Part shown: piece by piece, positions 1 through 64,000 of the stretch | How the letters are laid out: each line of letters begins with the position of its first letter | Position numbering within the stretch: the stretch's first letter is position 1 | NCBI RefSeq assembly: GCF_000797465.1 | Contig: NZ_JSWG01000015.1 | Location: 248,001-312,000 of the forward strand | Length of the DNA stretch: 64,000 nt | From: Psychroserpens jangbogonensis | Lineage (GTDB): Bacteria; Bacteroidota; Bacteroidia; Flavobacteriales; Flavobacteriaceae | Direction: 5' to 3' | The notes under the pieces: generated by a model | Database searches by the model: none | What the model was told of the DNA's origin: nothing | What the model saw: only the letters and a program-made list of their open reading frames with translations | Made by a program: the position numbers and the translations under genes

Positions 1-155
1 TGTTCTATTTGCCTTTGAATTTTATCAGCTTCAGCATATTTCTTATCACTTTCAGTTCTATCTGTAGTTGATAAAGTGTGCCATTCTTTCATTAGCTTTT
101 CATATTTTTTTTGAAGCTTATCAACTTCAGACGTTTTTTTGAATAATCCGAACAT
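1..155 (-). CDS. Lacal_2735-like small protein (partial, runs off the left edge)
   Basis: ATG at 153-155 opens a frame that stays open to the window edge, giving 51 codons with no stop. The product starts MFGLFKKTSEVDKLQKKYEK and continues as a charged, helical, Lys/Glu-rich chain. This resembles the short (about 60 aa) Lacal_2735-type proteins of Flavobacteriia, whose function is unknown. It lies 7 bases downstream of the glutathione peroxidase on the same strand, so it is probably the last gene of the same operon. The identification rests on the N-terminal pattern only, because the C-terminus is outside the window. Confidence 0.6.
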   Translation of the reverse strand, partial: MFGLFKKTSEVDKLQKKYEKLMKEWHTLSTTDRTESDKKYAEADKIQRQIE

Positions 156-162
156 ATGCTAT

Positions 163-696
163 TTATTTTAAGTGTTTTGTGATTTTTGAACTCGTTGGTG
201 AAGTGATTGAATAATAATAATCAATAAATTCGCCTTGAGGGTCAACTAAATATTTCTGAAAATTCCATTTTACTTTTGAATTAGATTTTCCGTTTAATTG
301 CTTTTGGGTTAACCAAGTATACAAAGGATGTTGGTTACTGCCTTTTACATCTATTTTTTCAGAGATAGGGAAAGTAACGCCATAATTAATCTCACAAAAT
401 GATTCAATGTCTTCAGCACTACCTGGTTCTTGTTTTCCAAACTGATTGCAAGGAACACCTATGATAACTAATTTGTCCTTATAGGTGTCACTTAGTTCTT
501 GTAAACCTTTATATTGCGGTGTAAATCCACATTTTGAAGCCACATTAACAAAAAGTATGTATTTGTATTTAAAATCTGAAAGGTGCAATGGTTTCCCATT
601 AAGGCCATTAATTTTGATGTCGTAAATGGAAGTTTTGTTCATTTTATTTGTTGGTTTTGAGAATAATGTGACCATAAAAATTTTAAATGGATTCAT
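163..696 (-). CDS. Glutathione peroxidase (thioredoxin-fold peroxidase)
   Basis: A 177-aa peroxidase of the GPx family, expected to reduce hydroperoxides with thiol (often thioredoxin-supplied) electrons. The tetrad is visible: peroxidatic Cys56 in NVASKCGFT, Gln89 in CNQFGKQEPG, and Trp144-Asn145 in KWNF. It is a Cys enzyme, not a selenocysteine one. Family members usually begin near Met19 (MNKTSIYDIK), so the first 18 residues may be an extension; they are weakly hydrophobic but not a clear signal peptide. The ATG lies 1 base after the stop of the upstream SDR gene, so translation is probably coupled. It fits the photo-oxidative protection theme of this locus. Confidence 0.9.
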   Translation of the reverse strand: MNPFKIFMVTLFSKPTNKMNKTSIYDIKINGLNGKPLHLSDFKYKYILFVNVASKCGFTPQYKGLQELSDTYKDKLVIIGVPCNQFGKQEPGSAEDIESFCEINYGVTFPISEKIDVKGSNQHPLYTWLTQKQLNGKSNSKVKWNFQKYLVDPQGEFIDYYYSITSPTSSKITKHLK

Positions 697-697
697 A

Positions 698-1381
698 TTA
701 TATCTTGAAAGTTACAATTCCGCAATCCATTTCAAAAATTTGCCCTGATATTGAACTAGATTTTTCAGATAATAAAAATTCTGCCATTCCTGCGACATCT
801 TGAGGCTGCAAGAATTTCTTCATTGGATGACGCTCTGTAATGTTTGCAATCATTTTATCATTACGTAATAATTTTGACGCTAGGTCTGTGTTAGTAACAG
901 TAGGAGCAATGGCATTGATTCTCAAAGTGGTTGCTAATTCAGCTCCTAACGATTTTACTAAACCTTCAACACCAGATTTTGCCGCTGCAACACTAGCATG
1001 AAATGGCATTCCTAATTTGGCTGCTACTGTACTAAATAATACAACAGATGGATTGTCACCATTTTTAATAACATTCAAATACTTCTGAATTGCTTTTACT
1101 GCTCCAATGACATTGATTTCGTAATCAGCTCTAAACTCATCCAAACTTAAACGAGTTATTGGTTTAAGGTTTATACTTCCTGGGCAATAAACTAATCCAT
1201 CAGCAAATTCTATATCTGGCAATTCATCTTTAAGGATGTCACAATCGTAATGAAGTAGGTTGTGATGTGCGAGTTCGGGCTTTGATCTACTAATATTTAT
1301 GACCTTATGATTTTCAAGTAAAGTGGAAACTATAGCGTTTCCAATACCTCGACTACCACCAATAACTATGAATGTTTTCAT
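698..1381 (-). CDS. SDR-family protein with a non-canonical active site
   Basis: A 227-aa Rossmann-fold short-chain dehydrogenase/reductase-like protein. The N-terminal nucleotide-binding motif is GGSRGIG (residues 8-14), and Asn90 (YEIN) and Ser117 match parts of the SDR catalytic set. The YxxxK motif is changed: Lys135 is present in HASVAAAKSG, but the Tyr position (131) is Val. Dehydrogenase activity is therefore doubtful; it may bind NAD(P) without classical catalysis. The rest of the fold, including the NAIAPTVTNT segment after strand 6, is intact, so this is not a decaying gene. It sits between the 75-aa gene and gpx in the second block of the photolyase locus. The substrate is unknown. 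Confidence 0.85.
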   Translation of the reverse strand: MKTFIVIGGSRGIGNAIVSTLLENHKVINISRSKPELAHHNLLHYDCDILKDELPDIEFADGLVYCPGSINLKPITRLSLDEFRADYEINVIGAVKAIQKYLNVIKNGDNPSVVLFSTVAAKLGMPFHASVAAAKSGVEGLVKSLGAELATTLRINAIAPTVTNTDLASKLLRNDKMIANITERHPMKKFLQPQDVAGMAEFLLSEKSSSISGQIFEMDCGIVTFKI

Positions 1382-1464
1382 TTCAATTTATTATTTTAAA
1401 AGAGCGCAACATAACTAGGCCAAACCGTTTTCTGATACGCTCATTGTACATTTCTAGGTTAAGT

Positions 1465-1692
1465 TTATGCAGTTAATGGAGTGCCTTTTAATCGCTTTTC
1501 AACTTTTCTTTTGATAAGGGTTAAACGCTTCATAATATCCATAACTTTTTGATCTTTATGTTCTTTATAGATTTGATTTAAATCTAATATTAATTGTTTT
1601 GCTTCACGAGAAATTTTAACACGATCGCTTGTTGACAGCGACTTCATTTTTCTCTGCTCAAATTCTAAGGCTCTATTAATTACTTCCATCAT
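1465..1692 (-). CDS. Small conserved helical protein, function unknown
   Basis: A 75-aa, highly charged (Lys/Glu/Arg-rich) protein that looks almost entirely alpha-helical. It has no signal peptide, membrane segment or cysteine. Two Met codons are adjacent at the start (1690-1692 and 1687-1689), and either could be used. The gene begins 1 base after the folE stop, so it is very likely co-transcribed and co-translated with folE. I do not recognise a named family. The context (folE upstream, SDR and glutathione peroxidase downstream) suggests an accessory role in the photoprotection locus, but nothing in the sequence defines a function. Confidence 0.7.
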   Translation of the reverse strand: MMEVINRALEFEQRKMKSLSTSDRVKISREAKQLILDLNQIYKEHKDQKVMDIMKRLTLIKRKVEKRLKGTPLTA

Positions 1693-1693
1693 C

Positions 1694-2389
1694 TTAATTA
1701 TTTATATAGTTCTGTAATTCTGATATTTTTTCTGATTTATTAAACTGTCCACCATAATACGATGTAACAGTTGTTGATGTATCATCTTTAATTCCTCTTG
1801 AAGACACACATAAATGTTTAGCATCAATAATAACGGCTACATCATCAGTTTCTAAAATGGATTTCAATTCTTCCGCAATCTGATTTGTTAAACGTTCTTG
1901 TACCTGTGGACGTTTAGCATAATATTGTACAATTCTATTTAGCTTTGATAATCCAATTACTTTTCCAGATGAAATGTATGCTACATGAGCTTTACCAATA
2001 ATTGGTACAAAATGATGTTCACAGTTGGAGTAGAAGGTGATATTTTTTTCTACCAACATTTGATTGTATTGATACTTGTTATCAAACAACGCTACTTTAG
2101 GTTTGTTAGCTGGATTTAAACCAGAAAATATCTCGTCGATGTACATTTTGGCAACCCGTTTTGGTGTGCCTTGAAGTGAATCATCTGTGAGATCTAATCC
2201 CATAACGTCCATGATTTCTTCAAATAAAATAGCTATACGCTGTTTCTTTTCGTCATCATTTAATTTAAAAGCATCTGCTTTCATGGGTGTTTCTAGACCA
2301 GTGTATAGATGGTCATCGCCAATTTCGGAAGTTGAAAAGCCATTTAATTTATGGCCATTTCTTTTGAGATTTAAAGTGTTTGTACTCAT
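1694..2389 (-). CDS. folE: GTP cyclohydrolase I
   Basis: Catalyses GTP to 7,8-dihydroneopterin triphosphate, the first step of tetrahydrofolate and pterin synthesis. At 231 aa it has the usual length, with a variable ~45-residue N-terminus. Zinc ligands are visible: Cys123 and His126 in SNCEHHFVP and Cys194 in KHLCVSSRG; His125 is the catalytic His. The conserved GLSKLNRIV and QERLTNQIA segments follow. The gene lies inside a cluster of three photolyase/cryptochrome genes. Because many photolyases carry a methenyltetrahydrofolate antenna, a dedicated folE copy could feed chromophore synthesis; that link is inference. Whether the genome has a second folE cannot be seen here. Confidence 0.96.
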   Translation of the reverse strand: MSTNTLNLKRNGHKLNGFSTSEIGDDHLYTGLETPMKADAFKLNDDEKKQRIAILFEEIMDVMGLDLTDDSLQGTPKRVAKMYIDEIFSGLNPANKPKVALFDNKYQYNQMLVEKNITFYSNCEHHFVPIIGKAHVAYISSGKVIGLSKLNRIVQYYAKRPQVQERLTNQIAEELKSILETDDVAVIIDAKHLCVSSRGIKDDTSTTVTSYYGGQFNKSEKISELQNYINN

Positions 2390-2405
2390 TTAAAGTCTTT
2401 TTAGT

Positions 2406-2443
2406 GTGCTGTCCTAAGGAACTCATCTCCTTAGTCAAAGCAC
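2406..2443 (-). promoter_or_regulatory. Stem-loop between the TIGR03643 gene and folE
   Basis: CTAAGGA (2414-2420) pairs with TCCTTAG (2428-2434) around a 7-base loop, and outside this GTGCT (2406-2410) pairs with AGCAC (2439-2443). The structure fills nearly all of the 55-base gap between the two genes. It has no T-run on the minus strand, so it does not look like an intrinsic terminator. It could act as an mRNA processing or stability element or an attenuator ahead of folE. Seen as paired sequence only; the role is inferred. Confidence 0.5.
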
Positions 2444-2444
2444 G

Positions 2445-2717
2445 TTATCGTTTTGATATCGAGTTTTGGGTTATTTGTTTTTGTCTGGAACATTTAAATC
2501 TACCCTCTGAAAATGTTCGTAATTTTTCATGTTTTGTTTTACGTCCTTGAACTCGTTTGCGCCACATTCTGAAACTTTTTGGTTTCATCTCTTTTCGCAT
2601 GAATTCAATTACTTCTTGTTCTTTTAAACCAAATTGAAATTCTATTGCTTCAAATGTGGTTCTGTCTTCCCAAGCCATTTCTATAATTCTATCTGTCGCA
2701 ATTGTATCCAATTCCAT
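2445..2717 (-). CDS. TIGR03643 / DUF2805 family protein
   Basis: A 90-aa basic protein. Residues 1-60 match the TIGR03643 (DUF2805) pattern: a helical segment MELDTIATDRIIEMAWEDRT followed by FGLKEQEVIEFMR and KPKSFRMWRKRV, which looks like a small helix-turn-helix with a W-x-R-x-R-basic tail. Members of this family are repeatedly found next to photolyase/cryptochrome genes, but no biochemical role is established. The C-terminal 25 residues are Lys/Arg/Gln-rich and may bind nucleic acid (inference). The ATG lies 1 base after the stop of the 149-aa gene upstream. Confidence 0.8.
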   Translation of the reverse strand: MELDTIATDRIIEMAWEDRTTFEAIEFQFGLKEQEVIEFMRKEMKPKSFRMWRKRVQGRKTKHEKLRTFSEGRFKCSRQKQITQNSISKR

Positions 2718-2718
2718 A

Positions 2719-3168
2719 CTAAAACTGAAAATTAAATCGTTCGTCGTACTTTACTTTCGCATCTAATAACTTATTTAAAAAGGGTTTATTCTCTTTAAAC
2801 GGCATATTGTTTTTAAAATGAATAAATTTTCCTTGAGCATGTATGCTTGTTCCATTCGTTTTATAAATTACCAATTGGTAATAAGGAATTACCCAAATGA
2901 AATTTTTCAGTCCTTTATTGATGTAAACAAGAATGCCATCGGATCGCATTTCAATATTTGAATAATTAATATCTGAAATTAGATTAAGATATTGTTTCAT
3001 ATTCGGACTAGTTTCTTCAATAATCATGCGTTTTGAACCAACACCACCCATTTTAATAGATTCAATGAAAGAATAAGACTTGCCTATCAAATCATTGATC
3101 ATTTGTTTGTGTTCTTTATTTGGATGTGTAGAATCTAAAATCAATCTGTTGAAACCTTTAATACTCAA
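2719..3168 (-). CDS. Conserved hypothetical protein, first gene of the second block
   Basis: A 149-aa soluble protein I cannot assign to a named family. It has a basic Gly/Lys segment (IKMGGVGSKRMIIEE, about residues 39-53) followed by alternating hydrophobic strands (GILVYINK, FIWVIPYYQLVIY), suggesting an alpha/beta fold. The frame has no ATG at its beginning; the first possible start is TTG (3166-3168), with an in-frame stop 12 codons upstream. The first in-frame ATG is residue 23 (position 3102), which would give 127 aa. The TTG overlaps a TAAATTTG promoter-like -7 element, so the start is uncertain. It heads the TIGR03643-folE-SDR-GPx block. Confidence 0.7.
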   Translation of the reverse strand: MSIKGFNRLILDSTHPNKEHKQMINDLIGKSYSFIESIKMGGVGSKRMIIEETSPNMKQYLNLISDINYSNIEMRSDGILVYINKGLKNFIWVIPYYQLVIYKTNGTSIHAQGKFIHFKNNMPFKENKPFLNKLLDAKVKYDERFNFQF

Positions 3169-3222
3169 ATTTACAAAATGTTTATACTTTTCTACATATG
3201 TTTAAACAAAAATTTAACATAA
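3166..3222 (-). promoter_or_regulatory. Promoter/operator block of the second photolyase-locus unit
   Basis: On the minus strand TGTA (3193-3196), 19 bases, then TAAATTTG (3166-3173) matches the Bacteroidota -33/-7 layout. Just upstream, 3199-3219 carries an imperfect palindrome with arms TGTTTAAA and TTTAACA. The whole block aligns over about 50 bases with the block upstream of the TetR gene (11743-11799), with the same spacing and orientation. A shared operator for one regulator is the simplest reading. Confidence 0.6.
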
Positions 3223-3271
3223 CGCTATAGGTTTTACTAATAACACATTTAAGTGTTTGTTTTTCAGGGTG

Positions 3272-4756
3272 TTAATTTGTAAATTTCGCTCCTCTTAATG
3301 TGTGTTTTTTAAGAATTCTAAGACTTTCCTCTTTTACTTTTTTGTTTTTGCGAAGATTCCATAATATATCTGTAGCCCTTTTACGGGTTTCGTTCATATC
3401 TACTATTGGATATGGATAATCCTTTCCCAAATGAAAGCCATAAAACTGTTGCTCCATCTCTGTCATTAAGTATGGTTCATGTGCAAAAGGAATATCAAGA
3501 TCTCTTAATTCTGGGACCCATTTTTTTATAAATAAGGCATCCGGATCATGTTCTAAGCTATTTTTTATAGGATTATAAATCCTTAACATGTTTGTTCCTG
3601 TTTCACCAGCTTGCATTTGTAATTGTGGGAAATGTATGCCTGGCTCAAAATCTAAAAACATCTGTGATAAATGTTGTGATGCAGCTTGCCATGGTTGCCA
3701 TAAATTGTGTGTAAAAAAGGATACAACTAAAGCACGCATTCTGAAATTCAAATACCCTGTTTCGTTTAAGCAGCGCATGCAAGCATCAATTAAAGGATAG
3801 CCAGTTTGTCCTGTTTCCCAAACAATCTGATAGTGTTTTGAAATTTCTTTCTTCAACTTTTGAAACCCTTTATTCACACTCTCTTGTTGCATGGTATGTT
3901 CCATTTCAAACTTTTGAATAAAATGAGCCTGCCATCGTAATCGAGACATAAACGCTTCTAATGCTTTTTTGTTATGAGCAGTTTTTTTGAGAAAAAAGGC
4001 TTTTCGGTAGACTTCTCTAATTGATAAGTTTCCCCAAGCTATATATGGTGATATTCTGCTGCATCCTGTTCTTGCTAACTCTGGTTTCGAGATGTGAGTC
4101 ATGTAGTTAACATAACGTTTGTTAAGAAAGGAGTCTAAATACTTTGTTCCCATTGTACGTCCGCCTTTTTGAAATAAGGTGTCTTTAGGAGTTTCTAGTG
4201 ATGGAATAGTTAATAGTTCTTCTAATACATCTATTTCTTGAATGTTTAGTAATTGATTTTCTGATGGAGAGAAAGATAATGGTTCGGTTTCAAAATAGGC
4301 ATTACACATTTTAGTCCATTTTTCACGATCTTTTAAACCACGTTGCACACCATTATTTATGGTTTCATGCCAAGAAATCAAATTGTTTTTACAGAACCGT
4401 TTAAATGATTTATCTCTATTATAAGTCACAAGAATTCCAGTTTCTTGATGAGAATAAATATCTCTAATCGTATATAACTCCATTAATTGGTTTATTGCTG
4501 AAATAATATCCGCTTCAACAGTAAATACCTTTGAATTGTATGGCTCAAGACGCTGATTTAAATCGATAATGGATTCTTTAATGAAATTCCAATGACGCTC
4601 ACTATAATGCTTATCTTCTATGAGCATTTTTTCAAATGCATAAAGTAGGAGTGTGCGTTCTCCCGAAGCTATAGCTTTAAATATCGCCTCATTATCTTCT
4701 AATCGAAGATCACGTTTCAACCAAACGACATTTATTTTTGGAGCGTTAGTACTCAT
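3272..4756 (-). CDS. Photolyase/cryptochrome family flavoprotein (FAD_binding_7 type)
   Basis: A 494-aa photolyase/cryptochrome. The N-terminal alpha/beta antenna domain starts VVWLKRDLRLEDNEAI (residues 10-25). The C-terminal helical FAD domain shows ISPYIAWGNLS, the RLRWQAHF helix, TGYPLIDACMR, LNFRMRALV and the EPGIHFPQLQMQAGETGT segment that lines the flavin. It is expected to use FAD and blue/near-UV light either to repair pyrimidine dimers or to act as a photoreceptor; the subfamily cannot be settled by eye. Its ATG overlaps the end of the Fe-S photolyase gene by 11 bases, so the two are translationally coupled. It is the third photolyase-type gene in a row. Confidence 0.9.
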   Translation of the reverse strand: MSTNAPKINVVWLKRDLRLEDNEAIFKAIASGERTLLLYAFEKMLIEDKHYSERHWNFIKESIIDLNQRLEPYNSKVFTVEADIISAINQLMELYTIRDIYSHQETGILVTYNRDKSFKRFCKNNLISWHETINNGVQRGLKDREKWTKMCNAYFETEPLSFSPSENQLLNIQEIDVLEELLTIPSLETPKDTLFQKGGRTMGTKYLDSFLNKRYVNYMTHISKPELARTGCSRISPYIAWGNLSIREVYRKAFFLKKTAHNKKALEAFMSRLRWQAHFIQKFEMEHTMQQESVNKGFQKLKKEISKHYQIVWETGQTGYPLIDACMRCLNETGYLNFRMRALVVSFFTHNLWQPWQAASQHLSQMFLDFEPGIHFPQLQMQAGETGTNMLRIYNPIKNSLEHDPDALFIKKWVPELRDLDIPFAHEPYLMTEMEQQFYGFHLGKDYPYPIVDMNETRKRATDILWNLRKNKKVKEESLRILKKHTLRGAKFTN

Positions 4757-6278
4757 CTTGATGTTCTATTATATGTTGTGCTTTTTCTTTTATATTTTGA
4801 AGATCTTGTTTATTCATTTTATCTAGTAGACTGTACATCATTCCCATTCTGAAATTGTTTCCTAGTTGTTCTCGTTTTTCATCTAAAAAATTCCAATACA
4901 GACTATTAAACGGACAAGCATCATCTCCAATTTTTTTACTCTTGTTATAGTGACAATCACCACAGTAATTACTCATTTTGTTAATGTATGATCCTGAAGA
5001 TACATAAGGTTTGGTTGCAATCTTTCCGCCATCTGCAAACTGACTCATTCCTCTTGTGTTTGTAATTTGAACCCATTCAATCGCATCTACATAAACGCCC
5101 AAATACCATTCGTCAACTTCGTCTGGATGTGTTTGAGTTAATAACGCATAATTTCCAGTAATCATTAATCGCTGAATATGATGAGCATATCCATTATCTA
5201 ATGAATTAGTGATGGCATGTTTGAGACAATTCATTTTCGTATTACCAGTCCAAAAGAATTTGGGAAGCTTATTGTGATTATCCAATTCATTCTTTGCTTT
5301 GTATTCTGGCATAAATGCCCAATACATGCCTCTCATATATTCTCGCCAACCAATAATTTGCCTAATAAATCCTTCGACCTGAGATATATTAATATCGTCG
5401 CCATGTTTTCTGTAATAATTGATAACTGACGTTACAATATCCTTTGGTGAAATTAATTTCAAGTTCATCGCAAATGATAATCTTGAATGGAAGAGATAGT
5501 TCTCTTTCGTATGCATAGCATCTTGGTAAGTTCCAAAATGTATTAATAATTCTTCACAGAAATATTTTAGTTGCTCAATGGCTTGAGCTCTTGTTATTGG
5601 ATAAGAAAAGGTTTTGGTTTCAAACCGTCCTATAGTTTCAATATTTACTTTTTCAAGATCTTTTCTAACCTTAGAAATATCATTTTTGAATGCTTTGAAA
5701 TCAGGTATTTCAACATCACCTTTCCATTTGTTTCTATTGCTTTTATCGTAATTCCATTTGCCACCTTCCGGTTGTCCTGCAATCATTAAAATATCGTGTT
5801 TCTTGCGCATATCTCTATAGAAGTTTTCCATGAGATATTGCTTTTTCCCTTTAAAGAAGGTCGATAAATCATTACGATTTGTATAAAAATGTTCTGCAGA
5901 AACAACCTTTGAAGAAATGTCTATCGAATCGCAAAATGAATTCAATTGGTCATCTAAGCGATATTCATCAGGATACATGAATTCAAAGTGTTCAACTTTG
6001 TGTTCTTTTATTAATTCTGAAAGATTACTTGTTAAAGACTGTGTGTTGTTTGTATCATTAATTTTTATATATGTTAACTGATGGCCTTGAGCCTCTAAAT
6101 CTTGAGCAAATTGACGCATAGCAGCGAAAAAACCAATCACTTTCTGAATATGATGCTTCACATAGTCTGTTTCTTGACGCATTTCAAATAAACAAAACAA
6201 AGTGTCATCATTTACCTCTTTAAACCAAGAGTGTTTTATATTGAGCTGATCACCTAAAACAAGTTTGAGTGTTTTCAT
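4746..6278 (-). CDS. Fe-S bacterial cryptochrome/photolyase (PhrB/CryB-like, FeS-BCP)
   Basis: A 510-aa member of the prokaryotic (6-4) photolyase group that carries a 4Fe-4S cluster. The N-terminus LVLGDQLNIKHSWF is typical of the group, as are the helical FAD segments IIGWREYMRGMYW and the His-rich YAHHIQRLMITGNYALL. The four cluster cysteines are visible: one in MNCLKHAI and three in NYCGDCHYNK...DDACPF toward the C-terminus. Known members repair (6-4) photoproducts and use a lumazine-type cofactor as antenna. It starts directly after the cry-DASH stop with no gap and overlaps the next photolyase gene. Alternative functions such as light sensing cannot be excluded. Confidence 0.92.
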   Translation of the reverse strand: MKTLKLVLGDQLNIKHSWFKEVNDDTLFCLFEMRQETDYVKHHIQKVIGFFAAMRQFAQDLEAQGHQLTYIKINDTNNTQSLTSNLSELIKEHKVEHFEFMYPDEYRLDDQLNSFCDSIDISSKVVSAEHFYTNRNDLSTFFKGKKQYLMENFYRDMRKKHDILMIAGQPEGGKWNYDKSNRNKWKGDVEIPDFKAFKNDISKVRKDLEKVNIETIGRFETKTFSYPITRAQAIEQLKYFCEELLIHFGTYQDAMHTKENYLFHSRLSFAMNLKLISPKDIVTSVINYYRKHGDDINISQVEGFIRQIIGWREYMRGMYWAFMPEYKAKNELDNHNKLPKFFWTGNTKMNCLKHAITNSLDNGYAHHIQRLMITGNYALLTQTHPDEVDEWYLGVYVDAIEWVQITNTRGMSQFADGGKIATKPYVSSGSYINKMSNYCGDCHYNKSKKIGDDACPFNSLYWNFLDEKREQLGNNFRMGMMYSLLDKMNKQDLQNIKEKAQHIIEHQDEY

Positions 6279-7589
6279 CTAAAAAAGAGTGTCTTGTATC
6301 CAGAGTTTTTGAAACTTGCCATTAGTATCATAACGTTCGGCTTGGAGGTTAGTATTAAATTTTCTATCTCTTGGGTCATTACCAACGCCAGCAACATACA
6401 TCCAGTTTCCATAGTTGCTATGCACATCATAATCAATGAGCATTGTTTCAAAATAAGCAGCACCAATTCGCCAATCTAATAGCATGTCTTTGGCAAGAAA
6501 TGAAGCCACATTTTGTCTACCTCTATTGCTCATCCAGCCTGTTTTTTTGAGTTCAATCATATTGGCATTTACAAATGAAGATTTCGTTTCTCCATTAATC
6601 CATTTTCGGATTTGGTGTTCATCAGTTTTCCATTCGTAGACTTTGTCTAGAATTCCTCCAACTTTGAAAATTTTGTTTTGATGTTTTAATGAGGTGTATT
6701 TGAAATAATCTCTCCAGATCAATTCGAATATGAGCCAATAAGTAGAGTCGTTTTTGTAGTATTCTTTTTCAAATTGTTTGACTTGCCAATAAATTGTTCT
6801 TGCCGAAATACTTCCATTAGCTAGCCATGGTGAAAACTTAGAGCTAAAATCGGTTCCTATTAATCCATTTCTAGTTTTCTTATATAACCTTAATTTTTTA
6901 GTTTCAAAAAAATAATCGTTTAATCGTTCTAAAGCAATTGTTTCACCACCTTTAAAAGGAAATGCCGAGTTTGGGTGTGTTTCAAAGGACTCAAAACCAA
7001 AATATTCAAGTGAAGGAATTAAAGTCGTATTAATGATGTTGTCAATTTTTTCTACGGATTCACTTTCTATTAAATGCCTTATCGTACTATCTTTTTCAAC
7101 CTTTTTTCTGAAATTAGTAAATACTTGTGGAATCTCTGAAAAGGACATATTTATATCATCAGGATGATATAGAAGTTGGTCGTAGGATTGGTTTATAATC
7201 ACCTCGTTAGGTAGTGATTCTTTTAGATCATTTAAATCTTGTACTTCTTCACTTGTCCATTCTCTTTGAAGGTATATGGGCTTTATATTAAATGTTTCAA
7301 CCAATTCTTTAATAAGGATTTCAAGAGATTTAACCGAAACAAATAATTCTATGTTTAAAGCTTTGAGATTTGCTTTTAAATCTATAATGGTTTCAATTAA
7401 GAATTGAGTTCTAAATTTTTCAGTTTTTTTGAATCCTAAGTCTGATATTTCGAAATGCTTTGGGTTAAAACAATAACACGCAATTACTGATTTATGATTA
7501 CTAATAGCAGTGTTCAAAACGGTATTATCTTGAACTCTCAAGTCGTTCCTAAACCATACAAGCGCTATGTCTTTTTGTGTCGTCTGCAT
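6279..7589 (-). CDS. DASH-type cryptochrome
   Basis: A 436-aa cry-DASH flavoprotein. The N-terminal photolyase domain begins [14 protein letters not shown]. The C-terminal FAD domain contains [50 protein letters not shown] and the diagnostic [20 protein letters not shown] motif near the end. Known DASH proteins repair dimers in single-stranded DNA and can act in light signalling. The start ATG (7587-7589) lies within the 3' end of the DUF2256 gene (25-base overlap), so it is tightly coupled. It is the first of three consecutive photolyase-family genes. Confidence 0.94.
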
Positions 7590-7708
7590 TTTTCACTACA
7601 ATATTTTACATTGTCCCAATTATTTTTCCATTTTTTACGCCAACTAAAAGGTAAACCACAAGTTAGACAGGTCTTTTCTGGCAAGTTTTGTTTTTTGTGA
7701 TTAGACAT
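7565..7708 (-). CDS. DUF2256 small Cys-rich (zinc-ribbon-like) protein
   Basis: A 47-aa gene, short enough to be missed by length filters. Its product begins [20 protein letters not shown], continues [17 protein letters not shown] and ends [10 protein letters not shown]. The two Cys pairs (C14-x2-C17 and C37-x3-C41) and the FxWRKKW core are the DUF2256 signature, a family often encoded beside photolyases. It overlaps the SDR-DUF2867 stop by 8 bases upstream and the cry-DASH start by 25 bases downstream, so it is embedded in a coupled translation chain. It probably binds a metal ion; the function is unknown. Confidence 0.9.
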
Positions 7709-9125
7709 CTACAAGTTTGTTTATCATTCCTTTAAAAATAAATCCATGAAAAGGTAAAACACTGTACCAATATAATCTGCCCCAAAGTCCACGTGGTCTA
7801 AAAGTCGCAGTTTGTTTAAGTAATCCATCTTCTATTTTAAACTCTAGCCAAGCTTCACCAGGAAGACGCATTTCAGCATATAGAAGTAGTTTTTGTTGCT
7901 TTTTATCTGCATAAATGACACGCCAAAAATCCAAAGCATCTCCAACTTCTAAATTGGTAGGACTTGTTCGTCCTCGACGTAAACCAATACCACCAACAAG
8001 TTTATCTATATAGCCTCTAATTTTCCATAGGAATGTACCGTAGTACCATCCATTTTTTCCGCCAATGCTCCATATTTTATTAATGGTTTTATCCGTGTCT
8101 ATGACTTTACGTTCTTTATAATCTTTGAAGCATCCAAATTTTGGGACATTGATATATTTATGAAGATTGTTGCGAAGCCTTCCGCTGCTTATCATGGAAT
8201 CTTTCCAGCTAGACACAATACTATTTTGTTCAATTTTTTCGAATGCCAATTCAACAGCTTGCTTGTAAGTTAATGGATTCACTTTGAGTAAATCATTAAT
8301 ATTACTTGGTTTACCTATAATTTGAACTCCCATACTATCTACTAAAGCGGTAGCGAGCTTATATGATGTTGATGTTACAAAGTAAAGCCAGTATGAAGAT
8401 AATTTTGGTGTCATTACAGGAACGGTCAAAATGTAACGTTTTAGTCCTCTAACCTCTGCAAACTGAAGTAACATTTGCTTATACGTTAAAACTTCAGAAC
8501 CAAAAACATCAAATGATTGGTTATACAAATCTTCTCGTCCAGCACTTCTATGAAGAAATGTCAAAACATCACGAACAGATAAAGGCTGGGTCCTTGTATT
8601 TAGCCATTTTGGAGCAATCATAAATGGTAGCTTTTCAACGATATCTCTAATGATTTCAAATGACGAGCTTCCAGAGCCTACAATAATTCCAGCTTTAAAA
8701 ATAGTTAGGTTATAAACATCAGATTTTAAACAATCTTCAACATGTTTTCTAGATTGTAGGTGCTTTGATAAATTGTCTTCATTTGTAATTCCGCTAAGAT
8801 ATATGACTTGTTTGGTATTGGTTGTTTCAATGTAATTTCTGAAGTTAATAGCGCAACGTTCTTCTAATGATTCAAAGTCTTTAGAAGAATTAGACATGGA
8901 ATGAATTAGATAATAGACAATATCAATGTCTTTTGGAATATTATGAAGTGTTTCAGGCTTTAGAAAATCTGCTTCAATTACATCAATAAAATCCTCTTCA
9001 GCATAATTTTTATCAGCACGAAGTTTATCTCTAACTGCACAAACAACATGATGAGCATCGTTGGCTAATAGTGGTATTAACCGTTTGCCAATGTAGCCTG
9101 TAGCCCCTGTAATAAGAATTTTCAT
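7701..9125 (-). CDS. SDR family oxidoreductase with C-terminal DUF2867 domain
   Basis: A 474-aa two-domain protein. Residues 1-300 are an extended/atypical SDR (NAD(P)-binding) domain opening with [14 protein letters not shown] and containing YLSGIT and [15 protein letters not shown] segments. Residues about 330-474 match the DUF2867 C-terminal region ([34 protein letters not shown]), a lipid-binding-like beta domain. Such proteins are related to NmrA/complex I 39-kDa-like SDRs; the substrate is not known. It ends inside the DUF2256 gene, and the flavin reductase stop lies 8 bases upstream of its ATG. A role in membrane or quinone redox protection is inference. Confidence 0.85.
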
Positions 9126-9133
9126 AGTTTAAA

Positions 9134-9748
9134 TTATTTAGGTCTTTGATAGCCAAAACGTTTGTTCTGTTTTGGCACAGAATAGCCATCTAACCCATTA
9201 ATGGTGGCTATCTTTCCTTTTGCTAAATTAATAAAACCATCGTCTTCAAGTAAATTATCGTTTACATGTAAACCAACAATTTTCCCAATTATTAAAATGG
9301 TATTGTTTGCCTTGATTTCTTGTTCTTCAACAAATGCCATAGCTAATTGTAAAGGTACGTTTTTAACAAAAGGCGCTAGAAATTCATTTTTGTATTCGGA
9401 AACTAAATTGGTTTTATCAAACTCTGAAATACTAGATTTGTATTTAGCTGATGTATGATGTGCATCTTCTAAAATGGTTTCATGAATATGATTAATAGTG
9501 TAAAATCCTGTAGCTTTTATATTTTCATATGTATTCCTCAGCATAATTGTTGGTCGTAAAAAAAAACCTAACATTGGAGGATTAGAACCTATGTGTGTTA
9601 CAGAGCTAAAAACTGCTACATTCTCAATTCCGCTTAAAGATTTACTGCCTAATAAATTTGCAGATTTATAGCCAGAACAACTATTAATTAAGTTTATTCT
9701 GTATAAATGTTCAAAGTTGTCAATATCATCATTGTTAATATGAACCAT
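9134..9748 (-). CDS. Flavin reductase-like protein (FMN-binding split barrel)
   Basis: A 204-aa protein of the flavin reductase/DIM6-NTAB split-barrel type, expected to bind FMN and transfer electrons from NAD(P)H. Typical segments are NVAVFSSVTHIGSNPPMLGFF and the conserved TGFYTINHIHE, followed by the dimer strand ILIIGKIVGL. In this locus it could supply reduced flavin or protect flavins, but that is inference. Its ATG overlaps the TAA of the ABC1-kinase gene (TAATG), so translation is coupled. Confidence 0.85.
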   Translation of the reverse strand: MVHINNDDIDNFEHLYRINLINSCSGYKSANLLGSKSLSGIENVAVFSSVTHIGSNPPMLGFFLRPTIMLRNTYENIKATGFYTINHIHETILEDAHHTSAKYKSSISEFDKTNLVSEYKNEFLAPFVKNVPLQLAMAFVEEQEIKANNTILIIGKIVGLHVNDNLLEDDGFINLAKGKIATINGLDGYSVPKQNKRFGYQRPK

Positions 9749-11058
9749 TATAAAGTTCTAAAATTATTGATGTTGATGTCCTTTGCTTTCAAGTCGAACA
9801 TTAGGTTATATAAACCGAAAAAGGTTCTATTCATATAAATGAAGTGTTTAGAACCTCTATTTCCATTCATTTTACGCAGCTCAGTATTTTTAGAATATTT
9901 CTCACCTAACGCAGCAATTTTCCCAAAGAATGCATCATCCGAAAAATCGAAAATTTCTGAATGTAACGGTTCTGTAAAGAGACTTAGCATTTCATGAAAC
10001 ATCTCTGTGAAAAACACAATCTCTTCTTTAGAATCGTCTTCACGTAAAATTTCGAGTTCATAAAGCTTATTCTCAAAATATGTTTTGTTTGAGATATTCT
10101 CTTCTTCTGCTAGTTCAAAATAAGGTTTGTGAAATTCTTCAGGAATTGTTTTCATACAACCAAAATCTAAAGCTATGAGCTCTGCTTCCTCAGATATCAG
10201 GAAATTTCCTGGATGAGGATCTGCATGCACTTTTTTAAGGTTGTGTATTTGGAACATATAAAAATCCCAAAGTGCTTGGCCTAGTTTATTGGCTTTTTCC
10301 TGACTAGTATTATGAGCTACAAATTCTGAAAGGTGCTCACCAGCCATGTAATCCATAGTTATGATACGTTCATTAGAAAGTTCTTCATAATAGCTTGGGA
10401 ATTTTAAGTTTGGAATGTGACTACAAGCTTTTACAATTTCTTTACTTTGTTTGACTTCAAGAATATAATCGGTTTCTTCAGCCAGTTTGTTTTCAACTTC
10501 TTTGAAGTATTTATCAGAGCCTTTTCCTTTAATATTAAACATGCTCATGGCAATTGGCTTTACCATAGCAAGATCTGATGCGATACTTTCTGCAACGCCT
10601 GGATATTGGATTTTCACAGCAAGTTTTTTCCCATACTTAGTTGCCAAGTGGATTTGTCCAATGCTGGCAGCGTTTACAGACGTTGCATTAAAAGTATCAT
10701 ATAATTCATTTGGGAGTTTCCCGAAATATTTTTTAAATGTTTTAATCACCAAAGGAGGTGATAGAGGTGGTACTGAAAATTGAGCTAATGAGAATTTTTC
10801 TACATAGGCTTGAGGCATAATACTTTTTTCCATACTTAGCATTTGAGCGACTTTAAGCGCACTACCTTTTAATTGTTTTAAGCCATCATAGATGTCTGAC
10901 GCATTATTTTCATTTAATCGTTCTTTTGCTTCTTGTTCTGTCTTAGTGATTTTATCTCCATAATACTTAAGATAATTCACGCCAACTTTAGCACCAGTTG
11001 AAACCATTTTGGAGGCACGTTGTATTTTTGAAGTTGGTATTTTATCTATAGTTTTCAT
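9748..11058 (-). CDS. ABC1/AarF/UbiB-family atypical kinase-like protein
   Basis: A 436-aa protein of the ABC1 (UbiB/COQ8) protein-kinase-like family. The N-terminal KxGQ-region helix is LKGSALKVAQMLSME, with the G of KxGQ replaced by Ala (K69-V-A-Q72). The Ala-rich loop is NAASIGQIH (129-137), the lysine strand is LAVKIQYPGV (Lys149), the catalytic loop is HADPHPGNF and the metal-binding DFG is ALDFGCMK. No C-terminal membrane anchor is obvious, so it is likely soluble. Family members support quinone or isoprenoid lipid biosynthesis through ATPase rather than protein-kinase activity. Its place directly after the TetR-type gene in a photolyase operon is unusual. Confidence 0.9.
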   Translation of the reverse strand: MKTIDKIPTSKIQRASKMVSTGAKVGVNYLKYYGDKITKTEQEAKERLNENNASDIYDGLKQLKGSALKVAQMLSMEKSIMPQAYVEKFSLAQFSVPPLSPPLVIKTFKKYFGKLPNELYDTFNATSVNAASIGQIHLATKYGKKLAVKIQYPGVAESIASDLAMVKPIAMSMFNIKGKGSDKYFKEVENKLAEETDYILEVKQSKEIVKACSHIPNLKFPSYYEELSNERIITMDYMAGEHLSEFVAHNTSQEKANKLGQALWDFYMFQIHNLKKVHADPHPGNFLISEEAELIALDFGCMKTIPEEFHKPYFELAEEENISNKTYFENKLYELEILREDDSKEEIVFFTEMFHEMLSLFTEPLHSEIFDFSDDAFFGKIAALGEKYSKNTELRKMNGNRGSKHFIYMNRTFFGLYNLMFDLKAKDININNFRTL

Positions 11059-11068
11059 TTGGAGCTAT

Positions 11069-11725
11069 TTAATTCATGTGGATTTTTTCTTTGAAAATAA
11101 ATTTCCCTAAGTCAATAAGACTACGAATAGGAGCGATGTCTAATACATCAAAACTAGTGTTCACAGATTTTTCAATGAAAATATCAGTTTTTTCAAAACT
11201 CGAAGATGAATCATCAATCCAGAATTTCATAGTTAATAATAATTGTAGCCAGGCAGATTCTTTGAGCCCACGACGCTGAATTCTATCAATTTGTTCTTGT
11301 TTGATTTCAATTAATTCAATACCCAAATGATCTATATAATTGGTGAATGAGTGCTTTAATTCTGAAAGTGAATTCAAACCTTTCAAGCTGTTTTTATGGT
11401 TATCAAGGGCATATAATACGTAGCTTCTATTGGCCGTTAAATTTTCAAAAAATGTGAAGTAGAAACTTAGCAATTTGTTACGAGCATCAAACGAGAGGTA
11501 ATCATCATTTTGTTCTAAAGCATTATGTGTGTTGTCAAAGAAAGCTTTGAAAACATGCTTCTCAATGGATTCAAAAGAAGCAAAAAACTCATAAAATTTT
11601 TGCTCTTCAAAATTGTTTGCTTTAGCAAACGCATAGATGGTTTTTGGATTGTGATTATGTTCAAGAACATAATCCATGTAAAAAGTAATAATGTCGTTAC
11701 TCGTTATATTTTTCTTTTTAGCCAT
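11069..11725 (-). CDS. TetR-family transcriptional regulator
   Basis: A 218-aa protein with a TetR-like N-terminal DNA-binding helix bundle: a helix-turn-helix around NPKTIYAFAKANNFEEQKFYEFFASFESIE (residues about 26-55, written here in part), then an all-helical ligand/dimerisation domain. The HTH is divergent from classical TetR, so the family call is by overall pattern. It is the first gene of the first photolyase block and its promoter carries a nested inverted repeat that is repeated upstream of the second block. This makes it the best candidate for local control and autoregulation. The ligand is unknown. The ABC1-kinase gene follows 10 bases downstream. Confidence 0.75.
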   Translation of the reverse strand: MAKKKNITSNDIITFYMDYVLEHNHNPKTIYAFAKANNFEEQKFYEFFASFESIEKHVFKAFFDNTHNALEQNDDYLSFDARNKLLSFYFTFFENLTANRSYVLYALDNHKNSLKGLNSLSELKHSFTNYIDHLGIELIEIKQEQIDRIQRRGLKESAWLQLLLTMKFWIDDSSSSFEKTDIFIEKSVNTSFDVLDIAPIRSLIDLGKFIFKEKIHMN

Positions 11726-11742
11726 GTCTTATAATTATGGTA

Positions 11743-11799
11743 TAAAGATACAAATGTTTAACAATTATTCAAATATGTTAAACAAAATTTAACAAGACA
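11743..11799 (-). promoter_or_regulatory. Promoter/operator of the TetR-photolyase operon
   Basis: Minus-strand TTTG (11770-11773), 19-base spacer, TATCTTTA (11743-11750): a good Bacteroidota-type promoter 18 bases before the ATG. Two dyads overlap it. TGTTTAACA (11755-11763) is inverted to TGTTAAACA (11776-11784), and a 19-bp palindrome TGTTAAACAAAATTTAACA lies at 11776-11794. Position over the spacer and -33 box fits repression. Nearly the same block occurs at 3166-3222. Confidence 0.65.
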
Positions 11800-11828
11800 T
11801 TATCAGTTGTCACAATTTGTTTTAAATT

Positions 11829-12485
11829 CTAGCAACAATTATCATCTTTAATCAAACTACAGCTTATAACTGCCAGGAAAGCACCAATAAATGGAGCAGT
11901 AAGATATAACCAAAGATGTTGAAGATTTCCAGATACAATAGCTGGTGCTAAAGATCTAATCGGATTCATTGATGCTTTTGTCATTGGACCAGCAAACATA
12001 GCTTCGAGTAAGATTACACTTCCAATAGCTATTCCTGCCATAGTTCCAAGTTCTTTACTTCCTGTAGATACATTAATGATAACGACCATTAGAAAAAAGG
12101 TGAGTAATATTTCAAAGACAAACGCTTTATAAGGTTCAAAGCCCTCTGCAGGAAAAGTGCTTCCCAAAGTTTCGCTCTCAGGAAATAAAAACCATAATAC
12201 AAAACAAGCTAAAAATGCACCAATTGCTTGAGCTAGGAAGTATTTTGGTACTTCTTTCCAGGGGAATTTTTTTGCATATGCAAAACCAAAGGTTACCGCA
12301 GGATTAAAATGTGCGCCAGAGGTTTCGCCAAAGGCATAAATCATACTCATGACGACTAATCCCCAAGTTAGCGCAACTCCAACGTGAGAAACGCTGCCAC
12401 TTGTAATCTCGTTTACGGTCATGGCTCCACATCCACAGAATATCATCGTGAAGGTGCCTAATAGTTCAGCTATATATTTTTTCAT
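11829..12485 (-). CDS. MIP/aquaporin family channel
   Basis: A 218-aa six-helix membrane channel for water or small neutral solutes. The first half carries the canonical NPA (residues 61-63, in GAHFNPAVTFG). The second half has NPI (174-176) followed by Arg177 (MNPIRSLAPAIVSG), so one of the two selectivity NPA boxes is changed at the last residue. The overall pattern resembles plant NIP-like bacterial aquaporins rather than GlpF. The C-terminus ends with two Cys. It is monocistronic and diverges from the DUF2911 gene on the plus strand. Substrate specificity cannot be read from sequence. Confidence 0.9.
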   Translation of the reverse strand: MKKYIAELLGTFTMIFCGCGAMTVNEITSGSVSHVGVALTWGLVVMSMIYAFGETSGAHFNPAVTFGFAYAKKFPWKEVPKYFLAQAIGAFLACFVLWFLFPESETLGSTFPAEGFEPYKAFVFEILLTFFLMVVIINVSTGSKELGTMAGIAIGSVILLEAMFAGPMTKASMNPIRSLAPAIVSGNLQHLWLYLTAPFIGAFLAVISCSLIKDDNCC

Positions 12486-12592
12486 CGCTACTTAGAATAT
12501 TTAGATGATTTTAATTTATAGTTTTATTAACAAATAAAGGGTTATCTAGTTTGTAAATTTACGTGAAATTAAAACTAATTAAATCTAATACA

Positions 12593-13444
12593 ATGAAAAA
12601 ATTATTACTAGTATTTGCAGTATTTGCAATGGCTTTCAATGTAAATGCTCAAATTGAAACACCACAGCCAAGTCCATTTTCAAAAGTGGAACAAAAAGTT
12701 GGCTTAACAGATGTTACTATTGAGTATTCTCGTCCAGGAGTTAAAGGAAGAACAATATTTGGAGGTTTAGAGCCTTGGGGAACAGTTTGGAGAACAGGTG
12801 CTAACAAGAATACAGTTATCACTTTTAGTGATGATGTTGCAATAGCAGGTCAGGAAGTTAAAGCTGGTTCTTATGCTATATTTACGAAATTAAATTCAGC
12901 AACACAGTGGGATGTTATGTTTTACAGTGATACTGAAAACTGGGGGACACCAAGAGAATGGGACGATAGTAAAGTAGCAGCAACAGCTAAAGTAGAAGTA
13001 GCTGAGATGCCTTTTAATGTTGAAACATTGGTGATAGATATTAATGACATTACTAGCGATGGAGCAGTGATTGGTATTATTTGGGAAAAGTCTTATGCTG
13101 GTATTCCTATAACTGTGCCAACAGATAATACAGTAAGCTCTTCTATTGATAAACTAATGGCTGGACCAAGTGCTGATGATTATTATGCATCTGCTCGTTA
13201 TTACTTAGAAGCGGATAAAGACATCAATACTGCTGTAAAGTGGATTGATATGGCTGTAGATATGACTAAAGAACAACCTCGTTTCTGGTGGTTACGTCAA
13301 CAAGCTTTGATACACGCTAAAGCTGGAAATAAAGATAAAGCAATTGCTGCTGCTAAAGCATCTATGGCTGGAGCAAAAGAAGCAAAAAATGAGAACTATG
13401 TTAAGATGAACATGGAGTCTTTAAAAGAATGGGGAGCAATGTAA
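12593..13444 (+). CDS. DUF2911 domain-containing exported protein
   Basis: A 283-aa protein. I place the start at the ATG at 12593 because it opens directly into a signal peptide (MKKLLLVFAVFAMAFNVNAQ); an upstream in-frame GTG at 12563 would add ten polar residues before it. Residues about 25-165 match DUF2911 (SPFSKVEQKVGLTDVTIEYSRPG-type beta-rich domain). Residues about 195-283 are helical with TPR-like A/K pairs (AIAAAKASMAGAKEAKNE). It is periplasmic or outer-membrane associated, of unknown function, and common in Bacteroidota. A bidirectional terminator follows. Confidence 0.88.
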   Translation: MKKLLLVFAVFAMAFNVNAQIETPQPSPFSKVEQKVGLTDVTIEYSRPGVKGRTIFGGLEPWGTVWRTGANKNTVITFSDDVAIAGQEVKAGSYAIFTKLNSATQWDVMFYSDTENWGTPREWDDSKVAATAKVEVAEMPFNVETLVIDINDITSDGAVIGIIWEKSYAGIPITVPTDNTVSSSIDKLMAGPSADDYYASARYYLEADKDINTAVKWIDMAVDMTKEQPRFWWLRQQALIHAKAGNKDKAIAAAKASMAGAKEAKNENYVKMNMESLKEWGAM

Positions 13445-13463
13445 TTCCTATTTATTAATCATA

Positions 13464-13500
13464 AAAAAAGACCTTTTGAATTTTCAAAAGGTCTTTTTTT
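13464..13500. terminator. Bidirectional intrinsic terminator
   Basis: A near-perfect hairpin with arms containing AAAAGACCTTTTGAA and TTCAAAAGGTCTTTT, flanked by an A-run on the left and a T-run on the right. It lies between the convergent DUF2911 and symporter genes and can end transcription from both sides. Confidence 0.9.
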
Positions 13501-13513
13501 ATACTTTATATTT

Positions 13514-15217
13514 TTATGCTTCTGAATATATTTTGTTTCTAGTCATACCTTGAATCAAGCATGCGATGCTAATAACAATCACACAACCAACAAAGTTCAA
13601 CCATAAGAAAGGCAGGTTGATAAATTCGTATTCATTAAGTAAGAATAGTCCAATTACAAGAACTTGTGTAATTAAAGCTGCTGTAAATACGGCATTACCT
13701 TTTACAAATTTAAAGAAGAAACCTAGTAAAAATATACCTAGAACGTTTCCGTAGAAGATAGAACCAATGATATTTACCAACTGAATTAAATTCTCGGCAA
13801 GATTTGCCACACATGCAACTCCAATAGCTATAATTCCCCAGCCTAAAGTAAACCATCTAGAAGCTGTTACCATTTCGGTGTCTGACTTTTCACCAGTATT
13901 CCTTTTATACAAGTCCATAGCGGTTGTACTTGCTAATGCATTTAGCTCACTAGATGTACTCGACATTGCAGCGCTTAAGATTACTGCCAAAAGCAAGCCT
14001 ATTAGACCTCGAGGTAAGTTATTTAAGATGAAGTGAATAAATACGTAATCTTTATCGTTGCTTTCAACTTTTATGTTTTGTGCATCTCCAGCTTTTTCAA
14101 TCAATGCTCTTGCATCTCCTCTAAGTTTATCATTTAAACTATTTAAGGCAGCAATTTCTGAAGAAACATCTTGATCATTTGAATTTACAAACGCATTAAT
14201 TAGTGTTTGCTTATCCTCAAAAATTAAGGCTTGTTTATCTTGTATTGATTTGTATTCTTGAGCGTATTCAGAATTTAAAACAACTTCGGTTGCTGTTGGA
14301 TTAAAATTAGCAGGAGCTTGGTTAAACTGGTAAAATACAAATACCATAACACCTACCAGTAAGATAAAGAATTGCATAGGAATTTTTAAAAGGCCATTGA
14401 ATACTAATCCCAATTGCATTTCTTTTAAAGACTTTCCAGATAAATAACGTTGAACCTGACTTTGATCTGTTCCGAAGTAGGATAACATTAAGAATGTTCC
14501 ACCTATAAGACCACTCCAAACAGTATAGCGATTATTTAGATTAAATGAAAAATCTAAAATTTCCATTTTGCCACTAGCGCCTGCAATATCAAGTGCTTTT
14601 GAAAATGTAATATCCGTTGGAAGTTTACTGATGATTAAAACAAAAGCAATAATCATACCTGTGAAAATCACTATCATTTGATGTTTTTGAGTCACATTTA
14701 CGGCTTTTGTTCCGCCAGAAACAGTGTATATGATAACTAATACTCCAATGATAACATTGAGCAAAAGTAAATTCCATCCTAAAACAGCTGAAAGAATAAT
14801 TGCAGGAGCAAAAATGGTAATACCTGCAGCTAATCCACGCTGAATTAAAAATAATATTGCTGTAAGAGTCCTGGTTTTTTTATCAAACCTACCCTCTAAA
14901 AACTCATAGGCTGTGTACACCTTTAATCTATGGTATAATGGAATAAATACCATACAAATAACGATCATCGCTATAGGTAGACCAAAATAGAATTGAACAA
15001 ATCCCATTCCGTCATTAAACGCCTGACCTGGAGTTGAAAGAAATGTTATAGCACTTGCTTGAGTTGCCATAACAGATAAACCAATCGTCCACCACTTTGA
15101 TGTATTACCACCTTTTAAGTAGTCTTTTACATTTTTACTACCTCGAGACTGATAGGTTCCATAAACGACAATAAGTAACAATGTACTAACAAGTACAATC
15201 CAATCTAATGTTTGCAT
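13514..15217 (-). CDS. Sodium:solute symporter (SSS family)
   Basis: A 567-aa polytopic membrane transporter with about 13-14 predicted helices. The N-terminal helix MQTLDWIVLVSTLLLIVVYG is followed by the family signature around SVMATQASAITFLSTPGQAF, which contributes to the Na+ site. The AMSSTSSELNALASTTAMD segment is the conserved helix-8 region. An unusual hydrophilic insertion (about residues 305-380, with NPTATEVVLNSEYAQEYKS) lies between helices, as in other Bacteroidota members. The substrate is unknown. The start is 1 base after the stop of a 31-aa membrane peptide gene, so the two are likely coupled. Confidence 0.9.
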   Translation of the reverse strand: MQTLDWIVLVSTLLLIVVYGTYQSRGSKNVKDYLKGGNTSKWWTIGLSVMATQASAITFLSTPGQAFNDGMGFVQFYFGLPIAMIVICMVFIPLYHRLKVYTAYEFLEGRFDKKTRTLTAILFLIQRGLAAGITIFAPAIILSAVLGWNLLLLNVIIGVLVIIYTVSGGTKAVNVTQKHQMIVIFTGMIIAFVLIISKLPTDITFSKALDIAGASGKMEILDFSFNLNNRYTVWSGLIGGTFLMLSYFGTDQSQVQRYLSGKSLKEMQLGLVFNGLLKIPMQFFILLVGVMVFVFYQFNQAPANFNPTATEVVLNSEYAQEYKSIQDKQALIFEDKQTLINAFVNSNDQDVSSEIAALNSLNDKLRGDARALIEKAGDAQNIKVESNDKDYVFIHFILNNLPRGLIGLLLAVILSAAMSSTSSELNALASTTAMDLYKRNTGEKSDTEMVTASRWFTLGWGIIAIGVACVANLAENLIQLVNIIGSIFYGNVLGIFLLGFFFKFVKGNAVFTAALITQVLVIGLFLLNEYEFINLPFLWLNFVGCVIVISIACLIQGMTRNKIYSEA

Positions 15218-15218
15218 T

Positions 15219-15314
15219 TTAAAAGGCTTTAGTTATGAAGTAAAATGCAATAACGTATATGATGTTAGCAACAAGTACAAGAGTGTACATGCGGTTCCAT
15301 TTAAGCTTTTCCAT
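15219..15314 (-). CDS. 31-aa single-pass membrane peptide upstream of the symporter
   Basis: ATG at 15312-15314, product MEKLKWNRMYTLVLVANIIY followed by VIAFYFITKAF, then TAA. It is a short basic N-terminus plus one hydrophobic helix of about 20 residues. Its stop is 1 base upstream of the symporter start. Small accessory subunits are known for several SSS-type transporters, so a small partner subunit is plausible. The coding case rests on context, length and composition. Confidence 0.7.
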   Translation of the reverse strand: MEKLKWNRMYTLVLVANIIYVIAFYFITKAF

Positions 15315-15333
15315 TATTAGTGATTTATTTAGT

Positions 15334-17838
15334 TTAATTGATGTTGTTTTTTCCTAAAGACAGCATATTAGCAAAAAGCCTGTAAGCTCCAGAAACTCCT
15401 GCCGGAAATTCTCTAAAGAAGCTAAGACCAGTATATACATAATACCCTTTACCATGTTTGGCTACCAATAAGCTTCCTGATTTTGGTGATTCTCCCTCGT
15501 CATTCATTGATAGGATAGGAGTAAACTCATTTGCCCATTCATTTGGAAAATATAATCCACGTTCTTGAGTCCATCCATCAAAGTCTTTAGAAGTGATTTT
15601 ATTTGGGTAGTTTAAGATTTCGTGATTTTCAGCAAGTAAAGTAACATCGGCATATTCATCAGTCACTCTATCTCTAGATAATTTTAAATCATATGGTGCA
15701 ATAGCATCAACTTTTAGTCTACGATTGGTATTGTATTGAACAATCATATTTCCGCCTTGAGCAACATAATCAAATAGTATTTGTTGTTTGAATTTTAAAT
15801 CTTCAACTGTATTATAGGCTCTAATACCAACTACTATAGCATCAAAACGATTTAGGTTATCCGCAGAAATATCTTCAGGTTTTATAATTGTTACGTTATA
15901 TCCTATTTGTCTTAAGCTCTCTGGGACTACATCACCAGCACCTTCAATATATCCAATATTTTCACCACGCTTTTGAATGTCTAATCTTACAATTTTACTC
16001 TCACTTGGCAATAACACTGTTTGAAATGGAATATGATCATAATCGATCTCAATCAATTCTCGAGTATAAATTTGATTTCCAATATGAACCATAGGTGATA
16101 AAAGACCTTCGCTTTGTTCTTTTGGAGGAATAACGGTAAACGTTAAACGTTGTTCTTGACCTCTATTAGTAATGGATATTTTTTGTTTTTCAGGAAAAAC
16201 ACTCCAGTCTTTTGGATGTGCTAATTGCACATATCCTTCAAGGTTATCTCGTCCAGCTTTTACAATGACTTCAATTTCACGTTGTGCATCAGAATCTAAA
16301 ATGATGACGCGTTCAGAAATCTTTGCTGAAGCTTCAGGTACGATTTCAAAAGGTTTGTAAACCTCTCCTTTAACAGGATCATTTGTTTTATAAACTATAG
16401 GTTTTGTGTACGAAATGTTTATGTTTTCAATATTTAGATTGAAAGTTAAATTTAAAGCTCTAGGCGTTTCAGGTTTTCCAATCAAGCTTTTGTCATTAAC
16501 GGCATACATGCCTAAACTTCCTTTTTTTGTAAGCCAGTATGGTGTTGAAACTTCTTGATTGTTCTTAATATTAAGTGTTTCTTTAAAATCGTAATCTGTA
16601 TTATTTTCCAATTTTAAATTTTTATCAATTTGAATCCCGTTAGGATTTATAATACTATTCAAAGTGATATTTGAGCTACTTCTGTTAATGATTTCCAGAT
16701 TCAAATCTACGGTTGAACCAGCAGCTGTATGATTTGTACTTGCTGACGCTTCAAGATATAATCCAGCACATGCAGCTATTATATTTTTAATCTCATCATT
16801 TTTAATGGTCTTCCAATGTGTGTCTTTTATGTTCTGAATAGCTTTGTATGCTCTAACTAATTCTGGTATTGAAGCAGATGGATCATTAAAATTATAATTT
16901 TCTTGAACGGCATACAAAATATCTCCAATAGCTTTTCCGCCATCAATTCTATTCCAAGAAGTGTCAATACCTTCAAAAAGATTGTCTTTATTAGTGGGTA
17001 AATCACCTTTTATTAATTCAATATATTCGATTTGACTACCACGACTTCCTGTACTACCGAATCCTTGTGATTTGTGCTGACTTCTACTTAATGCTGCTAT
17101 TTCAGGGTTGCTTAATCCACTGCTTGGGAAAAATACACCTGTGTCAACTTCTAATAAATTGGATTTATCTGCTTTTTCAAAATTTTCTCTACTTCCGTAG
17201 AACCACCATGAAGTGTTGAAAAATAGTCGTTGTGGTTGCCAAATATCAACTGAAGCTAATTGATTAGGATATGAGTTTTTATCACCAACTAAATCAAAGG
17301 CTTCAATACTTAACATAGCCGAACTTGTATGGTGACCATGAGTGGTACCAGGATTTCTATGATTAAATCGATTGATGATTACATCTGGTTTAAACTTCCG
17401 AATGGCTAAAACAACATCGCTTAGAACTTCCTCTTTATTCCAAATAGCAAGTGTTTCGTCCGGATGTTTTGAATAGCCAAAGTCGTTAGCTCTTGTGAAT
17501 AGTTGTTCTCCACCATCAGTGCGTCTCGCAGCTAATAATTCTTGAGTTCTAATAACACCTAATAGTTCTCTGATTTCAGGACCAACTAAGTTTTGACCTC
17601 CATCTCCTCTTGTTAATGAAAGGTAAGCCGTTCTTGCTTTAACCTCATTAGACATATAGGAAATTAATCGTGTGTTTTCATCATCAGGATGTGCAGCAAC
17701 ATATAAAACAGAACCCAAAAAATTTAATTTTTTTATAGATTCAAAAATCTCCGAAGAAGATGGTTTTTTTGGTTGTTGAGCTAAAGTTAGTGATGAAGTA
17801 AAAAGTAATAATACAATAAAATGTAATTGTCTTCGCAT
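15334..17838 (-). CDS. PIG-L family deacetylase, exported
   Basis: An 834-aa protein with a signal peptide (residues 1-21, cleavage after LTLAQ). Residues about 40-300 form the LmbE/PIG-L zinc-dependent N-deacetylase domain: AHPDDE (49-54) supplies Asp and His zinc ligands, followed by YLSLTRGDGGQN, and HGHH in GTTHGHHTSSAM supplies the distal ligands. The long C-terminal part is beta-rich, with NEW3-like (VQLAHPKDWSVFPEKQKI) and glutamine-amidotransferase-like segments, a layout common in Bacteroidota. It likely deacetylates an amino sugar outside the cytoplasm. It is encoded 19 bases upstream of the symporter pair, so substrate processing and uptake may be linked (inference). Confidence 0.88.
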   Translation of the reverse strand: MRRQLHFIVLLLFTSSLTLAQQPKKPSSSEIFESIKKLNFLGSVLYVAAHPDDENTRLISYMSNEVKARTAYLSLTRGDGGQNLVGPEIRELLGVIRTQELLAARRTDGGEQLFTRANDFGYSKHPDETLAIWNKEEVLSDVVLAIRKFKPDVIINRFNHRNPGTTHGHHTSSAMLSIEAFDLVGDKNSYPNQLASVDIWQPQRLFFNTSWWFYGSRENFEKADKSNLLEVDTGVFFPSSGLSNPEIAALSRSQHKSQGFGSTGSRGSQIEYIELIKGDLPTNKDNLFEGIDTSWNRIDGGKAIGDILYAVQENYNFNDPSASIPELVRAYKAIQNIKDTHWKTIKNDEIKNIIAACAGLYLEASASTNHTAAGSTVDLNLEIINRSSSNITLNSIINPNGIQIDKNLKLENNTDYDFKETLNIKNNQEVSTPYWLTKKGSLGMYAVNDKSLIGKPETPRALNLTFNLNIENINISYTKPIVYKTNDPVKGEVYKPFEIVPEASAKISERVIILDSDAQREIEVIVKAGRDNLEGYVQLAHPKDWSVFPEKQKISITNRGQEQRLTFTVIPPKEQSEGLLSPMVHIGNQIYTRELIEIDYDHIPFQTVLLPSESKIVRLDIQKRGENIGYIEGAGDVVPESLRQIGYNVTIIKPEDISADNLNRFDAIVVGIRAYNTVEDLKFKQQILFDYVAQGGNMIVQYNTNRRLKVDAIAPYDLKLSRDRVTDEYADVTLLAENHEILNYPNKITSKDFDGWTQERGLYFPNEWANEFTPILSMNDEGESPKSGSLLVAKHGKGYYVYTGLSFFREFPAGVSGAYRLFANMLSLGKNNIN

Positions 17839-17921
17839 AATTTATTAGTTGGCTAAAAACCAAATATAGCAAAGTAATCTAGGGTATTGTTTGTTTTAAT
17901 GTTTCTTTAACTTAAAAGAAA

Positions 17922-18638
17922 TTAGTCCTTATGAATTACAAAAATAGCAGGGCGCTTGTGTAAATCTATATTAACGTGTTTCCATTCTTTAACCGTTAAA
18001 GTTTTAATGTATTCTGTTGGTAAAGTGATGTCACAAGCAATGCAAACTCTTGTCTGAGGATGTAAAGCATTACAAATATCTTCAATAATTTTATTGTTTC
18101 TGTAAGGTGTTTCAATAAATAATTGTGTCTGATTTTGCTCGAACGATATGCGTTCCATTTTTTTTAGAGTCGCTTTTCGTTCGCTCTTATCAATTGGAAT
18201 ATAGCCATTAAATGCAAAACTCTGTCCATTCATTCCAGAACTCATCAAAGCCAAAACAATTGAAGAAGGTCCTACAAGTGGAACTACTTGGATGTTATTT
18301 TCATGTGCTAATTTTACAACTTCTGCTCCTGGATCTGCAATTCCTGGACAACCTGCTTCAGATAGGAGTCCCATTGATTTTCCGCTTTTACAAGTGTCAA
18401 GAAAATATTGAATTTCTTCAGGTTGTGAATACTTGTTTAAAATTTCAAATTTAAGTGTAGATTGTTGTTTTCTAGAGTCTACTTTTTTTATAAATCGTCT
18501 TGCTGTTTTTTCATTCTCAACAATATAGTCATCAACTAATTCAATTATTTTTTTTACTGAAATAGGCAGCACCTCTAAAGGAGGATTATCTCCAAGACGA
18601 GTTGGAATGAGGTAAAGTTTTCCGAAATCTGTATTCAT
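17922..18638 (-). CDS. SAM-dependent tetrapyrrole-methylase-fold methyltransferase, RsmI-like
   Basis: A 238-aa methyltransferase related to RsmI (16S rRNA 2'-O-methylation at C1402). The core motif GLLSEAGCPGIADPGAEVV corresponds to the RsmI SDAG..ISDPG loop, followed by the VPLVGPSSIVLALMSSGM segment. It is shorter than E. coli RsmI (about 286 aa) and lacks its C-terminal extension, so it belongs to the short variant seen in Bacteroidota; the exact RNA target is not certain. The stop of the secreted sugar dehydrogenase lies 2 bases upstream of its ATG. Confidence 0.82.
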   Translation of the reverse strand: MNTDFGKLYLIPTRLGDNPPLEVLPISVKKIIELVDDYIVENEKTARRFIKKVDSRKQQSTLKFEILNKYSQPEEIQYFLDTCKSGKSMGLLSEAGCPGIADPGAEVVKLAHENNIQVVPLVGPSSIVLALMSSGMNGQSFAFNGYIPIDKSERKATLKKMERISFEQNQTQLFIETPYRNNKIIEDICNALHPQTRVCIACDITLPTEYIKTLTVKEWKHVNIDLHKRPAIFVIHKD

Positions 18639-18640
18639 TT

Positions 18641-20041
18641 CTAATTCACTACAAGTTTACGTGTATCCTTATTTCCATTTACATCTGAAATTTCAACTAG
18701 ATAAATACCACTAGCCATATTCTTTGTAGATATAGATATGTTTTGATTTGTAAATCCAGAAACCGTTTTTATATTCTTACCTAGAATATTGTAAAATGCA
18801 ATTGAATTGATTTGAATTGAACTTCCAGTTGCATCAAAATTCAGAATATAATCTGAAGGGTTTGGATACATTTTAACCGATTTAAAAGTCTCTTCTTCAA
18901 CACTTAATAGTACATCAACAATTCTTGAAATAGCTCCTGAATCAAGTCCAACAGTATATAATTCACCATTAATATCTTCGGCAAAAGCAGAAAATCCTTC
19001 ACCTATAAATCGATCTTCTATAGTAAGTTGAAATACATCTGGCGATGTTTCTCTCACAACACCAATTTCATCACTACAATAATCGGCAAAGAAATATAAG
19101 CCATTTAAACTAGATTGTTGTGTTCCTCTATATCTATAACCACCAGTAATAGAACATTTAAAAGGACTGCCACCATAAGTATATTCGGCTACAGGGAATG
19201 TTAGTGTATTCATAGCAGGACAGCTAGTTGTGTTAAATGTAGAATTACCTTCATAGCATCTCCATCCATAATTCTCACCACCAGGACTGGTAGCTGATAC
19301 TCTATTTATTTCTTCTCTGCTGCTTTGTCCAACATCTGCAATCCATAGTTCTCCGTTGCTTCGATCAAAAGAAAATCTCCATGGATTTCTCAATCCATAA
19401 GACCATATTTCATCTAGAGCGGCAGAATTAGTCACAAAAGGATTATCAGGTGGAATACCATAATTTCCATTACTAGTTCCATCCACATCAATACGAAGCA
19501 TTTTTCCTAATAACAAAGTTAGGTTTTGCGCTCTGTCTCCTGGATCACCAGCATTTCCGCCATCTCCTGTTGAGATATATAGGTAGCCATCATTTGGGCC
19601 AAAGTGCATATCACCACCATTGTGATTAATAAAAGGTTGAGATATAGTCATTAAAATAACTTCAGATCCTGAATCTGCAGTGTCTACTCCATTTCTCGTA
19701 AATCTTGAGATTACTGTGTCTCCAGAATTATTGATGTAATTGACATAAAAGAAACCATTGACAGAATAGTTAGGATGAAAAGCCATGGCTAATAATCCTT
19801 GTTCGCCACCAGTATTGATCACAAGTGAATTGATATCTAAATATGGTGTAGTATTCGTATTACCATTTGAATTTAAGATTTTAATTACTCCAGCTCGTTC
19901 AACCACAAAAAGTCTATCGTCTCCAGCGTGTTTTACATTTACAGGACTTGAGAATCCAGTAGCAAACGTCTCTAATTCAATGTCTTGGGAAAAGCTAAAT
20001 GCATATAACATACACATAAAGTATAAGGTAATTTTTTTCAT
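18641..20041 (-). CDS. Secreted PQQ-dependent sugar dehydrogenase-type protein with T9SS domain
   Basis: A 466-aa protein: signal peptide (MKKITLYFMCMLYAFSFSQ), then a six-bladed beta-propeller of the soluble glucose/sorbosone dehydrogenase family (FATGFSSPVNVKHAGDDRLFVVERAG, HNGGDMHFGPNDGYLYISTGDGG, IWSYGLRNPWRFSFD, GENYGWRCYEG), and from about residue 388 a type IX secretion sorting domain (KMYPNPSDYILNF ... GIYLVEISDVNGNKDTRKLVVN). It is expected to be exported across the outer membrane and oxidise a sugar outside the cell with PQQ; cofactor use is by family only. It is translationally close to the RsmI-like gene, which looks functionally unrelated. Confidence 0.9.
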   Translation of the reverse strand: MKKITLYFMCMLYAFSFSQDIELETFATGFSSPVNVKHAGDDRLFVVERAGVIKILNSNGNTNTTPYLDINSLVINTGGEQGLLAMAFHPNYSVNGFFYVNYINNSGDTVISRFTRNGVDTADSGSEVILMTISQPFINHNGGDMHFGPNDGYLYISTGDGGNAGDPGDRAQNLTLLLGKMLRIDVDGTSNGNYGIPPDNPFVTNSAALDEIWSYGLRNPWRFSFDRSNGELWIADVGQSSREEINRVSATSPGGENYGWRCYEGNSTFNTTSCPAMNTLTFPVAEYTYGGSPFKCSITGGYRYRGTQQSSLNGLYFFADYCSDEIGVVRETSPDVFQLTIEDRFIGEGFSAFAEDINGELYTVGLDSGAISRIVDVLLSVEEETFKSVKMYPNPSDYILNFDATGSSIQINSIAFYNILGKNIKTVSGFTNQNISISTKNMASGIYLVEISDVNGNKDTRKLVVN

Positions 20042-20111
20042 AGCTATGTAGTTTTAGGACTCAATTTTGTTAAAAATACGAAAAAACAAATAACTTGGTT
20101 GGAGAGAATTC

Positions 20112-20576
20112 CTATATATCAGAGTTTTGTAATTTTTTTGATAAAGTATTGCAGGCTTTTTCTAGGAGTTGAAAAACGTCTTGAAAACCAGATATACCTC
20201 CATAATAAGGGTCTGGAACATGCTTAATTTTAATGCTGTCTTCTAGTTCAAGAATACATCTCACCTTACCTATATCATCAGTGTTTCTCGCTAATGCTAT
20301 GACATTTTGATAATTGGAGTCGTCCATGGTGTATATGTAGTCGAATGTATCAAAATCTGAGACCTTGAATTGTCTACCACGTTGGTTAGAAATGTCTATT
20401 CCATTAGATTTTGCAACATCAATAGAGCGATGATCTGGAGAATCACCAACATGATAGTTTGCAGTTCCTGCAGAATCTACATAAAATTGATCAGAATGTA
20501 GTTTTGATTCTAAAATACCATGTGCTAATGGTGATCGACAAATATTGCCCAAACAAACCATTAAAATACTAGTCAT
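20112..20576 (-). CDS. Low-molecular-weight protein-tyrosine phosphatase
   Basis: A 154-aa enzyme with the P-loop C8-LGNIC-R14-S (CX5R) near the N-terminus and the general-acid Asp122 in VPDPYYGG. The conserved SAGTANYHVGDSPD segment follows at about 35-48. It removes phosphate from phosphotyrosine, or acts on other small phosphate substrates. It lies 9 bases downstream of dnaA on the same strand, a pairing I associate with Flavobacteriia, so it probably shares the dnaA transcript. Confidence 0.93.
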   Translation of the reverse strand: MTSILMVCLGNICRSPLAHGILESKLHSDQFYVDSAGTANYHVGDSPDHRSIDVAKSNGIDISNQRGRQFKVSDFDTFDYIYTMDDSNYQNVIALARNTDDIGKVRCILELEDSIKIKHVPDPYYGGISGFQDVFQLLEKACNTLSKKLQNSDI

Positions 20577-20585
20577 AGATGATAC

Positions 20586-22013
20586 TTATAAAGAAAGTTT
20601 CTTAGATAGATCTTCAACGTACTTTCTAAATTGCTTGTCAGTAGATGATAAATTATCTACAGTTTTACAAGCGTGAAGAACAGTAGCGTGATCTCTCTTA
20701 CCAATTTGAGATCCAATACTCGCTAATGAAGCTTTGGTGTATTTTTTAGCAAAAAACATAGCTAATTGTCTTGCTTGAACAATATGACGCTTTCTTGTTT
20801 TAGACTGAAGCGTACTTACATCCATTTGGAAATAATCAGAAACTACTTTTTGAATGTAATCGATTGATACTTCACGTTTGGTATTCTTAACGAATTTCTC
20901 AACAATTTCTTTAGCAAGGCTAACTGTAATTTCCTTTTTGTTGAAAGACGATTGTGCAATTAACGATATGATAGCGCCTTCAAGTTCACGAACATTAGTT
21001 TTAATGTGTTTCGCAACATATTCAATAATATCATCTGGCATTTCAACACCATCGCGATATAATTTGTTCTTTAAAATTGAAACTCTAGTTTCAAAATCTG
21101 GACTTTGAAGTTCTGCAGAAAGTCCCCATTTAAAACGAGATAATAATCGTTGCTCAATATCTTGCATATCAACTGGAGCTTTGTCACTAGTTAATATAAC
21201 TTGCTTGCCGTTTTGGTGCAAGTGATTGAAAATATGGAAGAATACATCTTGTGTTCCAGATTTACCAGATAAGAACTGAACATCATCGATAATTAAAACA
21301 TCGATAATTTGATAGAAGTGAATAAAATCATTTCTATTATTTTTCTTTACAGAGTCAATGTATTGTTGCGTAAACTTTTCAGCAGAAATATATAAAACGG
21401 TCTTTTCAGGATACTTGTCTTTGATATCAACACCAATAGCATGAGCTAAATGTGTTTTACCTAATCCAACACCACCAAAAATCAATAGCGGATTAAATGA
21501 TGTGCCTCCAGGCTTGTTGGCAACAGCCAATCCTGCATTTCTCGCTAATCTGTTAGAATCACCTTCTAAGAAATTTTCGAAACTATAATTTGGATTAAGT
21601 TGAGATTCAATCTTAACATTTCTAATTCCAGGAATCACAAACGGATTCTTTAATTCTGGATTTTTATTATTAAGAGGAACATCTACATCTTGAGATTTCA
21701 TTGCGCCTCTATTTGAACTTGGAATTTTTTCTGTAAACGGTTGTTTGTTACCATAGGTGTTTTCCATTTTGATAACATAAACCAATTTTGCTGTTTCACC
21801 TATCTGCTTTGTTAAAGCTACTTTAAGTATTTTTACGTAATGTTCTTCTAGCCATTCGTAGAAAAATTTACTAGGAACTTGAATGCTTAATGCATTATCG
21901 GAAAGCTTAACTGCTACTATTGGCTCAAACCATGTTTTATAGGCTTGAGGTTGAATATTGTCTTTTATAAAAGACAGACAGTTAGTCCAAACCGATTGCG
22001 CAGTTACATCCAT
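20586..22013 (-). CDS. dnaA: Chromosomal replication initiator protein DnaA
   Basis: A 475-aa AAA+ initiator. Domain I is residues 1-80 (WTNCLSFIKDNIQPQAYKTW). A short linker follows, with GGVGLGKT Walker A at 180-187, Walker B VLIIDDVQFL, and sensor segments LTSDKAP and RLLSRFKWGLS. Domain IV ends with the DNA-binding signature GKRDHATVLHACKTV. Length and order are normal. It is followed by the tyrosine phosphatase gene. The 191-base upstream gap has no cluster of DnaA boxes, so the origin is probably elsewhere. Confidence 0.97.
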   Translation of the reverse strand: MDVTAQSVWTNCLSFIKDNIQPQAYKTWFEPIVAVKLSDNALSIQVPSKFFYEWLEEHYVKILKVALTKQIGETAKLVYVIKMENTYGNKQPFTEKIPSSNRGAMKSQDVDVPLNNKNPELKNPFVIPGIRNVKIESQLNPNYSFENFLEGDSNRLARNAGLAVANKPGGTSFNPLLIFGGVGLGKTHLAHAIGVDIKDKYPEKTVLYISAEKFTQQYIDSVKKNNRNDFIHFYQIIDVLIIDDVQFLSGKSGTQDVFFHIFNHLHQNGKQVILTSDKAPVDMQDIEQRLLSRFKWGLSAELQSPDFETRVSILKNKLYRDGVEMPDDIIEYVAKHIKTNVRELEGAIISLIAQSSFNKKEITVSLAKEIVEKFVKNTKREVSIDYIQKVVSDYFQMDVSTLQSKTRKRHIVQARQLAMFFAKKYTKASLASIGSQIGKRDHATVLHACKTVDNLSSTDKQFRKYVEDLSKKLSL

Positions 22014-22204
22014 TCTCTAAGGGTAGTTTTTAAGTTGATAGTTAGTTAGCAAAAAAAAGAGAAAACCGAGTTTCTCAGGGTTGATTTTTACATGACAAAT
22101 ATGTGAACAAATTTTTTAATAAAAAAATCAAAAGGTATTGATTTTCTAGAATTTTTTCCTCATGTTTAAATCGAGTCGAAATTACAAAAAAAATATCAAT
22201 AACG
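22014..22204. other. Divergent intergenic region upstream of dnaA
   Basis: This 191-base AT-rich gap separates dnaA (minus) from the thioesterase gene (plus) and must hold both promoters. One weak DnaA-box-like nonamer (TGTGAACAA, 22102-22110, i.e. TTGTTCACA on the other strand) is present. No repeated boxes or clear TAnnTTTG element stand out. Confidence 0.4.
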
Positions 22205-22615
22205 ATGACGAATCTTACTAAACCTGATGAAATCCAATTTAGAGTACGCTATGGAGAAACCGACCAAATGGGAGTCGTTTATCATGGTAATTATGCACAA
22301 TATTTTGAAATGGGCAGAACTGAATGGTTACGAAAAATGGGTTTTTCCTATAAACAAATGGAAGAAGAAGGAATAATGTTGCCAGTGATTAACCTGTCTA
22401 TAAATTACAAAAAGTCAGCGTTTTATGACGACCTCATTAAAGTAAAAACTAAACTTGTAAAAAAGCCGACAGCAAAAATTGAATTTGATTACGAAATTTT
22501 AAATGAAAATAATGAAGTTTTGACAACAGGAAATTCTGTTTTGGTATTTATGGATATTCATAAGAATCGACCTACAAGATGTCCTGAATATATTTTAGAC
22601 CAACTGCAAATTTAA
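22205..22615 (+). CDS. YbgC-like acyl-CoA thioesterase (4HBT hotdog fold)
   Basis: A 136-aa single hotdog-domain thioesterase. The active-site segment RVRYGETDQMGVVYHGNYAQYFE has the Asp and the HGNY typical of the 4-hydroxybenzoyl-CoA thioesterase/YbgC group. It hydrolyses acyl-CoA thioesters; the natural substrate is unknown. Its stop overlaps the convergent YigZ-family stop by 4 bases. Confidence 0.92.
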   Translation: MTNLTKPDEIQFRVRYGETDQMGVVYHGNYAQYFEMGRTEWLRKMGFSYKQMEEEGIMLPVINLSINYKKSAFYDDLIKVKTKLVKKPTAKIEFDYEILNENNEVLTTGNSVLVFMDIHKNRPTRCPEYILDQLQI

Positions 22616-23232
22616 TCGTTTAAAGTTTTGATTTCAATTTCATATAGACGATCAAACATTTCAAAAATAGTAGAAGCTTCTTTAAGTCTTACAGAAATAA
22701 TAAGTTCACAACTTAATTCTAAAGTTTGACTAATGACATTTAGATTTTTTTCTTTTACTATTCTCATCACTTTATTCATGTTTTTGTAATCAAAAGTGAT
22801 TGTGTATTCAATATTTATTGTTTTGGAAACTATTTTCGAAGCGTCTAATGCCATTTGTGCTCCTGTTCTATAAGCATTAATAAGTCCGCCTACTCCTAAT
22901 TTGACACCTCCAAAATATCTAACGACTACAATTAAGATATTAGTCACCTCAAACGATTGTATTTGTCCGTAAATAGGCATTCCTGCACTATTATTAGGTT
23001 CGCCATCATCATTTGCTCTATAACTATAATCGTTTTCAGACTTTCCTAATTGATAAGCATAACACCAATGTCTTGCCTGGTGGTGCTGTTTCTTAAGATC
23101 TTCTATATGCAATTTAACGTCGCCTTCAGTAATAACAGGAAATGCATAACCATAAAACTTACTGTTTTTGTCTTTGAATAGCACTTCGGGAGACGCTTTG
23201 GTAATCGTTTTATAGATGTCTTTTTCTGTCAT
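22612..23232 (-). CDS. YigZ/IMPACT family protein
   Basis: A 206-aa protein with the UPF0029/IMPACT N-terminal domain: FYGYAFPVITEGDVKLHIEDL, KQHHQARHWCYAYQLG, then the diagnostic RANDDGEPNNSAGMPI and VVVRYFGGVKLGVGGLINAYR. Residues about 140-206 form the C-terminal DUF1949-like ferredoxin-type domain. Its function is unclear; it is linked to translation or RNA binding in eukaryotic homologues. Its upstream neighbour, the EamA-type transporter gene, ends at its start codon, so this is the last gene of the ribD operon. Confidence 0.9.
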   Translation of the reverse strand: MTEKDIYKTITKASPEVLFKDKNSKFYGYAFPVITEGDVKLHIEDLKKQHHQARHWCYAYQLGKSENDYSYRANDDGEPNNSAGMPIYGQIQSFEVTNILIVVVRYFGGVKLGVGGLINAYRTGAQMALDASKIVSKTINIEYTITFDYKNMNKVMRIVKEKNLNVISQTLELSCELIISVRLKEASTIFEMFDRLYEIEIKTLND

Positions 23233-24096
23233 TTAAGACAAAGTTACTAATACAATTGAAACTACAGCCAATACGATACCGAACCAATTCGTTTTTGAGA
23301 TGGATTCTTTGAAAACTAGAAGCCCTAAAAGTGTTGATACCATTACGATCGCTACATTGTTTACCGTGAACAAGGTAGAGCTTTCAAGGCTTTCATGATT
23401 AAGTGCTTTCAATAAATAATAAATAGAAAAGTAATTTACAATACCTAATATACTTCCTGCTACAACAGCTCTTAGTGGAAATTTATTTGGTTTTTTTATC
23501 GATTTATAAATAAGAATACTTGACCCAATAATAAATGCAAAAGCAAATATGGTTGCTGAAAATATAGGAATCCCATTTTCAGATACATACGTCGTTTCAA
23601 AATATTTTATAGAGGTATCTATAACACCTGAACCAAAAAACAATATAATAGGTAACACAAGTCCTTTGTTGAAATTGCTTGTTGTTTTCGGTCTTACTGA
23701 AGTTAGATATACAGCAATTAGAGCGAGTATAATTCCTATAATCTTTTGGGCACCAACACCTTCGTTGTAGACGTATACACCGAAAACTACAGGAATAATA
23801 ACACTCATTTTAGATGCCACAGACACAACTGAAATCCCGTTACGTTGTGCTGTAAGCGCCATGACGTTAAATATAGCGATGAATAAAAAACCGAGTCCAA
23901 TTGCACCATAAATCCATTCAGATTGTAAAACCTTAGTAACATTTAGAGGTTCGTCATAACTCCAAATCCCGAACAGACAAGCCGTAAAATAATTGACAAC
24001 AATAGCTTGAAGCGTATTGATCTTGAATTTATCTAAGAGTTTAAAAATGATAAATATGAGTGTAGAAGCCGTTATGCTTAGCAGTAGATATATCAA
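23233..24096 (-). CDS. EamA/DMT-superfamily transporter
   Basis: A 287-aa membrane protein with ten hydrophobic helices in two EamA repeats (the first ends near GIILALIAVYLTSVRP, the second with FGIVLAVVSIVLVTL). The GISVVSVASKMSVIIPVVFGV segment is typical of the family. It exports a small metabolite or drug of unknown identity. The start is TTG (24094-24096), overlapping the HAD-gene stop as TTGA; no ATG exists upstream, so TTG is the only reasonable start. Confidence 0.85.
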   Translation of the reverse strand: MIYLLLSITASTLIFIIFKLLDKFKINTLQAIVVNYFTACLFGIWSYDEPLNVTKVLQSEWIYGAIGLGFLFIAIFNVMALTAQRNGISVVSVASKMSVIIPVVFGVYVYNEGVGAQKIIGIILALIAVYLTSVRPKTTSNFNKGLVLPIILFFGSGVIDTSIKYFETTYVSENGIPIFSATIFAFAFIIGSSILIYKSIKKPNKFPLRAVVAGSILGIVNYFSIYYLLKALNHESLESSTLFTVNNVAIVMVSTLLGLLVFKESISKTNWFGIVLAVVSIVLVTLS

Positions 24097-24710
24097 AATA
24101 AGTCTTCTTTAATGGAGAATAGATCTATGATGTTTTCTTTCGTTTCATCAATGTTCCAAACATGAATGCCCAATTTGGAAGCAGTATCTGTATTGTCTTT
24201 AGTATCGTCTATAAACAAACACTCTTCTGCTTTTAGTTTGTTTTGGTTTAAAACGAAATTGTAAATATCATCATTCGGCTTTCTTAAATTGATTTCATGT
24301 GATAAATAAAATTTATCAAAACAGTCTTTAAACTCGGTATAAAAAGGAACCTGTTCTTGAACCCATTTAATATGTAAATCGTTCGTGTTACTTAATAATA
24401 TGAGTTTATATTTATTTTCCAGTTTTAATTTCTGAAGGAATTTTAAACGTTCTTCAGGGAAATCTTTTAAAATGAAATTCCATGCATCAATGATATTATT
24501 CTTTGAAAGCTTTGGGAAATTATCAGTGTAGAACTCTATAAACTCTTCCGAAGAGATTAATCCTTGTTCATATAAGGTGTTGATTGCAATGAGGTCTTCT
24601 GGTAATTCATCCAATTCAAATAAAGTGAGCACATTTTGCACAGCACCTTCTTTGTCTAAATTGATGAATACATCACCAAAATCGAATATGATTGTTTTAA
24701 TTGTTGACAT
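24093..24710 (-). CDS. HAD-superfamily hydrolase (IA type)
   Basis: A 205-aa phosphatase-like protein. Motif I appears as IIFDFGDVFINLD (usual DxDGT; here DFGDV, as in YihX-like members), motif II as LILLSNTND, motif III Lys in INLRKPNDDIYN and motif IV as CLFIDDTKDNTDTA. The cap is helical and small. Known relatives hydrolyse sugar phosphates or nucleotides. Its position directly after ribD suggests it might be the missing phosphatase step in riboflavin synthesis, which is inference only. The start overlaps the ribD end by 14 bases. Confidence 0.9.
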   Translation of the reverse strand: MSTIKTIIFDFGDVFINLDKEGAVQNVLTLFELDELPEDLIAINTLYEQGLISSEEFIEFYTDNFPKLSKNNIIDAWNFILKDFPEERLKFLQKLKLENKYKLILLSNTNDLHIKWVQEQVPFYTEFKDCFDKFYLSHEINLRKPNDDIYNFVLNQNKLKAEECLFIDDTKDNTDTASKLGIHVWNIDETKENIIDLFSIKEDLF

Positions 24711-25701
24711 ATATTTTTAAAGAATCTTCTATAATGTTTTGTTCTGAAATTATTGCTCCTGAAAGCTTAGGCGCTTTTATGCCTGTTTTAAATATTGATG
24801 TTCCTGTAAAAATGCGAGCTTCATCCCAAAGGTTTTCATTTATAAAGGTTTGAAGTGTTTGTGCTCCTCCTTCTATAATAACTGAATTGATATTTTTTGA
24901 ATGCAATACTCTACAAATTTCATGACCTAAAGGTTTGTTGAAATCTGCTTCTTTTTCAGAGATAATATGTGTTTCACTAATTGAATTGAATACTGAATGG
25001 TCCTTTGATAGTTTGTTTTGTCTATCAATAACAACCCTAATTGGATGTGCTCCAGTCCAATCTCTAACAGTTAGACTCGGATTGTCTTCTAAAACTGTAT
25101 TCGTGCCAACTAAAATAGCTTGTTCTTCGACTCGCCATTTATGTACTAACTGCCTTGAAAATTCATTAGTAATCCAAACAGGTTCCGTTTTATCTTTAGT
25201 TGTTGGTGCAATGAAACCATCACTAGTTTCTGCCCATTTTAAAATAATATAAGGACGTTTCTTATTATGAAACGTAAAAAATCGCTTGTGGTGTATTTTA
25301 CATTTTTCCTCTAAAACACCCACTGTAACGCTGCATCCAGCAGCCTTAAGCTTAGCAATTCCTTTTCCAGAAACTTCGGGATTATCATCAATGCAACCAA
25401 TAACAACGTTTGGAATTTGATGAGTAATTATCAGATCTGAACAAGGTGGAGTTTTGCCAAAATGAGAACACGGTTCAAGTGTAACGTAAAGCGTAGCTTG
25501 ATTTAGTAAATCTTTGTTTTCTACAGAATTAATAGCATTTACTTCTGCATGATTACCTCCATAAGAACTTGTGAAACCTTCTCCTATAATTTTATCATTA
25601 TGAACAATAACAGCACCAACCATAGGGTTTGGAGCAGTAATGCCCAATCCGTTTTTTGCAATATCTATGCAGCGTTGTATGTAAGTCTCGTGGATGGTCA
25701 A
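24697..25701 (-). CDS. ribD: Bifunctional riboflavin biosynthesis protein RibD
   Basis: A 334-aa bifunctional deaminase/reductase for riboflavin synthesis. The N-terminal cytidine-deaminase-like domain has HAEVNAI and PCSHFGKTPPCSDLI (zinc His and two Cys; catalytic Glu). The C-terminal reductase domain has RPYIILKWAETSDGFIA and the NADPH segment VIIEGGAQTLQTF. The start codon is TTG (25699-25701), immediately after the LEA-lipoprotein TAG; the product aligns with typical RibD N-termini from that codon, so TTG is likely real. Confidence 0.94.
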   Translation of the reverse strand: MTIHETYIQRCIDIAKNGLGITAPNPMVGAVIVHNDKIIGEGFTSSYGGNHAEVNAINSVENKDLLNQATLYVTLEPCSHFGKTPPCSDLIITHQIPNVVIGCIDDNPEVSGKGIAKLKAAGCSVTVGVLEEKCKIHHKRFFTFHNKKRPYIILKWAETSDGFIAPTTKDKTEPVWITNEFSRQLVHKWRVEEQAILVGTNTVLEDNPSLTVRDWTGAHPIRVVIDRQNKLSKDHSVFNSISETHIISEKEADFNKPLGHEICRVLHSKNINSVIIEGGAQTLQTFINENLWDEARIFTGTSIFKTGIKAPKLSGAIISEQNIIEDSLKIYVNN

Positions 25702-26157
25702 CTAAAATTTTATTTTAACATCTTCGGTTTCGTCAACAGCGTATGTATGAGAAAAACCTAGGACTTTATATTTAATATCACCTTTATATTGAACCTTTAG
25801 TTTTTTACTAAATATACTTCCTAATAAACCGCTCAAACTTTTATCGCTAAATAAACTATCTGTTGGAACATCGGCTCGTAACGGAATAGAAAATTCTTTT
25901 TTTGCTGGAACTTTAAAAGATTCAGTAGATACTGAAGCCATTTCATTTCCATTAACAATTACTTTTATGCCATCTGTTCTTAATTCTCCACCAATATCAT
26001 TTGGATTCATAAATAAGGCATCAGCAGTAGGTGTGATTGTTTTACTTGTAGATTCTAAAACTTTAATGTTTTCAACACGTAAAAATTCAGGCTTTTCTTT
26101 AACAGAACAGGAAATGAAAGTGATGACAAGTGTTGATAAGATTATAAGCTTCTTCAT
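25702..26157 (-). CDS. LEA type 2-family lipoprotein
   Basis: A 151-aa lipoprotein: signal and lipobox in MKKLIILSTLVITFISCSVK (Cys17), followed by a beta-sandwich LEA14-like domain with LFMNPNDIGGELRTDGIKVIV and the FSIPLRADVPTD strand. It is probably anchored in the periplasmic face of a membrane. Function unknown. It is the first gene of the ribD operon and diverges from the GNAT gene; the ribD TTG follows its stop with no gap. Confidence 0.85.
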   Translation of the reverse strand: MKKLIILSTLVITFISCSVKEKPEFLRVENIKVLESTSKTITPTADALFMNPNDIGGELRTDGIKVIVNGNEMASVSTESFKVPAKKEFSIPLRADVPTDSLFSDKSLSGLLGSIFSKKLKVQYKGDIKYKVLGFSHTYAVDETEDVKIKF

Positions 26158-26210
26158 ATTAGTATTTTTAGATTTGTACTATCTTCACGGAGCAAAAATA
26201 GAATATTAAA

Positions 26211-26702
26211 GTGAGCAAAGATAATATTGTTATTAGAGAAATTCGACCAGAAGACAATCCTGAAATAGAAGCGATAATCAAAGGTTGTTTTCCGGAGTTT
26301 AAAATACCACTAAAAGGAACAGCTTATGAAGATGCTGAAACACCTTTTATGTACGAATCCTATCAAGGTGAAAAAGAAGTTTACTACGTGGTTGCTAGCG
26401 ATACCGAAGTCTTAGGAGGAGGAGGAATAAAACAACTAAAGGACTTTAATGGTAATGTATGTGAGATTCAAAAAATGTATTTCTCACCTAAAATTAGAGG
26501 TAAAGGCTTTGGAAAAAAAATGTTTGAGGCTTGCTTAAAAGCTGCTAAAGACTTTGGCTTTGAAACCTGTTATTTAGAATCTGCTTCACAATTAAAAGCA
26601 GCCATTCATATTTATGAAGACTTCGGTTTTGAGCATAGAGCCGAACCTATAGGAAACACAGGTCATTATTCATGTGGTGTTTGGATGACAAAGACATTAT
26701 GA
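26211..26702 (+). CDS. GNAT family N-acetyltransferase
   Basis: A 163-aa acetyltransferase with the acetyl-CoA-binding signature KMYFSPKIRGKGFGKKMFE (R/Q-x-x-G-x-G/A), preceded by strand GGGGIKQLKD and followed by LESASQLKAAIHIYEDFGF. The acceptor is unknown. The start is GTG (26211), directly opening into the conserved IVIREIRPEDN; no ATG is near. Its stop overlaps the prmC start as ATGA (26699-26702), so the two are co-translated. Confidence 0.9.
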   Translation: MSKDNIVIREIRPEDNPEIEAIIKGCFPEFKIPLKGTAYEDAETPFMYESYQGEKEVYYVVASDTEVLGGGGIKQLKDFNGNVCEIQKMYFSPKIRGKGFGKKMFEACLKAAKDFGFETCYLESASQLKAAIHIYEDFGFEHRAEPIGNTGHYSCGVWMTKTL

Positions 26703-27556
26703 GATTAAAAACTATTCTTGATAAGTTCCATTCAACTTTGGATGATAATTATGGTAAAGATGAAGTCAATTCTTTCTTCGATTTAATAATGGAACATCAC
26801 TTAGGTATAAAACGAATTCAATTAGTTTTAGATCCTGAATATGCAATTACGAGTGGACAAGAACAATTGTTTTCAAATGCTTTAGTGGAATTAAATAATA
26901 ATTCACCAATACAATATATGTTAGGTGAAACTGAATTCTATGGTTTACCATTTAAAGTGAATGAATATACGCTGATACCAAGGCCTGAAACAGAAGAACT
27001 TGTTGAATGGATAATCACTTCTTATATGCAACAAAGTGAAGAGTCTCATCTCAAAATTCTTGACATAGGTACAGGATCAGGATGTATTTCGATTTCCTTA
27101 GCTAAAAACTTACCAGAAGTCAATGTTCATGCTTTAGATGTTTCAGAGAAAGCTTTAGACATAGCGAAAAAAAACGCAAAATTGAATGACGTAATTGTTG
27201 AATTTATTCATGATGACATTTTAAATCCACGTGTTTCTTCTTCGCCTAGTTTTGATATTATTGTTTCAAATCCGCCTTATGTTAGAAACTTAGAAAAAAC
27301 AGAAATCAAACCTAATGTACTAGATAATGAACCACATTTAGCTTTGTTTGTTGATGATGAGAATCCATTACAGTTTTATAAAGCGATCTGTGCGTTTGCA
27401 CAAAACAATCTAAAGGAAGACGGAATCTTATATTTTGAAATCAACGAATATCTAGGAAAAGAGATGATTCTACTTTTAGAAGAATTTAGTTTTAAATCTA
27501 TAGAACTGAAAAAGGATCTATTTGGTAAAGACAGGATGATTAAAGGAATTAAATAA
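26699..27556 (+). CDS. prmC: Peptide chain release factor N5-glutamine methyltransferase PrmC
   Basis: A 285-aa SAM-dependent methyltransferase that modifies the GGQ glutamine of release factors. It has the N-terminal helical domain, YMLGETEFYGLPFKVNEYTLIPRPETEELV, motif I LDIGTGSGCISISLA, and the catalytic NPPY in IIVSNPPYVRN. I place the start at 26699, where ATG overlaps the GNAT TGA, rather than at an upstream ATG at 26672 that lies inside the GNAT gene. Confidence 0.94.
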   Translation: MRLKTILDKFHSTLDDNYGKDEVNSFFDLIMEHHLGIKRIQLVLDPEYAITSGQEQLFSNALVELNNNSPIQYMLGETEFYGLPFKVNEYTLIPRPETEELVEWIITSYMQQSEESHLKILDIGTGSGCISISLAKNLPEVNVHALDVSEKALDIAKKNAKLNDVIVEFIHDDILNPRVSSSPSFDIIVSNPPYVRNLEKTEIKPNVLDNEPHLALFVDDENPLQFYKAICAFAQNNLKEDGILYFEINEYLGKEMILLLEEFSFKSIELKKDLFGKDRMIKGIK

Positions 27557-27638
27557 ACTGAATAAAAAGCTAATAAAAAGACAGAAAACCACAATTGTCT
27601 TGACGTTCATTTTAGTATATTAGATGCTTTAAATATAA

Positions 27639-29666
<2,028 letters not shown>

Positions 29667-29690
29667 ATTCCTACTTTTATATGTATTTCA

Positions 29691-29722
29691 TCGATTAAAT
29701 AAGATTTTAAACGTTTAATCGA
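29691..29722. repeat. Inverted repeat upstream of a membrane-protein gene
   Basis: TCGATTAAA (29691-29699) and TTTAATCGA (29714-29722) form a perfect 9-bp inverted repeat with a 14-base spacer, no T-run. A TATATTTG promoter-like -7 element lies at 29733-29740, so the repeat sits in operator position for the gene at 29765. It could also be a weak ligA end structure. Confidence 0.45.
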
Positions 29723-29764
29723 GTGTTATTTTTATATTTGCTTAATAAATAATGAGATAATAAT

Positions 29765-30505
29765 ATGCAGATAGGAAAGTTTTTAGGAGCACTTACTTTG
29801 GCTCTTAGTTTATTTTTTCTTGGACTACAGTTCAAAGGTCTTGAAATCGAGGCTGCAGGAGTGAGGGCTTTAGCAATTTCTTTGCTTACTTTTTTATATA
29901 TTATTAGGATAAAGAACAAGCATTCATTTTTCTTATTATTCTTGGTTTTCTTCTCAGTTTCAGAAATTCTAAATTATATCACTTGGAGTATAAATTTAAC
30001 TGTTACATATGATGTAGACTATTCTTATTATATTGGTAATACACTTTACATTATTTCTTACCTATTTTTAATAGCTAGGATTGTAGTCTCAATGAATTTC
30101 AAAAAGGTGTTTTTTAAATTTCCTATTCAAATTGGATTATTGGCTATTCTTGGTTTGTTTTTTGTGTATTACGTTTCGGATACAACTAAAAATGAACTAA
30201 CCAATAATGAATACTACCTAGAGTTACTTTATAATGCAGTAGTTATGCTTTTAATGGCTATGGCTCTTGTAAACTATATGTACAGAGATGATAAGAAATC
30301 TATGAATTTACTGCTTGGAACCATTTGTATTATGTTTTCAGAAGTAATACAACTCGCCTACTTTTATATTGCAGACATTAATTTGCTGAATGTTCTTTGT
30401 TCTATGTTTTTAGTATTTGCTTTTCTATTCTTTTATCTACAATGTCGTTTGGAAAATAGAGAGGTTATCGATTATAATCACCAGGATGTTCACGTTGAAA
30501 GTTAA
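29765..30505 (+). CDS. Multi-pass membrane protein, YhhN-like topology, function unknown
   Basis: A 246-aa integral membrane protein with about eight helices. I do not recognise the family for certain. Two acidic sites within helices (VSEILNYITW, about residue 67, and MFSEVIQLAYF, about 195) sit where YhhN/lysoplasmalogenase-like proteins carry conserved Asp. The gene at 31034 has the same size, helix pattern and acidic positions, so these are likely diverged paralogues. The stop overlaps the convergent DoxX stop. A YhhN relationship is inference from the pattern. Confidence 0.65.
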   Translation: MQIGKFLGALTLALSLFFLGLQFKGLEIEAAGVRALAISLLTFLYIIRIKNKHSFFLLFLVFFSVSEILNYITWSINLTVTYDVDYSYYIGNTLYIISYLFLIARIVVSMNFKKVFFKFPIQIGLLAILGLFFVYYVSDTTKNELTNNEYYLELLYNAVVMLLMAMALVNYMYRDDKKSMNLLLGTICIMFSEVIQLAYFYIADINLLNVLCSMFLVFAFLFFYLQCRLENREVIDYNHQDVHVES

Positions 30506-30921
30506 AAACGTTTTCCAATTATAGGAATATCTTTTCTATAAATAAACAGTATAATTCCTGAAAGTATAAAAGTCATTAAGGCCGTATAAAATAAAACACC
30601 ACCATCACCATTTATTTCAATTCCCAATTGTGTTAGATGCATCATAATTGCACCTCCAATAATTCCAAGTGTTAATAATGCACCTGCCCAAGCTGTTTTT
30701 CTGAAAAGTAATAAGATCCCAGCAATTAATTCTGCAATTCCAATTCCAATTCTACCTATTGGTTCTAACCCTACTTTGGTGAAAATATAAACACTATCTG
30801 GATGTGCAGTAAATTTAAATCGCAAGGTTTGAATTAAAATCAAGGCCACAATAATTCTTAAAACTAGAGGAAGATATTTTTTCATATTGAATGTTGTTTC
30901 CAGTTTAGACGTAACATTCAT
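30502..30921 (-). CDS. DoxX-family membrane protein
   Basis: A 139-aa four-helix membrane protein of the DoxX-like family: helix MKKYLPLVLRIIVALILIQ, the conserved GLEPIGRIGIGIAELIAGILLLF region and the MMHLTQLGIEINGDGG segment. Some relatives take part in quinone or redox stress systems, but no activity is known. Two starts are possible: ATG at 30921 or ATG at 30885, which begins MKKYLPLVLR and has a GGAAAC 10 bases upstream. The gene lies convergent and divergent between two related membrane genes. Confidence 0.8.
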   Translation of the reverse strand: MNVTSKLETTFNMKKYLPLVLRIIVALILIQTLRFKFTAHPDSVYIFTKVGLEPIGRIGIGIAELIAGILLLFRKTAWAGALLTLGIIGGAIMMHLTQLGIEINGDGGVLFYTALMTFILSGIILFIYRKDIPIIGKRF

Positions 30922-31033
30922 TGAAAACTATAAAAATCAGATGAAATTATCAAAATAATCGACAAATTGTATAAAATTATCGTTTAAGTGTAATATTATT
31001 TGTATATTGCCCTACCTACTTATATTAAATATT

Positions 31034-31819
31034 ATGAAAAACGCTCTCAGATTTACGCCAAATTTGATTTTAGTCATCGTACTTGCGGTCATTGTTTTAT
31101 GTTCTGCAGTAGCGACTTTTTTTGATTCTATTATGGTTCCGAAAACTGTTAAACTTATAACAGTTACTATTTTAATGACCTTTTATTTTTGTCAATTAAA
31201 TAAAATGGCAAATGTATTTCTGACAGTCTTTCTATTGTTTTTTATTGGTGATGCTTTTGCCGTATTCAGTTTTGGTGAAGTTATGCTAAAGCTATCTAAG
31301 AGCATGTATATCGGTGCTTATTTACTACTGATTTTTGTATTACTAGGGAAAATAAAAAAATTAAGATTTGATGGTTTAGTATCAATGTATTTAATACTTG
31401 TACTCGTATTAAATGCATACTTTTTATACATTTTGTATGAAGTTGCTAAAGAGAATTTTGTTGACGAAGTGAATCTAGTACTATATGTTTTTCATGGAAT
31501 TACCTTAATTGCCTTAACCTATTTCTCTTTTGCCGTTTATTTAAGTAAAGAAACAGGACAGTCGATCACATTTTTATTAATGATATTTTGCTTTGTGTTT
31601 TCAGATGTTTTAGATTACATAAACAACTTATATATCTATTATTGGTTATTTGAGGTCTTTGGAAGAACTCTACATATTGGTGGTTTGTTTTTACTATACA
31701 AGTATGTTTATGATCATCACACCATGGTAAACAATGATAAAAAAATGAATATAAGTGAATATTTTATTACTACCACTCCGAAATTAAAAGACATTAGAGT
31801 AGAAGGAGCAATAGACTAA
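31034..31819 (+). CDS. Multi-pass membrane protein, YhhN-like topology (paralogue of 29765 gene)
   Basis: A 261-aa integral membrane protein with about eight helices. The start ATG at 31034 is preferred over an upstream in-frame TTG at 31007. Conserved acids within helices are seen in FFIGDAFAVFSFGE and CFVFSDVLDYINNLY, matching the two Asp sites of YhhN-like lysoplasmalogenases better than its neighbour does. The C-terminal tail (about 45 residues) is soluble. The upstream CGTTTAAGTGTAA.. segment resembles the one before 29765. The enzyme activity is unproven. Confidence 0.65.
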   Translation: MKNALRFTPNLILVIVLAVIVLCSAVATFFDSIMVPKTVKLITVTILMTFYFCQLNKMANVFLTVFLLFFIGDAFAVFSFGEVMLKLSKSMYIGAYLLLIFVLLGKIKKLRFDGLVSMYLILVLVLNAYFLYILYEVAKENFVDEVNLVLYVFHGITLIALTYFSFAVYLSKETGQSITFLLMIFCFVFSDVLDYINNLYIYYWLFEVFGRTLHIGGLFLLYKYVYDHHTMVNNDKKMNISEYFITTTPKLKDIRVEGAID

Positions 31820-31824
31820 TCGTT

Positions 31825-32736
31825 TTAGACTATTATAGATCTGCCATTTGCTGATTTATTCTTATCAGAATCGAAATAGAAATCGATTTTACCCAAATTA
31901 ATTCCATAGCAACCCACTTGATTCACTAAAGTGTCTTTACCTTCTATGTTTTTAACAATTGTAGGTTTGTCTAAAAATGTATGTGTATGACCTCCAATAA
32001 TTAAATCTATATTTTTTGTTTTTTCTGCAAGGTTTAAATCGCCTACTTTTCCTGGTATGTGCCTGTAGTCATAGCCTAAATGTGACAAACAAATTATGAG
32101 ATCACAGTGTTCGTCATCTTTCAAAATTCGAGTCATATCTTGTGCCGATTCAATAGGATCATTATAAACAGTTTCCTTATATAAGTTTTTACCTACTAGT
32201 CCTATTAGTTCCACTCCTAAGCCAAAAATTCCAATCTTAATACCATCCTTGATAATGATTTTATATGGTTTTACGTGCGTGTCCATAACTGTGTTTGAAA
32301 AATCATAATTTGCAGACACAAAGTCAAAATCTGCATGAGGTAATTGTGCGTATAATCCTTCGATACTATTATCGAAGTCATGATTCCCAATGGTTGCAAC
32401 ATCATATTTAAGCATACTCATTAGTTTGAATTCTAATTCGCCACCATAATAGTTAAAGTATGGTGTTCCTTGGAAAATATCTCCAGCATCTAGTAATAGC
32501 GTGTGTGGATTTTCTTTTCGAATAGAAGTTATTAAGCTGGCACGTCTAGCAACGCCTCCTTTATTTGGATTTCTACCATCTTCTGGACCAAATGGATCAA
32601 TATGGCTATGCACATCATTGGTATGTAGAATAGTTATTTTTTTTTGGGATGATTTAAAAGACGATAAGCCTATTCCTCCAAGTCCAATTAGTGCTGAAGC
32701 TGCAGTTGTTTGTTGAATAAAATCTCTTCTTTTCAT
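31825..32736 (-). CDS. Metallophosphatase, N-terminal half of a UshA-like 5'-nucleotidase
   Basis: A 303-aa calcineurin-type phosphoesterase with a twin-arginine-type signal (MKRRDFIQQTTAASALIGLG). The metal motifs are in order: HTNDVHSHIDPF, LDAGDIFQGTPYF, TIGNHDFDN and GGHTHTF. It would hydrolyse nucleotides or sugar nucleotides in the periplasm. It lacks the UshA C-terminal substrate-binding domain, which is encoded by the gene just upstream (gap of 5 bases). The two probably work as one enzyme. Confidence 0.9.
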   Translation of the reverse strand: MKRRDFIQQTTAASALIGLGGIGLSSFKSSQKKITILHTNDVHSHIDPFGPEDGRNPNKGGVARRASLITSIRKENPHTLLLDAGDIFQGTPYFNYYGGELEFKLMSMLKYDVATIGNHDFDNSIEGLYAQLPHADFDFVSANYDFSNTVMDTHVKPYKIIIKDGIKIGIFGLGVELIGLVGKNLYKETVYNDPIESAQDMTRILKDDEHCDLIICLSHLGYDYRHIPGKVGDLNLAEKTKNIDLIIGGHTHTFLDKPTIVKNIEGKDTLVNQVGCYGINLGKIDFYFDSDKNKSANGRSIIV

Positions 32737-32741
32737 TTGGC

Positions 32742-33497
32742 TTATTGTTTTATCTGAATAAATCGATCGTCAATTACTGGAGCAATCGTATCATTTTTGG
32801 TAAAATAATCTATTAGTACATTTCTTATTTTATAGTCTAAGACATGCAGACTGTCATTAGGTTTAAAAAATGTCATGCGATCACCTCCATTATATAAATA
32901 ATCATTTGTTGCAACATAATATGTTTTCCTAGTGTTAATAGTTTCACCATTAATTGTTGCAGATTTTAGTTGTAATTCTTCATCTAAAATAATCTGTAAT
33001 CTATGTATTGGATGTGCTCGTTGCTCTCTAACTAAGTAATCGACTAATTCCTGAACTTTAGTTCCTTTCATTTTGACAACAACAACTGAGTTTTCAAAAG
33101 GCATAACACTATAAGCAGTTCTTGTTGAAATGTTTCCTTTGGAAATAATAGAACGAATGCCTCCATGATTGAGTAGTACAAAATCAATTTCCTTACCAGT
33201 TCTTGATTTAAAAACTGGATTAGATTCCTCATAAACAGCGTCTGCCATCATATTACCTATAGCAGTGTTAAGGTGACCGTCTCTTTTTGAATACGTGTCT
33301 TTGGCATATGAGATAACACTATCAAGACTTTTATTAATCTGTATTCTATAAGGTTTTATGTAATCTTCAATAGATTGATTTGACTTAAGACTGTCGGTAA
33401 CGGCTATTTGTCGACCTTCAATTTTATAAAGATTTTTCGACTTACATGACGTAAACAGAATTAAGGTTAAACATGTTAAAAAAAAGATGTTTTTCAT
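32742..33497 (-). CDS. 5'-nucleotidase C-terminal-domain lipoprotein
   Basis: A 251-aa lipoprotein corresponding to the substrate-binding C-terminal domain of UshA-like nucleotidases (FVLLNHGGIRSIISKGNIS, VMPFENSVVVVKMKG, YYVATNDYLYNGGDRM). The start ATG at 33497 gives MKNIFFLTCLTLILFTSCKSK with lipobox LFTSC; an upstream in-frame TTG at 33512 would add five residues and is less likely. It precedes the metallophosphatase gene by 5 bases. Lipid anchoring of this half and Tat export of the other suggests assembly in the periplasm. Confidence 0.88.
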   Translation of the reverse strand: MKNIFFLTCLTLILFTSCKSKNLYKIEGRQIAVTDSLKSNQSIEDYIKPYRIQINKSLDSVISYAKDTYSKRDGHLNTAIGNMMADAVYEESNPVFKSRTGKEIDFVLLNHGGIRSIISKGNISTRTAYSVMPFENSVVVVKMKGTKVQELVDYLVREQRAHPIHRLQIILDEELQLKSATINGETINTRKTYYVATNDYLYNGGDRMTFFKPNDSLHVLDYKIRNVLIDYFTKNDTIAPVIDDRFIQIKQ

Positions 33498-33569
33498 AAG
33501 GGATTTATGCAATCGTTAACAAAACATGCAGTTACTTTTTTACTACATTTGTACAAAGCATAAATATAA

Positions 33570-34088
33570 ATGATTTTAAAAGTATTTAAGGCAAATTCTA
33601 ACCAAAAATATATTAACAAATTGCTGAATGCACGTCAAGTTGCAGTTAGTAACATGAAGATGAATTCGGTTGGTGTTATTTTAAATATGAATGAGTTTTC
33701 AGATTTTGATACTTTTAGAAACTATTTTAAAGAACTTGGAGTTTCTCCTGCAAAGACTAAAGTTATCGCATTTATCGACGATGCTAAAGATGCAAACCCG
33801 CTTTGGGACACGTATTTTAACCCTAAAGATTTTGGTTGGAAAGGAAAAATCAACAATGTTGATTTGCAATCTTTTATTGACACTAAATTTGATGTTCTTA
33901 TAAGTTATTATACACAAGAAAGTTTAGAATTAAAACTGATTACAGCAGCTTCAAAAGCCAATTTTAAAGTTGGTTTAATTCAAGATGATAAGCGTGTATT
34001 TGATTTAATGATAGACGTAAAGACTAAAGATATTCAACTTTTTAAAATTGAATTAAAAAAATACCTAACTGTTTTAAATAAAATATAA
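33570..34088 (+). CDS. DUF6913 family protein
   Basis: A 172-aa soluble alpha/beta protein seen next to dapA in Flavobacteriia. Strand-turn elements VGVILNMNEFSDFDTF and VIAFIDDAKDANPLW are recognisable; no catalytic motif is evident. A TACATTTG element (33544-33551) 18 bases upstream could be its -7 promoter box. dapA begins immediately after its stop with no gap, so the two are coupled. Function unknown. Confidence 0.75.
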   Translation: MILKVFKANSNQKYINKLLNARQVAVSNMKMNSVGVILNMNEFSDFDTFRNYFKELGVSPAKTKVIAFIDDAKDANPLWDTYFNPKDFGWKGKINNVDLQSFIDTKFDVLISYYTQESLELKLITAASKANFKVGLIQDDKRVFDLMIDVKTKDIQLFKIELKKYLTVLNKI

Positions 34089-34967
34089 ATGACAAAATTT
34101 CAAGGTACAGGAATCGCTATAATTACTCCCTTTAAAGATGACTTATCTGTAGATTATGTAGCATTAGCTCATTTGGTGGATTTTAATATTGAAAATGGAA
34201 CAGATTACATTGTTATATCTGGTACAACAGGTGAGAGCGTAACCATAACCAAAGACGAAAAGAAAGATATAACACAGACTATTATTAAAGCAAATAAAGG
34301 GCGAGTGCCTTTAATTTTGGGAATTGGAGGAAATAATACGGCTGAGGTTATTAATGAGATTGAGTCTACTGATTTAAGTGAAATAGATGCAATACTATCG
34401 GTATCTCCATATTATAGTAAACCAACTCAAGAGGGAATTTATCAGCATTTTAAAGCCATATCTCAAGCATGTCCGATTGATATTGTGATGTATAACGTTC
34501 CGGGTAGAACTTCTTCAAACATGTCACCAGAAACAACATTGCGTTTGGCTCTAGACTTCAATAATATTATTGCTGTCAAAGAAGCAGGAAATAATGTGCA
34601 CCAATATTTAAAACTGTTAAGAGATAAACCAGATGATTTCTTAGTAATTTCAGGAGATGATGATTTAGCCCTTGGTATTGTTTTGGCTGGTGGATCAGGA
34701 GTGATTTCAGTAATAGGTCAAGCTTTGCCGAAGCAATTTTCTAAAATGATGCAATTGGGATTACAAGGAAAGGCTAAAGAAGCTTATGCCATTCACTTCC
34801 AATTGATGGATATTACTAACTTGATTTTTTTAGAAAATAATCCAGCAGGAATAAAGGCTGTTTTAGAGGCTCTTAATCTAGCTAAATCAAATGTAAGATT
34901 GCCATTAGTTGAGGCTACAAAATCCTTGAAAAATGATATAAAAGAAGCACTTCAAATAATCAATTGA
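34089..34967 (+). CDS. dapA: 4-hydroxy-tetrahydrodipicolinate synthase
   Basis: A 292-aa TIM-barrel enzyme condensing pyruvate with aspartate semialdehyde in lysine and diaminopimelate synthesis. Visible residues: SGTTGES (44-50), the Tyr of MYNVPGRTSSN (Tyr135), and the Schiff-base Lys164 in IIAVKEAGNN. Length is normal. It is co-transcribed with the DUF6913 gene. Confidence 0.97.
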   Translation: MTKFQGTGIAIITPFKDDLSVDYVALAHLVDFNIENGTDYIVISGTTGESVTITKDEKKDITQTIIKANKGRVPLILGIGGNNTAEVINEIESTDLSEIDAILSVSPYYSKPTQEGIYQHFKAISQACPIDIVMYNVPGRTSSNMSPETTLRLALDFNNIIAVKEAGNNVHQYLKLLRDKPDDFLVISGDDDLALGIVLAGGSGVISVIGQALPKQFSKMMQLGLQGKAKEAYAIHFQLMDITNLIFLENNPAGIKAVLEALNLAKSNVRLPLVEATKSLKNDIKEALQIIN

Positions 34968-35041
34968 TTTTTAAAAAGTTAAAATATACTTAAACATACT
35001 TAAGGTCTGTTTTCAACGTTTACTTTAGCAACAAATATTAG

Positions 35042-35073
35042 TTTTTATTATACGTTAGAAATACGTACTTTTG
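35042..35073 (+). promoter_or_regulatory. Promoter of the bamD-rpoZ-coaBC operon
   Basis: TACTTTTG (35066-35073) is a perfect TAnnTTTG -7 element, 17 bases before the bamD ATG. A T-rich -33 region (35042-35046) lies 19 bases upstream. Sequence match only. Confidence 0.6.
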
Positions 35074-35090
35074 CAACCTGTTTTTTATTT

Positions 35091-35906
35091 ATGAAGAAAT
35101 TTGTTTACATCCTTTTATTAGCCATCACACTATCATCATGTAGTGAGTACCAAAAAGCCTTGAAATCTGAAGACGTAAAGACTAAACTTGATATGGCAAC
35201 AAAGCTATATGAAATTGGTAAGTTTTCGAAAGCCAATAAGCTTTTTACACAGGTTATACCAAAATATAGAGGAAAGCCTCAAGCAGAACGTTTGATGTTT
35301 ATGAGCGCGATGTGCTCATATGAATTGAAAGACTACCATATTTCTGGTTATCATTTTGAACGTTTTGAAAATGGCTACCCAAAAAGTGAGAAGGCAGAGG
35401 AGGCATCATTCTTATCGGCTAAAAGCTATTACGAGTTATCTCCAGTGTATTCAAAAGAGCAAGCAGAAACTATTGAAGCTCTTGAGAAACTACAATTATT
35501 TATCAATAAGTATCCAGATTCTAAATTTTTAGCTGAAACAAATGTTCTAATTAAAGAATTAGATTTTAAACTAGAGAAGAAAGCTTTTGAAATAGCAAAG
35601 CAATATAATAAAATTGCTTACTTTGAATCTTCAGATTATGAAGCAGCAATTAAAGCATTTGATAATTTTTTAGTAGATTACCCAGGAACTAGTTTTAGAC
35701 AAGAAGCTATGTTTTTCCGTTTGGATTCTGCATACAGATTAGCGATCAATAGTGTTAAAAGTAAAAAAGAAGGAAGGTTGGATATAGCTTTAGGTTATTA
35801 CAATACTTTTCATAAATATTATCCTGATTCTGACAGAACTGAAGAAGTAGAAAAGATGAATGAGGATTTGCAAACCCAATTACAACAATTCAATACTAAA
35901 AGTTAA
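35091..35906 (+). CDS. bamD: Outer membrane assembly lipoprotein BamD
   Basis: A 271-aa lipoprotein: MKKFVYILLLAITLSSCSEY has lipobox LSSC, followed by five TPR-like repeats (KLYEIGKFSKANKLFTQVIP, YHFERFENGYPKSEKAEEAS, LFINKYPDSKFLAE, FDNFLVDYPGTSFRQEA, YYNTFHKYYPDS). It is part of the BAM complex that inserts outer-membrane beta-barrels. It is the first gene of a conserved operon with rpoZ, coaBC and DUF4835. Confidence 0.93.
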   Translation: MKKFVYILLLAITLSSCSEYQKALKSEDVKTKLDMATKLYEIGKFSKANKLFTQVIPKYRGKPQAERLMFMSAMCSYELKDYHISGYHFERFENGYPKSEKAEEASFLSAKSYYELSPVYSKEQAETIEALEKLQLFINKYPDSKFLAETNVLIKELDFKLEKKAFEIAKQYNKIAYFESSDYEAAIKAFDNFLVDYPGTSFRQEAMFFRLDSAYRLAINSVKSKKEGRLDIALGYYNTFHKYYPDSDRTEEVEKMNEDLQTQLQQFNTKS

Positions 35907-35919
35907 TCATATATATACT

Positions 35920-36252
35920 ATGACAGATTTAAAGAAAACCAATGCTCCTGTAACAACCTTAACGTATGATAGAAACGTTATCGATGAAACAACTGATAAT
36001 ATCTATGAAGCAATTTCAGTGATATCTAAAAGAGCAGAACAAATCAATACTGATATCAGAAGAGAATTAGTAGATAAGTTAGAAGAATTTGCTACTTACA
36101 ACGATAGTCTTGAAGAAATCTTTGAAAACAAAGAGCAGATTGAAGTGTCAAAATTTTACGAAAAATTACCAAAACCACACGCGTTAGCAGTACAAGAATG
36201 GTTAGATGATAAAATCTACTATAGAAATACTGATGACGACGTTACGGAATAA
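35920..36252 (+). CDS. rpoZ: RNA polymerase omega subunit (Bacteroidota type, RpoZ/Rpb6)
   Basis: A 110-aa protein, longer than proteobacterial omega. It starts MTDLKKTNAPVTTLTYDRNV and carries the omega core YEAISVISKRAEQINTDIRR, then a Bacteroidota-specific tail FYEKLPKPHALAVQEWL. Start at 35920 is chosen because an upstream in-frame ATG (35860) lies inside bamD. It supports RNA polymerase assembly. Confidence 0.93.
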   Translation: MTDLKKTNAPVTTLTYDRNVIDETTDNIYEAISVISKRAEQINTDIRRELVDKLEEFATYNDSLEEIFENKEQIEVSKFYEKLPKPHALAVQEWLDDKIYYRNTDDDVTE

Positions 36253-36258
36253 ATAAAC

Positions 36259-37470
36259 ATGTCTATTTTAAGTGGCAAAAACATACTATTAGGTATTACC
36301 GCTGGTATTGCTGCTTACAAAACAGCAAGCCTAGTTAGGTTATTTATAAAAGCAGGTGCTAACGTAAAGGTCGTTATGACACCTGCTTCTAAAGACTTCA
36401 TTACACCTTTAACACTCTCAACATTATCTAAAAACACAGTGCATTCTTCGTTTACAAATGACGATGATGACAATGCAATGTGGAATAACCATGTCGAACT
36501 TGGTCTATGGGCTGATCATTTTGTTATTGCACCTGCAACAGCAAATACAATGTCTAAAATGGCTAATGGTACGTGTGATAATTTGTTGTTAGCAACATAT
36601 CTTTCAGCTAAATGCCCAGTTTACTTTGCACCAGCTATGGATTTAGATATGTATAAACATCAGTCTACTTTAGATTCATTTGAAAAATTAAAGTCATTTG
36701 GTAATACGATGATTCCTGCAACTTCAGGGGAATTGGCTAGTGGTTTGGTTGGAGAAGGTCGTATGGCAGAACCTGAAGACATAATTGCCTTTATTGAAAG
36801 CGATATTTTAGATAAACTTCCACTACGTGGAAAAAAGATGCTTATTACAGCAGGACCAACTTATGAAGCTATTGACCCTGTTCGTTTTATTGGAAATCAT
36901 TCAAGTGGTAAAATGGGATTTGAAATCGCTAAAGCCGCAGCCAATCTAGGAGCAGAGGTTCACCTTATTTCTGGACCAACTCATCAAAAAGTAACACACA
37001 GTTTAATTGATGTTGTGCATGTTACAAGCGCTTCAGAAATGTATGACGCTGCACATTTGTATTTTAATTCTGTAGATATTGCTATTCTTTCTGCTGCAGT
37101 TGCAGACTACAAACCAAAAAATGTTTCAGATATAAAAATAAAAAAGGCATCAACAACGTTTAGTATTGAGTTAGAGAAAACAAAAGACATTTTAAAATCA
37201 TTAGGAGCTATTAAAAAGAATCAGTTTTTAGTAGGTTTTGCCTTAGAGACTAACAATGAACTTGATAATGCAAAAGGGAAGTTGAAGGCCAAGAATTTAA
37301 ATCTTATTGTATTAAATTCTCTCAATGATAAAGGTGCTGGTTTTGGTGGTTCAACAAATAAAGTTACTTTTATAACTGATACCGAAGAGGTGTTAGAACA
37401 CGAGCTTAAATCTAAGACAGAAGTAGCTCAAGACTTAATGCAACAAATTATTAAACAACAGCATGCGTAA
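36259..37470 (+). CDS. coaBC: Bifunctional phosphopantothenoylcysteine decarboxylase/synthetase CoaBC
   Basis: A 403-aa fusion for coenzyme A synthesis. The N-terminal flavoprotein (CoaC) domain shows ILLGITAGIAAYKTASLVR, APATANTMSKMANGTCDNLL and APAMDLDMY; the last is PAMD in place of the PxMN motif described for E. coli, which I believe is common in Bacteroidota. The C-terminal CoaB domain starts at MLITAGPTYEAIDPVRFIGN and contains AAVADYKP. It lies 6 bases after rpoZ, and its end overlaps the DUF4835 gene by 8 bases. Confidence 0.95.
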   Translation: MSILSGKNILLGITAGIAAYKTASLVRLFIKAGANVKVVMTPASKDFITPLTLSTLSKNTVHSSFTNDDDDNAMWNNHVELGLWADHFVIAPATANTMSKMANGTCDNLLLATYLSAKCPVYFAPAMDLDMYKHQSTLDSFEKLKSFGNTMIPATSGELASGLVGEGRMAEPEDIIAFIESDILDKLPLRGKKMLITAGPTYEAIDPVRFIGNHSSGKMGFEIAKAAANLGAEVHLISGPTHQKVTHSLIDVVHVTSASEMYDAAHLYFNSVDIAILSAAVADYKPKNVSDIKIKKASTTFSIELEKTKDILKSLGAIKKNQFLVGFALETNNELDNAKGKLKAKNLNLIVLNSLNDKGAGFGGSTNKVTFITDTEEVLEHELKSKTEVAQDLMQQIIKQQHA

Positions 37471-38350
37471 ATTAATTTATTTATTAATAGTAACATTTTC
37501 TTTGCAATCATTTTCACAAGAGCTTAATTGTGAGGTTATTGTAAATGCACAGCTTACAGGAAATGAAAACGTACAAGTCTTTAAAACGCTTGAACGACAA
37601 CTAAAAGAATTTATAAATAATACTACCTGGACAAATAAAACGTATAAGTCTCAAGAACGCATTAATTGTAGTATGGTAATTAATGTTACCGATTACAATA
37701 ACGATAATTTTAAAGCCACAATTCAAGTACAATCTGCAAGACCAGTTTATGGGTCGTCTTATAGTACTCCAGTCTATAATTATAATGATAAGGATTTTGA
37801 CTTTAAATATCTGGAATTTCAAAATATAGTATATAATGAGAATCAGTTTGAATCTAACTTGGTTTCAGTTTTAGCGTTTCATGTATATATGATTTTAGGA
37901 ATGGACGCTGATACATTTTCTTTGAAAGGAGGAGAAGAATACTATGCCCAAGCTCAGGTTATTTCAAATTATTCACAACAAGGGAGTTTTAGCGGTTGGA
38001 AGCTTGAAGATGGCAACCAATCTCGTTTTATCTTAATCGACAATGTATTATCTGAAACATATAAAGAATTTAGACAAGTCCTTTATAATTACCATCGATT
38101 TGGTCTTGATGAAATGAGTAATGATGCCAAAGAAGGCAAATTATCAATAGCTAAAAGTATGACTTCATTGAAAGAAATGAATAACAGACGTCCAAATTCT
38201 TATTTAATGCGTGTGTTATTTGATGCTAAAGCAGAAGAAATTGAAGACGTCTTTAGTGGTGGACCAACCGTGAATATTTCAGATTTAGTATCTACATTAA
38301 CTAGATTAGCTCCAATGCATGCTTCAAAATGGCGTAACATTAATTTCTAG
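37463..38350 (+). CDS. DUF4835 family exported protein
   Basis: A 295-aa protein with a signal peptide (MRKLIYLLIVTFSLQSFSQ). Residues about 20-295 match DUF4835 (ELNCEVIVNAQLTGNENVQVF, TIQVQSARPVYGSSY, FHVYMILGMDADTFSLKGG). It is almost always encoded between coaBC and recN in Bacteroidota. It is periplasmic, of unknown function; placement with bamD suggests an envelope role (inference). The start overlaps the coaBC end by 8 bases. Confidence 0.9.
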   Translation: MRKLIYLLIVTFSLQSFSQELNCEVIVNAQLTGNENVQVFKTLERQLKEFINNTTWTNKTYKSQERINCSMVINVTDYNNDNFKATIQVQSARPVYGSSYSTPVYNYNDKDFDFKYLEFQNIVYNENQFESNLVSVLAFHVYMILGMDADTFSLKGGEEYYAQAQVISNYSQQGSFSGWKLEDGNQSRFILIDNVLSETYKEFRQVLYNYHRFGLDEMSNDAKEGKLSIAKSMTSLKEMNNRRPNSYLMRVLFDAKAEEIEDVFSGGPTVNISDLVSTLTRLAPMHASKWRNINF

Positions 38351-38444
38351 AGTTTACGTTTTTATGCTTATTTTTATCTTTAATACTTGGTCTTAAAAAT
38401 AAGGCGCGAAAGGTAGTCTATAAGTATACCATTTAACACGTTAT

Positions 38445-40097
38445 ATGCTCACAAACTTAACTATAAAAAATTACGCTCTCATTGATGAATTAAATGTAAG
38501 TTTCAACACTGGACTTACAATAATCACTGGAGAAACAGGAGCAGGTAAATCTATTCTTTTAGGAGGATTGTCTCTTATTTTAGGGAAGCGAGCAGATTTA
38601 AGTAGTGTAAAAGATAGTTCGAAAAAATGCATAATTGAAGCGACTTTTGATATTGCTAAATACAACTTAAAGTCTGTCTTTAAAACCGAAGACCTAGATT
38701 ACGAAGCACAAACTATAATTAGAAGAGAAATTTTACCATCTGGGAAATCTAGAGCTTTTATAAATGATACACCTGTCAATTTAGATAGTTTACAAGTACT
38801 AGGTGACCGTTTACTGGATATTCATTCTCAACATCAAACCTTACAACTCACAAATGATAATTTCCAGTTTCAGGTTATTGATGCTTTAGCCGAAAATGAA
38901 AAGCATTTAATCAAGTACAATACCTTATTAAAGCAATTTAAACTTTTAAAAACTGACCTTGAATTTCTTAAGGATAAAAAGAATTCAGCGTTAAAAGAAT
39001 TAGATTATCATGCGTTTCTACTTAATGAGCTTGAAGAAGCCAAATTGATTTCTGGTGAATTAGAGGTTCTAGAAACAGAATATGAAACTCTAAATAATGT
39101 TGAAGAGATTAAAGAAAAACTATCCTTATCTCATGGATTAATGAGTAATGGTGAAATGGGAATTATTACTAATCTTACCGAATTAAAAAACCAATTCTCA
39201 AAGCTCTCAGGTTACTCAAGTCAGTATAGTTCTATATTCGATCGTATACAAAGCAGTTTAATTGAATTGGATGATGTGTTTTCAGAAATTGAAAATCTTC
39301 AAGACCAGTTAGAAGCAGATCCTAATAGATTAGAACAAGTAAATACTAAGCTTCAAATCATTAATAATTTATTGCAAAAGCATACTGTATCGAGTATTGA
39401 AGAGTTACTTCATATAAAAGAAGAATTAGACGTTAAGGTTTTTGAAACAGAAAATTTGGATGCTATAATTTCAGAAAAAGAAGAGACTATTAATGTACTT
39501 GAATCTAAATTGATTTCTGAATCAGATCGTATTCATAAAAATAGAAGTGCCATTATTCCTAAACTAATGAATCAGTTAGAATCTATATTGGCAACATTAG
39601 GAATGCCTAACGCTAAGTTTAAGATTCAATTAGTGCCAACAAATACCTTTACGGTTAACGGAAGAGATGAGCTTCAGTTTTTGTTTTCAGCAAATAAAGG
39701 TGGACAATTTAACGAGCTTAAAAAATCTGCATCTGGAGGAGAGCTGTCAAGAATCATGTTGGCTATAAAGTCAATACTTTCAAAATATATGCAACTGCCT
39801 ACCATTATGTTTGATGAAATTGACACTGGTGTTTCCGGAGAAATTTCAAATAAAATGGCTACTATAATGCAACAAATGAGTAAATCTATGCAAGTTTTTA
39901 CAATTACGCATTTACCACAGATTGCAGCTAAAGGAGATACACATTATAAAGTATTTAAGGAAGATGTAAATAATGTAACTCAAACACAACTTAAACAATT
40001 AAGCCCAAATGATCGCATAGTTGAAATTGCTCAGATGTTAGGAGGAGCAGATGTGTCAACGTCTGCAATTGCTCATGCAAAGGAATTATTGAATTAG
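38445..40097 (+). CDS. recN: DNA repair protein RecN
   Basis: A 550-aa SMC-like ATPase for double-strand break repair. Walker A is GETGAGKS (29-36). Two coiled-coil arms occupy about 150-370. The signature SASGGELSRIMLAIKSILS and Walker B TIMFDEIDTGVSG follow, then the D-loop and switch His in VFTITHLPQIAA. Length is normal. It follows DUF4835 after a 94-base gap. Confidence 0.96.
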   Translation: MLTNLTIKNYALIDELNVSFNTGLTIITGETGAGKSILLGGLSLILGKRADLSSVKDSSKKCIIEATFDIAKYNLKSVFKTEDLDYEAQTIIRREILPSGKSRAFINDTPVNLDSLQVLGDRLLDIHSQHQTLQLTNDNFQFQVIDALAENEKHLIKYNTLLKQFKLLKTDLEFLKDKKNSALKELDYHAFLLNELEEAKLISGELEVLETEYETLNNVEEIKEKLSLSHGLMSNGEMGIITNLTELKNQFSKLSGYSSQYSSIFDRIQSSLIELDDVFSEIENLQDQLEADPNRLEQVNTKLQIINNLLQKHTVSSIEELLHIKEELDVKVFETENLDAIISEKEETINVLESKLISESDRIHKNRSAIIPKLMNQLESILATLGMPNAKFKIQLVPTNTFTVNGRDELQFLFSANKGGQFNELKKSASGGELSRIMLAIKSILSKYMQLPTIMFDEIDTGVSGEISNKMATIMQQMSKSMQVFTITHLPQIAAKGDTHYKVFKEDVNNVTQTQLKQLSPNDRIVEIAQMLGGADVSTSAIAHAKELLN

Positions 40098-40196
40098 TTG
40101 AATTTCTTTTCCCAGCGGTATAATTCAAAAAAATAAAGTTAACTTTGAGCGCTTAAATTATAGACTAAAAAAACTAAAATCTAAAGAATAAGTCAT

Positions 40197-41009
40197 ATGT
40201 CATACAATTTATTAAAAGGAAAAAAAGGAATCATATTCGGAGCGTTAGATCCAAATTCAATTGCTTGGAAAACTGCTGAGCGTGTTCATGAAGAAGGAGG
40301 AACATTTGTTTTAACAAATGCACCAATTGCAATGAGAATGGGACAAATAAATGAATTAGCTGAAAAAACTGGTTCTCAAATTATTCCAGCAGATGCAACA
40401 TCTGAAGAAGATTTGCAAAACCTTGTAGAGCAATCTATGGAAATCCTTGGAGGCAAAATAGATTTTGTTTTACACTCTATAGGTATGTCAGTAAATGTTA
40501 GAAAAGGAAGACCTTATACAGATCAAAAATACGATTGGACTCAAAAAGGAACTGATGTTTCTGCAATGTCTTTTCATAAAGTAATGCAAACGCTTTATAA
40601 AGCTGATGCTATGAATGAATGGGGAAGTATAGTTGCTTTAACTTATATGGCAGCCCAACGCGTGTTTCCAGATTATAACGACATGGCAGACAATAAAGCA
40701 TATTTAGAAAGTATTGCTCGTAGTTTTGGTTATTTTTTCGGAAGAGACAAAAAAGTAAGAGTGAATACCATTTCACAATCACCAACTCCAACTACTGCTG
40801 GTCAAGGTGTAAAAGGATTTGATGGCTTTATGTCTTACGCAGAAAAAATGTCTCCTTTAGGAAATGCTACTGCAATAGATTGTGCAAATTATACGATTAC
40901 CTTATTTAGTGATTTGACAAAACGAGTGACACTACAAAACTTGTTTAATGATGGAGGTTTCAGTAACATGGGAGTTAGTGATGCCGTAATGGATAAGTTT
41001 GTTGAATAA
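40197..41009 (+). CDS. fabI: Enoyl-[acyl-carrier-protein] reductase (NADH) FabI
   Basis: A 270-aa SDR enzyme for the last step of the fatty-acid elongation cycle. It has the FabI nucleotide motif KKGIIFGALDPNSIAWKTAE, the LHSIGMS segment and the catalytic Tyr and Lys spaced as in FabI in VFPDYNDMADNKAYLESIAR. A strong intrinsic terminator follows at 41029-41062. The gene is monocistronic. Confidence 0.96.
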   Translation: MSYNLLKGKKGIIFGALDPNSIAWKTAERVHEEGGTFVLTNAPIAMRMGQINELAEKTGSQIIPADATSEEDLQNLVEQSMEILGGKIDFVLHSIGMSVNVRKGRPYTDQKYDWTQKGTDVSAMSFHKVMQTLYKADAMNEWGSIVALTYMAAQRVFPDYNDMADNKAYLESIARSFGYFFGRDKKVRVNTISQSPTPTTAGQGVKGFDGFMSYAEKMSPLGNATAIDCANYTITLFSDLTKRVTLQNLFNDGGFSNMGVSDAVMDKFVE

Positions 41010-41028
41010 TTAAAATTTAGACTTAAAT

Positions 41029-41062
41029 AAAAAGCCACTTATCGAATGATAAGTGGCTTTTT
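41029..41062 (+). terminator. Intrinsic terminator after fabI
   Basis: A 15-bp perfect stem AAAAAGCCACTTATC / GATAAGTGGCTTTTT with a 4-base loop, followed by more T residues. Confidence 0.93.
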
Positions 41063-41116
41063 ATTTTTTGAAAAACTAGTCATACAAAATAGCAGTTTAT
41101 CTAAGTTTTTTGTATT

Positions 41117-41126
41117 TAATCGATTA
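41117..41126. repeat. TAATCGATTA palindrome
   Basis: A perfect 10-bp palindrome about 90 bases upstream of the large T9SS protein gene. The ATCGATT core recurs twice in front of the second T9SS adhesin gene (47735-47760) and in the inverted repeat at 29691. It may be a regulator site or chance in AT-rich DNA. Confidence 0.3.
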
Positions 41127-41213
41127 GCTAATAAAGCCAACCTTAATCATCTTTAATATGATTAATTTAATACCATTAAAATAACTAAACTAATAACTAA
41201 ACTAAACTAAAAC

Positions 41214-44200
41214 ATGAAAAAAATTACTTTAGGTTTATTTTTTGCGCTGTCACTTTCGATATGTTCGAATTTAAGTGCGCAGGTTTTAAACGAATCAGCG
41301 AATTGGCCAAGTGTTGATTGGCTATTAACAGGTACTTATAGTACCGCAGCAGGCGCTGTTGAAGGCGATCCTACTGTTGATGCAAATTTTGCTTTTGACG
41401 ACGACGATGCTGGAGCTACTAGTGATGATAACATTGCGGCTGAATCTCCAGAAATTGATTTAACAACTGCTTTTGGAGCAGGTGAAACATGGTTAACAGT
41501 AACTACTGACTATGTGTTTCGTAAGCTTTCGGTTGAAGAATTTTTAAGAGTTCAATATTTTGATGCAGACACTAGTTTGTGGGTAAATTGGGAACCAGAT
41601 TCTATGCCAGGCAATGACACAGTATTGACAGATGATTATTGTGCAGGAACACCAGTTTCATATACAACAGGTGTTTTAAATATAGCTGGATTTTCAGTTT
41701 TACAACAATCAAATTTCAGATATAGAATTTTGTATGATGATGATCCTAACGGACAAGCTTATGAATATGGATTTTGTATGCAATCTCCAACCATAACTTC
41801 TGCAGTTCCACCATCGTGTCCAGACCCAATGAGTTTGGCTGCAACACCAATGAATACTACTGATGTTAATTTAGAATGGGTAGAAAATGGAACAGCAGCA
41901 ATTTGGAATATTGAAATTGTTGATGTAACTGCTGGAGGTGCTCAAACAATGACGCCAACTTATTCAGGTGTATCAAACCCTTACATGGAAACAATGTTAA
42001 TCCCAGGAAATGACTATGAATTTTATGTACAATCCGATTGTGCTGGTTCTGGAACTTCAGGCTGGTCTGGTCCGGCTGCATGGTCACAACCTAATTTAGG
42101 TGATGTTTGTGAGGCTGCAATTATAGTTGCTTCTTTACCTTATAATACATCAGATGATACTGCTAATTATGGAGATGATTATGATGGTGTACCAGGAACT
42201 GATTGTGGATCTGGATTTACTTATTTAGGTGGTGATGACGTGGTATATGAATACACGGCAACATCTGATACTTCAATTAATGTTGTGCTTTCTGCAATAG
42301 GTGATACTTATGTAGGAGTTTTTGCATATAATGATTGTGCTGATATTGGTGTAGCTTGCTCGCAAGGTGCAGTTAATGAAAATGCTCAAGATGACTTAGA
42401 GTTTGACTTAACAGTTACCAATGGTGAAACATACTATATTTTAGTTTCATCTTGGCCAGCACCTCAATCTACTACATATACATTAGATATTACTGAAAAC
42501 ACATGTACTGATGCAACAGTAGCTTATAGTATTGTTGATGATTGTGCTAATTCTGGAGGTTTTAATATCTTAGTTGATATTACTGATGTTGGTACGTCTA
42601 CGTCAATAGATATCAATGATGACCAAGGTAGTGCAACACAATCTACAGGAGTAGCAGGAATGTTTACTTTTGGTCCTTATGCTAATGGAACTGATATTGT
42701 CATGTCTATAACAGATAACGATGATGCAAACTGTAACCAATTGAGTGGAGCTTTGACACAAAATGCGTGTCCTGCTTTAAATGATGAATGTGCTAACGCT
42801 ATAGACCTAGATCCATTTGCAAATGCTGATGGTTCTTGTACTGAAGTTTATTCAGGTAGTAATATTGGTGCAACAAATTCTGCAGGAGAAATAGTTCCAA
42901 GTGGAGCTTGTGCAGATGGTGATGCAGCTCCAAATGATGTTTGGTTTACATTAACTGTTCCAGTTACAGGTCAATTTGATTTTGAATTTATTACAAACCC
43001 TGGTTTTTCTACTATAGTAGAATTGTATACAGGAACATGTGGTGCTTTAGTGGCCTTAGATCCTGTACTATGTAATAATGGAGCTACAAGAACATTTGCT
43101 GGTTTAACTCCTAGTGAAACTGTCTATTTGAGAGTTTGGGATTATGGAAGTGATGAAGAAGGTGTATTAGAAATATGTATAAACTACTTGAATTGTACGC
43201 CTGCAGCAGTAAGCACATCAATTGTAAGTGATTGTGATAATGCTCAATACCAAATTGATGTAGACGTAACTGATTTAGGTGACGCAACCTTTATCAATGA
43301 TGGTACGAATTCATACCCAATTGTTGTTGGTAGTAACGTAGTTGGTCCTTATCCAAGTGGTACAGATGTCAACTTGACTATAGAGCATAGTGATATGAAT
43401 TGCGAATTTGCAATTCCAGTCATTAATTTTGCTTGTCCTACTTTACCAACAGTAGACGCTACTTTGACAATCAATGGTTGTTTAGATTCAGATTCGTACA
43501 ATACTCCGTATGACGCAAGTGTTAAAGGTGTTTATTGGGTACAGCTTGATTATGATGGTGGTTGTTTTGAAATCACTTCAGATACTGAAGGATCAGATTT
43601 TGATACTGTACTTGGATTGTATGATTCAGATGGATTTTTAGTAGTTTCTAATGATGATGATTTTGGTGGAATAACACCTCAGAGTTTATTTACAGAAGTA
43701 GCACTACCAGCTGGTACGTATTACCTAGCTGCAGGAGCTTATAATATGGCGTTTGGAGCTGATAATTTTGATGCAACAACGGCCAATACTGCAGATGTAG
43801 GAACGCTTTTCGTTAATGCAAGTACACCATCAGACAATACTGTAGATTTTTGTAATCTTCAGTTCCCTTTTGAAGGTAATATAGAGTTAGCACAAAATTT
43901 TGATGTGTTTACTCAAGTATACGAAGCTGGAGTTACAGAACCAGCAGGTCAAGGAGCAGGTATTGTAGGTTGGATAGGTTATAGTGAAACAGATGCTACT
44001 ACTGCTGCGGATTTTACTTCTGGAGATTGGACATGGGTCTTAGCTGATTACAATACAGGTGGACCAGCAACCAATAATGATGAATATTTTGCCGAAATTG
44101 GATCTGCAAGACCAGTAGGAACTTACTATTATGTAAGTCGCTACTCTATTGATGGTGGACCATTTGCTTATGGAGGTATTAATCCAGGAGGTTCTGATGG

Positions 44201-44966
44201 AAACTTTTGGGATGGAACTAATTTTGTTTCAGGTGTGTTGAATGTTACATTACCACCACCACCAGTTAATAATGATTGTTCTGGAGCAATAGCTCTAACA
44301 CCAGGTACTGTATTTGAAGATAATGCATTAACTGGACAAACTCAGGCTGGATCTACTGATTCTGGAGAAACTCCATTACCAAGTTGTTCTACTTATGATC
44401 CTGCGGATCCTACAGGTTTTGGAGGAGACGTTTGGTTTTCTGTTGTAGTGCCTGCTGATGGAATGATAGATATCGAAACTCAAGCCGATCCAACAGGAAG
44501 TGGTGGAGATAGCGGTATGTCTGTGTATTCAGGAGTTTGTGGCGCTTTAGATGAAGTTGCATGTGATGATGATGCTAGTACTGATGGAAATTATTCATTA
44601 GTTAGTATTTCTGATCCTGCTTTGGCGAATCAAACACTTTATATTAGAGTTTTTGAATTTGGCGGAAATGCATTGCTAAACTTCCAAGTTTCAGCTTATA
44701 ATGCTACATTATCTGTTGAGTCATTTGATAACGAAAATGCGTTTACGTATTTCCCAAATCCTGTGAAAAATGAGTTAACATTGAAAGCTAAAAATAATGC
44801 TATTCAAAATATATCAGTAATTAATATGTTAGGTCAAGAAGTTCTTAAAACAACACCTAATACGCTTGAGAGTAACTTAGATATGAATTCCTTGAATCAA
44901 GGATCATACTTTGTTCAGGTTACTATTAATGGAATTACTGAAACCATTAGAATTATTAAACAGTAA
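41214..44966 (+). CDS. Large modular T9SS-secreted adhesin-like protein
   Basis: A 1250-aa exported protein: signal peptide (MKKITLGLFFALSLSICSNL, cleavage near SAQ), an N-terminal beta-rich region (24-195), an FN3-like domain (about 200-290) and several PPC/jelly-roll-like modules (CEAAIIVASLPYNTS, NDECANAIDLDPFANADGS, NNDCSGAIALTPG) rich in Asp and Cys, which suggests Ca2+ binding and disulfides. Modules near residues 429 and 662 repeat each other. The last ~80 residues are a type IX sorting domain (FTYFPNPVKNELTLKAKNN). It is likely anchored or released at the cell surface for adhesion or polymer binding. No catalytic motif is seen. Confidence 0.88.
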   Translation: MKKITLGLFFALSLSICSNLSAQVLNESANWPSVDWLLTGTYSTAAGAVEGDPTVDANFAFDDDDAGATSDDNIAAESPEIDLTTAFGAGETWLTVTTDYVFRKLSVEEFLRVQYFDADTSLWVNWEPDSMPGNDTVLTDDYCAGTPVSYTTGVLNIAGFSVLQQSNFRYRILYDDDPNGQAYEYGFCMQSPTITSAVPPSCPDPMSLAATPMNTTDVNLEWVENGTAAIWNIEIVDVTAGGAQTMTPTYSGVSNPYMETMLIPGNDYEFYVQSDCAGSGTSGWSGPAAWSQPNLGDVCEAAIIVASLPYNTSDDTANYGDDYDGVPGTDCGSGFTYLGGDDVVYEYTATSDTSINVVLSAIGDTYVGVFAYNDCADIGVACSQGAVNENAQDDLEFDLTVTNGETYYILVSSWPAPQSTTYTLDITENTCTDATVAYSIVDDCANSGGFNILVDITDVGTSTSIDINDDQGSATQSTGVAGMFTFGPYANGTDIVMSITDNDDANCNQLSGALTQNACPALNDECANAIDLDPFANADGSCTEVYSGSNIGATNSAGEIVPSGACADGDAAPNDVWFTLTVPVTGQFDFEFITNPGFSTIVELYTGTCGALVALDPVLCNNGATRTFAGLTPSETVYLRVWDYGSDEEGVLEICINYLNCTPAAVSTSIVSDCDNAQYQIDVDVTDLGDATFINDGTNSYPIVVGSNVVGPYPSGTDVNLTIEHSDMNCEFAIPVINFACPTLPTVDATLTINGCLDSDSYNTPYDASVKGVYWVQLDYDGGCFEITSDTEGSDFDTVLGLYDSDGFLVVSNDDDFGGITPQSLFTEVALPAGTYYLAAGAYNMAFGADNFDATTANTADVGTLFVNASTPSDNTVDFCNLQFPFEGNIELAQNFDVFTQVYEAGVTEPAGQGAGIVGWIGYSETDATTAADFTSGDWTWVLADYNTGGPATNNDEYFAEIGSARPVGTYYYVSRYSIDGGPFAYGGINPGGSDGNFWDGTNFVSGVLNVTLPPPPVNNDCSGAIALTPGTVFEDNALTGQTQAGSTDSGETPLPSCSTYDPADPTGFGGDVWFSVVVPADGMIDIETQADPTGSGGDSGMSVYSGVCGALDEVACDDDASTDGNYSLVSISDPALANQTLYIRVFEFGGNALLNFQVSAYNATLSVESFDNENAFTYFPNPVKNELTLKAKNNAIQNISVINMLGQEVLKTTPNTLESNLDMNSLNQGSYFVQVTINGITETIRIIKQ

Positions 44967-44988
44967 GAGTTTAATTTTATATAGTTTT

Positions 44989-45017
44989 AAAAAGCCACCT
45001 TTAAGGTGGCTTTTTTT
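44989..45017 (+). terminator. Intrinsic terminator after the 1250-aa adhesin gene
   Basis: A hairpin AAAAAGCCACCTT / AAGGTGGCTTTTT with a T-run. The same hairpin core occurs after the other adhesin gene (49794-49820). Confidence 0.92.
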
Positions 45018-45087
45018 GTTCTTAGTTTGACATAGAATTTTTAAATTATTACATTTGGGATAAGTACTTATAACCATTAAAATTATT

Positions 45088-46812
45088 ATGTATAGCAATA
45101 CAAAATTATTTACTGCAGTACTTCTTCTGTTATTTGTAAGCATTTGTAAATCGCAAACAAATTTTGTTGATAAAGCAACAGAGTTAGGTCTTGGTGTGTC
45201 TTGTGGAGATGGTACATTTGGAAACGGGATTACCTTTTATGATTATAATGATGATGGATGGGACGATATTACCTTAGCGACTCAAGCAGGTGAGTCTATT
45301 CGGTTTTTTAAAAATTTAAATGGTGTTTTTGTAGAAGAAATACTTAACATTCCGAATAATATGTCCTATATGAAGCAAGTTAATTGGGTTGATTATGATA
45401 ATGATAGTCATCTTGATTTGTTTGTTACAAGTAATATTGATGGTAACAGATTATATCGTAATGATGGTAATTTTAACTTTTCCGATGTTACTAATGACTC
45501 AGAATTACCTATAATTAATATGGGGACATATGGTGCGTCTTGGGGAGATTATAATAATGATGGCTATTTAGATGTCTTTATAAGTAATAGAGATAATACT
45601 GAATCTTACCCAAATTATCTCTATAGAAATAATAATGACGGTACGTTTACAAATGTTAGTGATTCTGCAGGTATTTTGAATACTAGTAATTTGTCATTTT
45701 GTTCAGCCTTTTTTGATTTCAATAATGATGGATGGCAAGATATCTATGTGTCTAAGGATAGAGATAATAACAAAAACGTATTGTATAAAAATAATGGTGA
45801 CGGAACATTTACTGATGTAAGTGAGTCTTCTAATACAGATTTATATATTGATGCCATGTCTGTTACAATTGGGGATTATAATAATGATGGTTGGTTTGAT
45901 ATATATGTAACTAATACATTTAATGGAAATGTATTTTTGCAAAATAATGGTGATGAGACATTTTCCAATATAGCAGTTGCTAACGGAACAACTTTTGAAA
46001 GTATTGGTTGGGGAGCTGTGTTTTTAGATGCTGAAAATGATATGGATTTAGATTTATATGTTAGTGGAGCACTTGATGGATCAAATGCAAGTTTTCTTTC
46101 AGCTTCATTTTATGAGAATGATGGCACCGGAAATTTTACGATTCCGACTACTGGTTTCACAAATGATAACAGACAGAGTTTTGCTAATGCTATTGGAGAT
46201 ATAGATAACGATGGTTTTCCTGAAATAGCAGTAAGTAATAATAATTTTGAAAACATTTTTATTTGGAAAAATGAAGTTTCATCTACCAATAACTGGCTTA
46301 AAATAAATTTAGAAGGCATTCAAAGTAATAAAAGAGGTATAGGCTCATTAATTGAAATCTCAATTAATGGCGTAAAGCAATATCGATATACACTATGTGG
46401 AGAAGGTTATTTGGGGCAAAACTCTGGCACTGAAATTTTTGGTTTAGGTGATAATAACACTGTGGATTATTTAAAAGTCACTTGGCTTAGTGGTGTAATT
46501 GATGTTATTACAGATGTTACTGCCAATCAAACATTAAATATTTTAGAAGGCTCAAATACGCTTTCTAATAATGAATTTGTGATTAATGATATTAAAATAA
46601 TTCCAAATCCAGTAGAGAACATATTAACCATCAATTCTAAAGAACCAATTGAAAAGATTGAAGTTTATAATATTCTTGGCCAAAAAACCAATTATTCTAC
46701 TTCTGGAAAAACAACAGAGAGTATTGATTTGTCAGGTTTGAATTCTGGAGTTTATATGGTTAAAGTGTTAGTTGCTGAGCAAGTAAAAGTGATTAGAATA
46801 ATTAAAAACTAA
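45088..46812 (+). CDS. CRTAC1-type FG-GAP/VCBS repeat protein with ASPIC/UnbV and T9SS domains
   Basis: A 574-aa secreted protein: signal peptide (MYSNTKLFTAVLLLLFVSIC), then a beta-propeller of FG-GAP/VCBS repeats, each with a Ca2+-binding loop (DYNDDGWDD, DYDNDSHLD, DYNNDGYLD, DFNNDGWQD, DYNNDGWFD, DIDNDGFPE). Residues about 400-485 are the ASPIC/UnbV domain (GIGSLIEISINGVKQYR), followed by a T9SS sorting domain (KIIPNPVENILTIN). It is probably a surface adhesion or carbohydrate-related protein. A decayed copy of it lies directly downstream. Confidence 0.9.
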   Translation: MYSNTKLFTAVLLLLFVSICKSQTNFVDKATELGLGVSCGDGTFGNGITFYDYNDDGWDDITLATQAGESIRFFKNLNGVFVEEILNIPNNMSYMKQVNWVDYDNDSHLDLFVTSNIDGNRLYRNDGNFNFSDVTNDSELPIINMGTYGASWGDYNNDGYLDVFISNRDNTESYPNYLYRNNNDGTFTNVSDSAGILNTSNLSFCSAFFDFNNDGWQDIYVSKDRDNNKNVLYKNNGDGTFTDVSESSNTDLYIDAMSVTIGDYNNDGWFDIYVTNTFNGNVFLQNNGDETFSNIAVANGTTFESIGWGAVFLDAENDMDLDLYVSGALDGSNASFLSASFYENDGTGNFTIPTTGFTNDNRQSFANAIGDIDNDGFPEIAVSNNNFENIFIWKNEVSSTNNWLKINLEGIQSNKRGIGSLIEISINGVKQYRYTLCGEGYLGQNSGTEIFGLGDNNTVDYLKVTWLSGVIDVITDVTANQTLNILEGSNTLSNNEFVINDIKIIPNPVENILTINSKEPIEKIEVYNILGQKTNYSTSGKTTESIDLSGLNSGVYMVKVLVAEQVKVIRIIKN

Positions 46813-46860
46813 TTTAGCCTAGTTTTTTTTATAAAATTTACTTTCAATAGTATAGATATT

Positions 46861-47721
46861 ATGAAAAAAACTTACTTAATAATTTGTTGTTTTCTATTGT
46901 TTTCAAACAATATGTTGTCACAAATCACTTTTGATGAAACATCTAGTTCTTATGGTGTAAACGCTTCTTTTGGGACTGGTTTTGTGTGTGGATGTATTTC
47001 ATTTTGTGACTTTGATAATGATGGCTCTAACAACTATAATATACCAACTAATGCTGGATTCATGAATGATACAGAAGAGAGTTATTCTAATGCTATTGGA
47101 GATATTAATAATGATGGTTATCCAGATATTATTGTAAATAATGAGGCTGCAAATATGTTTCTATGGGAGAATAATTGTGATAATAATATCAATAATAATT
47201 GGTTAAAAGTTTAATTAGAAGGTTCAATATCTAATAAAGATGGTATAGGCTCATTTATAGAAATTTCAATAAATGGGAATAAGCAATATAGATACACAGT
47301 TGCAGGTGAAGGTTACCTTTCCCAAAATTCTAATACTGAATTTTTTGGATTAGCCGATAATTCTGTAATTGATTATGTTAAGGTGAATTGACTTAGTGGA
47401 ATAGAAGATGTATATGTTAATGTTAATGCAAATCAAACTTTAGATCTAGTGGAAGGTGAAACACTGTCTACTGGAAGTTATACATCTTCAAAACTTAAAA
47501 TCTATCCTAACCCTGTTTCAGATATTGTAACCGTTGAGCACACAAAACCCATTCAACAATTGAAACTTATCAATTCTATTGGACAAGTCGTTTTATCAAA
47601 ATCATTTCCTGATGATGTTACTTCCGCAAAAATTGACGTTTCAAATGCTCAGTTAGGACATTATATTTTAGTAATATCTACGACTGATTATGTATATTAT
47701 CAAAAACTAATTATAAATTAG
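46861..47721 (+). pseudogene. Decayed tandem paralogue of the CRTAC1-type gene
   Basis: One reading frame runs 46861-47721, with a signal peptide start (MKKTYLIICCFLLFSNNMLS) and a T9SS C-terminus (LKIYPNPVSDIVTVEH). Compared with the gene upstream, most of the propeller is missing: FDNDGS joins straight to the NNYNIPTNAGF segment, in frame. Two in-frame stops interrupt it: TAA at 47212-47214 (where the paralogue has Asn) and TGA at 47389-47391 (where it has Trp, in KV.WLSG). The frame is otherwise intact across ASPIC/UnbV and C-terminal domain, so decay is recent. Two short open stretches (46861-47214, 47449-47721) are remnants, not genes. Confidence 0.88.
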
Positions 47722-47760
47722 TTTTTGCACTTTATCGATTAGTTTTGTGCTTTATCGATT
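47720..47760. repeat. Tandem 20/21-bp direct repeat
   Basis: AGTTTTTGCACTTTATCGATT (two-part: 47720-47740) is followed directly by AGTTTTGTGCTTTATCGATT (47741-47760). The copies end in the same TTTATCGATT. They lie between the pseudogene stop and the 636-aa adhesin gene. Confidence 0.7.
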
Positions 47761-47863
47761 AATTTTATATTTTTAGCAATTATGAACTTTCTGTATTACT
47801 TATTTAACAGATAATCAATACATTTAACAACGAATTTACTTTATTAACAAATACTTAATCAAT

Positions 47864-49774
47864 ATGAAAAAAATTACTTTTTTAATGACCCTTTTATTAA
47901 TGTGGTCAATTAATTCTAATGCTCAATACGTAAACGAAGATTTCGAAAGCGGAACATTTCCTCCAGCAGGATGGATCGATGAAGCTGGCACAACTGACTC
48001 AGGAGCTCCTGATTTTTTCACAGAAAATGGAGATGTTTGGGGTGAAAATATAACTCGCTCTAATTCACCTTCAACATCTGCTTTTTTTGATGATTTTGGT
48101 GGTGATCAGTATCATGATAGATGGTTAATTTCTCCAGCATTTGATTTGTCTACTGCTGTAGGTCCTGAATTAATTTATTTTGACAATGTTAACTTTGCAA
48201 CTTTTGCAGCTACTCAAGAAGTATTGTGGTCAGAAGACTACACTGGTTCTGGAGATCCTGCATTAGCTACATGGAACTTATTAAACGGTGCAACTGGTGC
48301 TGAAGATACTTGGGTTGAAAATGGCCCATATCCAATACCATCTACTGGTACAGCGGTTTACGTTGCTTTTAGTTATCAAGGTGAATTTGCTGCCGAATGG
48401 TATGTTGATGACGTATTAGTAAGAGATGCATTAACTTGCACTCCTGCTGTTGGTTCAGTAACACTAGTTGAAGATTGCCCTAGCCTTGAATATAGTATTG
48501 ATGTTACAGTTACAGATTTGGGAGATTCAACAACAGTTACAGTAACAAATGATGGTGGAGAGCCAGATGTAGATGTTACAAGTGTTCCAACAACAGTTAC
48601 ATTAGGCCCTTACGCATCAGGAACAACAGTTAACGTGTCATTATTACACGAATCTGATCCTGCATGTGATGTTAATTTAGGAGCTACAGTAGATGCTTGT
48701 CCACTACCACCACCTGCCAATGATGATTTGGCTAATGCACAACCTATAGATTGTACAACAACTGCTTTAACAGGAAGTACTGCAAATGCAACTTTAGATG
48801 AAGATGATGCACCTGACGGTTTTACAGCTGATATGGATGCACCTAATGTATGGTTTAGCTATGATAGTGCTACTGAAGGCGCAGCTGATGTAACAGTTAG
48901 CTTATGTGGGTCAACTTATGATACTTCATTTTTAGTGTATACAGGTACATCAGGAGCACTTACAATAGTTGCTGGTAATGATGATAATGCTGCAGCTTGT
49001 GGAGTTGGTAGTGTACAAAGTGAAGGAACTTTTACAGCTAATGGTACAGATACGTATTTAATTGCTGTTGAAGGATGGGATCCAGGAAGTACAGGAGACT
49101 TTACAATGACAATATCATGTGTAGCTTCTTGTTCTCCAGTTCAAATGAATCAGGATTGCGCATCTGCAACTGCATTAGCCGTTGATGGTATTCCGACAAC
49201 TCAAGATAATACATGTGCAACAGTTAATGCTGCAACTACATCATGTGAATTGTTTTCAACTATTGCTGATGTGTGGTTTACATTTGTTGCTCCTGCAAGT
49301 GGAGAAGTAAATATCGTTACGGCTTTAGGTACTGCAACTGCAGCTCATGCTGCTGTATATGAAGGTACTTGTGGAGCTTTAACAGAAATAGCATGTAGTA
49401 CTGCAGTTACTGGAGGTGGTAGTTTAACAGCTTTAACTCCTGGTAATACATATTACATTCAGTTATGGAATAACGGTTCTGAGGAAGGTACGATGGATAT
49501 CACGCTTTCTGATGCATCATTATCTCTTAGTACTTTTGAGAATGAAAATGCATTTACATACTTCCCTAATCCAGTGAAGAATGAATTGTCATTAAGAGCT
49601 CAAAGTAATATTCAAAATGTATCAGTATTTAATATGCTAGGTCAAGAAGTTCTAAGAGCTGCACCTAACACTTTAGAAAGTAACTTAGATATGAATGGAT
49701 TAAGCCAAGGCGCTTACTTCGTACAAGTAACTATCAATAATGTTACTGAAACAGTAAGAATTTTAAAGCAATAA
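47864..49774 (+). CDS. T9SS-secreted adhesin-like protein with choice-of-anchor J domain
   Basis: A 636-aa exported protein: signal peptide (MKKITFLMTLLLMWSINSNA), a choice-of-anchor J/cleaved-adhesin-like jelly roll (NEDFESGTFPPAGWIDE ... DRWLISPAFDLS ... AEWYVDDVLVRD, residues about 21-190), a repeat module from 191 (CTPAVGSVTLVEDC ... GPYASGTTVNV) shared with the 1250-aa protein, two PPC-like domains with NVWFSYDS and DVWFTFVAP motifs, and a T9SS domain (FTYFPNPVKNELSLRAQSN). The last 80 residues are nearly the same as those of the 1250-aa protein. It is likely surface displayed. No enzyme motif is visible. Confidence 0.9.
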   Translation: MKKITFLMTLLLMWSINSNAQYVNEDFESGTFPPAGWIDEAGTTDSGAPDFFTENGDVWGENITRSNSPSTSAFFDDFGGDQYHDRWLISPAFDLSTAVGPELIYFDNVNFATFAATQEVLWSEDYTGSGDPALATWNLLNGATGAEDTWVENGPYPIPSTGTAVYVAFSYQGEFAAEWYVDDVLVRDALTCTPAVGSVTLVEDCPSLEYSIDVTVTDLGDSTTVTVTNDGGEPDVDVTSVPTTVTLGPYASGTTVNVSLLHESDPACDVNLGATVDACPLPPPANDDLANAQPIDCTTTALTGSTANATLDEDDAPDGFTADMDAPNVWFSYDSATEGAADVTVSLCGSTYDTSFLVYTGTSGALTIVAGNDDNAAACGVGSVQSEGTFTANGTDTYLIAVEGWDPGSTGDFTMTISCVASCSPVQMNQDCASATALAVDGIPTTQDNTCATVNAATTSCELFSTIADVWFTFVAPASGEVNIVTALGTATAAHAAVYEGTCGALTEIACSTAVTGGGSLTALTPGNTYYIQLWNNGSEEGTMDITLSDASLSLSTFENENAFTYFPNPVKNELSLRAQSNIQNVSVFNMLGQEVLRAAPNTLESNLDMNGLSQGAYFVQVTINNVTETVRILKQ

Positions 49775-49793
49775 GCTTAAACAAATATTATTT

Positions 49794-49820
49794 CAAAAGC
49801 CACCTTTAAGGTGGCTTTTG
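49794..49820 (+). terminator. Intrinsic terminator after the 636-aa adhesin gene
   Basis: A hairpin CAAAAGCCACC TTTAA GGTGGCTTTTG, sharing the stem core with the terminator at 44989-45017. Confidence 0.88.
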
Positions 49821-49847
49821 TATTTTGTTTATTTACCTTTGTTATGT

Positions 49848-50861
49848 ATGGATGCATTACATTATTCATTTATTGTACCAGTCTTTAATAGACCAGATGA
49901 AATTAAAGAACTATTACAAAGCTTCTTAGCAATTGAAGGAAATACCCCTTTCGAAATTGTAATTATTGAAGATGGCTCTACTATTGACTGTAAAGCTATA
50001 GTAAAGGATTTTGAAACGGATTTGAATATTTCATATTATTACAAGCCTAATTCAGGTCCTGGTAGTTCTAGAAATTATGGCATGCTAAAAGCAAAAGGCA
50101 ATTACTTCATAATTTTAGATTCAGATTGTTTATTACCTCCTCAGTATTTATCAGTAGTAATTAGTGAACTTGATAAAGAATATGTAGATTGTTTTGGTGG
50201 TCCTGATGCTGCCGATCAATCGTTCACAAATCTGCAAAAAGCAATTAATTTTGCTATGACCTCTTTTATAACCACTGGAGGAATTAGAGGGTCAAAATCA
50301 CAGAATGATAAATTTCAGCCAAGAAGTTTTAATATGGGCATTTCTAAAGCTGCTTTTGAAGCGTCTGAAGGCTTTGGAAACATTCATCCTGGTGAAGATC
50401 CCGATTTGTCAATAAGATTAACTAAATTAGGTTTTAAGACTAAACTTTTTAATAACGCATTTGTATACCATAAACGAAGAATATCTTGGTCCAAATTTTA
50501 TAAGCAAGTTTATAAATTTGGTCTAGTAAGACCAATCCTCAATTTGTGGCACCCAACAAGTGAACGTATCATTTATTGGTTTCCTACCATATTTTGTTTG
50601 GGATTAGTATTAGCCACTATTTCTGCTAGTTTTGGTAATTATTTTTTATTGATTATTTTTAGTTTATATATAGTTTTAGCCTTTGTATTGGCTTTAATTC
50701 AAACCAAAAATTTAGTGATTGCTATACAAGCAATTTTTGCAATATTTGTTCAGTTTTTGGGCTATGGTTTTGGGTTTTTAAAATCCACTATAGTTATTAA
50801 GGTATTAAGAAAGGAACCAGAAAATTACTATCCTAATCTATTTTTTAAGAATGCTAACTAA
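49848..50861 (+). CDS. Family 2 glycosyltransferase
   Basis: A 338-aa GT2 enzyme: GT-A domain with YSFIVPVFNRPDEIKELLQS, IIEDGST, the NSGPGSSRNYGM loop and the metal-binding YFIILDSDCLLPP (DSD), then RSFNMGISKAAFEA and GEDPDLSIRLTKLGF. Two or three hydrophobic helices near 245-310 suggest membrane association. Start at ATG 49848; an upstream in-frame TTG (49818) lies in the terminator. It is co-transcribed with the YbbR-type gene (overlap of 11 bases). The acceptor is unknown. Confidence 0.92.
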   Translation: MDALHYSFIVPVFNRPDEIKELLQSFLAIEGNTPFEIVIIEDGSTIDCKAIVKDFETDLNISYYYKPNSGPGSSRNYGMLKAKGNYFIILDSDCLLPPQYLSVVISELDKEYVDCFGGPDAADQSFTNLQKAINFAMTSFITTGGIRGSKSQNDKFQPRSFNMGISKAAFEASEGFGNIHPGEDPDLSIRLTKLGFKTKLFNNAFVYHKRRISWSKFYKQVYKFGLVRPILNLWHPTSERIIYWFPTIFCLGLVLATISASFGNYFLLIIFSLYIVLAFVLALIQTKNLVIAIQAIFAIFVQFLGYGFGFLKSTIVIKVLRKEPENYYPNLFFKNAN

Positions 50862-51819
50862 ATTAAGATCCATACTAATCAGGTCAATCAAGAACAAAAA
50901 ACTCAATGTTTTTGGTTTATTTTTTTTATTGGCTTTTTTAATACTGGTCCTTAGCAAACTTTCAAAATCTTATACTGAAACATTAACTGTTGGTGTTAAT
51001 TATATTAATCTACCAGAAGATAAAGTCTTAACAATTGAGAACCAGCCAGAATTAAATATTACAGTAAGTACTTTTGGGTTTAATCTATTTGGATCCTATT
51101 TTTATGATAAAACGGTGCCTATCGATTTAAAGAATGATGCTTATATAAATAATGACACTTATATCTGGATAGCTAACCGAGCAATGTCTGATATAAAAAG
51201 TCAATTTGGTAATAATTTTGAAATAGTGTCTGTGCAACCAGATACTTTGAGTTTTCCTTTCGGAACCTTATCTGTTAAGAAGGTGCCAATTAAGCTTAAT
51301 TCAAACGTGACTTTTGCATCAGGATATGATACATTATATGGAATGGTTTTAGTTCCAGATTCTATTAAAGTAATTGGATCAGATACTGAGATTAAGACTG
51401 TTGATTATATTGAAACTTCAGAATTAAGATTATTAGATATTAAAGAAAATATAAATGCCACTATAAAGCTCATACTTCCAGAAGAAGGTAATACATTAAA
51501 ATTGTCTCAGGAAAATATTGAAGTTACTGCTGAAGTGCAAAAATTTACTGAAGGGACTCTTGAAATCCCTGTTGTCATTAATAATCTTCCATCTGATATT
51601 CAAATTAACTATTTCCCTAAAATGATTAAAGTATCTTATGAAGTGAGTTTAAATCATTATAAATCTATTAAACCAACAGATTTTAAGATTGAATGTGATT
51701 ATTTAGAAATAGAGTCTTCTAATAAAACATATTTCACGCCTAAGTTTATACGATTGCCAGAAAATGTGAAGCGCGTTAAAATGAAACAAGATAAAATTGA
51801 ATATATCATAACAGAATAG
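50851..51819 (+). CDS. YbbR-like domain protein
   Basis: A 322-aa protein with a short basic N-terminus, one membrane helix (VFGLFFLLAFLILVLSKLS, about 20-38) and three YbbR-like beta domains facing the periplasm (TLTVGVNYINLPEDKVL, VSVQPDTLSFPFGTLSVKKV, IYFPKMIKVSYEVS-like end). Related proteins regulate cyclic-di-AMP synthesis (CdaR) in Gram-positives, but this gene is next to coaE, not a cyclase. The start overlaps the GT2 end; coaE starts 1 base after its stop. Confidence 0.82.
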   Translation: MLTKLRSILIRSIKNKKLNVFGLFFLLAFLILVLSKLSKSYTETLTVGVNYINLPEDKVLTIENQPELNITVSTFGFNLFGSYFYDKTVPIDLKNDAYINNDTYIWIANRAMSDIKSQFGNNFEIVSVQPDTLSFPFGTLSVKKVPIKLNSNVTFASGYDTLYGMVLVPDSIKVIGSDTEIKTVDYIETSELRLLDIKENINATIKLILPEEGNTLKLSQENIEVTAEVQKFTEGTLEIPVVINNLPSDIQINYFPKMIKVSYEVSLNHYKSIKPTDFKIECDYLEIESSNKTYFTPKFIRLPENVKRVKMKQDKIEYIITE

Positions 51820-51820
51820 G

Positions 51821-52420
51821 ATGAAAGTAGTCGGACTTACAGGAGGTATAGGAAGTGGGAAAACTACAGTTGCTCACTTATTCGAAAGTTTGGATGTGCC
51901 CATTTATATTGCTGATATTGAAGCAAAGCTTTTAATGAATAACTCTGAGGATATTAAAAGAGAACTTATTGATCTTTTTGGAGAAAATGCGTATTTGAAT
52001 AATGAACTTAACAGACCATTTATAGCCGATAAAATTTTTAATAATAAAGACTTTTTAAATAAAATGAATGCTATTGTGCATCCAAAGGTTGGAGAACATT
52101 TTAAGCGTTGGTTAAAACAACAGCATTCCCCTTATGTTATAAAAGAAGTCGCTATTATTTTTGAACATAAGCAACAATCACAATACGATCTAATTATTTC
52201 CGTTATAGCCAATAAAGACAAACGTTTGCAACGCGTGCTTAATCGAGACGAAAGCACTCCTGAAAAAGTTTTAGCCATTATGGAACATCAAATGAATGAT
52301 GTAGATAAAGCTAAACTATCTGACTTTGTTATTCTTAACAACGACAAAACCACATTAAAAAATCAGTTGCAGAAAATACACCAATCTATACTGAAACATA
52401 TCGAAAATTCTGCAATTTAA
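51821..52420 (+). CDS. coaE: Dephospho-CoA kinase
   Basis: A 199-aa P-loop kinase for the last step of CoA synthesis: VVGLTGGIGSGKTTVA Walker A, DADI-type substrate segment IYIADIEAKLLM, MNAIVHPKVGEHFKRW and RVLNRDE lid. Standard length. It follows the YbbR-type gene by 1 base. coaBC for the same pathway lies 15 kb away. Confidence 0.95.
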   Translation: MKVVGLTGGIGSGKTTVAHLFESLDVPIYIADIEAKLLMNNSEDIKRELIDLFGENAYLNNELNRPFIADKIFNNKDFLNKMNAIVHPKVGEHFKRWLKQQHSPYVIKEVAIIFEHKQQSQYDLIISVIANKDKRLQRVLNRDESTPEKVLAIMEHQMNDVDKAKLSDFVILNNDKTTLKNQLQKIHQSILKHIENSAI

Positions 52421-52483
52421 CTTTTGTGTTAATGTAAGGTTAAAGGGGAGCACATGTAAATGTTAAAATGTTAAATTTGAGCG

Positions 52484-54055
52484 ATGGGCAAAAAGCTATT
52501 CATTTTGTTGGTGGTTTTAATGAGTTTATCACTCATAGGTATCATTTTCGTTCAGGCGTTTTTTATTAATAATACATTAGAAAACGAGGAGAAAAATTTT
52601 ACATTAAATGTAAAACGTTCTTTAAGTTCTGTATCAAAAGCCATTGAAGAAAAAGAGTTTGAAGTGTATTCAAATAGGCTTCAGAATCTTATTGAAAGTG
52701 GAGTAGATCCAGATTCAACAGCAATACGACAAGTATTTATTCTAGAACAAGATGATTTATCAAACGAGACTAGGATTTACGGTAATGCCATTTCTGAAGA
52801 AAGCTTTAAAGTACCATCATTGTTCTTTGACATTGGTTTAGACAGTTTCAATTTGAGTCGTGTAAGAAACACGAGGATAACTGAAACATATGACAATAAT
52901 AGGTTGGATGGAAGCAAGTCTATTAGTTTGCAAAAATCTATTAAAAATATTAGCAATCTAACGTATCTTGAAAAGGCTCAATTTGAGTCTATAACTAGAG
53001 ATCAATTTAAAAACATACCAGTTTATAAACGTGTATCTGTTGATGATGTTAATTTTCTTTTAGAAAAGCAACTTGATTATAATGGAATTGATACAAGTTT
53101 TGAATTTGCTATTTACGATAGAGATCTTTCAACAAAAGTACAATCAAGAAATTTTGATTTAAATCCAGATTCAACAATTGGAGTTCCGGTTTTTCTTGAT
53201 AATAATAATGAAAGTGATTATATGCTTTATGTTGATTTTCCGCAAAGAAAAAAGTTTTTATTGTCATCTATATTAGGAATGATAGCATTATCAATTCTAT
53301 TTACATCTATAATCGTTATTGCTTATACAAGTGCCATTTATCAATTGATAAAACAACGTCAAATCTCACAGATTAAAACAGATTTTATCAATAACATGAC
53401 GCATGAGTTTAAGACACCAATTGCAACAATTAATTTGGCTTTAGATTCAATTAGGAACCCTAAAGTAATTGGAGATCAAGAAAAAGTATTGCGTTACCTT
53501 AGAATGATTAAGGAAGAGAATAAAAGGATGAATGCGCAAGTAGAAAATGTGTTAAGGATTTCTAAGTTAGAGAAAAATGAACTTAACATTAGTAAGGAAA
53601 GAGTAAAGTTGCACGACTTAATAGAAGATGCAGTTGCACATATAGAATTGATTGTTGAGGATAAAAAAGGGTATGTAAATATCCATTTGGATGCTGAAAA
53701 ATCTTCAGTTCTAGCAAACGAAACACATTTTACAAATGTTATTGTAAATATGTTGGATAATGCGGTGAAATATAGTGATGAGGCACCTAAAATTGATGTG
53801 TATACTGAAAATGTTGGGAATAATATATTATTAAAAATTACCGATGAAGGTAACGGAATGTCTAAACAAGTACAGAAAAAAGTGTTCGAAAAATTTTATA
53901 GAGAACATACAGGAAATGTACATAATGTTAAAGGTCACGGATTAGGTTTGGCCTATGTTAAAAGAATAGTAGATGACCATCAAGGTCATATATCAGTAGA
54001 AAGTGAAAAAGGAAAAGGTAGTGTGTTTACAATCAAACTGCCATTAATATCATAA
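52484..54055 (+). CDS. Sensor histidine kinase (RprX-like)
   Basis: A 523-aa two-component kinase: TM1 at about 5-28, a periplasmic sensor region of about 230 residues, TM2 at 259-284, then HisKA with phospho-acceptor His307 (FINNMTHEFKTPIATI), and an HATPase with N-box NMLDNAVKYSDE, ITDEGNGMS and GHGLGLAYVKRIVDDH. No HAMP domain is obvious. The response regulator follows 3 bases later. The signal is unknown. Confidence 0.93.
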   Translation: MGKKLFILLVVLMSLSLIGIIFVQAFFINNTLENEEKNFTLNVKRSLSSVSKAIEEKEFEVYSNRLQNLIESGVDPDSTAIRQVFILEQDDLSNETRIYGNAISEESFKVPSLFFDIGLDSFNLSRVRNTRITETYDNNRLDGSKSISLQKSIKNISNLTYLEKAQFESITRDQFKNIPVYKRVSVDDVNFLLEKQLDYNGIDTSFEFAIYDRDLSTKVQSRNFDLNPDSTIGVPVFLDNNNESDYMLYVDFPQRKKFLLSSILGMIALSILFTSIIVIAYTSAIYQLIKQRQISQIKTDFINNMTHEFKTPIATINLALDSIRNPKVIGDQEKVLRYLRMIKEENKRMNAQVENVLRISKLEKNELNISKERVKLHDLIEDAVAHIELIVEDKKGYVNIHLDAEKSSVLANETHFTNVIVNMLDNAVKYSDEAPKIDVYTENVGNNILLKITDEGNGMSKQVQKKVFEKFYREHTGNVHNVKGHGLGLAYVKRIVDDHQGHISVESEKGKGSVFTIKLPLIS

Positions 54056-54058
54056 ATT

Positions 54059-54769
54059 ATGGAAGAACAAAACAAAAAAATACTTTTAGTCGAAGATGAT
54101 CCAAATTTTGGAACAGTATTAAAAGACTACCTTAATATGAATGATTACGATGTTGTTCATGCTAAAAACGGAATGGAAGGTTTCGAAAAATTCAAGAAGG
54201 ATGATTTCGATCTTTGTATTTTAGATGTAATGATGCCTTATAAAGACGGATTTACACTCGCTAAAGAAATACGTGAGAAAAATACCGATGTTCCAATTAT
54301 CTTCTTAACCGCTAAAGCAATGAAAGAAGATGTCCTTAAAGGTTATAAAGTTGGGGCAGATGACTATTTAAATAAACCTTTTGATAGTGAAGTTCTTTTA
54401 ATGAAAATAAAGGCTATCATTCAACGTAAGGCTACAGATACAATTGCAGATAGTAAGCAGTTTGAATTTAAAATTGGTAGGTTTGATTTAAACTCAAAAC
54501 TACGTTTCTTAAAATGTGATGGTAAAGATCCAATAAAACTATCTCCAAAAGAAAACGAATTACTTCGTCTTTTAGCACTTCATGAAAATGATTTAATGCC
54601 AAGAGAACTTGCACTTACAAAGATATGGAGAGACGATAACTATTTTACGTCAAGAAGTATGGATGTTTATATAGCTAAGCTTAGAAAGTATTTGAAACTT
54701 GATCCAAAAGTAGAAATATTAAATATTCATGGTGAAGGGTTTAGATTAGTAGTTAACCTAGACGAATAG
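54059..54769 (+). CDS. OmpR-family response regulator (RprY-like)
   Basis: A 236-aa regulator: receiver domain with acidic pair Glu12-Asp13, phospho-acceptor Asp56 in DLCILDVMMP, Thr84 and Lys86 in FLTAKA; C-terminal OmpR winged helix (LSPKENELLRLLALHEND, FTSRSMDVYIAKLRKYLK, ILNIHGEGFRLV). Paired with the kinase just upstream. Strong terminator after it at 54792-54820. Confidence 0.95.
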   Translation: MEEQNKKILLVEDDPNFGTVLKDYLNMNDYDVVHAKNGMEGFEKFKKDDFDLCILDVMMPYKDGFTLAKEIREKNTDVPIIFLTAKAMKEDVLKGYKVGADDYLNKPFDSEVLLMKIKAIIQRKATDTIADSKQFEFKIGRFDLNSKLRFLKCDGKDPIKLSPKENELLRLLALHENDLMPRELALTKIWRDDNYFTSRSMDVYIAKLRKYLKLDPKVEILNIHGEGFRLVVNLDE

Positions 54770-54791
54770 AAATTCTATAATTTAGAATATG

Positions 54792-54820
54792 AATCCAGCA
54801 TTTATGCTGGATTTTTTTTT
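54792..54820 (+). terminator. Intrinsic terminator of the two-component operon
   Basis: AATCCAGCA / TGCTGGATT stem with a TTTA loop and a nine-T run, 22 bases after the regulator stop. Confidence 0.93.
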
Positions 54821-54823
54821 GCC

Positions 54824-54856
54824 ATAAAAAAAGCCTATCAAATAATGATAGGCTTT
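54824..54856 (-). terminator. Intrinsic terminator of the cold-shock gene
   Basis: AAAGCCTATCA / TGATAGGCTTT stem; on the minus strand it is followed by a T-run. It lies just beyond the csp stop and back to back with the plus-strand terminator. Confidence 0.9.
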
Positions 54857-54880
54857 AGCTTTATTAAACGAATTGAAATA

Positions 54881-55072
54881 TTAGATAACTTTTACGTTAA
54901 TTGCGTTTAATCCTTTTTTTCCTTCTGTTAAATCAAATTCTACTTCATCACCTTCTCTAACCTCGTCGATTAATCCAGAAATGTGTACAAAATGTTCTTT
55001 GTTGTTTTCTTCTTCAGTGATGAATCCAAATCCTTTTGAATCGTTGAAGAATTTTACGGTACCTTTACTCAT
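54881..55072 (-). CDS. Cold-shock domain protein (CspA-like)
   Basis: A 63-aa single cold-shock domain with both RNA-binding motifs: KGFGFI (RNP1) and HFVHIS (RNP2). It binds single-stranded RNA/DNA as an RNA chaperone. Monocistronic with its own terminator. Standard size for the family. Confidence 0.95.
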   Translation of the reverse strand: MSKGTVKFFNDSKGFGFITEEENNKEHFVHISGLIDEVREGDEVEFDLTEGKKGLNAINVKVI

Positions 55073-55167
55073 AATAAAATTTATTTATTTAAGCTGCAAA
55101 AGTAGTTTTAATAAATTGAATTATAATGCCTTTTACGCTTTAATTTAAATTGGTACTCTAAAAAGGC

Positions 55168-56070
55168 TTATTTGTGTTGAGCTATGTCTTTAATCACAAT
55201 GTCTATTTCTGTTTTATAATCAAACCAAAAAGTGTCTGTATTTTTTTTAAACCAAGTCAGTTGTCGTTTAGCAAATCGTCTTGTGTTCTTTTTAATTTCA
55301 GAAACAGCAAACTCTAAAGCCCATTCGTTGTTTAAAAACTTAAATAATTCCTTATAACCAACAGTATTTAAAGCATTTAGCTGTTGTTTAGATTGTAAGC
55401 CTTTAACTTCATTTAGTAAACCTTCAGCAATCATATTGTCCACGCGTTTGTTTATTCTATCATATATAATTTCGCGTTCTGCGGTTAAACCAATTGTGAT
55501 GGTTTTAAAAGATCTTGTTTTGTTTGTTGAAGTTAAAAAGGAAGAATAGGGCCGTTTACTTCCAATACAAACTTCCAAAGCTCTTATTACTCGATGTGGA
55601 TTACCGATAGCAATTGTTTCGTATGACTTTGGATCTAAACGTTTTAATTGTTCTTGTAAATGTTCGATTCCTTCCGTTTTAAGAACTTCGTTTAGTGATA
55701 TTCTAATGCTAGGATCTACATTTGGGAATTCATCTAAACCTTTTGTTATGGCATCTACATAGAGTCCTGAGCCACCAACCATTATGACAATATCTTTAGT
55801 TTTAAAGAGTGTATCTAATAGTGTAATGCCTTCTTTCTCAAAATCACCAACACTATAAATGTCTTCAACAGATTTGTGATGAATATAATGATGTTTTGCA
55901 GAAGCTAGTTCAGATGGAGTAGGAGCAGCAGTACCAATTTGCATTTCTTTGTAAAACTGTCTTGAATCTGCAGAAATAATTTCAGTATCGAAATGTTGAG
56001 CTAGTTTTATGCTTAATGCTGTTTTACCAATGGCTGTTGGGCCAACAATAGAGAGAAGAGTTTTAGTCAT
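55168..56070 (-). CDS. miaA: tRNA dimethylallyltransferase MiaA
   Basis: A 300-aa enzyme adding an isopentenyl group to A37 of tRNAs. P-loop GPTAIGKT (10-17), the DSRQFYKEMQIGTAAPT segment, VGGSGLYVDAI and the zinc-free QLTWFKK end are visible. The start at 56070 (MTKTLLSIVG) is chosen because a longer reading would begin inside the potassium-channel gene. It overlaps that gene's end by 8 bases. Confidence 0.95.
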   Translation of the reverse strand: MTKTLLSIVGPTAIGKTALSIKLAQHFDTEIISADSRQFYKEMQIGTAAPTPSELASAKHHYIHHKSVEDIYSVGDFEKEGITLLDTLFKTKDIVIMVGGSGLYVDAITKGLDEFPNVDPSIRISLNEVLKTEGIEHLQEQLKRLDPKSYETIAIGNPHRVIRALEVCIGSKRPYSSFLTSTNKTRSFKTITIGLTAEREIIYDRINKRVDNMIAEGLLNEVKGLQSKQQLNALNTVGYKELFKFLNNEWALEFAVSEIKKNTRRFAKRQLTWFKKNTDTFWFDYKTEIDIVIKDIAQHK

Positions 56071-56938
56071 GATGTAATTCGCAACCGCATTTATGACAAT
56101 ATTCTGCACCATCCTGATGCGTTTCTTCAAGACAATTTGCGCAACATTGTGTGTTAAGTTGAACATTTTTTAGTTGTTCAACTTCCTCATCAGAGAGTTT
56201 CTTGTCTTCCTCTCCCGACGCTTTAGTGTATTCTGCTGAAACAATTCCAGTTGGTACAGCTATAATACCATAACCTAAAATCATAACTAAGGATGCTATG
56301 AATTGACCAAGTGGTGTTTGTGGAGCAATATCTCCATAACCAACTGTAGTTAAGGTTACTATGCACCAATATACGCTCTTTGGAATATTACTAAACCCAT
56401 GTTCCTCGCCTTCAACCATATACATTATTGTCCCCAGAATGATGGATAAAATAATAACGGCAAATAAAAACACTGCAATCTTAGCTCTACTAGCTTTAAT
56501 TGCATTTGTAAGTTGGTTTGATGCACCAAGATATCTTGCTAATTTTAAAATTCTAAATACACGTAATAACCTTAAAGCTCTTAAAGCTACTAATGCATGA
56601 GAACCTGCCAACATGAGTGATAAATATTTTGGTATGGTAGATAATAAATCTATAATGCCGTAGAAACTCAAAATATATTTTAATGGTTTCTTAACTGCTA
56701 TGATTCTTACGATATACTCAATACTAAATAGAATTGTGATTACCCATTCTGAAATGTCTAAAAATTTATGATATTTTTCATCAAAACTATTGACACTTTC
56801 TAGCATTACAAGAACGATACTTGCAAGAATTGCAATAAGAAGGATGACATCAAACAATTTACCACCAGGAGTATCTGCCTCATAAATAATTTCATGAAGT
56901 TTACTTTTCCAAGTTTTATTAGAGTTTTGTTTACTCAT
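56063..56938 (-). CDS. Voltage-gated-type potassium channel with C-terminal zinc ribbon
   Basis: A 291-aa six-helix channel: S4-like Arg ladder (ALRALRLLRVFRILKLARYL, 118-137), pore helix and filter TLTTVGYGD (195-203) and S6 (IASLVMILGYGIIAVPTGI). After a short acidic linker the C-terminus is a zinc ribbon with C266-x2-C269 and C281-x2-C284 (YCHKCGCELHHD), an uncommon fusion that could sense metal or redox state. It overlaps miaA by 8 bases, so they are translationally coupled although functionally unrelated. Confidence 0.9.
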   Translation of the reverse strand: MSKQNSNKTWKSKLHEIIYEADTPGGKLFDVILLIAILASIVLVMLESVNSFDEKYHKFLDISEWVITILFSIEYIVRIIAVKKPLKYILSFYGIIDLLSTIPKYLSLMLAGSHALVALRALRLLRVFRILKLARYLGASNQLTNAIKASRAKIAVFLFAVIILSIILGTIMYMVEGEEHGFSNIPKSVYWCIVTLTTVGYGDIAPQTPLGQFIASLVMILGYGIIAVPTGIVSAEYTKASGEEDKKLSDEEVEQLKNVQLNTQCCANCLEETHQDGAEYCHKCGCELHHD

Positions 56939-56960
56939 AGCTTCAAAAGTACTAAAAAGA

Positions 56961-58925
56961 TTAGTTCTTTTTGGTTAAAACAAGTATTGCGTTCTTTTGG
57001 ATATCTACAACATCTTTCATCATGTCTTTTAGATATTGATAGAAGATTGGTTCGTAAATGGCCTTATTAAAAGTCAGTTTGAAATAAATTAGTACAGAAT
57101 TACCTGATATGCTATAATTGGTTATTAAAGAGCCGGCATTTTCAGGAAGATTTATTTTTTTTGATTCTGGAAGTTCTTCTACCGAATAGTTTTCTCCAAG
57201 ATTTAGTTTAGACGTGTAAATAAAACTTTGTTTGTATCCAAAATCTACTGGGTAACTGCGCTCTTGAAGTTTAAAAGGATTTTCTGAAAAGAACGCTATA
57301 AAATAAGGGTTTAAATAAAGCTTGTCACCAATTAAATCTAGAGATTTTGAAGCATCAAATGATAACTTAAATGTAGAGTCCGTTTTAGTTAAATTATGAT
57401 ATTCTGGATTTGATAATTCTAAACCATTTTTAGCGTCAGCAATAGTATTTAAATATTGTTCAGAATCACTGAAATATTCTTTCTTTGAAGACAACGCTTT
57501 ATAATCTGTGTTTCTTAACTCAAACTTCCCATTTAGATTGTATTCGTCATCTATTTCCATTTCAGACCGATAACTCATTAGGCTTGTCTCCTTTGGTTTA
57601 ATATCAAACCAAGAGCTACCCTTTTTAGTATTAAATAAACGACCGTATTGATTAAGGCATTTATAAGGAATTTGACCAAAGCTTAAATAATCATTATTAG
57701 CATCTAATAGATAAGTTTTTCCATTAATATTTACATGAATTAACACATAGTTGAAATCTGATAAAACAGGATAAATTTTAGTAACTAATCCATTTTCTCT
57801 AGTAGAAATTAAAAGAGGTTTAGCCTCAATATCATTCTCGATTAAAAGATTGTATAATAACATGTTTATCTCAGTAGCTGTTCCTGTTTTTTCTTTTGCT
57901 AGATTTTTAAGAGAAACATCATTAAACAGTTTATGGTCACCATTCCAATTGAAATTATTTCTTACATAATCATAAATGTCTTTTGTTTTTTCCAAATCAT
58001 TTTCACTACTAATAGTGGTTTCAGCTAATACATTTCTTGCTATATTGCCTTTATTCATCATTCGACCAAAATCAGTATCCTTTCTGATTTCTTGATCTGT
58101 ATCTCCCCATGATTTATTAATTTTGTCAACTGTACCATCAAAACTTCTAACTACGTTTAGCTCATATTCAATTCTAGCAAGGTAATTAGATCTTGTGGTC
58201 ATGAAATCCTCTTCAATAAATGCAGGAATATCTTTCATTACATATCTATAGGTTGCACAATTAGCAGAACCACCACCATTTACTTCTATACAACTGTATA
58301 CAATATCTGCTTCATTCGAAAAAAGCTTGCGTCCTCCAACAAGCTTTATGTTATATTCCCAATTCCCTGGAATACTTGCATTATATTCACTGTATAGTGT
58401 AGGAATATCTTCTTGAAAAGACCAACTTCTATATTTGTACTTAAAAGGCGTTGTAAGATCATAACTATAGTTTATAACACTTCCTTCTTGAATGTTAGGA
58501 AACGTAAACTTTACAATCTTGTAGTTGTCGTTGTACTTTTCTTCAATGATGTCGGCCTTTGAGAGTTTTGATTTTTCAACAACACCATTATTAATATTAT
58601 AAACTGTTGCAATAATATTTTCAACAATCTCTTTCCTGCCAGAATCATTATTGTATAATACAATTTCTACAGTAGCTTTGTTAAAACCTTCTCTGTTTAT
58701 AATTTTAAGTTTGCGTTTAATTTCGGTATGAAGTTTAAACTCATTATTGTCAATATAACTATTACCAACTTCAAAAATCACTAATGCATTTGCAGTACTA
58801 TCTTTGCTAAAAACTTTTTGTTCTATATCTGCTTTAGTAACCTTTAACCCTTCAGAGTTGTATTCGGATTGTGAATAAGATAGTGAGGTTATAAAAACTA
58901 AGAGGAGAGAAAAAATTAATTTCAT
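56961..58925 (-). CDS. DUF3857/transglutaminase-like exported protein
   Basis: A 654-aa protein with signal peptide (MKLIFSLLLVFITSLSYS), an N-terminal DUF3857 beta domain (KLKIINREGFNKATVEIVLY) and a transglutaminase-like core around 300-440. At the usual nucleophile the sequence reads KEKTGTATEINMLLYNLL with no Cys, so the core is probably not catalytic; the His/Asp region FNYVLIHVNINGKTYLLDAN remains. Periplasmic, function unknown. Start overlaps the exonuclease gene stop as ATGA. Confidence 0.88.
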   Translation of the reverse strand: MKLIFSLLLVFITSLSYSQSEYNSEGLKVTKADIEQKVFSKDSTANALVIFEVGNSYIDNNEFKLHTEIKRKLKIINREGFNKATVEIVLYNNDSGRKEIVENIIATVYNINNGVVEKSKLSKADIIEEKYNDNYKIVKFTFPNIQEGSVINYSYDLTTPFKYKYRSWSFQEDIPTLYSEYNASIPGNWEYNIKLVGGRKLFSNEADIVYSCIEVNGGGSANCATYRYVMKDIPAFIEEDFMTTRSNYLARIEYELNVVRSFDGTVDKINKSWGDTDQEIRKDTDFGRMMNKGNIARNVLAETTISSENDLEKTKDIYDYVRNNFNWNGDHKLFNDVSLKNLAKEKTGTATEINMLLYNLLIENDIEAKPLLISTRENGLVTKIYPVLSDFNYVLIHVNINGKTYLLDANNDYLSFGQIPYKCLNQYGRLFNTKKGSSWFDIKPKETSLMSYRSEMEIDDEYNLNGKFELRNTDYKALSSKKEYFSDSEQYLNTIADAKNGLELSNPEYHNLTKTDSTFKLSFDASKSLDLIGDKLYLNPYFIAFFSENPFKLQERSYPVDFGYKQSFIYTSKLNLGENYSVEELPESKKINLPENAGSLITNYSISGNSVLIYFKLTFNKAIYEPIFYQYLKDMMKDVVDIQKNAILVLTKKN

Positions 58926-60295
58926 TCAGTAGGTAGCTTTACAATTTTCAATCGTTTATTTCGTCTTAAATAACTTTGTATGATATGCTGTGTATCTCTA
59001 TTGTTTTCCATAGGAGTAATAATAGATTGCAGTATTTCTATATTTGTGATTTGATAATTTAAGTCAAAGAAACCTAAACCTTTAAAGACTCCACTTTGGA
59101 TGTAAATGACGCTTCTCTCATCGATATCTCTACCTTTATCAATAATTATCATGTCTTTATTTTCGTAACTATATTTTTCAATAAGTTGTTCTACACGATT
59201 ATTATATGATCCTGAAGGTTCTTCTTCGAGACAAGCTCCAAAACATTCTTTAATAGAATAATTGAAGCAACTACTTTTTGTTTTATATAAGCCAGTGAGT
59301 TTTTGACACAAGTTATATTCTTCAACAACTTTAAACATAAAACTTTTCGCACTTTGACGATTTGTAAAAGTGGTAATTGGTCTTGTTTCTCCCTCAGCAA
59401 TATCAATATTTAGAATGGTATACCCATTATTATCTTGATAACTATATAACGCATGAGTAAAAATGTTACGCCTTAAAGCTCTGTTGTAAATAGGTTTATT
59501 ACGTTTAATTTCTTCACTCTCTTTTAGTAATGCAACGAGTTCGCTTCCTGTTTTTTCGTAAGTCACTGAAGCAACTTGCAATTGTATTTTTTTAGATTTA
59601 GAGCTTTTGTCAGTTAAGTGCTGATTGATACGATGTTTAATATTGTTGCTTTTACCGATGTAAATGATATTACCATCAACATCATGAATGTAATACACTC
59701 CAGTGACCGCTGGTAAAGCTTCAATTATCGTTTTATGGGTTGTATTTATTCGTTTCTCAACTTCCGATTTCTTGATGTTTTTTTTAATAATGCTCTTGTC
59801 TGAATCTTTTGCAAGTAGCATTTTGAATAACTTCACTGTAGCCATGGCATCTCCATTTGCGCGATGCCTATCACTTACAGGAATACCTAAAGATCTTGTT
59901 AGTTTTCCTAAGCTATAAGAAGGTTGATCAGGAATTAACTGTTTTGAAAGCTCAACAGTACAAAGCGTTTCTCTTTTAAAAGCAAATCCTAACCGTTTGA
60001 ATTCTGTACGAAGAATGCGGTAATCAAATTCGGAATTATGTGCAACAATAATACAGTCTTCTGTAATTTCTACTATTCGTTTGGCGACCTCATAAAATTT
60101 AGGTGCTGTTTTTAGCATATTACTGTTAATACCTGTAAGATTAACTACAAAGGGTTGAATATCTCGTTCAGGATTAACAAGGCTAATAAACTTATCTACT
60201 TCATTATGACCGTCAAACTTATAAATAGCGATTTCGGTAATTCCCTCTTCATTGTACTTTCCACCAGTAGTTTCTATGTCTAATATTGCGTAAAT
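58922..60295 (-). CDS. DnaQ-like exonuclease fused to a GIY-YIG (UvrC-like) nuclease domain
   Basis: A 457-aa two-nuclease protein. The N-terminal DEDDh 3'-5' exonuclease shows AILDIETTGGKYNEEGITEI, HNSEFDYRIL and HRANGDA. A GIY-YIG domain follows (ALPAVTGVYYIHDVDGNIIY, IGKSNNIKHRINQHL, about 190-270) as in UvrC N-termini, then a UvrC-like tail. The upstream frame has no ATG, GTG or TTG; the family start (MYAILDIE) corresponds to an ATT codon at 60293-60295, so I use it. The first ATG (60118) would remove the DxE metal site. Lies 11 bases after yggS. Roles in repair are inferred. Confidence 0.82.
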   Translation of the reverse strand: MYAILDIETTGGKYNEEGITEIAIYKFDGHNEVDKFISLVNPERDIQPFVVNLTGINSNMLKTAPKFYEVAKRIVEITEDCIIVAHNSEFDYRILRTEFKRLGFAFKRETLCTVELSKQLIPDQPSYSLGKLTRSLGIPVSDRHRANGDAMATVKLFKMLLAKDSDKSIIKKNIKKSEVEKRINTTHKTIIEALPAVTGVYYIHDVDGNIIYIGKSNNIKHRINQHLTDKSSKSKKIQLQVASVTYEKTGSELVALLKESEEIKRNKPIYNRALRRNIFTHALYSYQDNNGYTILNIDIAEGETRPITTFTNRQSAKSFMFKVVEEYNLCQKLTGLYKTKSSCFNYSIKECFGACLEEEPSGSYNNRVEQLIEKYSYENKDMIIIDKGRDIDERSVIYIQSGVFKGLGFFDLNYQITNIEILQSIITPMENNRDTQHIIQSYLRRNKRLKIVKLPTE

Positions 60296-60306
60296 ATGCT
60301 TGTATT

Positions 60307-60978
60307 TTAGTTTGAATAATTTCTTGCTCCAAATATACTACTTCCAACTCTAACCATCGTGCTTCCGTAGTTAATTGCTAGCTTAAAATCACCACTCATT
60401 CCCATGGAAATTATTTGAAGTGTACAGTTATTAGTTTGAATAGGTTCTAGGTCTTCAAATGTGTTCTTAAGTCGCTTGAATTCATTTTCGATTTGATTAG
60501 TATCATCTGTAAATGTTGCCATTCCCATAACTCCAGTTATACAAACGTTAGTTAAGGATGAAAATTCTTCAGAAGTAAGTAATTCTTTTGCATCATTTGA
60601 TGTCATTCCAAATTTAGTATCTTCTTCAGCAATTCTTATTTGAAGTAAACAGTTAATGATTCTATCATGTTTTTTAGCTTGCTTGTTAATTTCATTCAAT
60701 AGTTTAAAACTATCAACACCGTGAATTAAATTCACAAATTCAGCCATGTATTTAACTTTGTTTCGTTGTACATGACCAATCATATGCCATTCAATATCTT
60801 TTGGCATTTGTTCATGCTTTTCAGCCATTTCTTGGATTTTGTTTTCTCCAAAAATGCGTTGTCCAGCATCATAAGCTTCCATCAAATCCGAAACAGGCTT
60901 TGTCTTTGATACCGCAACCAAAGTAACTTGTTCTGGTAATTGAGATTTTATATCGTTAAGGTTTTTTGCTATACTCAT
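60307..60978 (-). CDS. YggS family pyridoxal-phosphate homeostasis protein
   Basis: A 223-aa PLP-binding TIM-barrel protein of the YggS/PROSC family. Lys25 in TLVAVSKTKPVS forms the Schiff base; the EWHMIGHVQRNKVK, GVDSF and MGMSGDFKLAINYGSTMVRV segments are conserved. It has no known catalytic activity and buffers PLP. It is followed closely by the exonuclease gene. Confidence 0.93.
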   Translation of the reverse strand: MSIAKNLNDIKSQLPEQVTLVAVSKTKPVSDLMEAYDAGQRIFGENKIQEMAEKHEQMPKDIEWHMIGHVQRNKVKYMAEFVNLIHGVDSFKLLNEINKQAKKHDRIINCLLQIRIAEEDTKFGMTSNDAKELLTSEEFSSLTNVCITGVMGMATFTDDTNQIENEFKRLKNTFEDLEPIQTNNCTLQIISMGMSGDFKLAINYGSTMVRVGSSIFGARNYSN

Positions 60979-61032
60979 TTAGTACTTAAATCTTTTGATT
61001 TGAAATTGAATTGATATCGAAAAGTAGAGCAA

Positions 61033-62271
61033 TTAAAACTCATATACAGTAATGCCACTTCTTAATTTTGGTAAGATGTATGTGCTTTTTGGAGGCATTT
61101 TTAAACCTTCATCAGCAATAAGCTTCATCTGTTCTATCGTTGCTGGACACATTCCGAAGCCAACCATAAATTCTCCACTATCAACGCTACTTTTAATAGT
61201 CGTCATTTCATGTCTACCATTTACATATTCAATGCGGTTATCGTTTCTTAAATCATCAATTCCTAAAACAGGTTGTAAAATAGTTTTATATAACAATTGA
61301 GCATCTAATTCATCTAATGCTGTGTCGAATTCAAAACTTGTTTTTCTTAAGTATAGTGAATAGAATTCACCATCTAAATACATGCTAAAATGATGAGATT
61401 TAGAAGGATGATAAGGCATAACGCCTCTATTTTCAATGCGATATAATGCATCTAGTTTAATTAAGAATTCTTCTTTACTTAAACCGTTTAAGTCTTTTAT
61501 GATTCTATTAAATTCATGAATTACCAATTCTGATTCTGGAATGAGATACGACATAAAGAAGTTGTATGATTCTGAACCATTATGATTAGCATTATTGACT
61601 TTCTCTTTGTCATAAAGTAAATGCGAAGAAGCTGAACGATGATGACCATCAGCAATATAAATAGTATTCATTTGCTCAAATTCTTTCTGAATTGTAGCAA
61701 TAGTATTTTCATTTTCTATTTTCCACAAATAATGCGTGTCTCTATAAGTCATAGTAAACTCAAATTCGGCATGTTCTTTTTGAGTCTCTTTTATAATTTT
61801 TGAAATAACATCGTTATCAGGATAAGTGAGTAACACAGGTTCTGCATTAAAACCTACAGTTTTTAAGTAAGTTTTAAAAGTCTCTTCACGCTTTGCTAAT
61901 GTATCTTCATGCTTTTTGATGATATCATTTTCATAATCTTCAGCACTTGTTGCAGCAATAATACCGTTGAATTCTTGTCCGTGTCTATTTACTATTTTAT
62001 AAATGTAAAATGAAGGTTTTTTATCCTGAATAAAAACACCATCTTCTTTAAATTCTAAGTAGCGATTTCTAACCAATTTGTAACGCTCTTCACCAGTAAT
62101 CACTTGATCGTATTTATAACCAGGATTTACAATATGAAGAAAACTATACGGATTGTAGTCCATTCGAGATTCACGCTCATCAACTGTATAGCTTTGATAA
62201 GGACGTGCAGCAACCAAGCCAACAATAGCTCTTGTTGGTCGTACCGCTTTAAATGGAATTACTTTTGCCAT
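61033..62271 (-). CDS. DUF1015 family protein
   Basis: A 412-aa protein matching DUF1015 through its length: KAVRPTRAIVGLVAARPYQS at the start, NPYSFLHIVNP, YIADGHHRSASSHLLY (the conserved DGHHR motif, about 200-210) and FGMCPATIEQM near the end. Members are sometimes found with 3-hydroxyacid or serine metabolism genes; the enzyme activity is unknown. The hydroxybutyryl-CoA dehydrogenase gene lies upstream on the same strand. Confidence 0.9.
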   Translation of the reverse strand: MAKVIPFKAVRPTRAIVGLVAARPYQSYTVDERESRMDYNPYSFLHIVNPGYKYDQVITGEERYKLVRNRYLEFKEDGVFIQDKKPSFYIYKIVNRHGQEFNGIIAATSAEDYENDIIKKHEDTLAKREETFKTYLKTVGFNAEPVLLTYPDNDVISKIIKETQKEHAEFEFTMTYRDTHYLWKIENENTIATIQKEFEQMNTIYIADGHHRSASSHLLYDKEKVNNANHNGSESYNFFMSYLIPESELVIHEFNRIIKDLNGLSKEEFLIKLDALYRIENRGVMPYHPSKSHHFSMYLDGEFYSLYLRKTSFEFDTALDELDAQLLYKTILQPVLGIDDLRNDNRIEYVNGRHEMTTIKSSVDSGEFMVGFGMCPATIEQMKLIADEGLKMPPKSTYILPKLRSGITVYEF

Positions 62272-62331
62272 AGTTAAGTAATTAGTGATATTAGTATTAT
62301 GGGAATAGTGACTGTTCTTTAATGTTAAGAG

Positions 62332-63219
62332 CTAGACGAATTGTTTAGACACCTTTTCTGCTTTTCTACTTTCAGAATAATCGTAAAAACCTTCACCAGA
62401 TTTTATACCTAATTTACCTGCTCTTACCATATTTACTAATAATGGGCAAGGTGCATATTTTGGATTTTTAAATCCGTCGTACATCACATTCAGTATAGAT
62501 AAACAAACATCAAGTCCTATGAAATCTGCTAATTGTAATGGTCCCATTGGATGTGCCATACCTAATTTCATAACAGTATCAATTTCTTGAACACCAGCCA
62601 CACCATTGTATAAGGTTTCAACAGACTCGTTAATCATCGGTATTAATATACGATTAGCAACAAAACCAGGATAGTCATTTACTTCGGTAGGAATTTTACC
62701 TAAAGTTTTTGACAATTCCATAATGGTATTAGTCACTTCATCACTTGTGTTATAACCACGAATAATCTCTACCAATTTCATGATTGGTACAGGATTCATA
62801 AAGTGCATTCCAATAACCATTTCTGGACGAGAGGTTACTGCAGCTATTTGAGTAATTGATATAGAAGATGTATTAGTTGCCAATATCGTGTCATCTGGGC
62901 AAGCTTCATCTAATTGCTTGAAAATCTTAAGTTTTAAATCGATATTTTCAGTGGCAGCTTCAACAACTAAGCCAGCATATTCAACACCTTCAGCTACACT
63001 AGTAAATGTTGTGATGTTACCTAAGGTGGTTTGTTTATCGGCTTCAGAAATTCTTTCTTTGGCCACCATACGATCTAAGTTTTTAGCTATAGTATCCATA
63101 CCTCGTTTTAAAGAGGCTTCACTGATGTCAATTAATTGTACTTTAAATCCAGATTGAGCAAACGTGTGGGCAATTCCATTACCCATAGTTCCTGCTCCAA
63201 TGACTGCTACATTTTTCAT
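62332..63219 (-). CDS. 3-hydroxybutyryl-CoA dehydrogenase-type enzyme
   Basis: A 295-aa 3-hydroxyacyl-CoA dehydrogenase: NAD site VIGAGTMGNGIAHTFAQSG, the ATNTSSISITQIAA segment, catalytic His and Asn in GMHFMNPVPIMKLVEII, and the helical C-terminal dimer domain with GMAHPMGPLQLADFIGLD and KSGEGFYDY. It oxidises (S)-3-hydroxybutyryl-CoA or the reverse. Whether it works in degradation or synthesis is not visible here. Confidence 0.94.
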   Translation of the reverse strand: MKNVAVIGAGTMGNGIAHTFAQSGFKVQLIDISEASLKRGMDTIAKNLDRMVAKERISEADKQTTLGNITTFTSVAEGVEYAGLVVEAATENIDLKLKIFKQLDEACPDDTILATNTSSISITQIAAVTSRPEMVIGMHFMNPVPIMKLVEIIRGYNTSDEVTNTIMELSKTLGKIPTEVNDYPGFVANRILIPMINESVETLYNGVAGVQEIDTVMKLGMAHPMGPLQLADFIGLDVCLSILNVMYDGFKNPKYAPCPLLVNMVRAGKLGIKSGEGFYDYSESRKAEKVSKQFV

Positions 63220-63273
63220 TTTATATTTAATTTTTGTTTCCAGTAAAATAGAAACTAGTGTTATGTTTATTGT

Positions 63274-64000
63274 TTAAAATTGATCTATAATCATTGTTGC
63301 TACACGCAAAGCTTCAGTGCCATCATGAAGTGTGACAATAGGAGTAGTGTTGTTATTGATAGCATCTGCGAAGGTTTCTAATTCGTCTAAAATGGCGTTG
63401 TTATTCGCTATTTCAGGATTGTCGAAATAGATTTGCTTTTTGATACCTTCGGCATTTTGAAGTATCATATCAAAATCTCCAGGTTGCTCAGGTGCATCTT
63501 TCATTTTTACAACTTCACATTTCTTCTCTAAGAAATCTACTGAGATATAAGCATCCTTCTGAAAAAATCGAGTTTTACGCATGTTTTTTAATGAAATACG
63601 ACTTGCCGTTAGATTAGCAACGCAACCGTTTTCAAATTCTATACGAGCATTGGCAATATCAGGTGTATCACTAATTACTGAAACACCACTTGCTGACACA
63701 TGTTTCACTTTAGATTTTACCACGCTAAGGATAATATCAATATCATGAATCATTAAATCTAAAACTACAGGAACATCTGTACCACGAGGATTAAACTCTG
63801 CTAATCGATGTGTTTCAATGAACATTGGATTTTTTACTTGATCCCTTATAGCAATAAAAGCAGGATTAAATCGCTCTACGTGTCCAACTTGTCCACGAAT
63901 ATCATGTTTGGATAAAAGCTCTCTTATGTGTTCAGCTTCTTCAACTGTATTTGTGATGGGCTTTTCTATGAAAATATGTTTTCCCTTAGCGATTGCTTTT
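63274..64000 (-). CDS. Gfo/Idh/MocA-family oxidoreductase (partial, runs off the right edge)
   Basis: The frame is open to the window end, giving 241 residues of the C-terminal part. It contains the family motif AIAKGKHIFIEKPITNTVEE (EKP), GQVGHVERFNPAFIAI, VVLDLMIHDIDIIL (catalytic His) and a beta-sheet dimer domain. It is an NAD(P)-dependent sugar or inositol type dehydrogenase; the Rossmann N-terminus is outside. An internal ATG at 63825 is not a start, because the EKP motif lies upstream. Confidence 0.9.
   Translation of the reverse strand, partial: KAIAKGKHIFIEKPITNTVEEAEHIRELLSKHDIRGQVGHVERFNPAFIAIRDQVKNPMFIETHRLAEFNPRGTDVPVVLDLMIHDIDIILSVVKSKVKHVSASGVSVISDTPDIANARIEFENGCVANLTASRISLKNMRKTRFFQKDAYISVDFLEKKCEVVKMKDAPEQPGDFDMILQNAEGIKKQIYFDNPEIANNNAILDELETFADAINNNTTPIVTLHDGTEALRVATMIIDQF

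Follow-up and report, generated by a model that had tools for sequence, protein, structure and literature searches.

Do the photolyase-family genes and the pterin, redox and orphan genes packed beside them in Psychroserpens jangbogonensis belong to one light-response module, and if so, which regulator would join them? The window (the whole stretch of DNA analysed, 64,000 nucleotides) carries 14 genes on its minus strand at 163-11725, all in one direction and several overlapping (Table 1). All of the genes named in an earlier note on this DNA were recovered there, and the three photolyase-family genes it described as lying in a row are consecutive, with a gap of 0 bp between the cry-DASH and Fe-S genes and of -11 bp between the Fe-S and third FAD_binding_7 genes. 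The genes fall into two blocks. The intergenic gaps of block 1 are, in order, +10, -1, +8, -8, -25, 0 and -11 bp; a 127-bp spacer with a promoter inside leads to block 2, whose gaps within the window are 1, 55, 1, 83 and 1 bp. The cluster extends 2.3 kb beyond the window edge in the same direction (L002:15653-17982) with genes for a 58-aa protein, TspO (PF03073), an SRPBCC-like protein (its PF03364 match lies below the cut-off) and a fourth photolyase.

Table 1. Genes and candidate regulatory elements of the cluster, numbered by position in the window.
Feature	Position	Strand	Remarks
Block 1, gene order		minus	TetR, ABC1, flavin reductase, SDR/DUF2867, DUF2256, cry-DASH, Fe-S photolyase, cryptochrome-like
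Block 2, gene order		minus	141-aa protein, TIGR03643, folE, 75 aa, SDR, GPx, 58 aa, TspO, SRPBCC, photolyase
58-aa protein, start	1..155	minus	block 2 continues outside the window
Glutathione peroxidase (GPx)	163..696	minus	PF00255
SDR	698..1381	minus	PF13561
75-aa orphan protein	1465..1692	minus	present in 63/80 loci
folE, GTP cyclohydrolase I	1694..2389	minus	one of three genome copies
TIGR03643/DUF2805	2445..2717	minus	profile match
141-aa orphan protein, TTG start	2719..3144	minus	relatives' start alignment
-7 box TAAATTTG, block 2	3166..3173	minus	5 bp past dyad
Operator 2 (candidate), TTGTTTAA-N16-ATAAACA, block 2 promoter	3179..3209	minus	one mismatch
Divergent FAD_binding_7 photolyase/cryptochrome	3272..4756	minus	below every NCBIfam cut-off
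Fe-S bacterial cryptochrome/photolyase (DPRP)	4746..6278	minus	PF04244, 6e-78
cry-DASH	6279..7589	minus	TIGR02765, 502 bits, above the cut-off of 317
DUF2256, 47 aa	7565..7708	minus	PF10013; overlaps both neighbours
NAD(P)-binding SDR with C-terminal DUF2867	7701..9125	minus	profile match
Flavin reductase-like protein	9134..9748	minus	PF01613
ABC1 atypical kinase (UbiB/COQ8-like)	9748..11058	minus	PF03109, 1e-52; COQ8A/B among PDB matches
TetR-fold protein, first gene of block 1	11069..11725	minus	PF17931 C-terminal domain
Probable Bacteroidota -7 box TATCTTTA, block 1	11743..11750	minus	4 bp past dyad
Operator 1 (candidate), TTGTTTAA-N16-TTAAACA, block 1 promoter	11755..11785	minus	14/14 core positions

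Conservation of the gene neighbourhood

The earlier note named a lack of conserved gene order among relatives, together with no shared light response of the blocks, as the outcome that would speak against a module. The comparison was run on the best 80 of 221 relatives of the Fe-S photolyase, a sample biased to near kin, and across these loci the order was mostly kept, so the first half of that outcome is absent. Each of 17 other cluster families (a count that leaves out aquaporin) was present in 51 to 79 of the 80 loci (tblastn, E <= 1e-3). Because so many families recur, mostly in the same order, the clustering is, on this comparison, not a product of chance. A wider family sample of 120 genomes from 119 genera sets its limits: the TetR-type and Fe-S photolyase genes are no further than 12 kb from each other in 19 of the 47 genomes with both (15 of 34 when only the 35 matches with at least 55% identity are counted), and in the other 28 they are separated by a longer distance or sit on different contigs. 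Only a part of the family typically has the supercluster in full.

A common dyad at the start of both blocks

Both transcription units begin with a common element, TGTTTAA-N16-TTAAACA, followed at a distance of about 5 bp by a -7 box, for which the Bacteroidota consensus is TAnnTTTG. At the position homologous to operator 1 the dyad was found in 66/66 loci at up to two mismatches (58 perfect), and at that of operator 2 in 70/71 (56 perfect); at seven other gene starts in the same loci, taken as a control, it was found in 0-2 of 58-72. The -7 box begins 5 bp past the dyad in 58 of the 66 block 1 matches and 59 of the 69 block 2 matches among relatives, at up to one mismatch. An extra half-site at a spacing of N26 occurs in only 34/66 (block 1) and 37/71 (block 2) loci. 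Seven of nine distant loci that lack TetR have the dyad before the core photolyase operon, and the remaining two (L096 and L098) have no dyad at the operon.

A first motif, the pattern of one promoter with up to three mismatches, gave 13 matches against 16 in the control and was replaced by the dyad pattern. The exact dyad occurs at four places in this genome (between carH and crtI, at block 1, and ahead of katG and of a fasciclin gene); the reversed-pattern control gave 0 and 1 match. With one mismatch allowed there were 20 dyad matches on both strands and 6 control matches, so some of the 20 are chance matches, and one (C62:724525) sits inside a gene. In the family sample, the start of a carH/crtI, fasciclin or cluster gene lies no more than 300 bp away in 21 of 30 dyad loci, a raw count for which the fasciclin, crtI and katG queries were picked after being seen beside dyads. 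Cluster genes with a dyad of their own in these 30 loci are SDR/DUF2867 (three loci, the dyad directly before the gene), SRPBCC and TetR (two each), and the 141-aa, 58-aa and SDR2 genes (one each). The proteorhodopsin gene of one relative (G034) has the dyad about 25 bp before it; in the rhodopsin genome G046 no N16 dyad at up to two mismatches precedes the gene, and an N17 near-match was seen by eye.

A CarH/LitR-like regulator associated with the dyad

The dyad beside the carotenoid genes lies between crtI and the gene of a CarH/LitR-like protein (G000:C1:27976-28872) with a MerR DNA-binding domain (PF13411, 3e-16) and a B12-binding domain (PF02607, 6e-9). This protein carries both the Wx9EH and the D/ExHxxG motif, as defined in the available part of PMC9304148, and among its relatives Wx9EH is found in 40/40 rows and the ExHxxG-type motif in 39/40 (37 distinct genes). 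The gap behind carH holds the dyad at up to one mismatch in 24 of the best 30 carH loci, 20 of them perfect; the N16 dyad is missing there in the other six, one of which has an N17 form. The dyad also spans, imperfectly, the start of carH itself. The comparison of loci shows that both blocks start with a single shared dyad, the same as at the carotenoid genes beside carH.

The pattern also follows the regulator across genomes: it occurs in 85 of the 87 that have the carH ortholog, in 5 of the 9 whose carH is distant and in 7 of the 24 without a carH match (n = 120; ortholog versus no match, Fisher p 1e-12 with kinship ignored). The dyad arm TTAAACA contains TnnACA, the CarH half-site published in PMC9304148 (available part), and TTAGACA fits it too. 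Of the seven genomes with Lys in the CarH recognition helix, five have arms of the form TGTCTAA/TTAGACA, as do none of the five tested with Ile; the Ile-to-Lys change is one evolutionary event. There are exceptions among the Lys genomes: an exact TGTCTAA dyad is missing from G014 and G028, the TetR and carH sites of G066 have mixed arms, and each of these three genomes has one exact TGTTTAA-type match. No dyad was found at TetR in G007 (Ile) or in G014.

The gene order conserved in relatives, and one operator-promoter element that ties both blocks to a CarH/LitR-like regulator, support the earlier proposal of a single module. We think it probable that the cluster serves photorepair and photoprotection in Flavobacteriaceae as a module of two operons, both repressed in the dark by a CarH-type photoreceptor. 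The MerR-B12 protein encoded beside crtI would bind the dyad in the dark and block RNA polymerase; light would photolyse its adenosylcobalamin and free the promoters, whereupon photolyases, carotenoid enzymes, KatG, fasciclin proteins and the products of redox or lipid-protection genes would be made together. This suggests that a single sunlight sensor may switch on both repair and sunscreen, although the sequence by itself would fit a dyad serving either repression or activation. A broader reading is plausible, though we stop short of calling it probable: a B12 photoreceptor of the CarH kind could be the master sunlight switch of Flavobacteriaceae, acting through a new 30-bp inverted-repeat operator on one regulon of up to four photolyase-family enzymes, pterin supply, carotenoids, catalase-peroxidase, fasciclin-domain proteins and, where present, proteorhodopsin together with its retinal-forming dioxygenase.

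Alternative explanations

The TetR-type protein is a rival candidate, as its gene is the first behind operator 1, its model has a TetR fold (Foldseek 3c07, E 1.6e-4) with FadR-type regulators among the matches, and G079 (81% complete) has no carH match, yet many dyads, one of them perfect at TetR. However, four genomes (G019, G048, G072 and G083) have perfect dyads behind carH and no TetR match at E <= 1e-15, and in seven of the nine distant loci without TetR the dyad still stands before the core operon (a search of the locus only). Conversely, G059 (99% complete) has TetR but neither carH nor a dyad at TetR. The half-sites of TetR operators are also usually closer together than those of the N16 dyad, and the recognition helix of the protein reads acidic in the alignment, which makes DNA binding by it doubtful. 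Given the perfect elements in genomes without a TetR match and the acidic helix, the TetR-type protein is unlikely to bind the shared element; that it does so and autoregulates the cluster, perhaps on a lipid or quinone ligand, strikes us as very improbable.

Another regulator, or a sigma factor, whose presence simply coincides with that of carH might bind the dyad instead. CarH binding is read from sequence, the published CarH operator architecture (PMC9304148, available part) differs from the dyad, and dyad and CarH changed together in one event only, with exceptions. Against this stand the position of the dyad behind carH and across its start, the TnnACA half-site within the arm, and arms that vary with the recognition helix of CarH; the dyad is unlikely to be a core promoter element, given that the -7 box follows it by about 5 bp in the cluster and lies inside it at crtI. 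We judge such a bystander arrangement unlikely. The cluster might also be a neutral inherited neighbourhood without common regulation or function, as could be argued from full synteny being found mostly among close relatives and from the many genomes in which TetR and Fe-S photolyase genes lie apart, but single cluster genes elsewhere in the family carry dyads of their own, and we hold neutrality to be extremely improbable. Repression of both operons by a CarH-type protein is the reading we retain.

Comparison with known light-responsive systems

Chryseobacterium lacus, which we take to belong to the same order as Psychroserpens, offers one point of comparison, and light-transcriptome work has reportedly been done on Dokdonia. 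In C. lacus carotenoid (crt) transcripts are light-induced, no car or lit operon was found, and according to the authors the regulator behind this response is unknown (PMC7064467, available part); the word photolyase is absent from the text of that paper. In marine Flavobacteriia, genes for photolyases and their relatives are close neighbours, with an enrichment in species that have proteorhodopsin, and the available part of that report (PMC5932025) gives no regulator or operator for the cluster; in contrast to the proteorhodopsin link, only 2 of the 15 cluster-bearing genomes examined here have a rhodopsin above the cut-off, and this genome has none.

The gene content strongly overlaps that of the class II LitR (PplR/PmlR) regulons of Pseudomonas putida and P. 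mendocina, where phrB, cryB, folE and a nearby short-chain dehydrogenase gene are light-inducible under LitR/CarH-family regulators (PMC9758184, available part). There, a short LOV protein mediates the effect of light and the regulators are surrounded by many of the genes, whereas the flavobacterial regulator has the Wx9EH AdoCbl motif and lies beside crt, with the cluster elsewhere carrying the dyad. CarH of Thermus, Bacillus and Myxococcales shares with the protein described here the MerR domain, Wx9EH, ExHxxG, an RxWExRY helix, the TnnACA half-site and the link to carotenoid genes; its operators are three or four tandem 11-bp direct repeats at carotenoid promoters (PMC9304148, available part), whereas the conserved feature here is a 30-bp inverted repeat with a fixed N16, found also before photolyase operons. 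Searches of the open-access literature turned up no report of a CarH/LitR operator before photolyase genes in Bacteroidota. What is new here is that one element starts both transcription units and is the same dyad as at carH-crtI. The candidate regulator-operator pair, with its natural specificity change, is directly testable, and the dyad offers a sequence handle for predicting sunlight regulons across the family. DUF2256, TIGR03643, the ABC1 protein and the small orphans gain a defined physiological setting.

Proteins of the cluster

The Fe-S bacterial cryptochrome/photolyase has both the DPRP domain and four cysteines (351/439/442/455), conserved in 81/81 sequences including its own, which we take to be the cluster ligands. 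In the divergent photolyase/cryptochrome two Trp of the class I triad are kept and the third position is not Trp, as read in a three-way alignment with the cry-DASH and fourth photolyase of the cluster at the presumed triad positions. DUF2256 keeps four cysteines in 80/80 sequences. The cysteine and triad alignments omit sequences shorter than 80% of the query. The cluster folE is of a separate type from the other two GTP cyclohydrolase I genes of the genome, as expected for a dedicated pterin supply. As the earlier note proposed, its product may furnish a photolyase antenna, the flavin reductase may act for the photolyases, and the ABC1/SDR pair may shield quinones or lipids. The ABC1 protein lacks the KxGQ motif of ABC1/UbiB/COQ8 kinases and has KVAQ instead, each position at least 95% identical across 68 sequences. 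A PDB sequence search gave no relative of the TetR-type protein; a COQ9-COQ8 mimic formed by it and the ABC1 protein was considered, and Foldseek gave TetR regulators instead.

The orphan that the earlier note gave as 149 aa is most likely 141 aa, starting at TTG 3144: the TTG of the longer version would fall within the -7 box, and at the place of 3144 most relatives carry ATG (37 of the 50 usable sequences went into this comparison and 41 of 66 into a further alignment; the alignment made with the recognition-helix set kept 34 relatives, the others hitting stops on back-extension). It has no Pfam or NCBIfam match and was left unnamed, the best Foldseek E being 0.017. Its AlphaFold model (mean pLDDT 94) has a weak PH/PTB-like resemblance, with a TM-score by query length of 0.32-0.54 among the 50 matches listed.

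Organization and conservation of the photolyase cluster

Fourteen genes agree with the list in the earlier note, every one on the same strand, and the cluster consists of two blocks separated by 127 bp. Block 1 carries the TetR, ABC1, flavin reductase, SDR/DUF2867, DUF2256, cry-DASH, Fe-S photolyase, and third photolyase-like genes. Block 2 carries genes for a 141-aa protein, TIGR03643, folE, a 75-aa protein, a second SDR, GPx, and a 58-aa protein, and extends beyond the window to end with TspO, an SRPBCC-like protein (with a sub-threshold Pfam score), and a fourth photolyase; the cluster holds four photolyase-family genes.

Loci were collected via the Fe-S photolyase (best 80 of 221, a sample skewed to near kin), whose nearest relatives among them are from Arcticiflavibacter luteus and Psychroserpens mesophilus (84% identical). 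By tblastn (E ≤ 1e-3), DUF2256 and cry-DASH were each present in 79 of the 80 loci, TIGR03643 in 72, the orphan 141-aa protein in 71, SDR/DUF2867 in 70, flavin reductase and the second SDR in 69, the fourth photolyase in 68, TetR, ABC1, and SRPBCC in 67, GPx and TspO in 65, the 75-aa protein in 63, the third photolyase-like gene in 60 (not found in 20), folE in 58, and the 58-aa protein in 51; these counts are too low where contigs end early, and one is too high if some of the weaker SDR hits, with as little as 24% identity, are other SDRs. DUF2256, cry-DASH, and Fe-S photolyase are consecutive in all nine of the most distant loci (L090–L098), accompanied by TIGR03643 in four, flavin reductase in three, and folE and GPx in two each; TetR, ABC1, and the 141-aa gene were found in none of these nine. 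Across a family sample of 120 genomes from 119 genera, Fe-S photolyase (E ≤ 1e-30) occurs in 57 genomes (35 matches with ≥55% identity, the rest distant) and TetR in 76; 47 genomes have both, at most 12 kb apart in 19.

Three GTP cyclohydrolase I genes were found in P. jangbogonensis (genome G000). Because the cluster copy represents a distinct type with a shorter match, found again next to Fe-S photolyase in 10 of the 14 other genomes searched, we favor a dedicated pterin supply, and an antenna role of its product may be envisaged. The third photolyase-like protein falls under all curated NCBIfam cut-offs, and its class I triad is missing the third Trp; its photochemistry should therefore differ. 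In the ABC1 protein, KVAQ occupies the position of the family motif KxGQ.

A shared dyad at both block promoters

Comparison of the regions upstream of TetR and the 141-aa gene revealed a single strong element in common, the dyad TGTTTAA-N16-TTAAACA. Allowing at most two mismatches over 14 positions, it is found at TetR starts in 66/66 loci (58 perfect) and at 141-aa gene starts in 70/71 (56 perfect; the exception is L020), and in promoters shuffled once in 2/66 and 1/71, respectively. At the same loci and threshold it occurs at 2/58 folE starts and at none of the starts of SDR2 (0/69), SDR/DUF2867 (0/69), the third (0/60) and fourth (0/68) photolyases, GPx (0/65), or TIGR03643 (0/72). Scanning spacings from 4 to 30 gave a clear maximum at 16, over a background at 4–10 of at most 30 loci; a second peak at 26–27 (TetR 34 and 13 loci, 141-aa gene 37 and 14 loci) probably reflects an additional half-site upstream. 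Among promoters whose dyad has at most one mismatch, a −7-like box begins 5 bp past the dyad in 58/66 for TetR and 59/69 for the 141-aa gene. Within the 64-kb window, dyads with at most one mismatch are confined to the two block promoters.

Association of the dyad with carH

Four places in G000 match the pattern exactly: block 1, a position ~230 bp upstream of katG, another before a fasciclin gene, and the 53 bp that separate a MerR-B12 gene from crtI (named by PF01593 and position), which is followed by phytoene synthase, CrtZ-like (by sequence alone), and lycopene cyclase genes. MerR_1 and B12-binding_2 domains were detected in the MerR-B12 protein, whose Wx9EH, ExHxxG, and recognition helix RIWEKRY agree with the CarH signatures given in PMC9304148. 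Among the best 30 of 97 carH matches, 24 have the dyad directly after carH, where the next gene starts (20 perfect, four with one mismatch); one of the six without an N16 dyad there, L155, has spacing 17. An imperfect dyad (two mismatches) overlies the start of carH itself in 24/30, with its right arm also under coding constraint.

Counted on both strands of the 120 genomes, the pattern occurs in 85/87 genomes with a carH ortholog (491 matches vs. 43 for the reversed control), 5/9 with a distant carH only (15 vs. 6), and 7/24 without a carH match (23 vs. 8), where 13 of the 23 come from G079 (81% complete); the association gives a Fisher value of 1e-12 with kinship ignored. Comparison shows a shared element, a fixed geometry over the putative promoter, and a tie to carH.

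Seven distant CarH proteins (G038, G040, G014, G066, G098, G032, and G028) have Lys instead of Ile in the recognition helix, and five of these genomes contain exact TGTCTAA/TTAGACA dyads: at the TetR promoter (G038, G040), ~156 bp before carH (G098, G032), or at three sites (G066). This form was missing from G014 and G028 and from all five Ile genomes examined (G000, G034, G044, G025, and G007); G025 and G007, with distant Ile-type CarH, carry perfect TGTTTAA/TTAAACA dyads at TetR and the carH start, respectively. Exceptions are mixed-arm sites at TetR and carH in G066 and one exact TGTTTAA-type match each in G014, G028, and G066. Since the Lys group is one clade in a tree (support 87/77), the helix–arm relation represents at best one coupled change.

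The TetR protein encoded at the head of block 1 could itself bind the dyad, and G079 (81% complete), one of two genomes with TetR and no carH match, does carry the dyad at TetR. It is nevertheless a poor candidate: four genomes with perfect dyads behind carH (G019, G048, G072, and G083) have no TetR match, G059, the other of those two, has no dyad at TetR, and in 7/9 distant loci without TetR in the locus the dyad stands ahead of the core operon's opening gene (not found in L096 and L098). Its predicted model shows a regular TetR fold, and its recognition helix reads acidic.

With CarH as the binding factor, and by analogy with the known family, AdoCbl-bound CarH would repress both blocks in the dark and light would release this repression. 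Among known systems, CarH itself comes closest, together with the class II LitR regulon of Pseudomonas; the latter likewise combines phrB, cryB, folE, and an SDR (PMC9758184). That photolyase genes cluster in marine Flavobacteriia has already been reported (PMC5932025). As far as open-access literature searches show, the joining of a photorepair supercluster to a carotenoid regulator is new in Bacteroidota, as are the candidate operator and its inverted form.

Dyads at other genes

Of 30 dyad loci from the family sample, 21 have a carH/crtI, fasciclin, or cluster gene start within 300 bp (20/25 with N16), a raw count without chance level for which the fasciclin and crtI queries, unlike the cluster-gene queries, were added after first sightings beside dyads. 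The cluster genes are SDR/DUF2867 (3), SRPBCC (2), TetR (2), and the 141-aa, 58-aa, and SDR2 genes (1 each); the others are crtI (5), fasciclin (5), and carH (1). The remaining nine, either further members or chance, have spacing 19 (L109, L120, L122), 17 (L138), or 16 (L115, L116, L117, L123, L131).

In each of the four genomes inspected by place (G000, G045, G034, and G044; one mismatch allowed), dyads are followed by fasciclin genes. G034 has a proteorhodopsin gene and a divergently oriented beta-carotene dioxygenase gene, with a perfect dyad in the gap ~25 bp ahead of the former; were this general, a light-driven pump would come under the same photoreceptor. Among 15 genomes examined, only G046 also has a rhodopsin over the cut-off, with no N16 dyad (≤2 mismatches) there and an N17 near-match visible in the gap; G000 has no rhodopsin match. 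Two Porph_ging (PF09697) genes in G000 lie directly after dyads, one with a perfect core and one with one mismatch.

Coordinates of the cluster and of genes associated with dyads (L, fetched locus)
Feature	Source	Coordinates	Strand
Fourteen cluster genes	Window	163–11725	minus
Third photolyase-like gene	Window	3272–4756	minus
Fasciclin-domain protein	L107	6348–7751	
Fasciclin-domain protein	L236	4002–5411	
Fasciclin-domain protein	L237	3597–4982	
Fasciclin-domain protein	L238	2760–3272	
Fasciclin-domain protein	L239	1389–2801	
Fasciclin-domain protein	L242	3300–4700	
Proteorhodopsin site	L239 (G034:C3)	7538–9282	
Porph_ging gene	L224 (G000:C4)	7416–8312	
Porph_ging gene	L224 (G000:C4)	3528–4361
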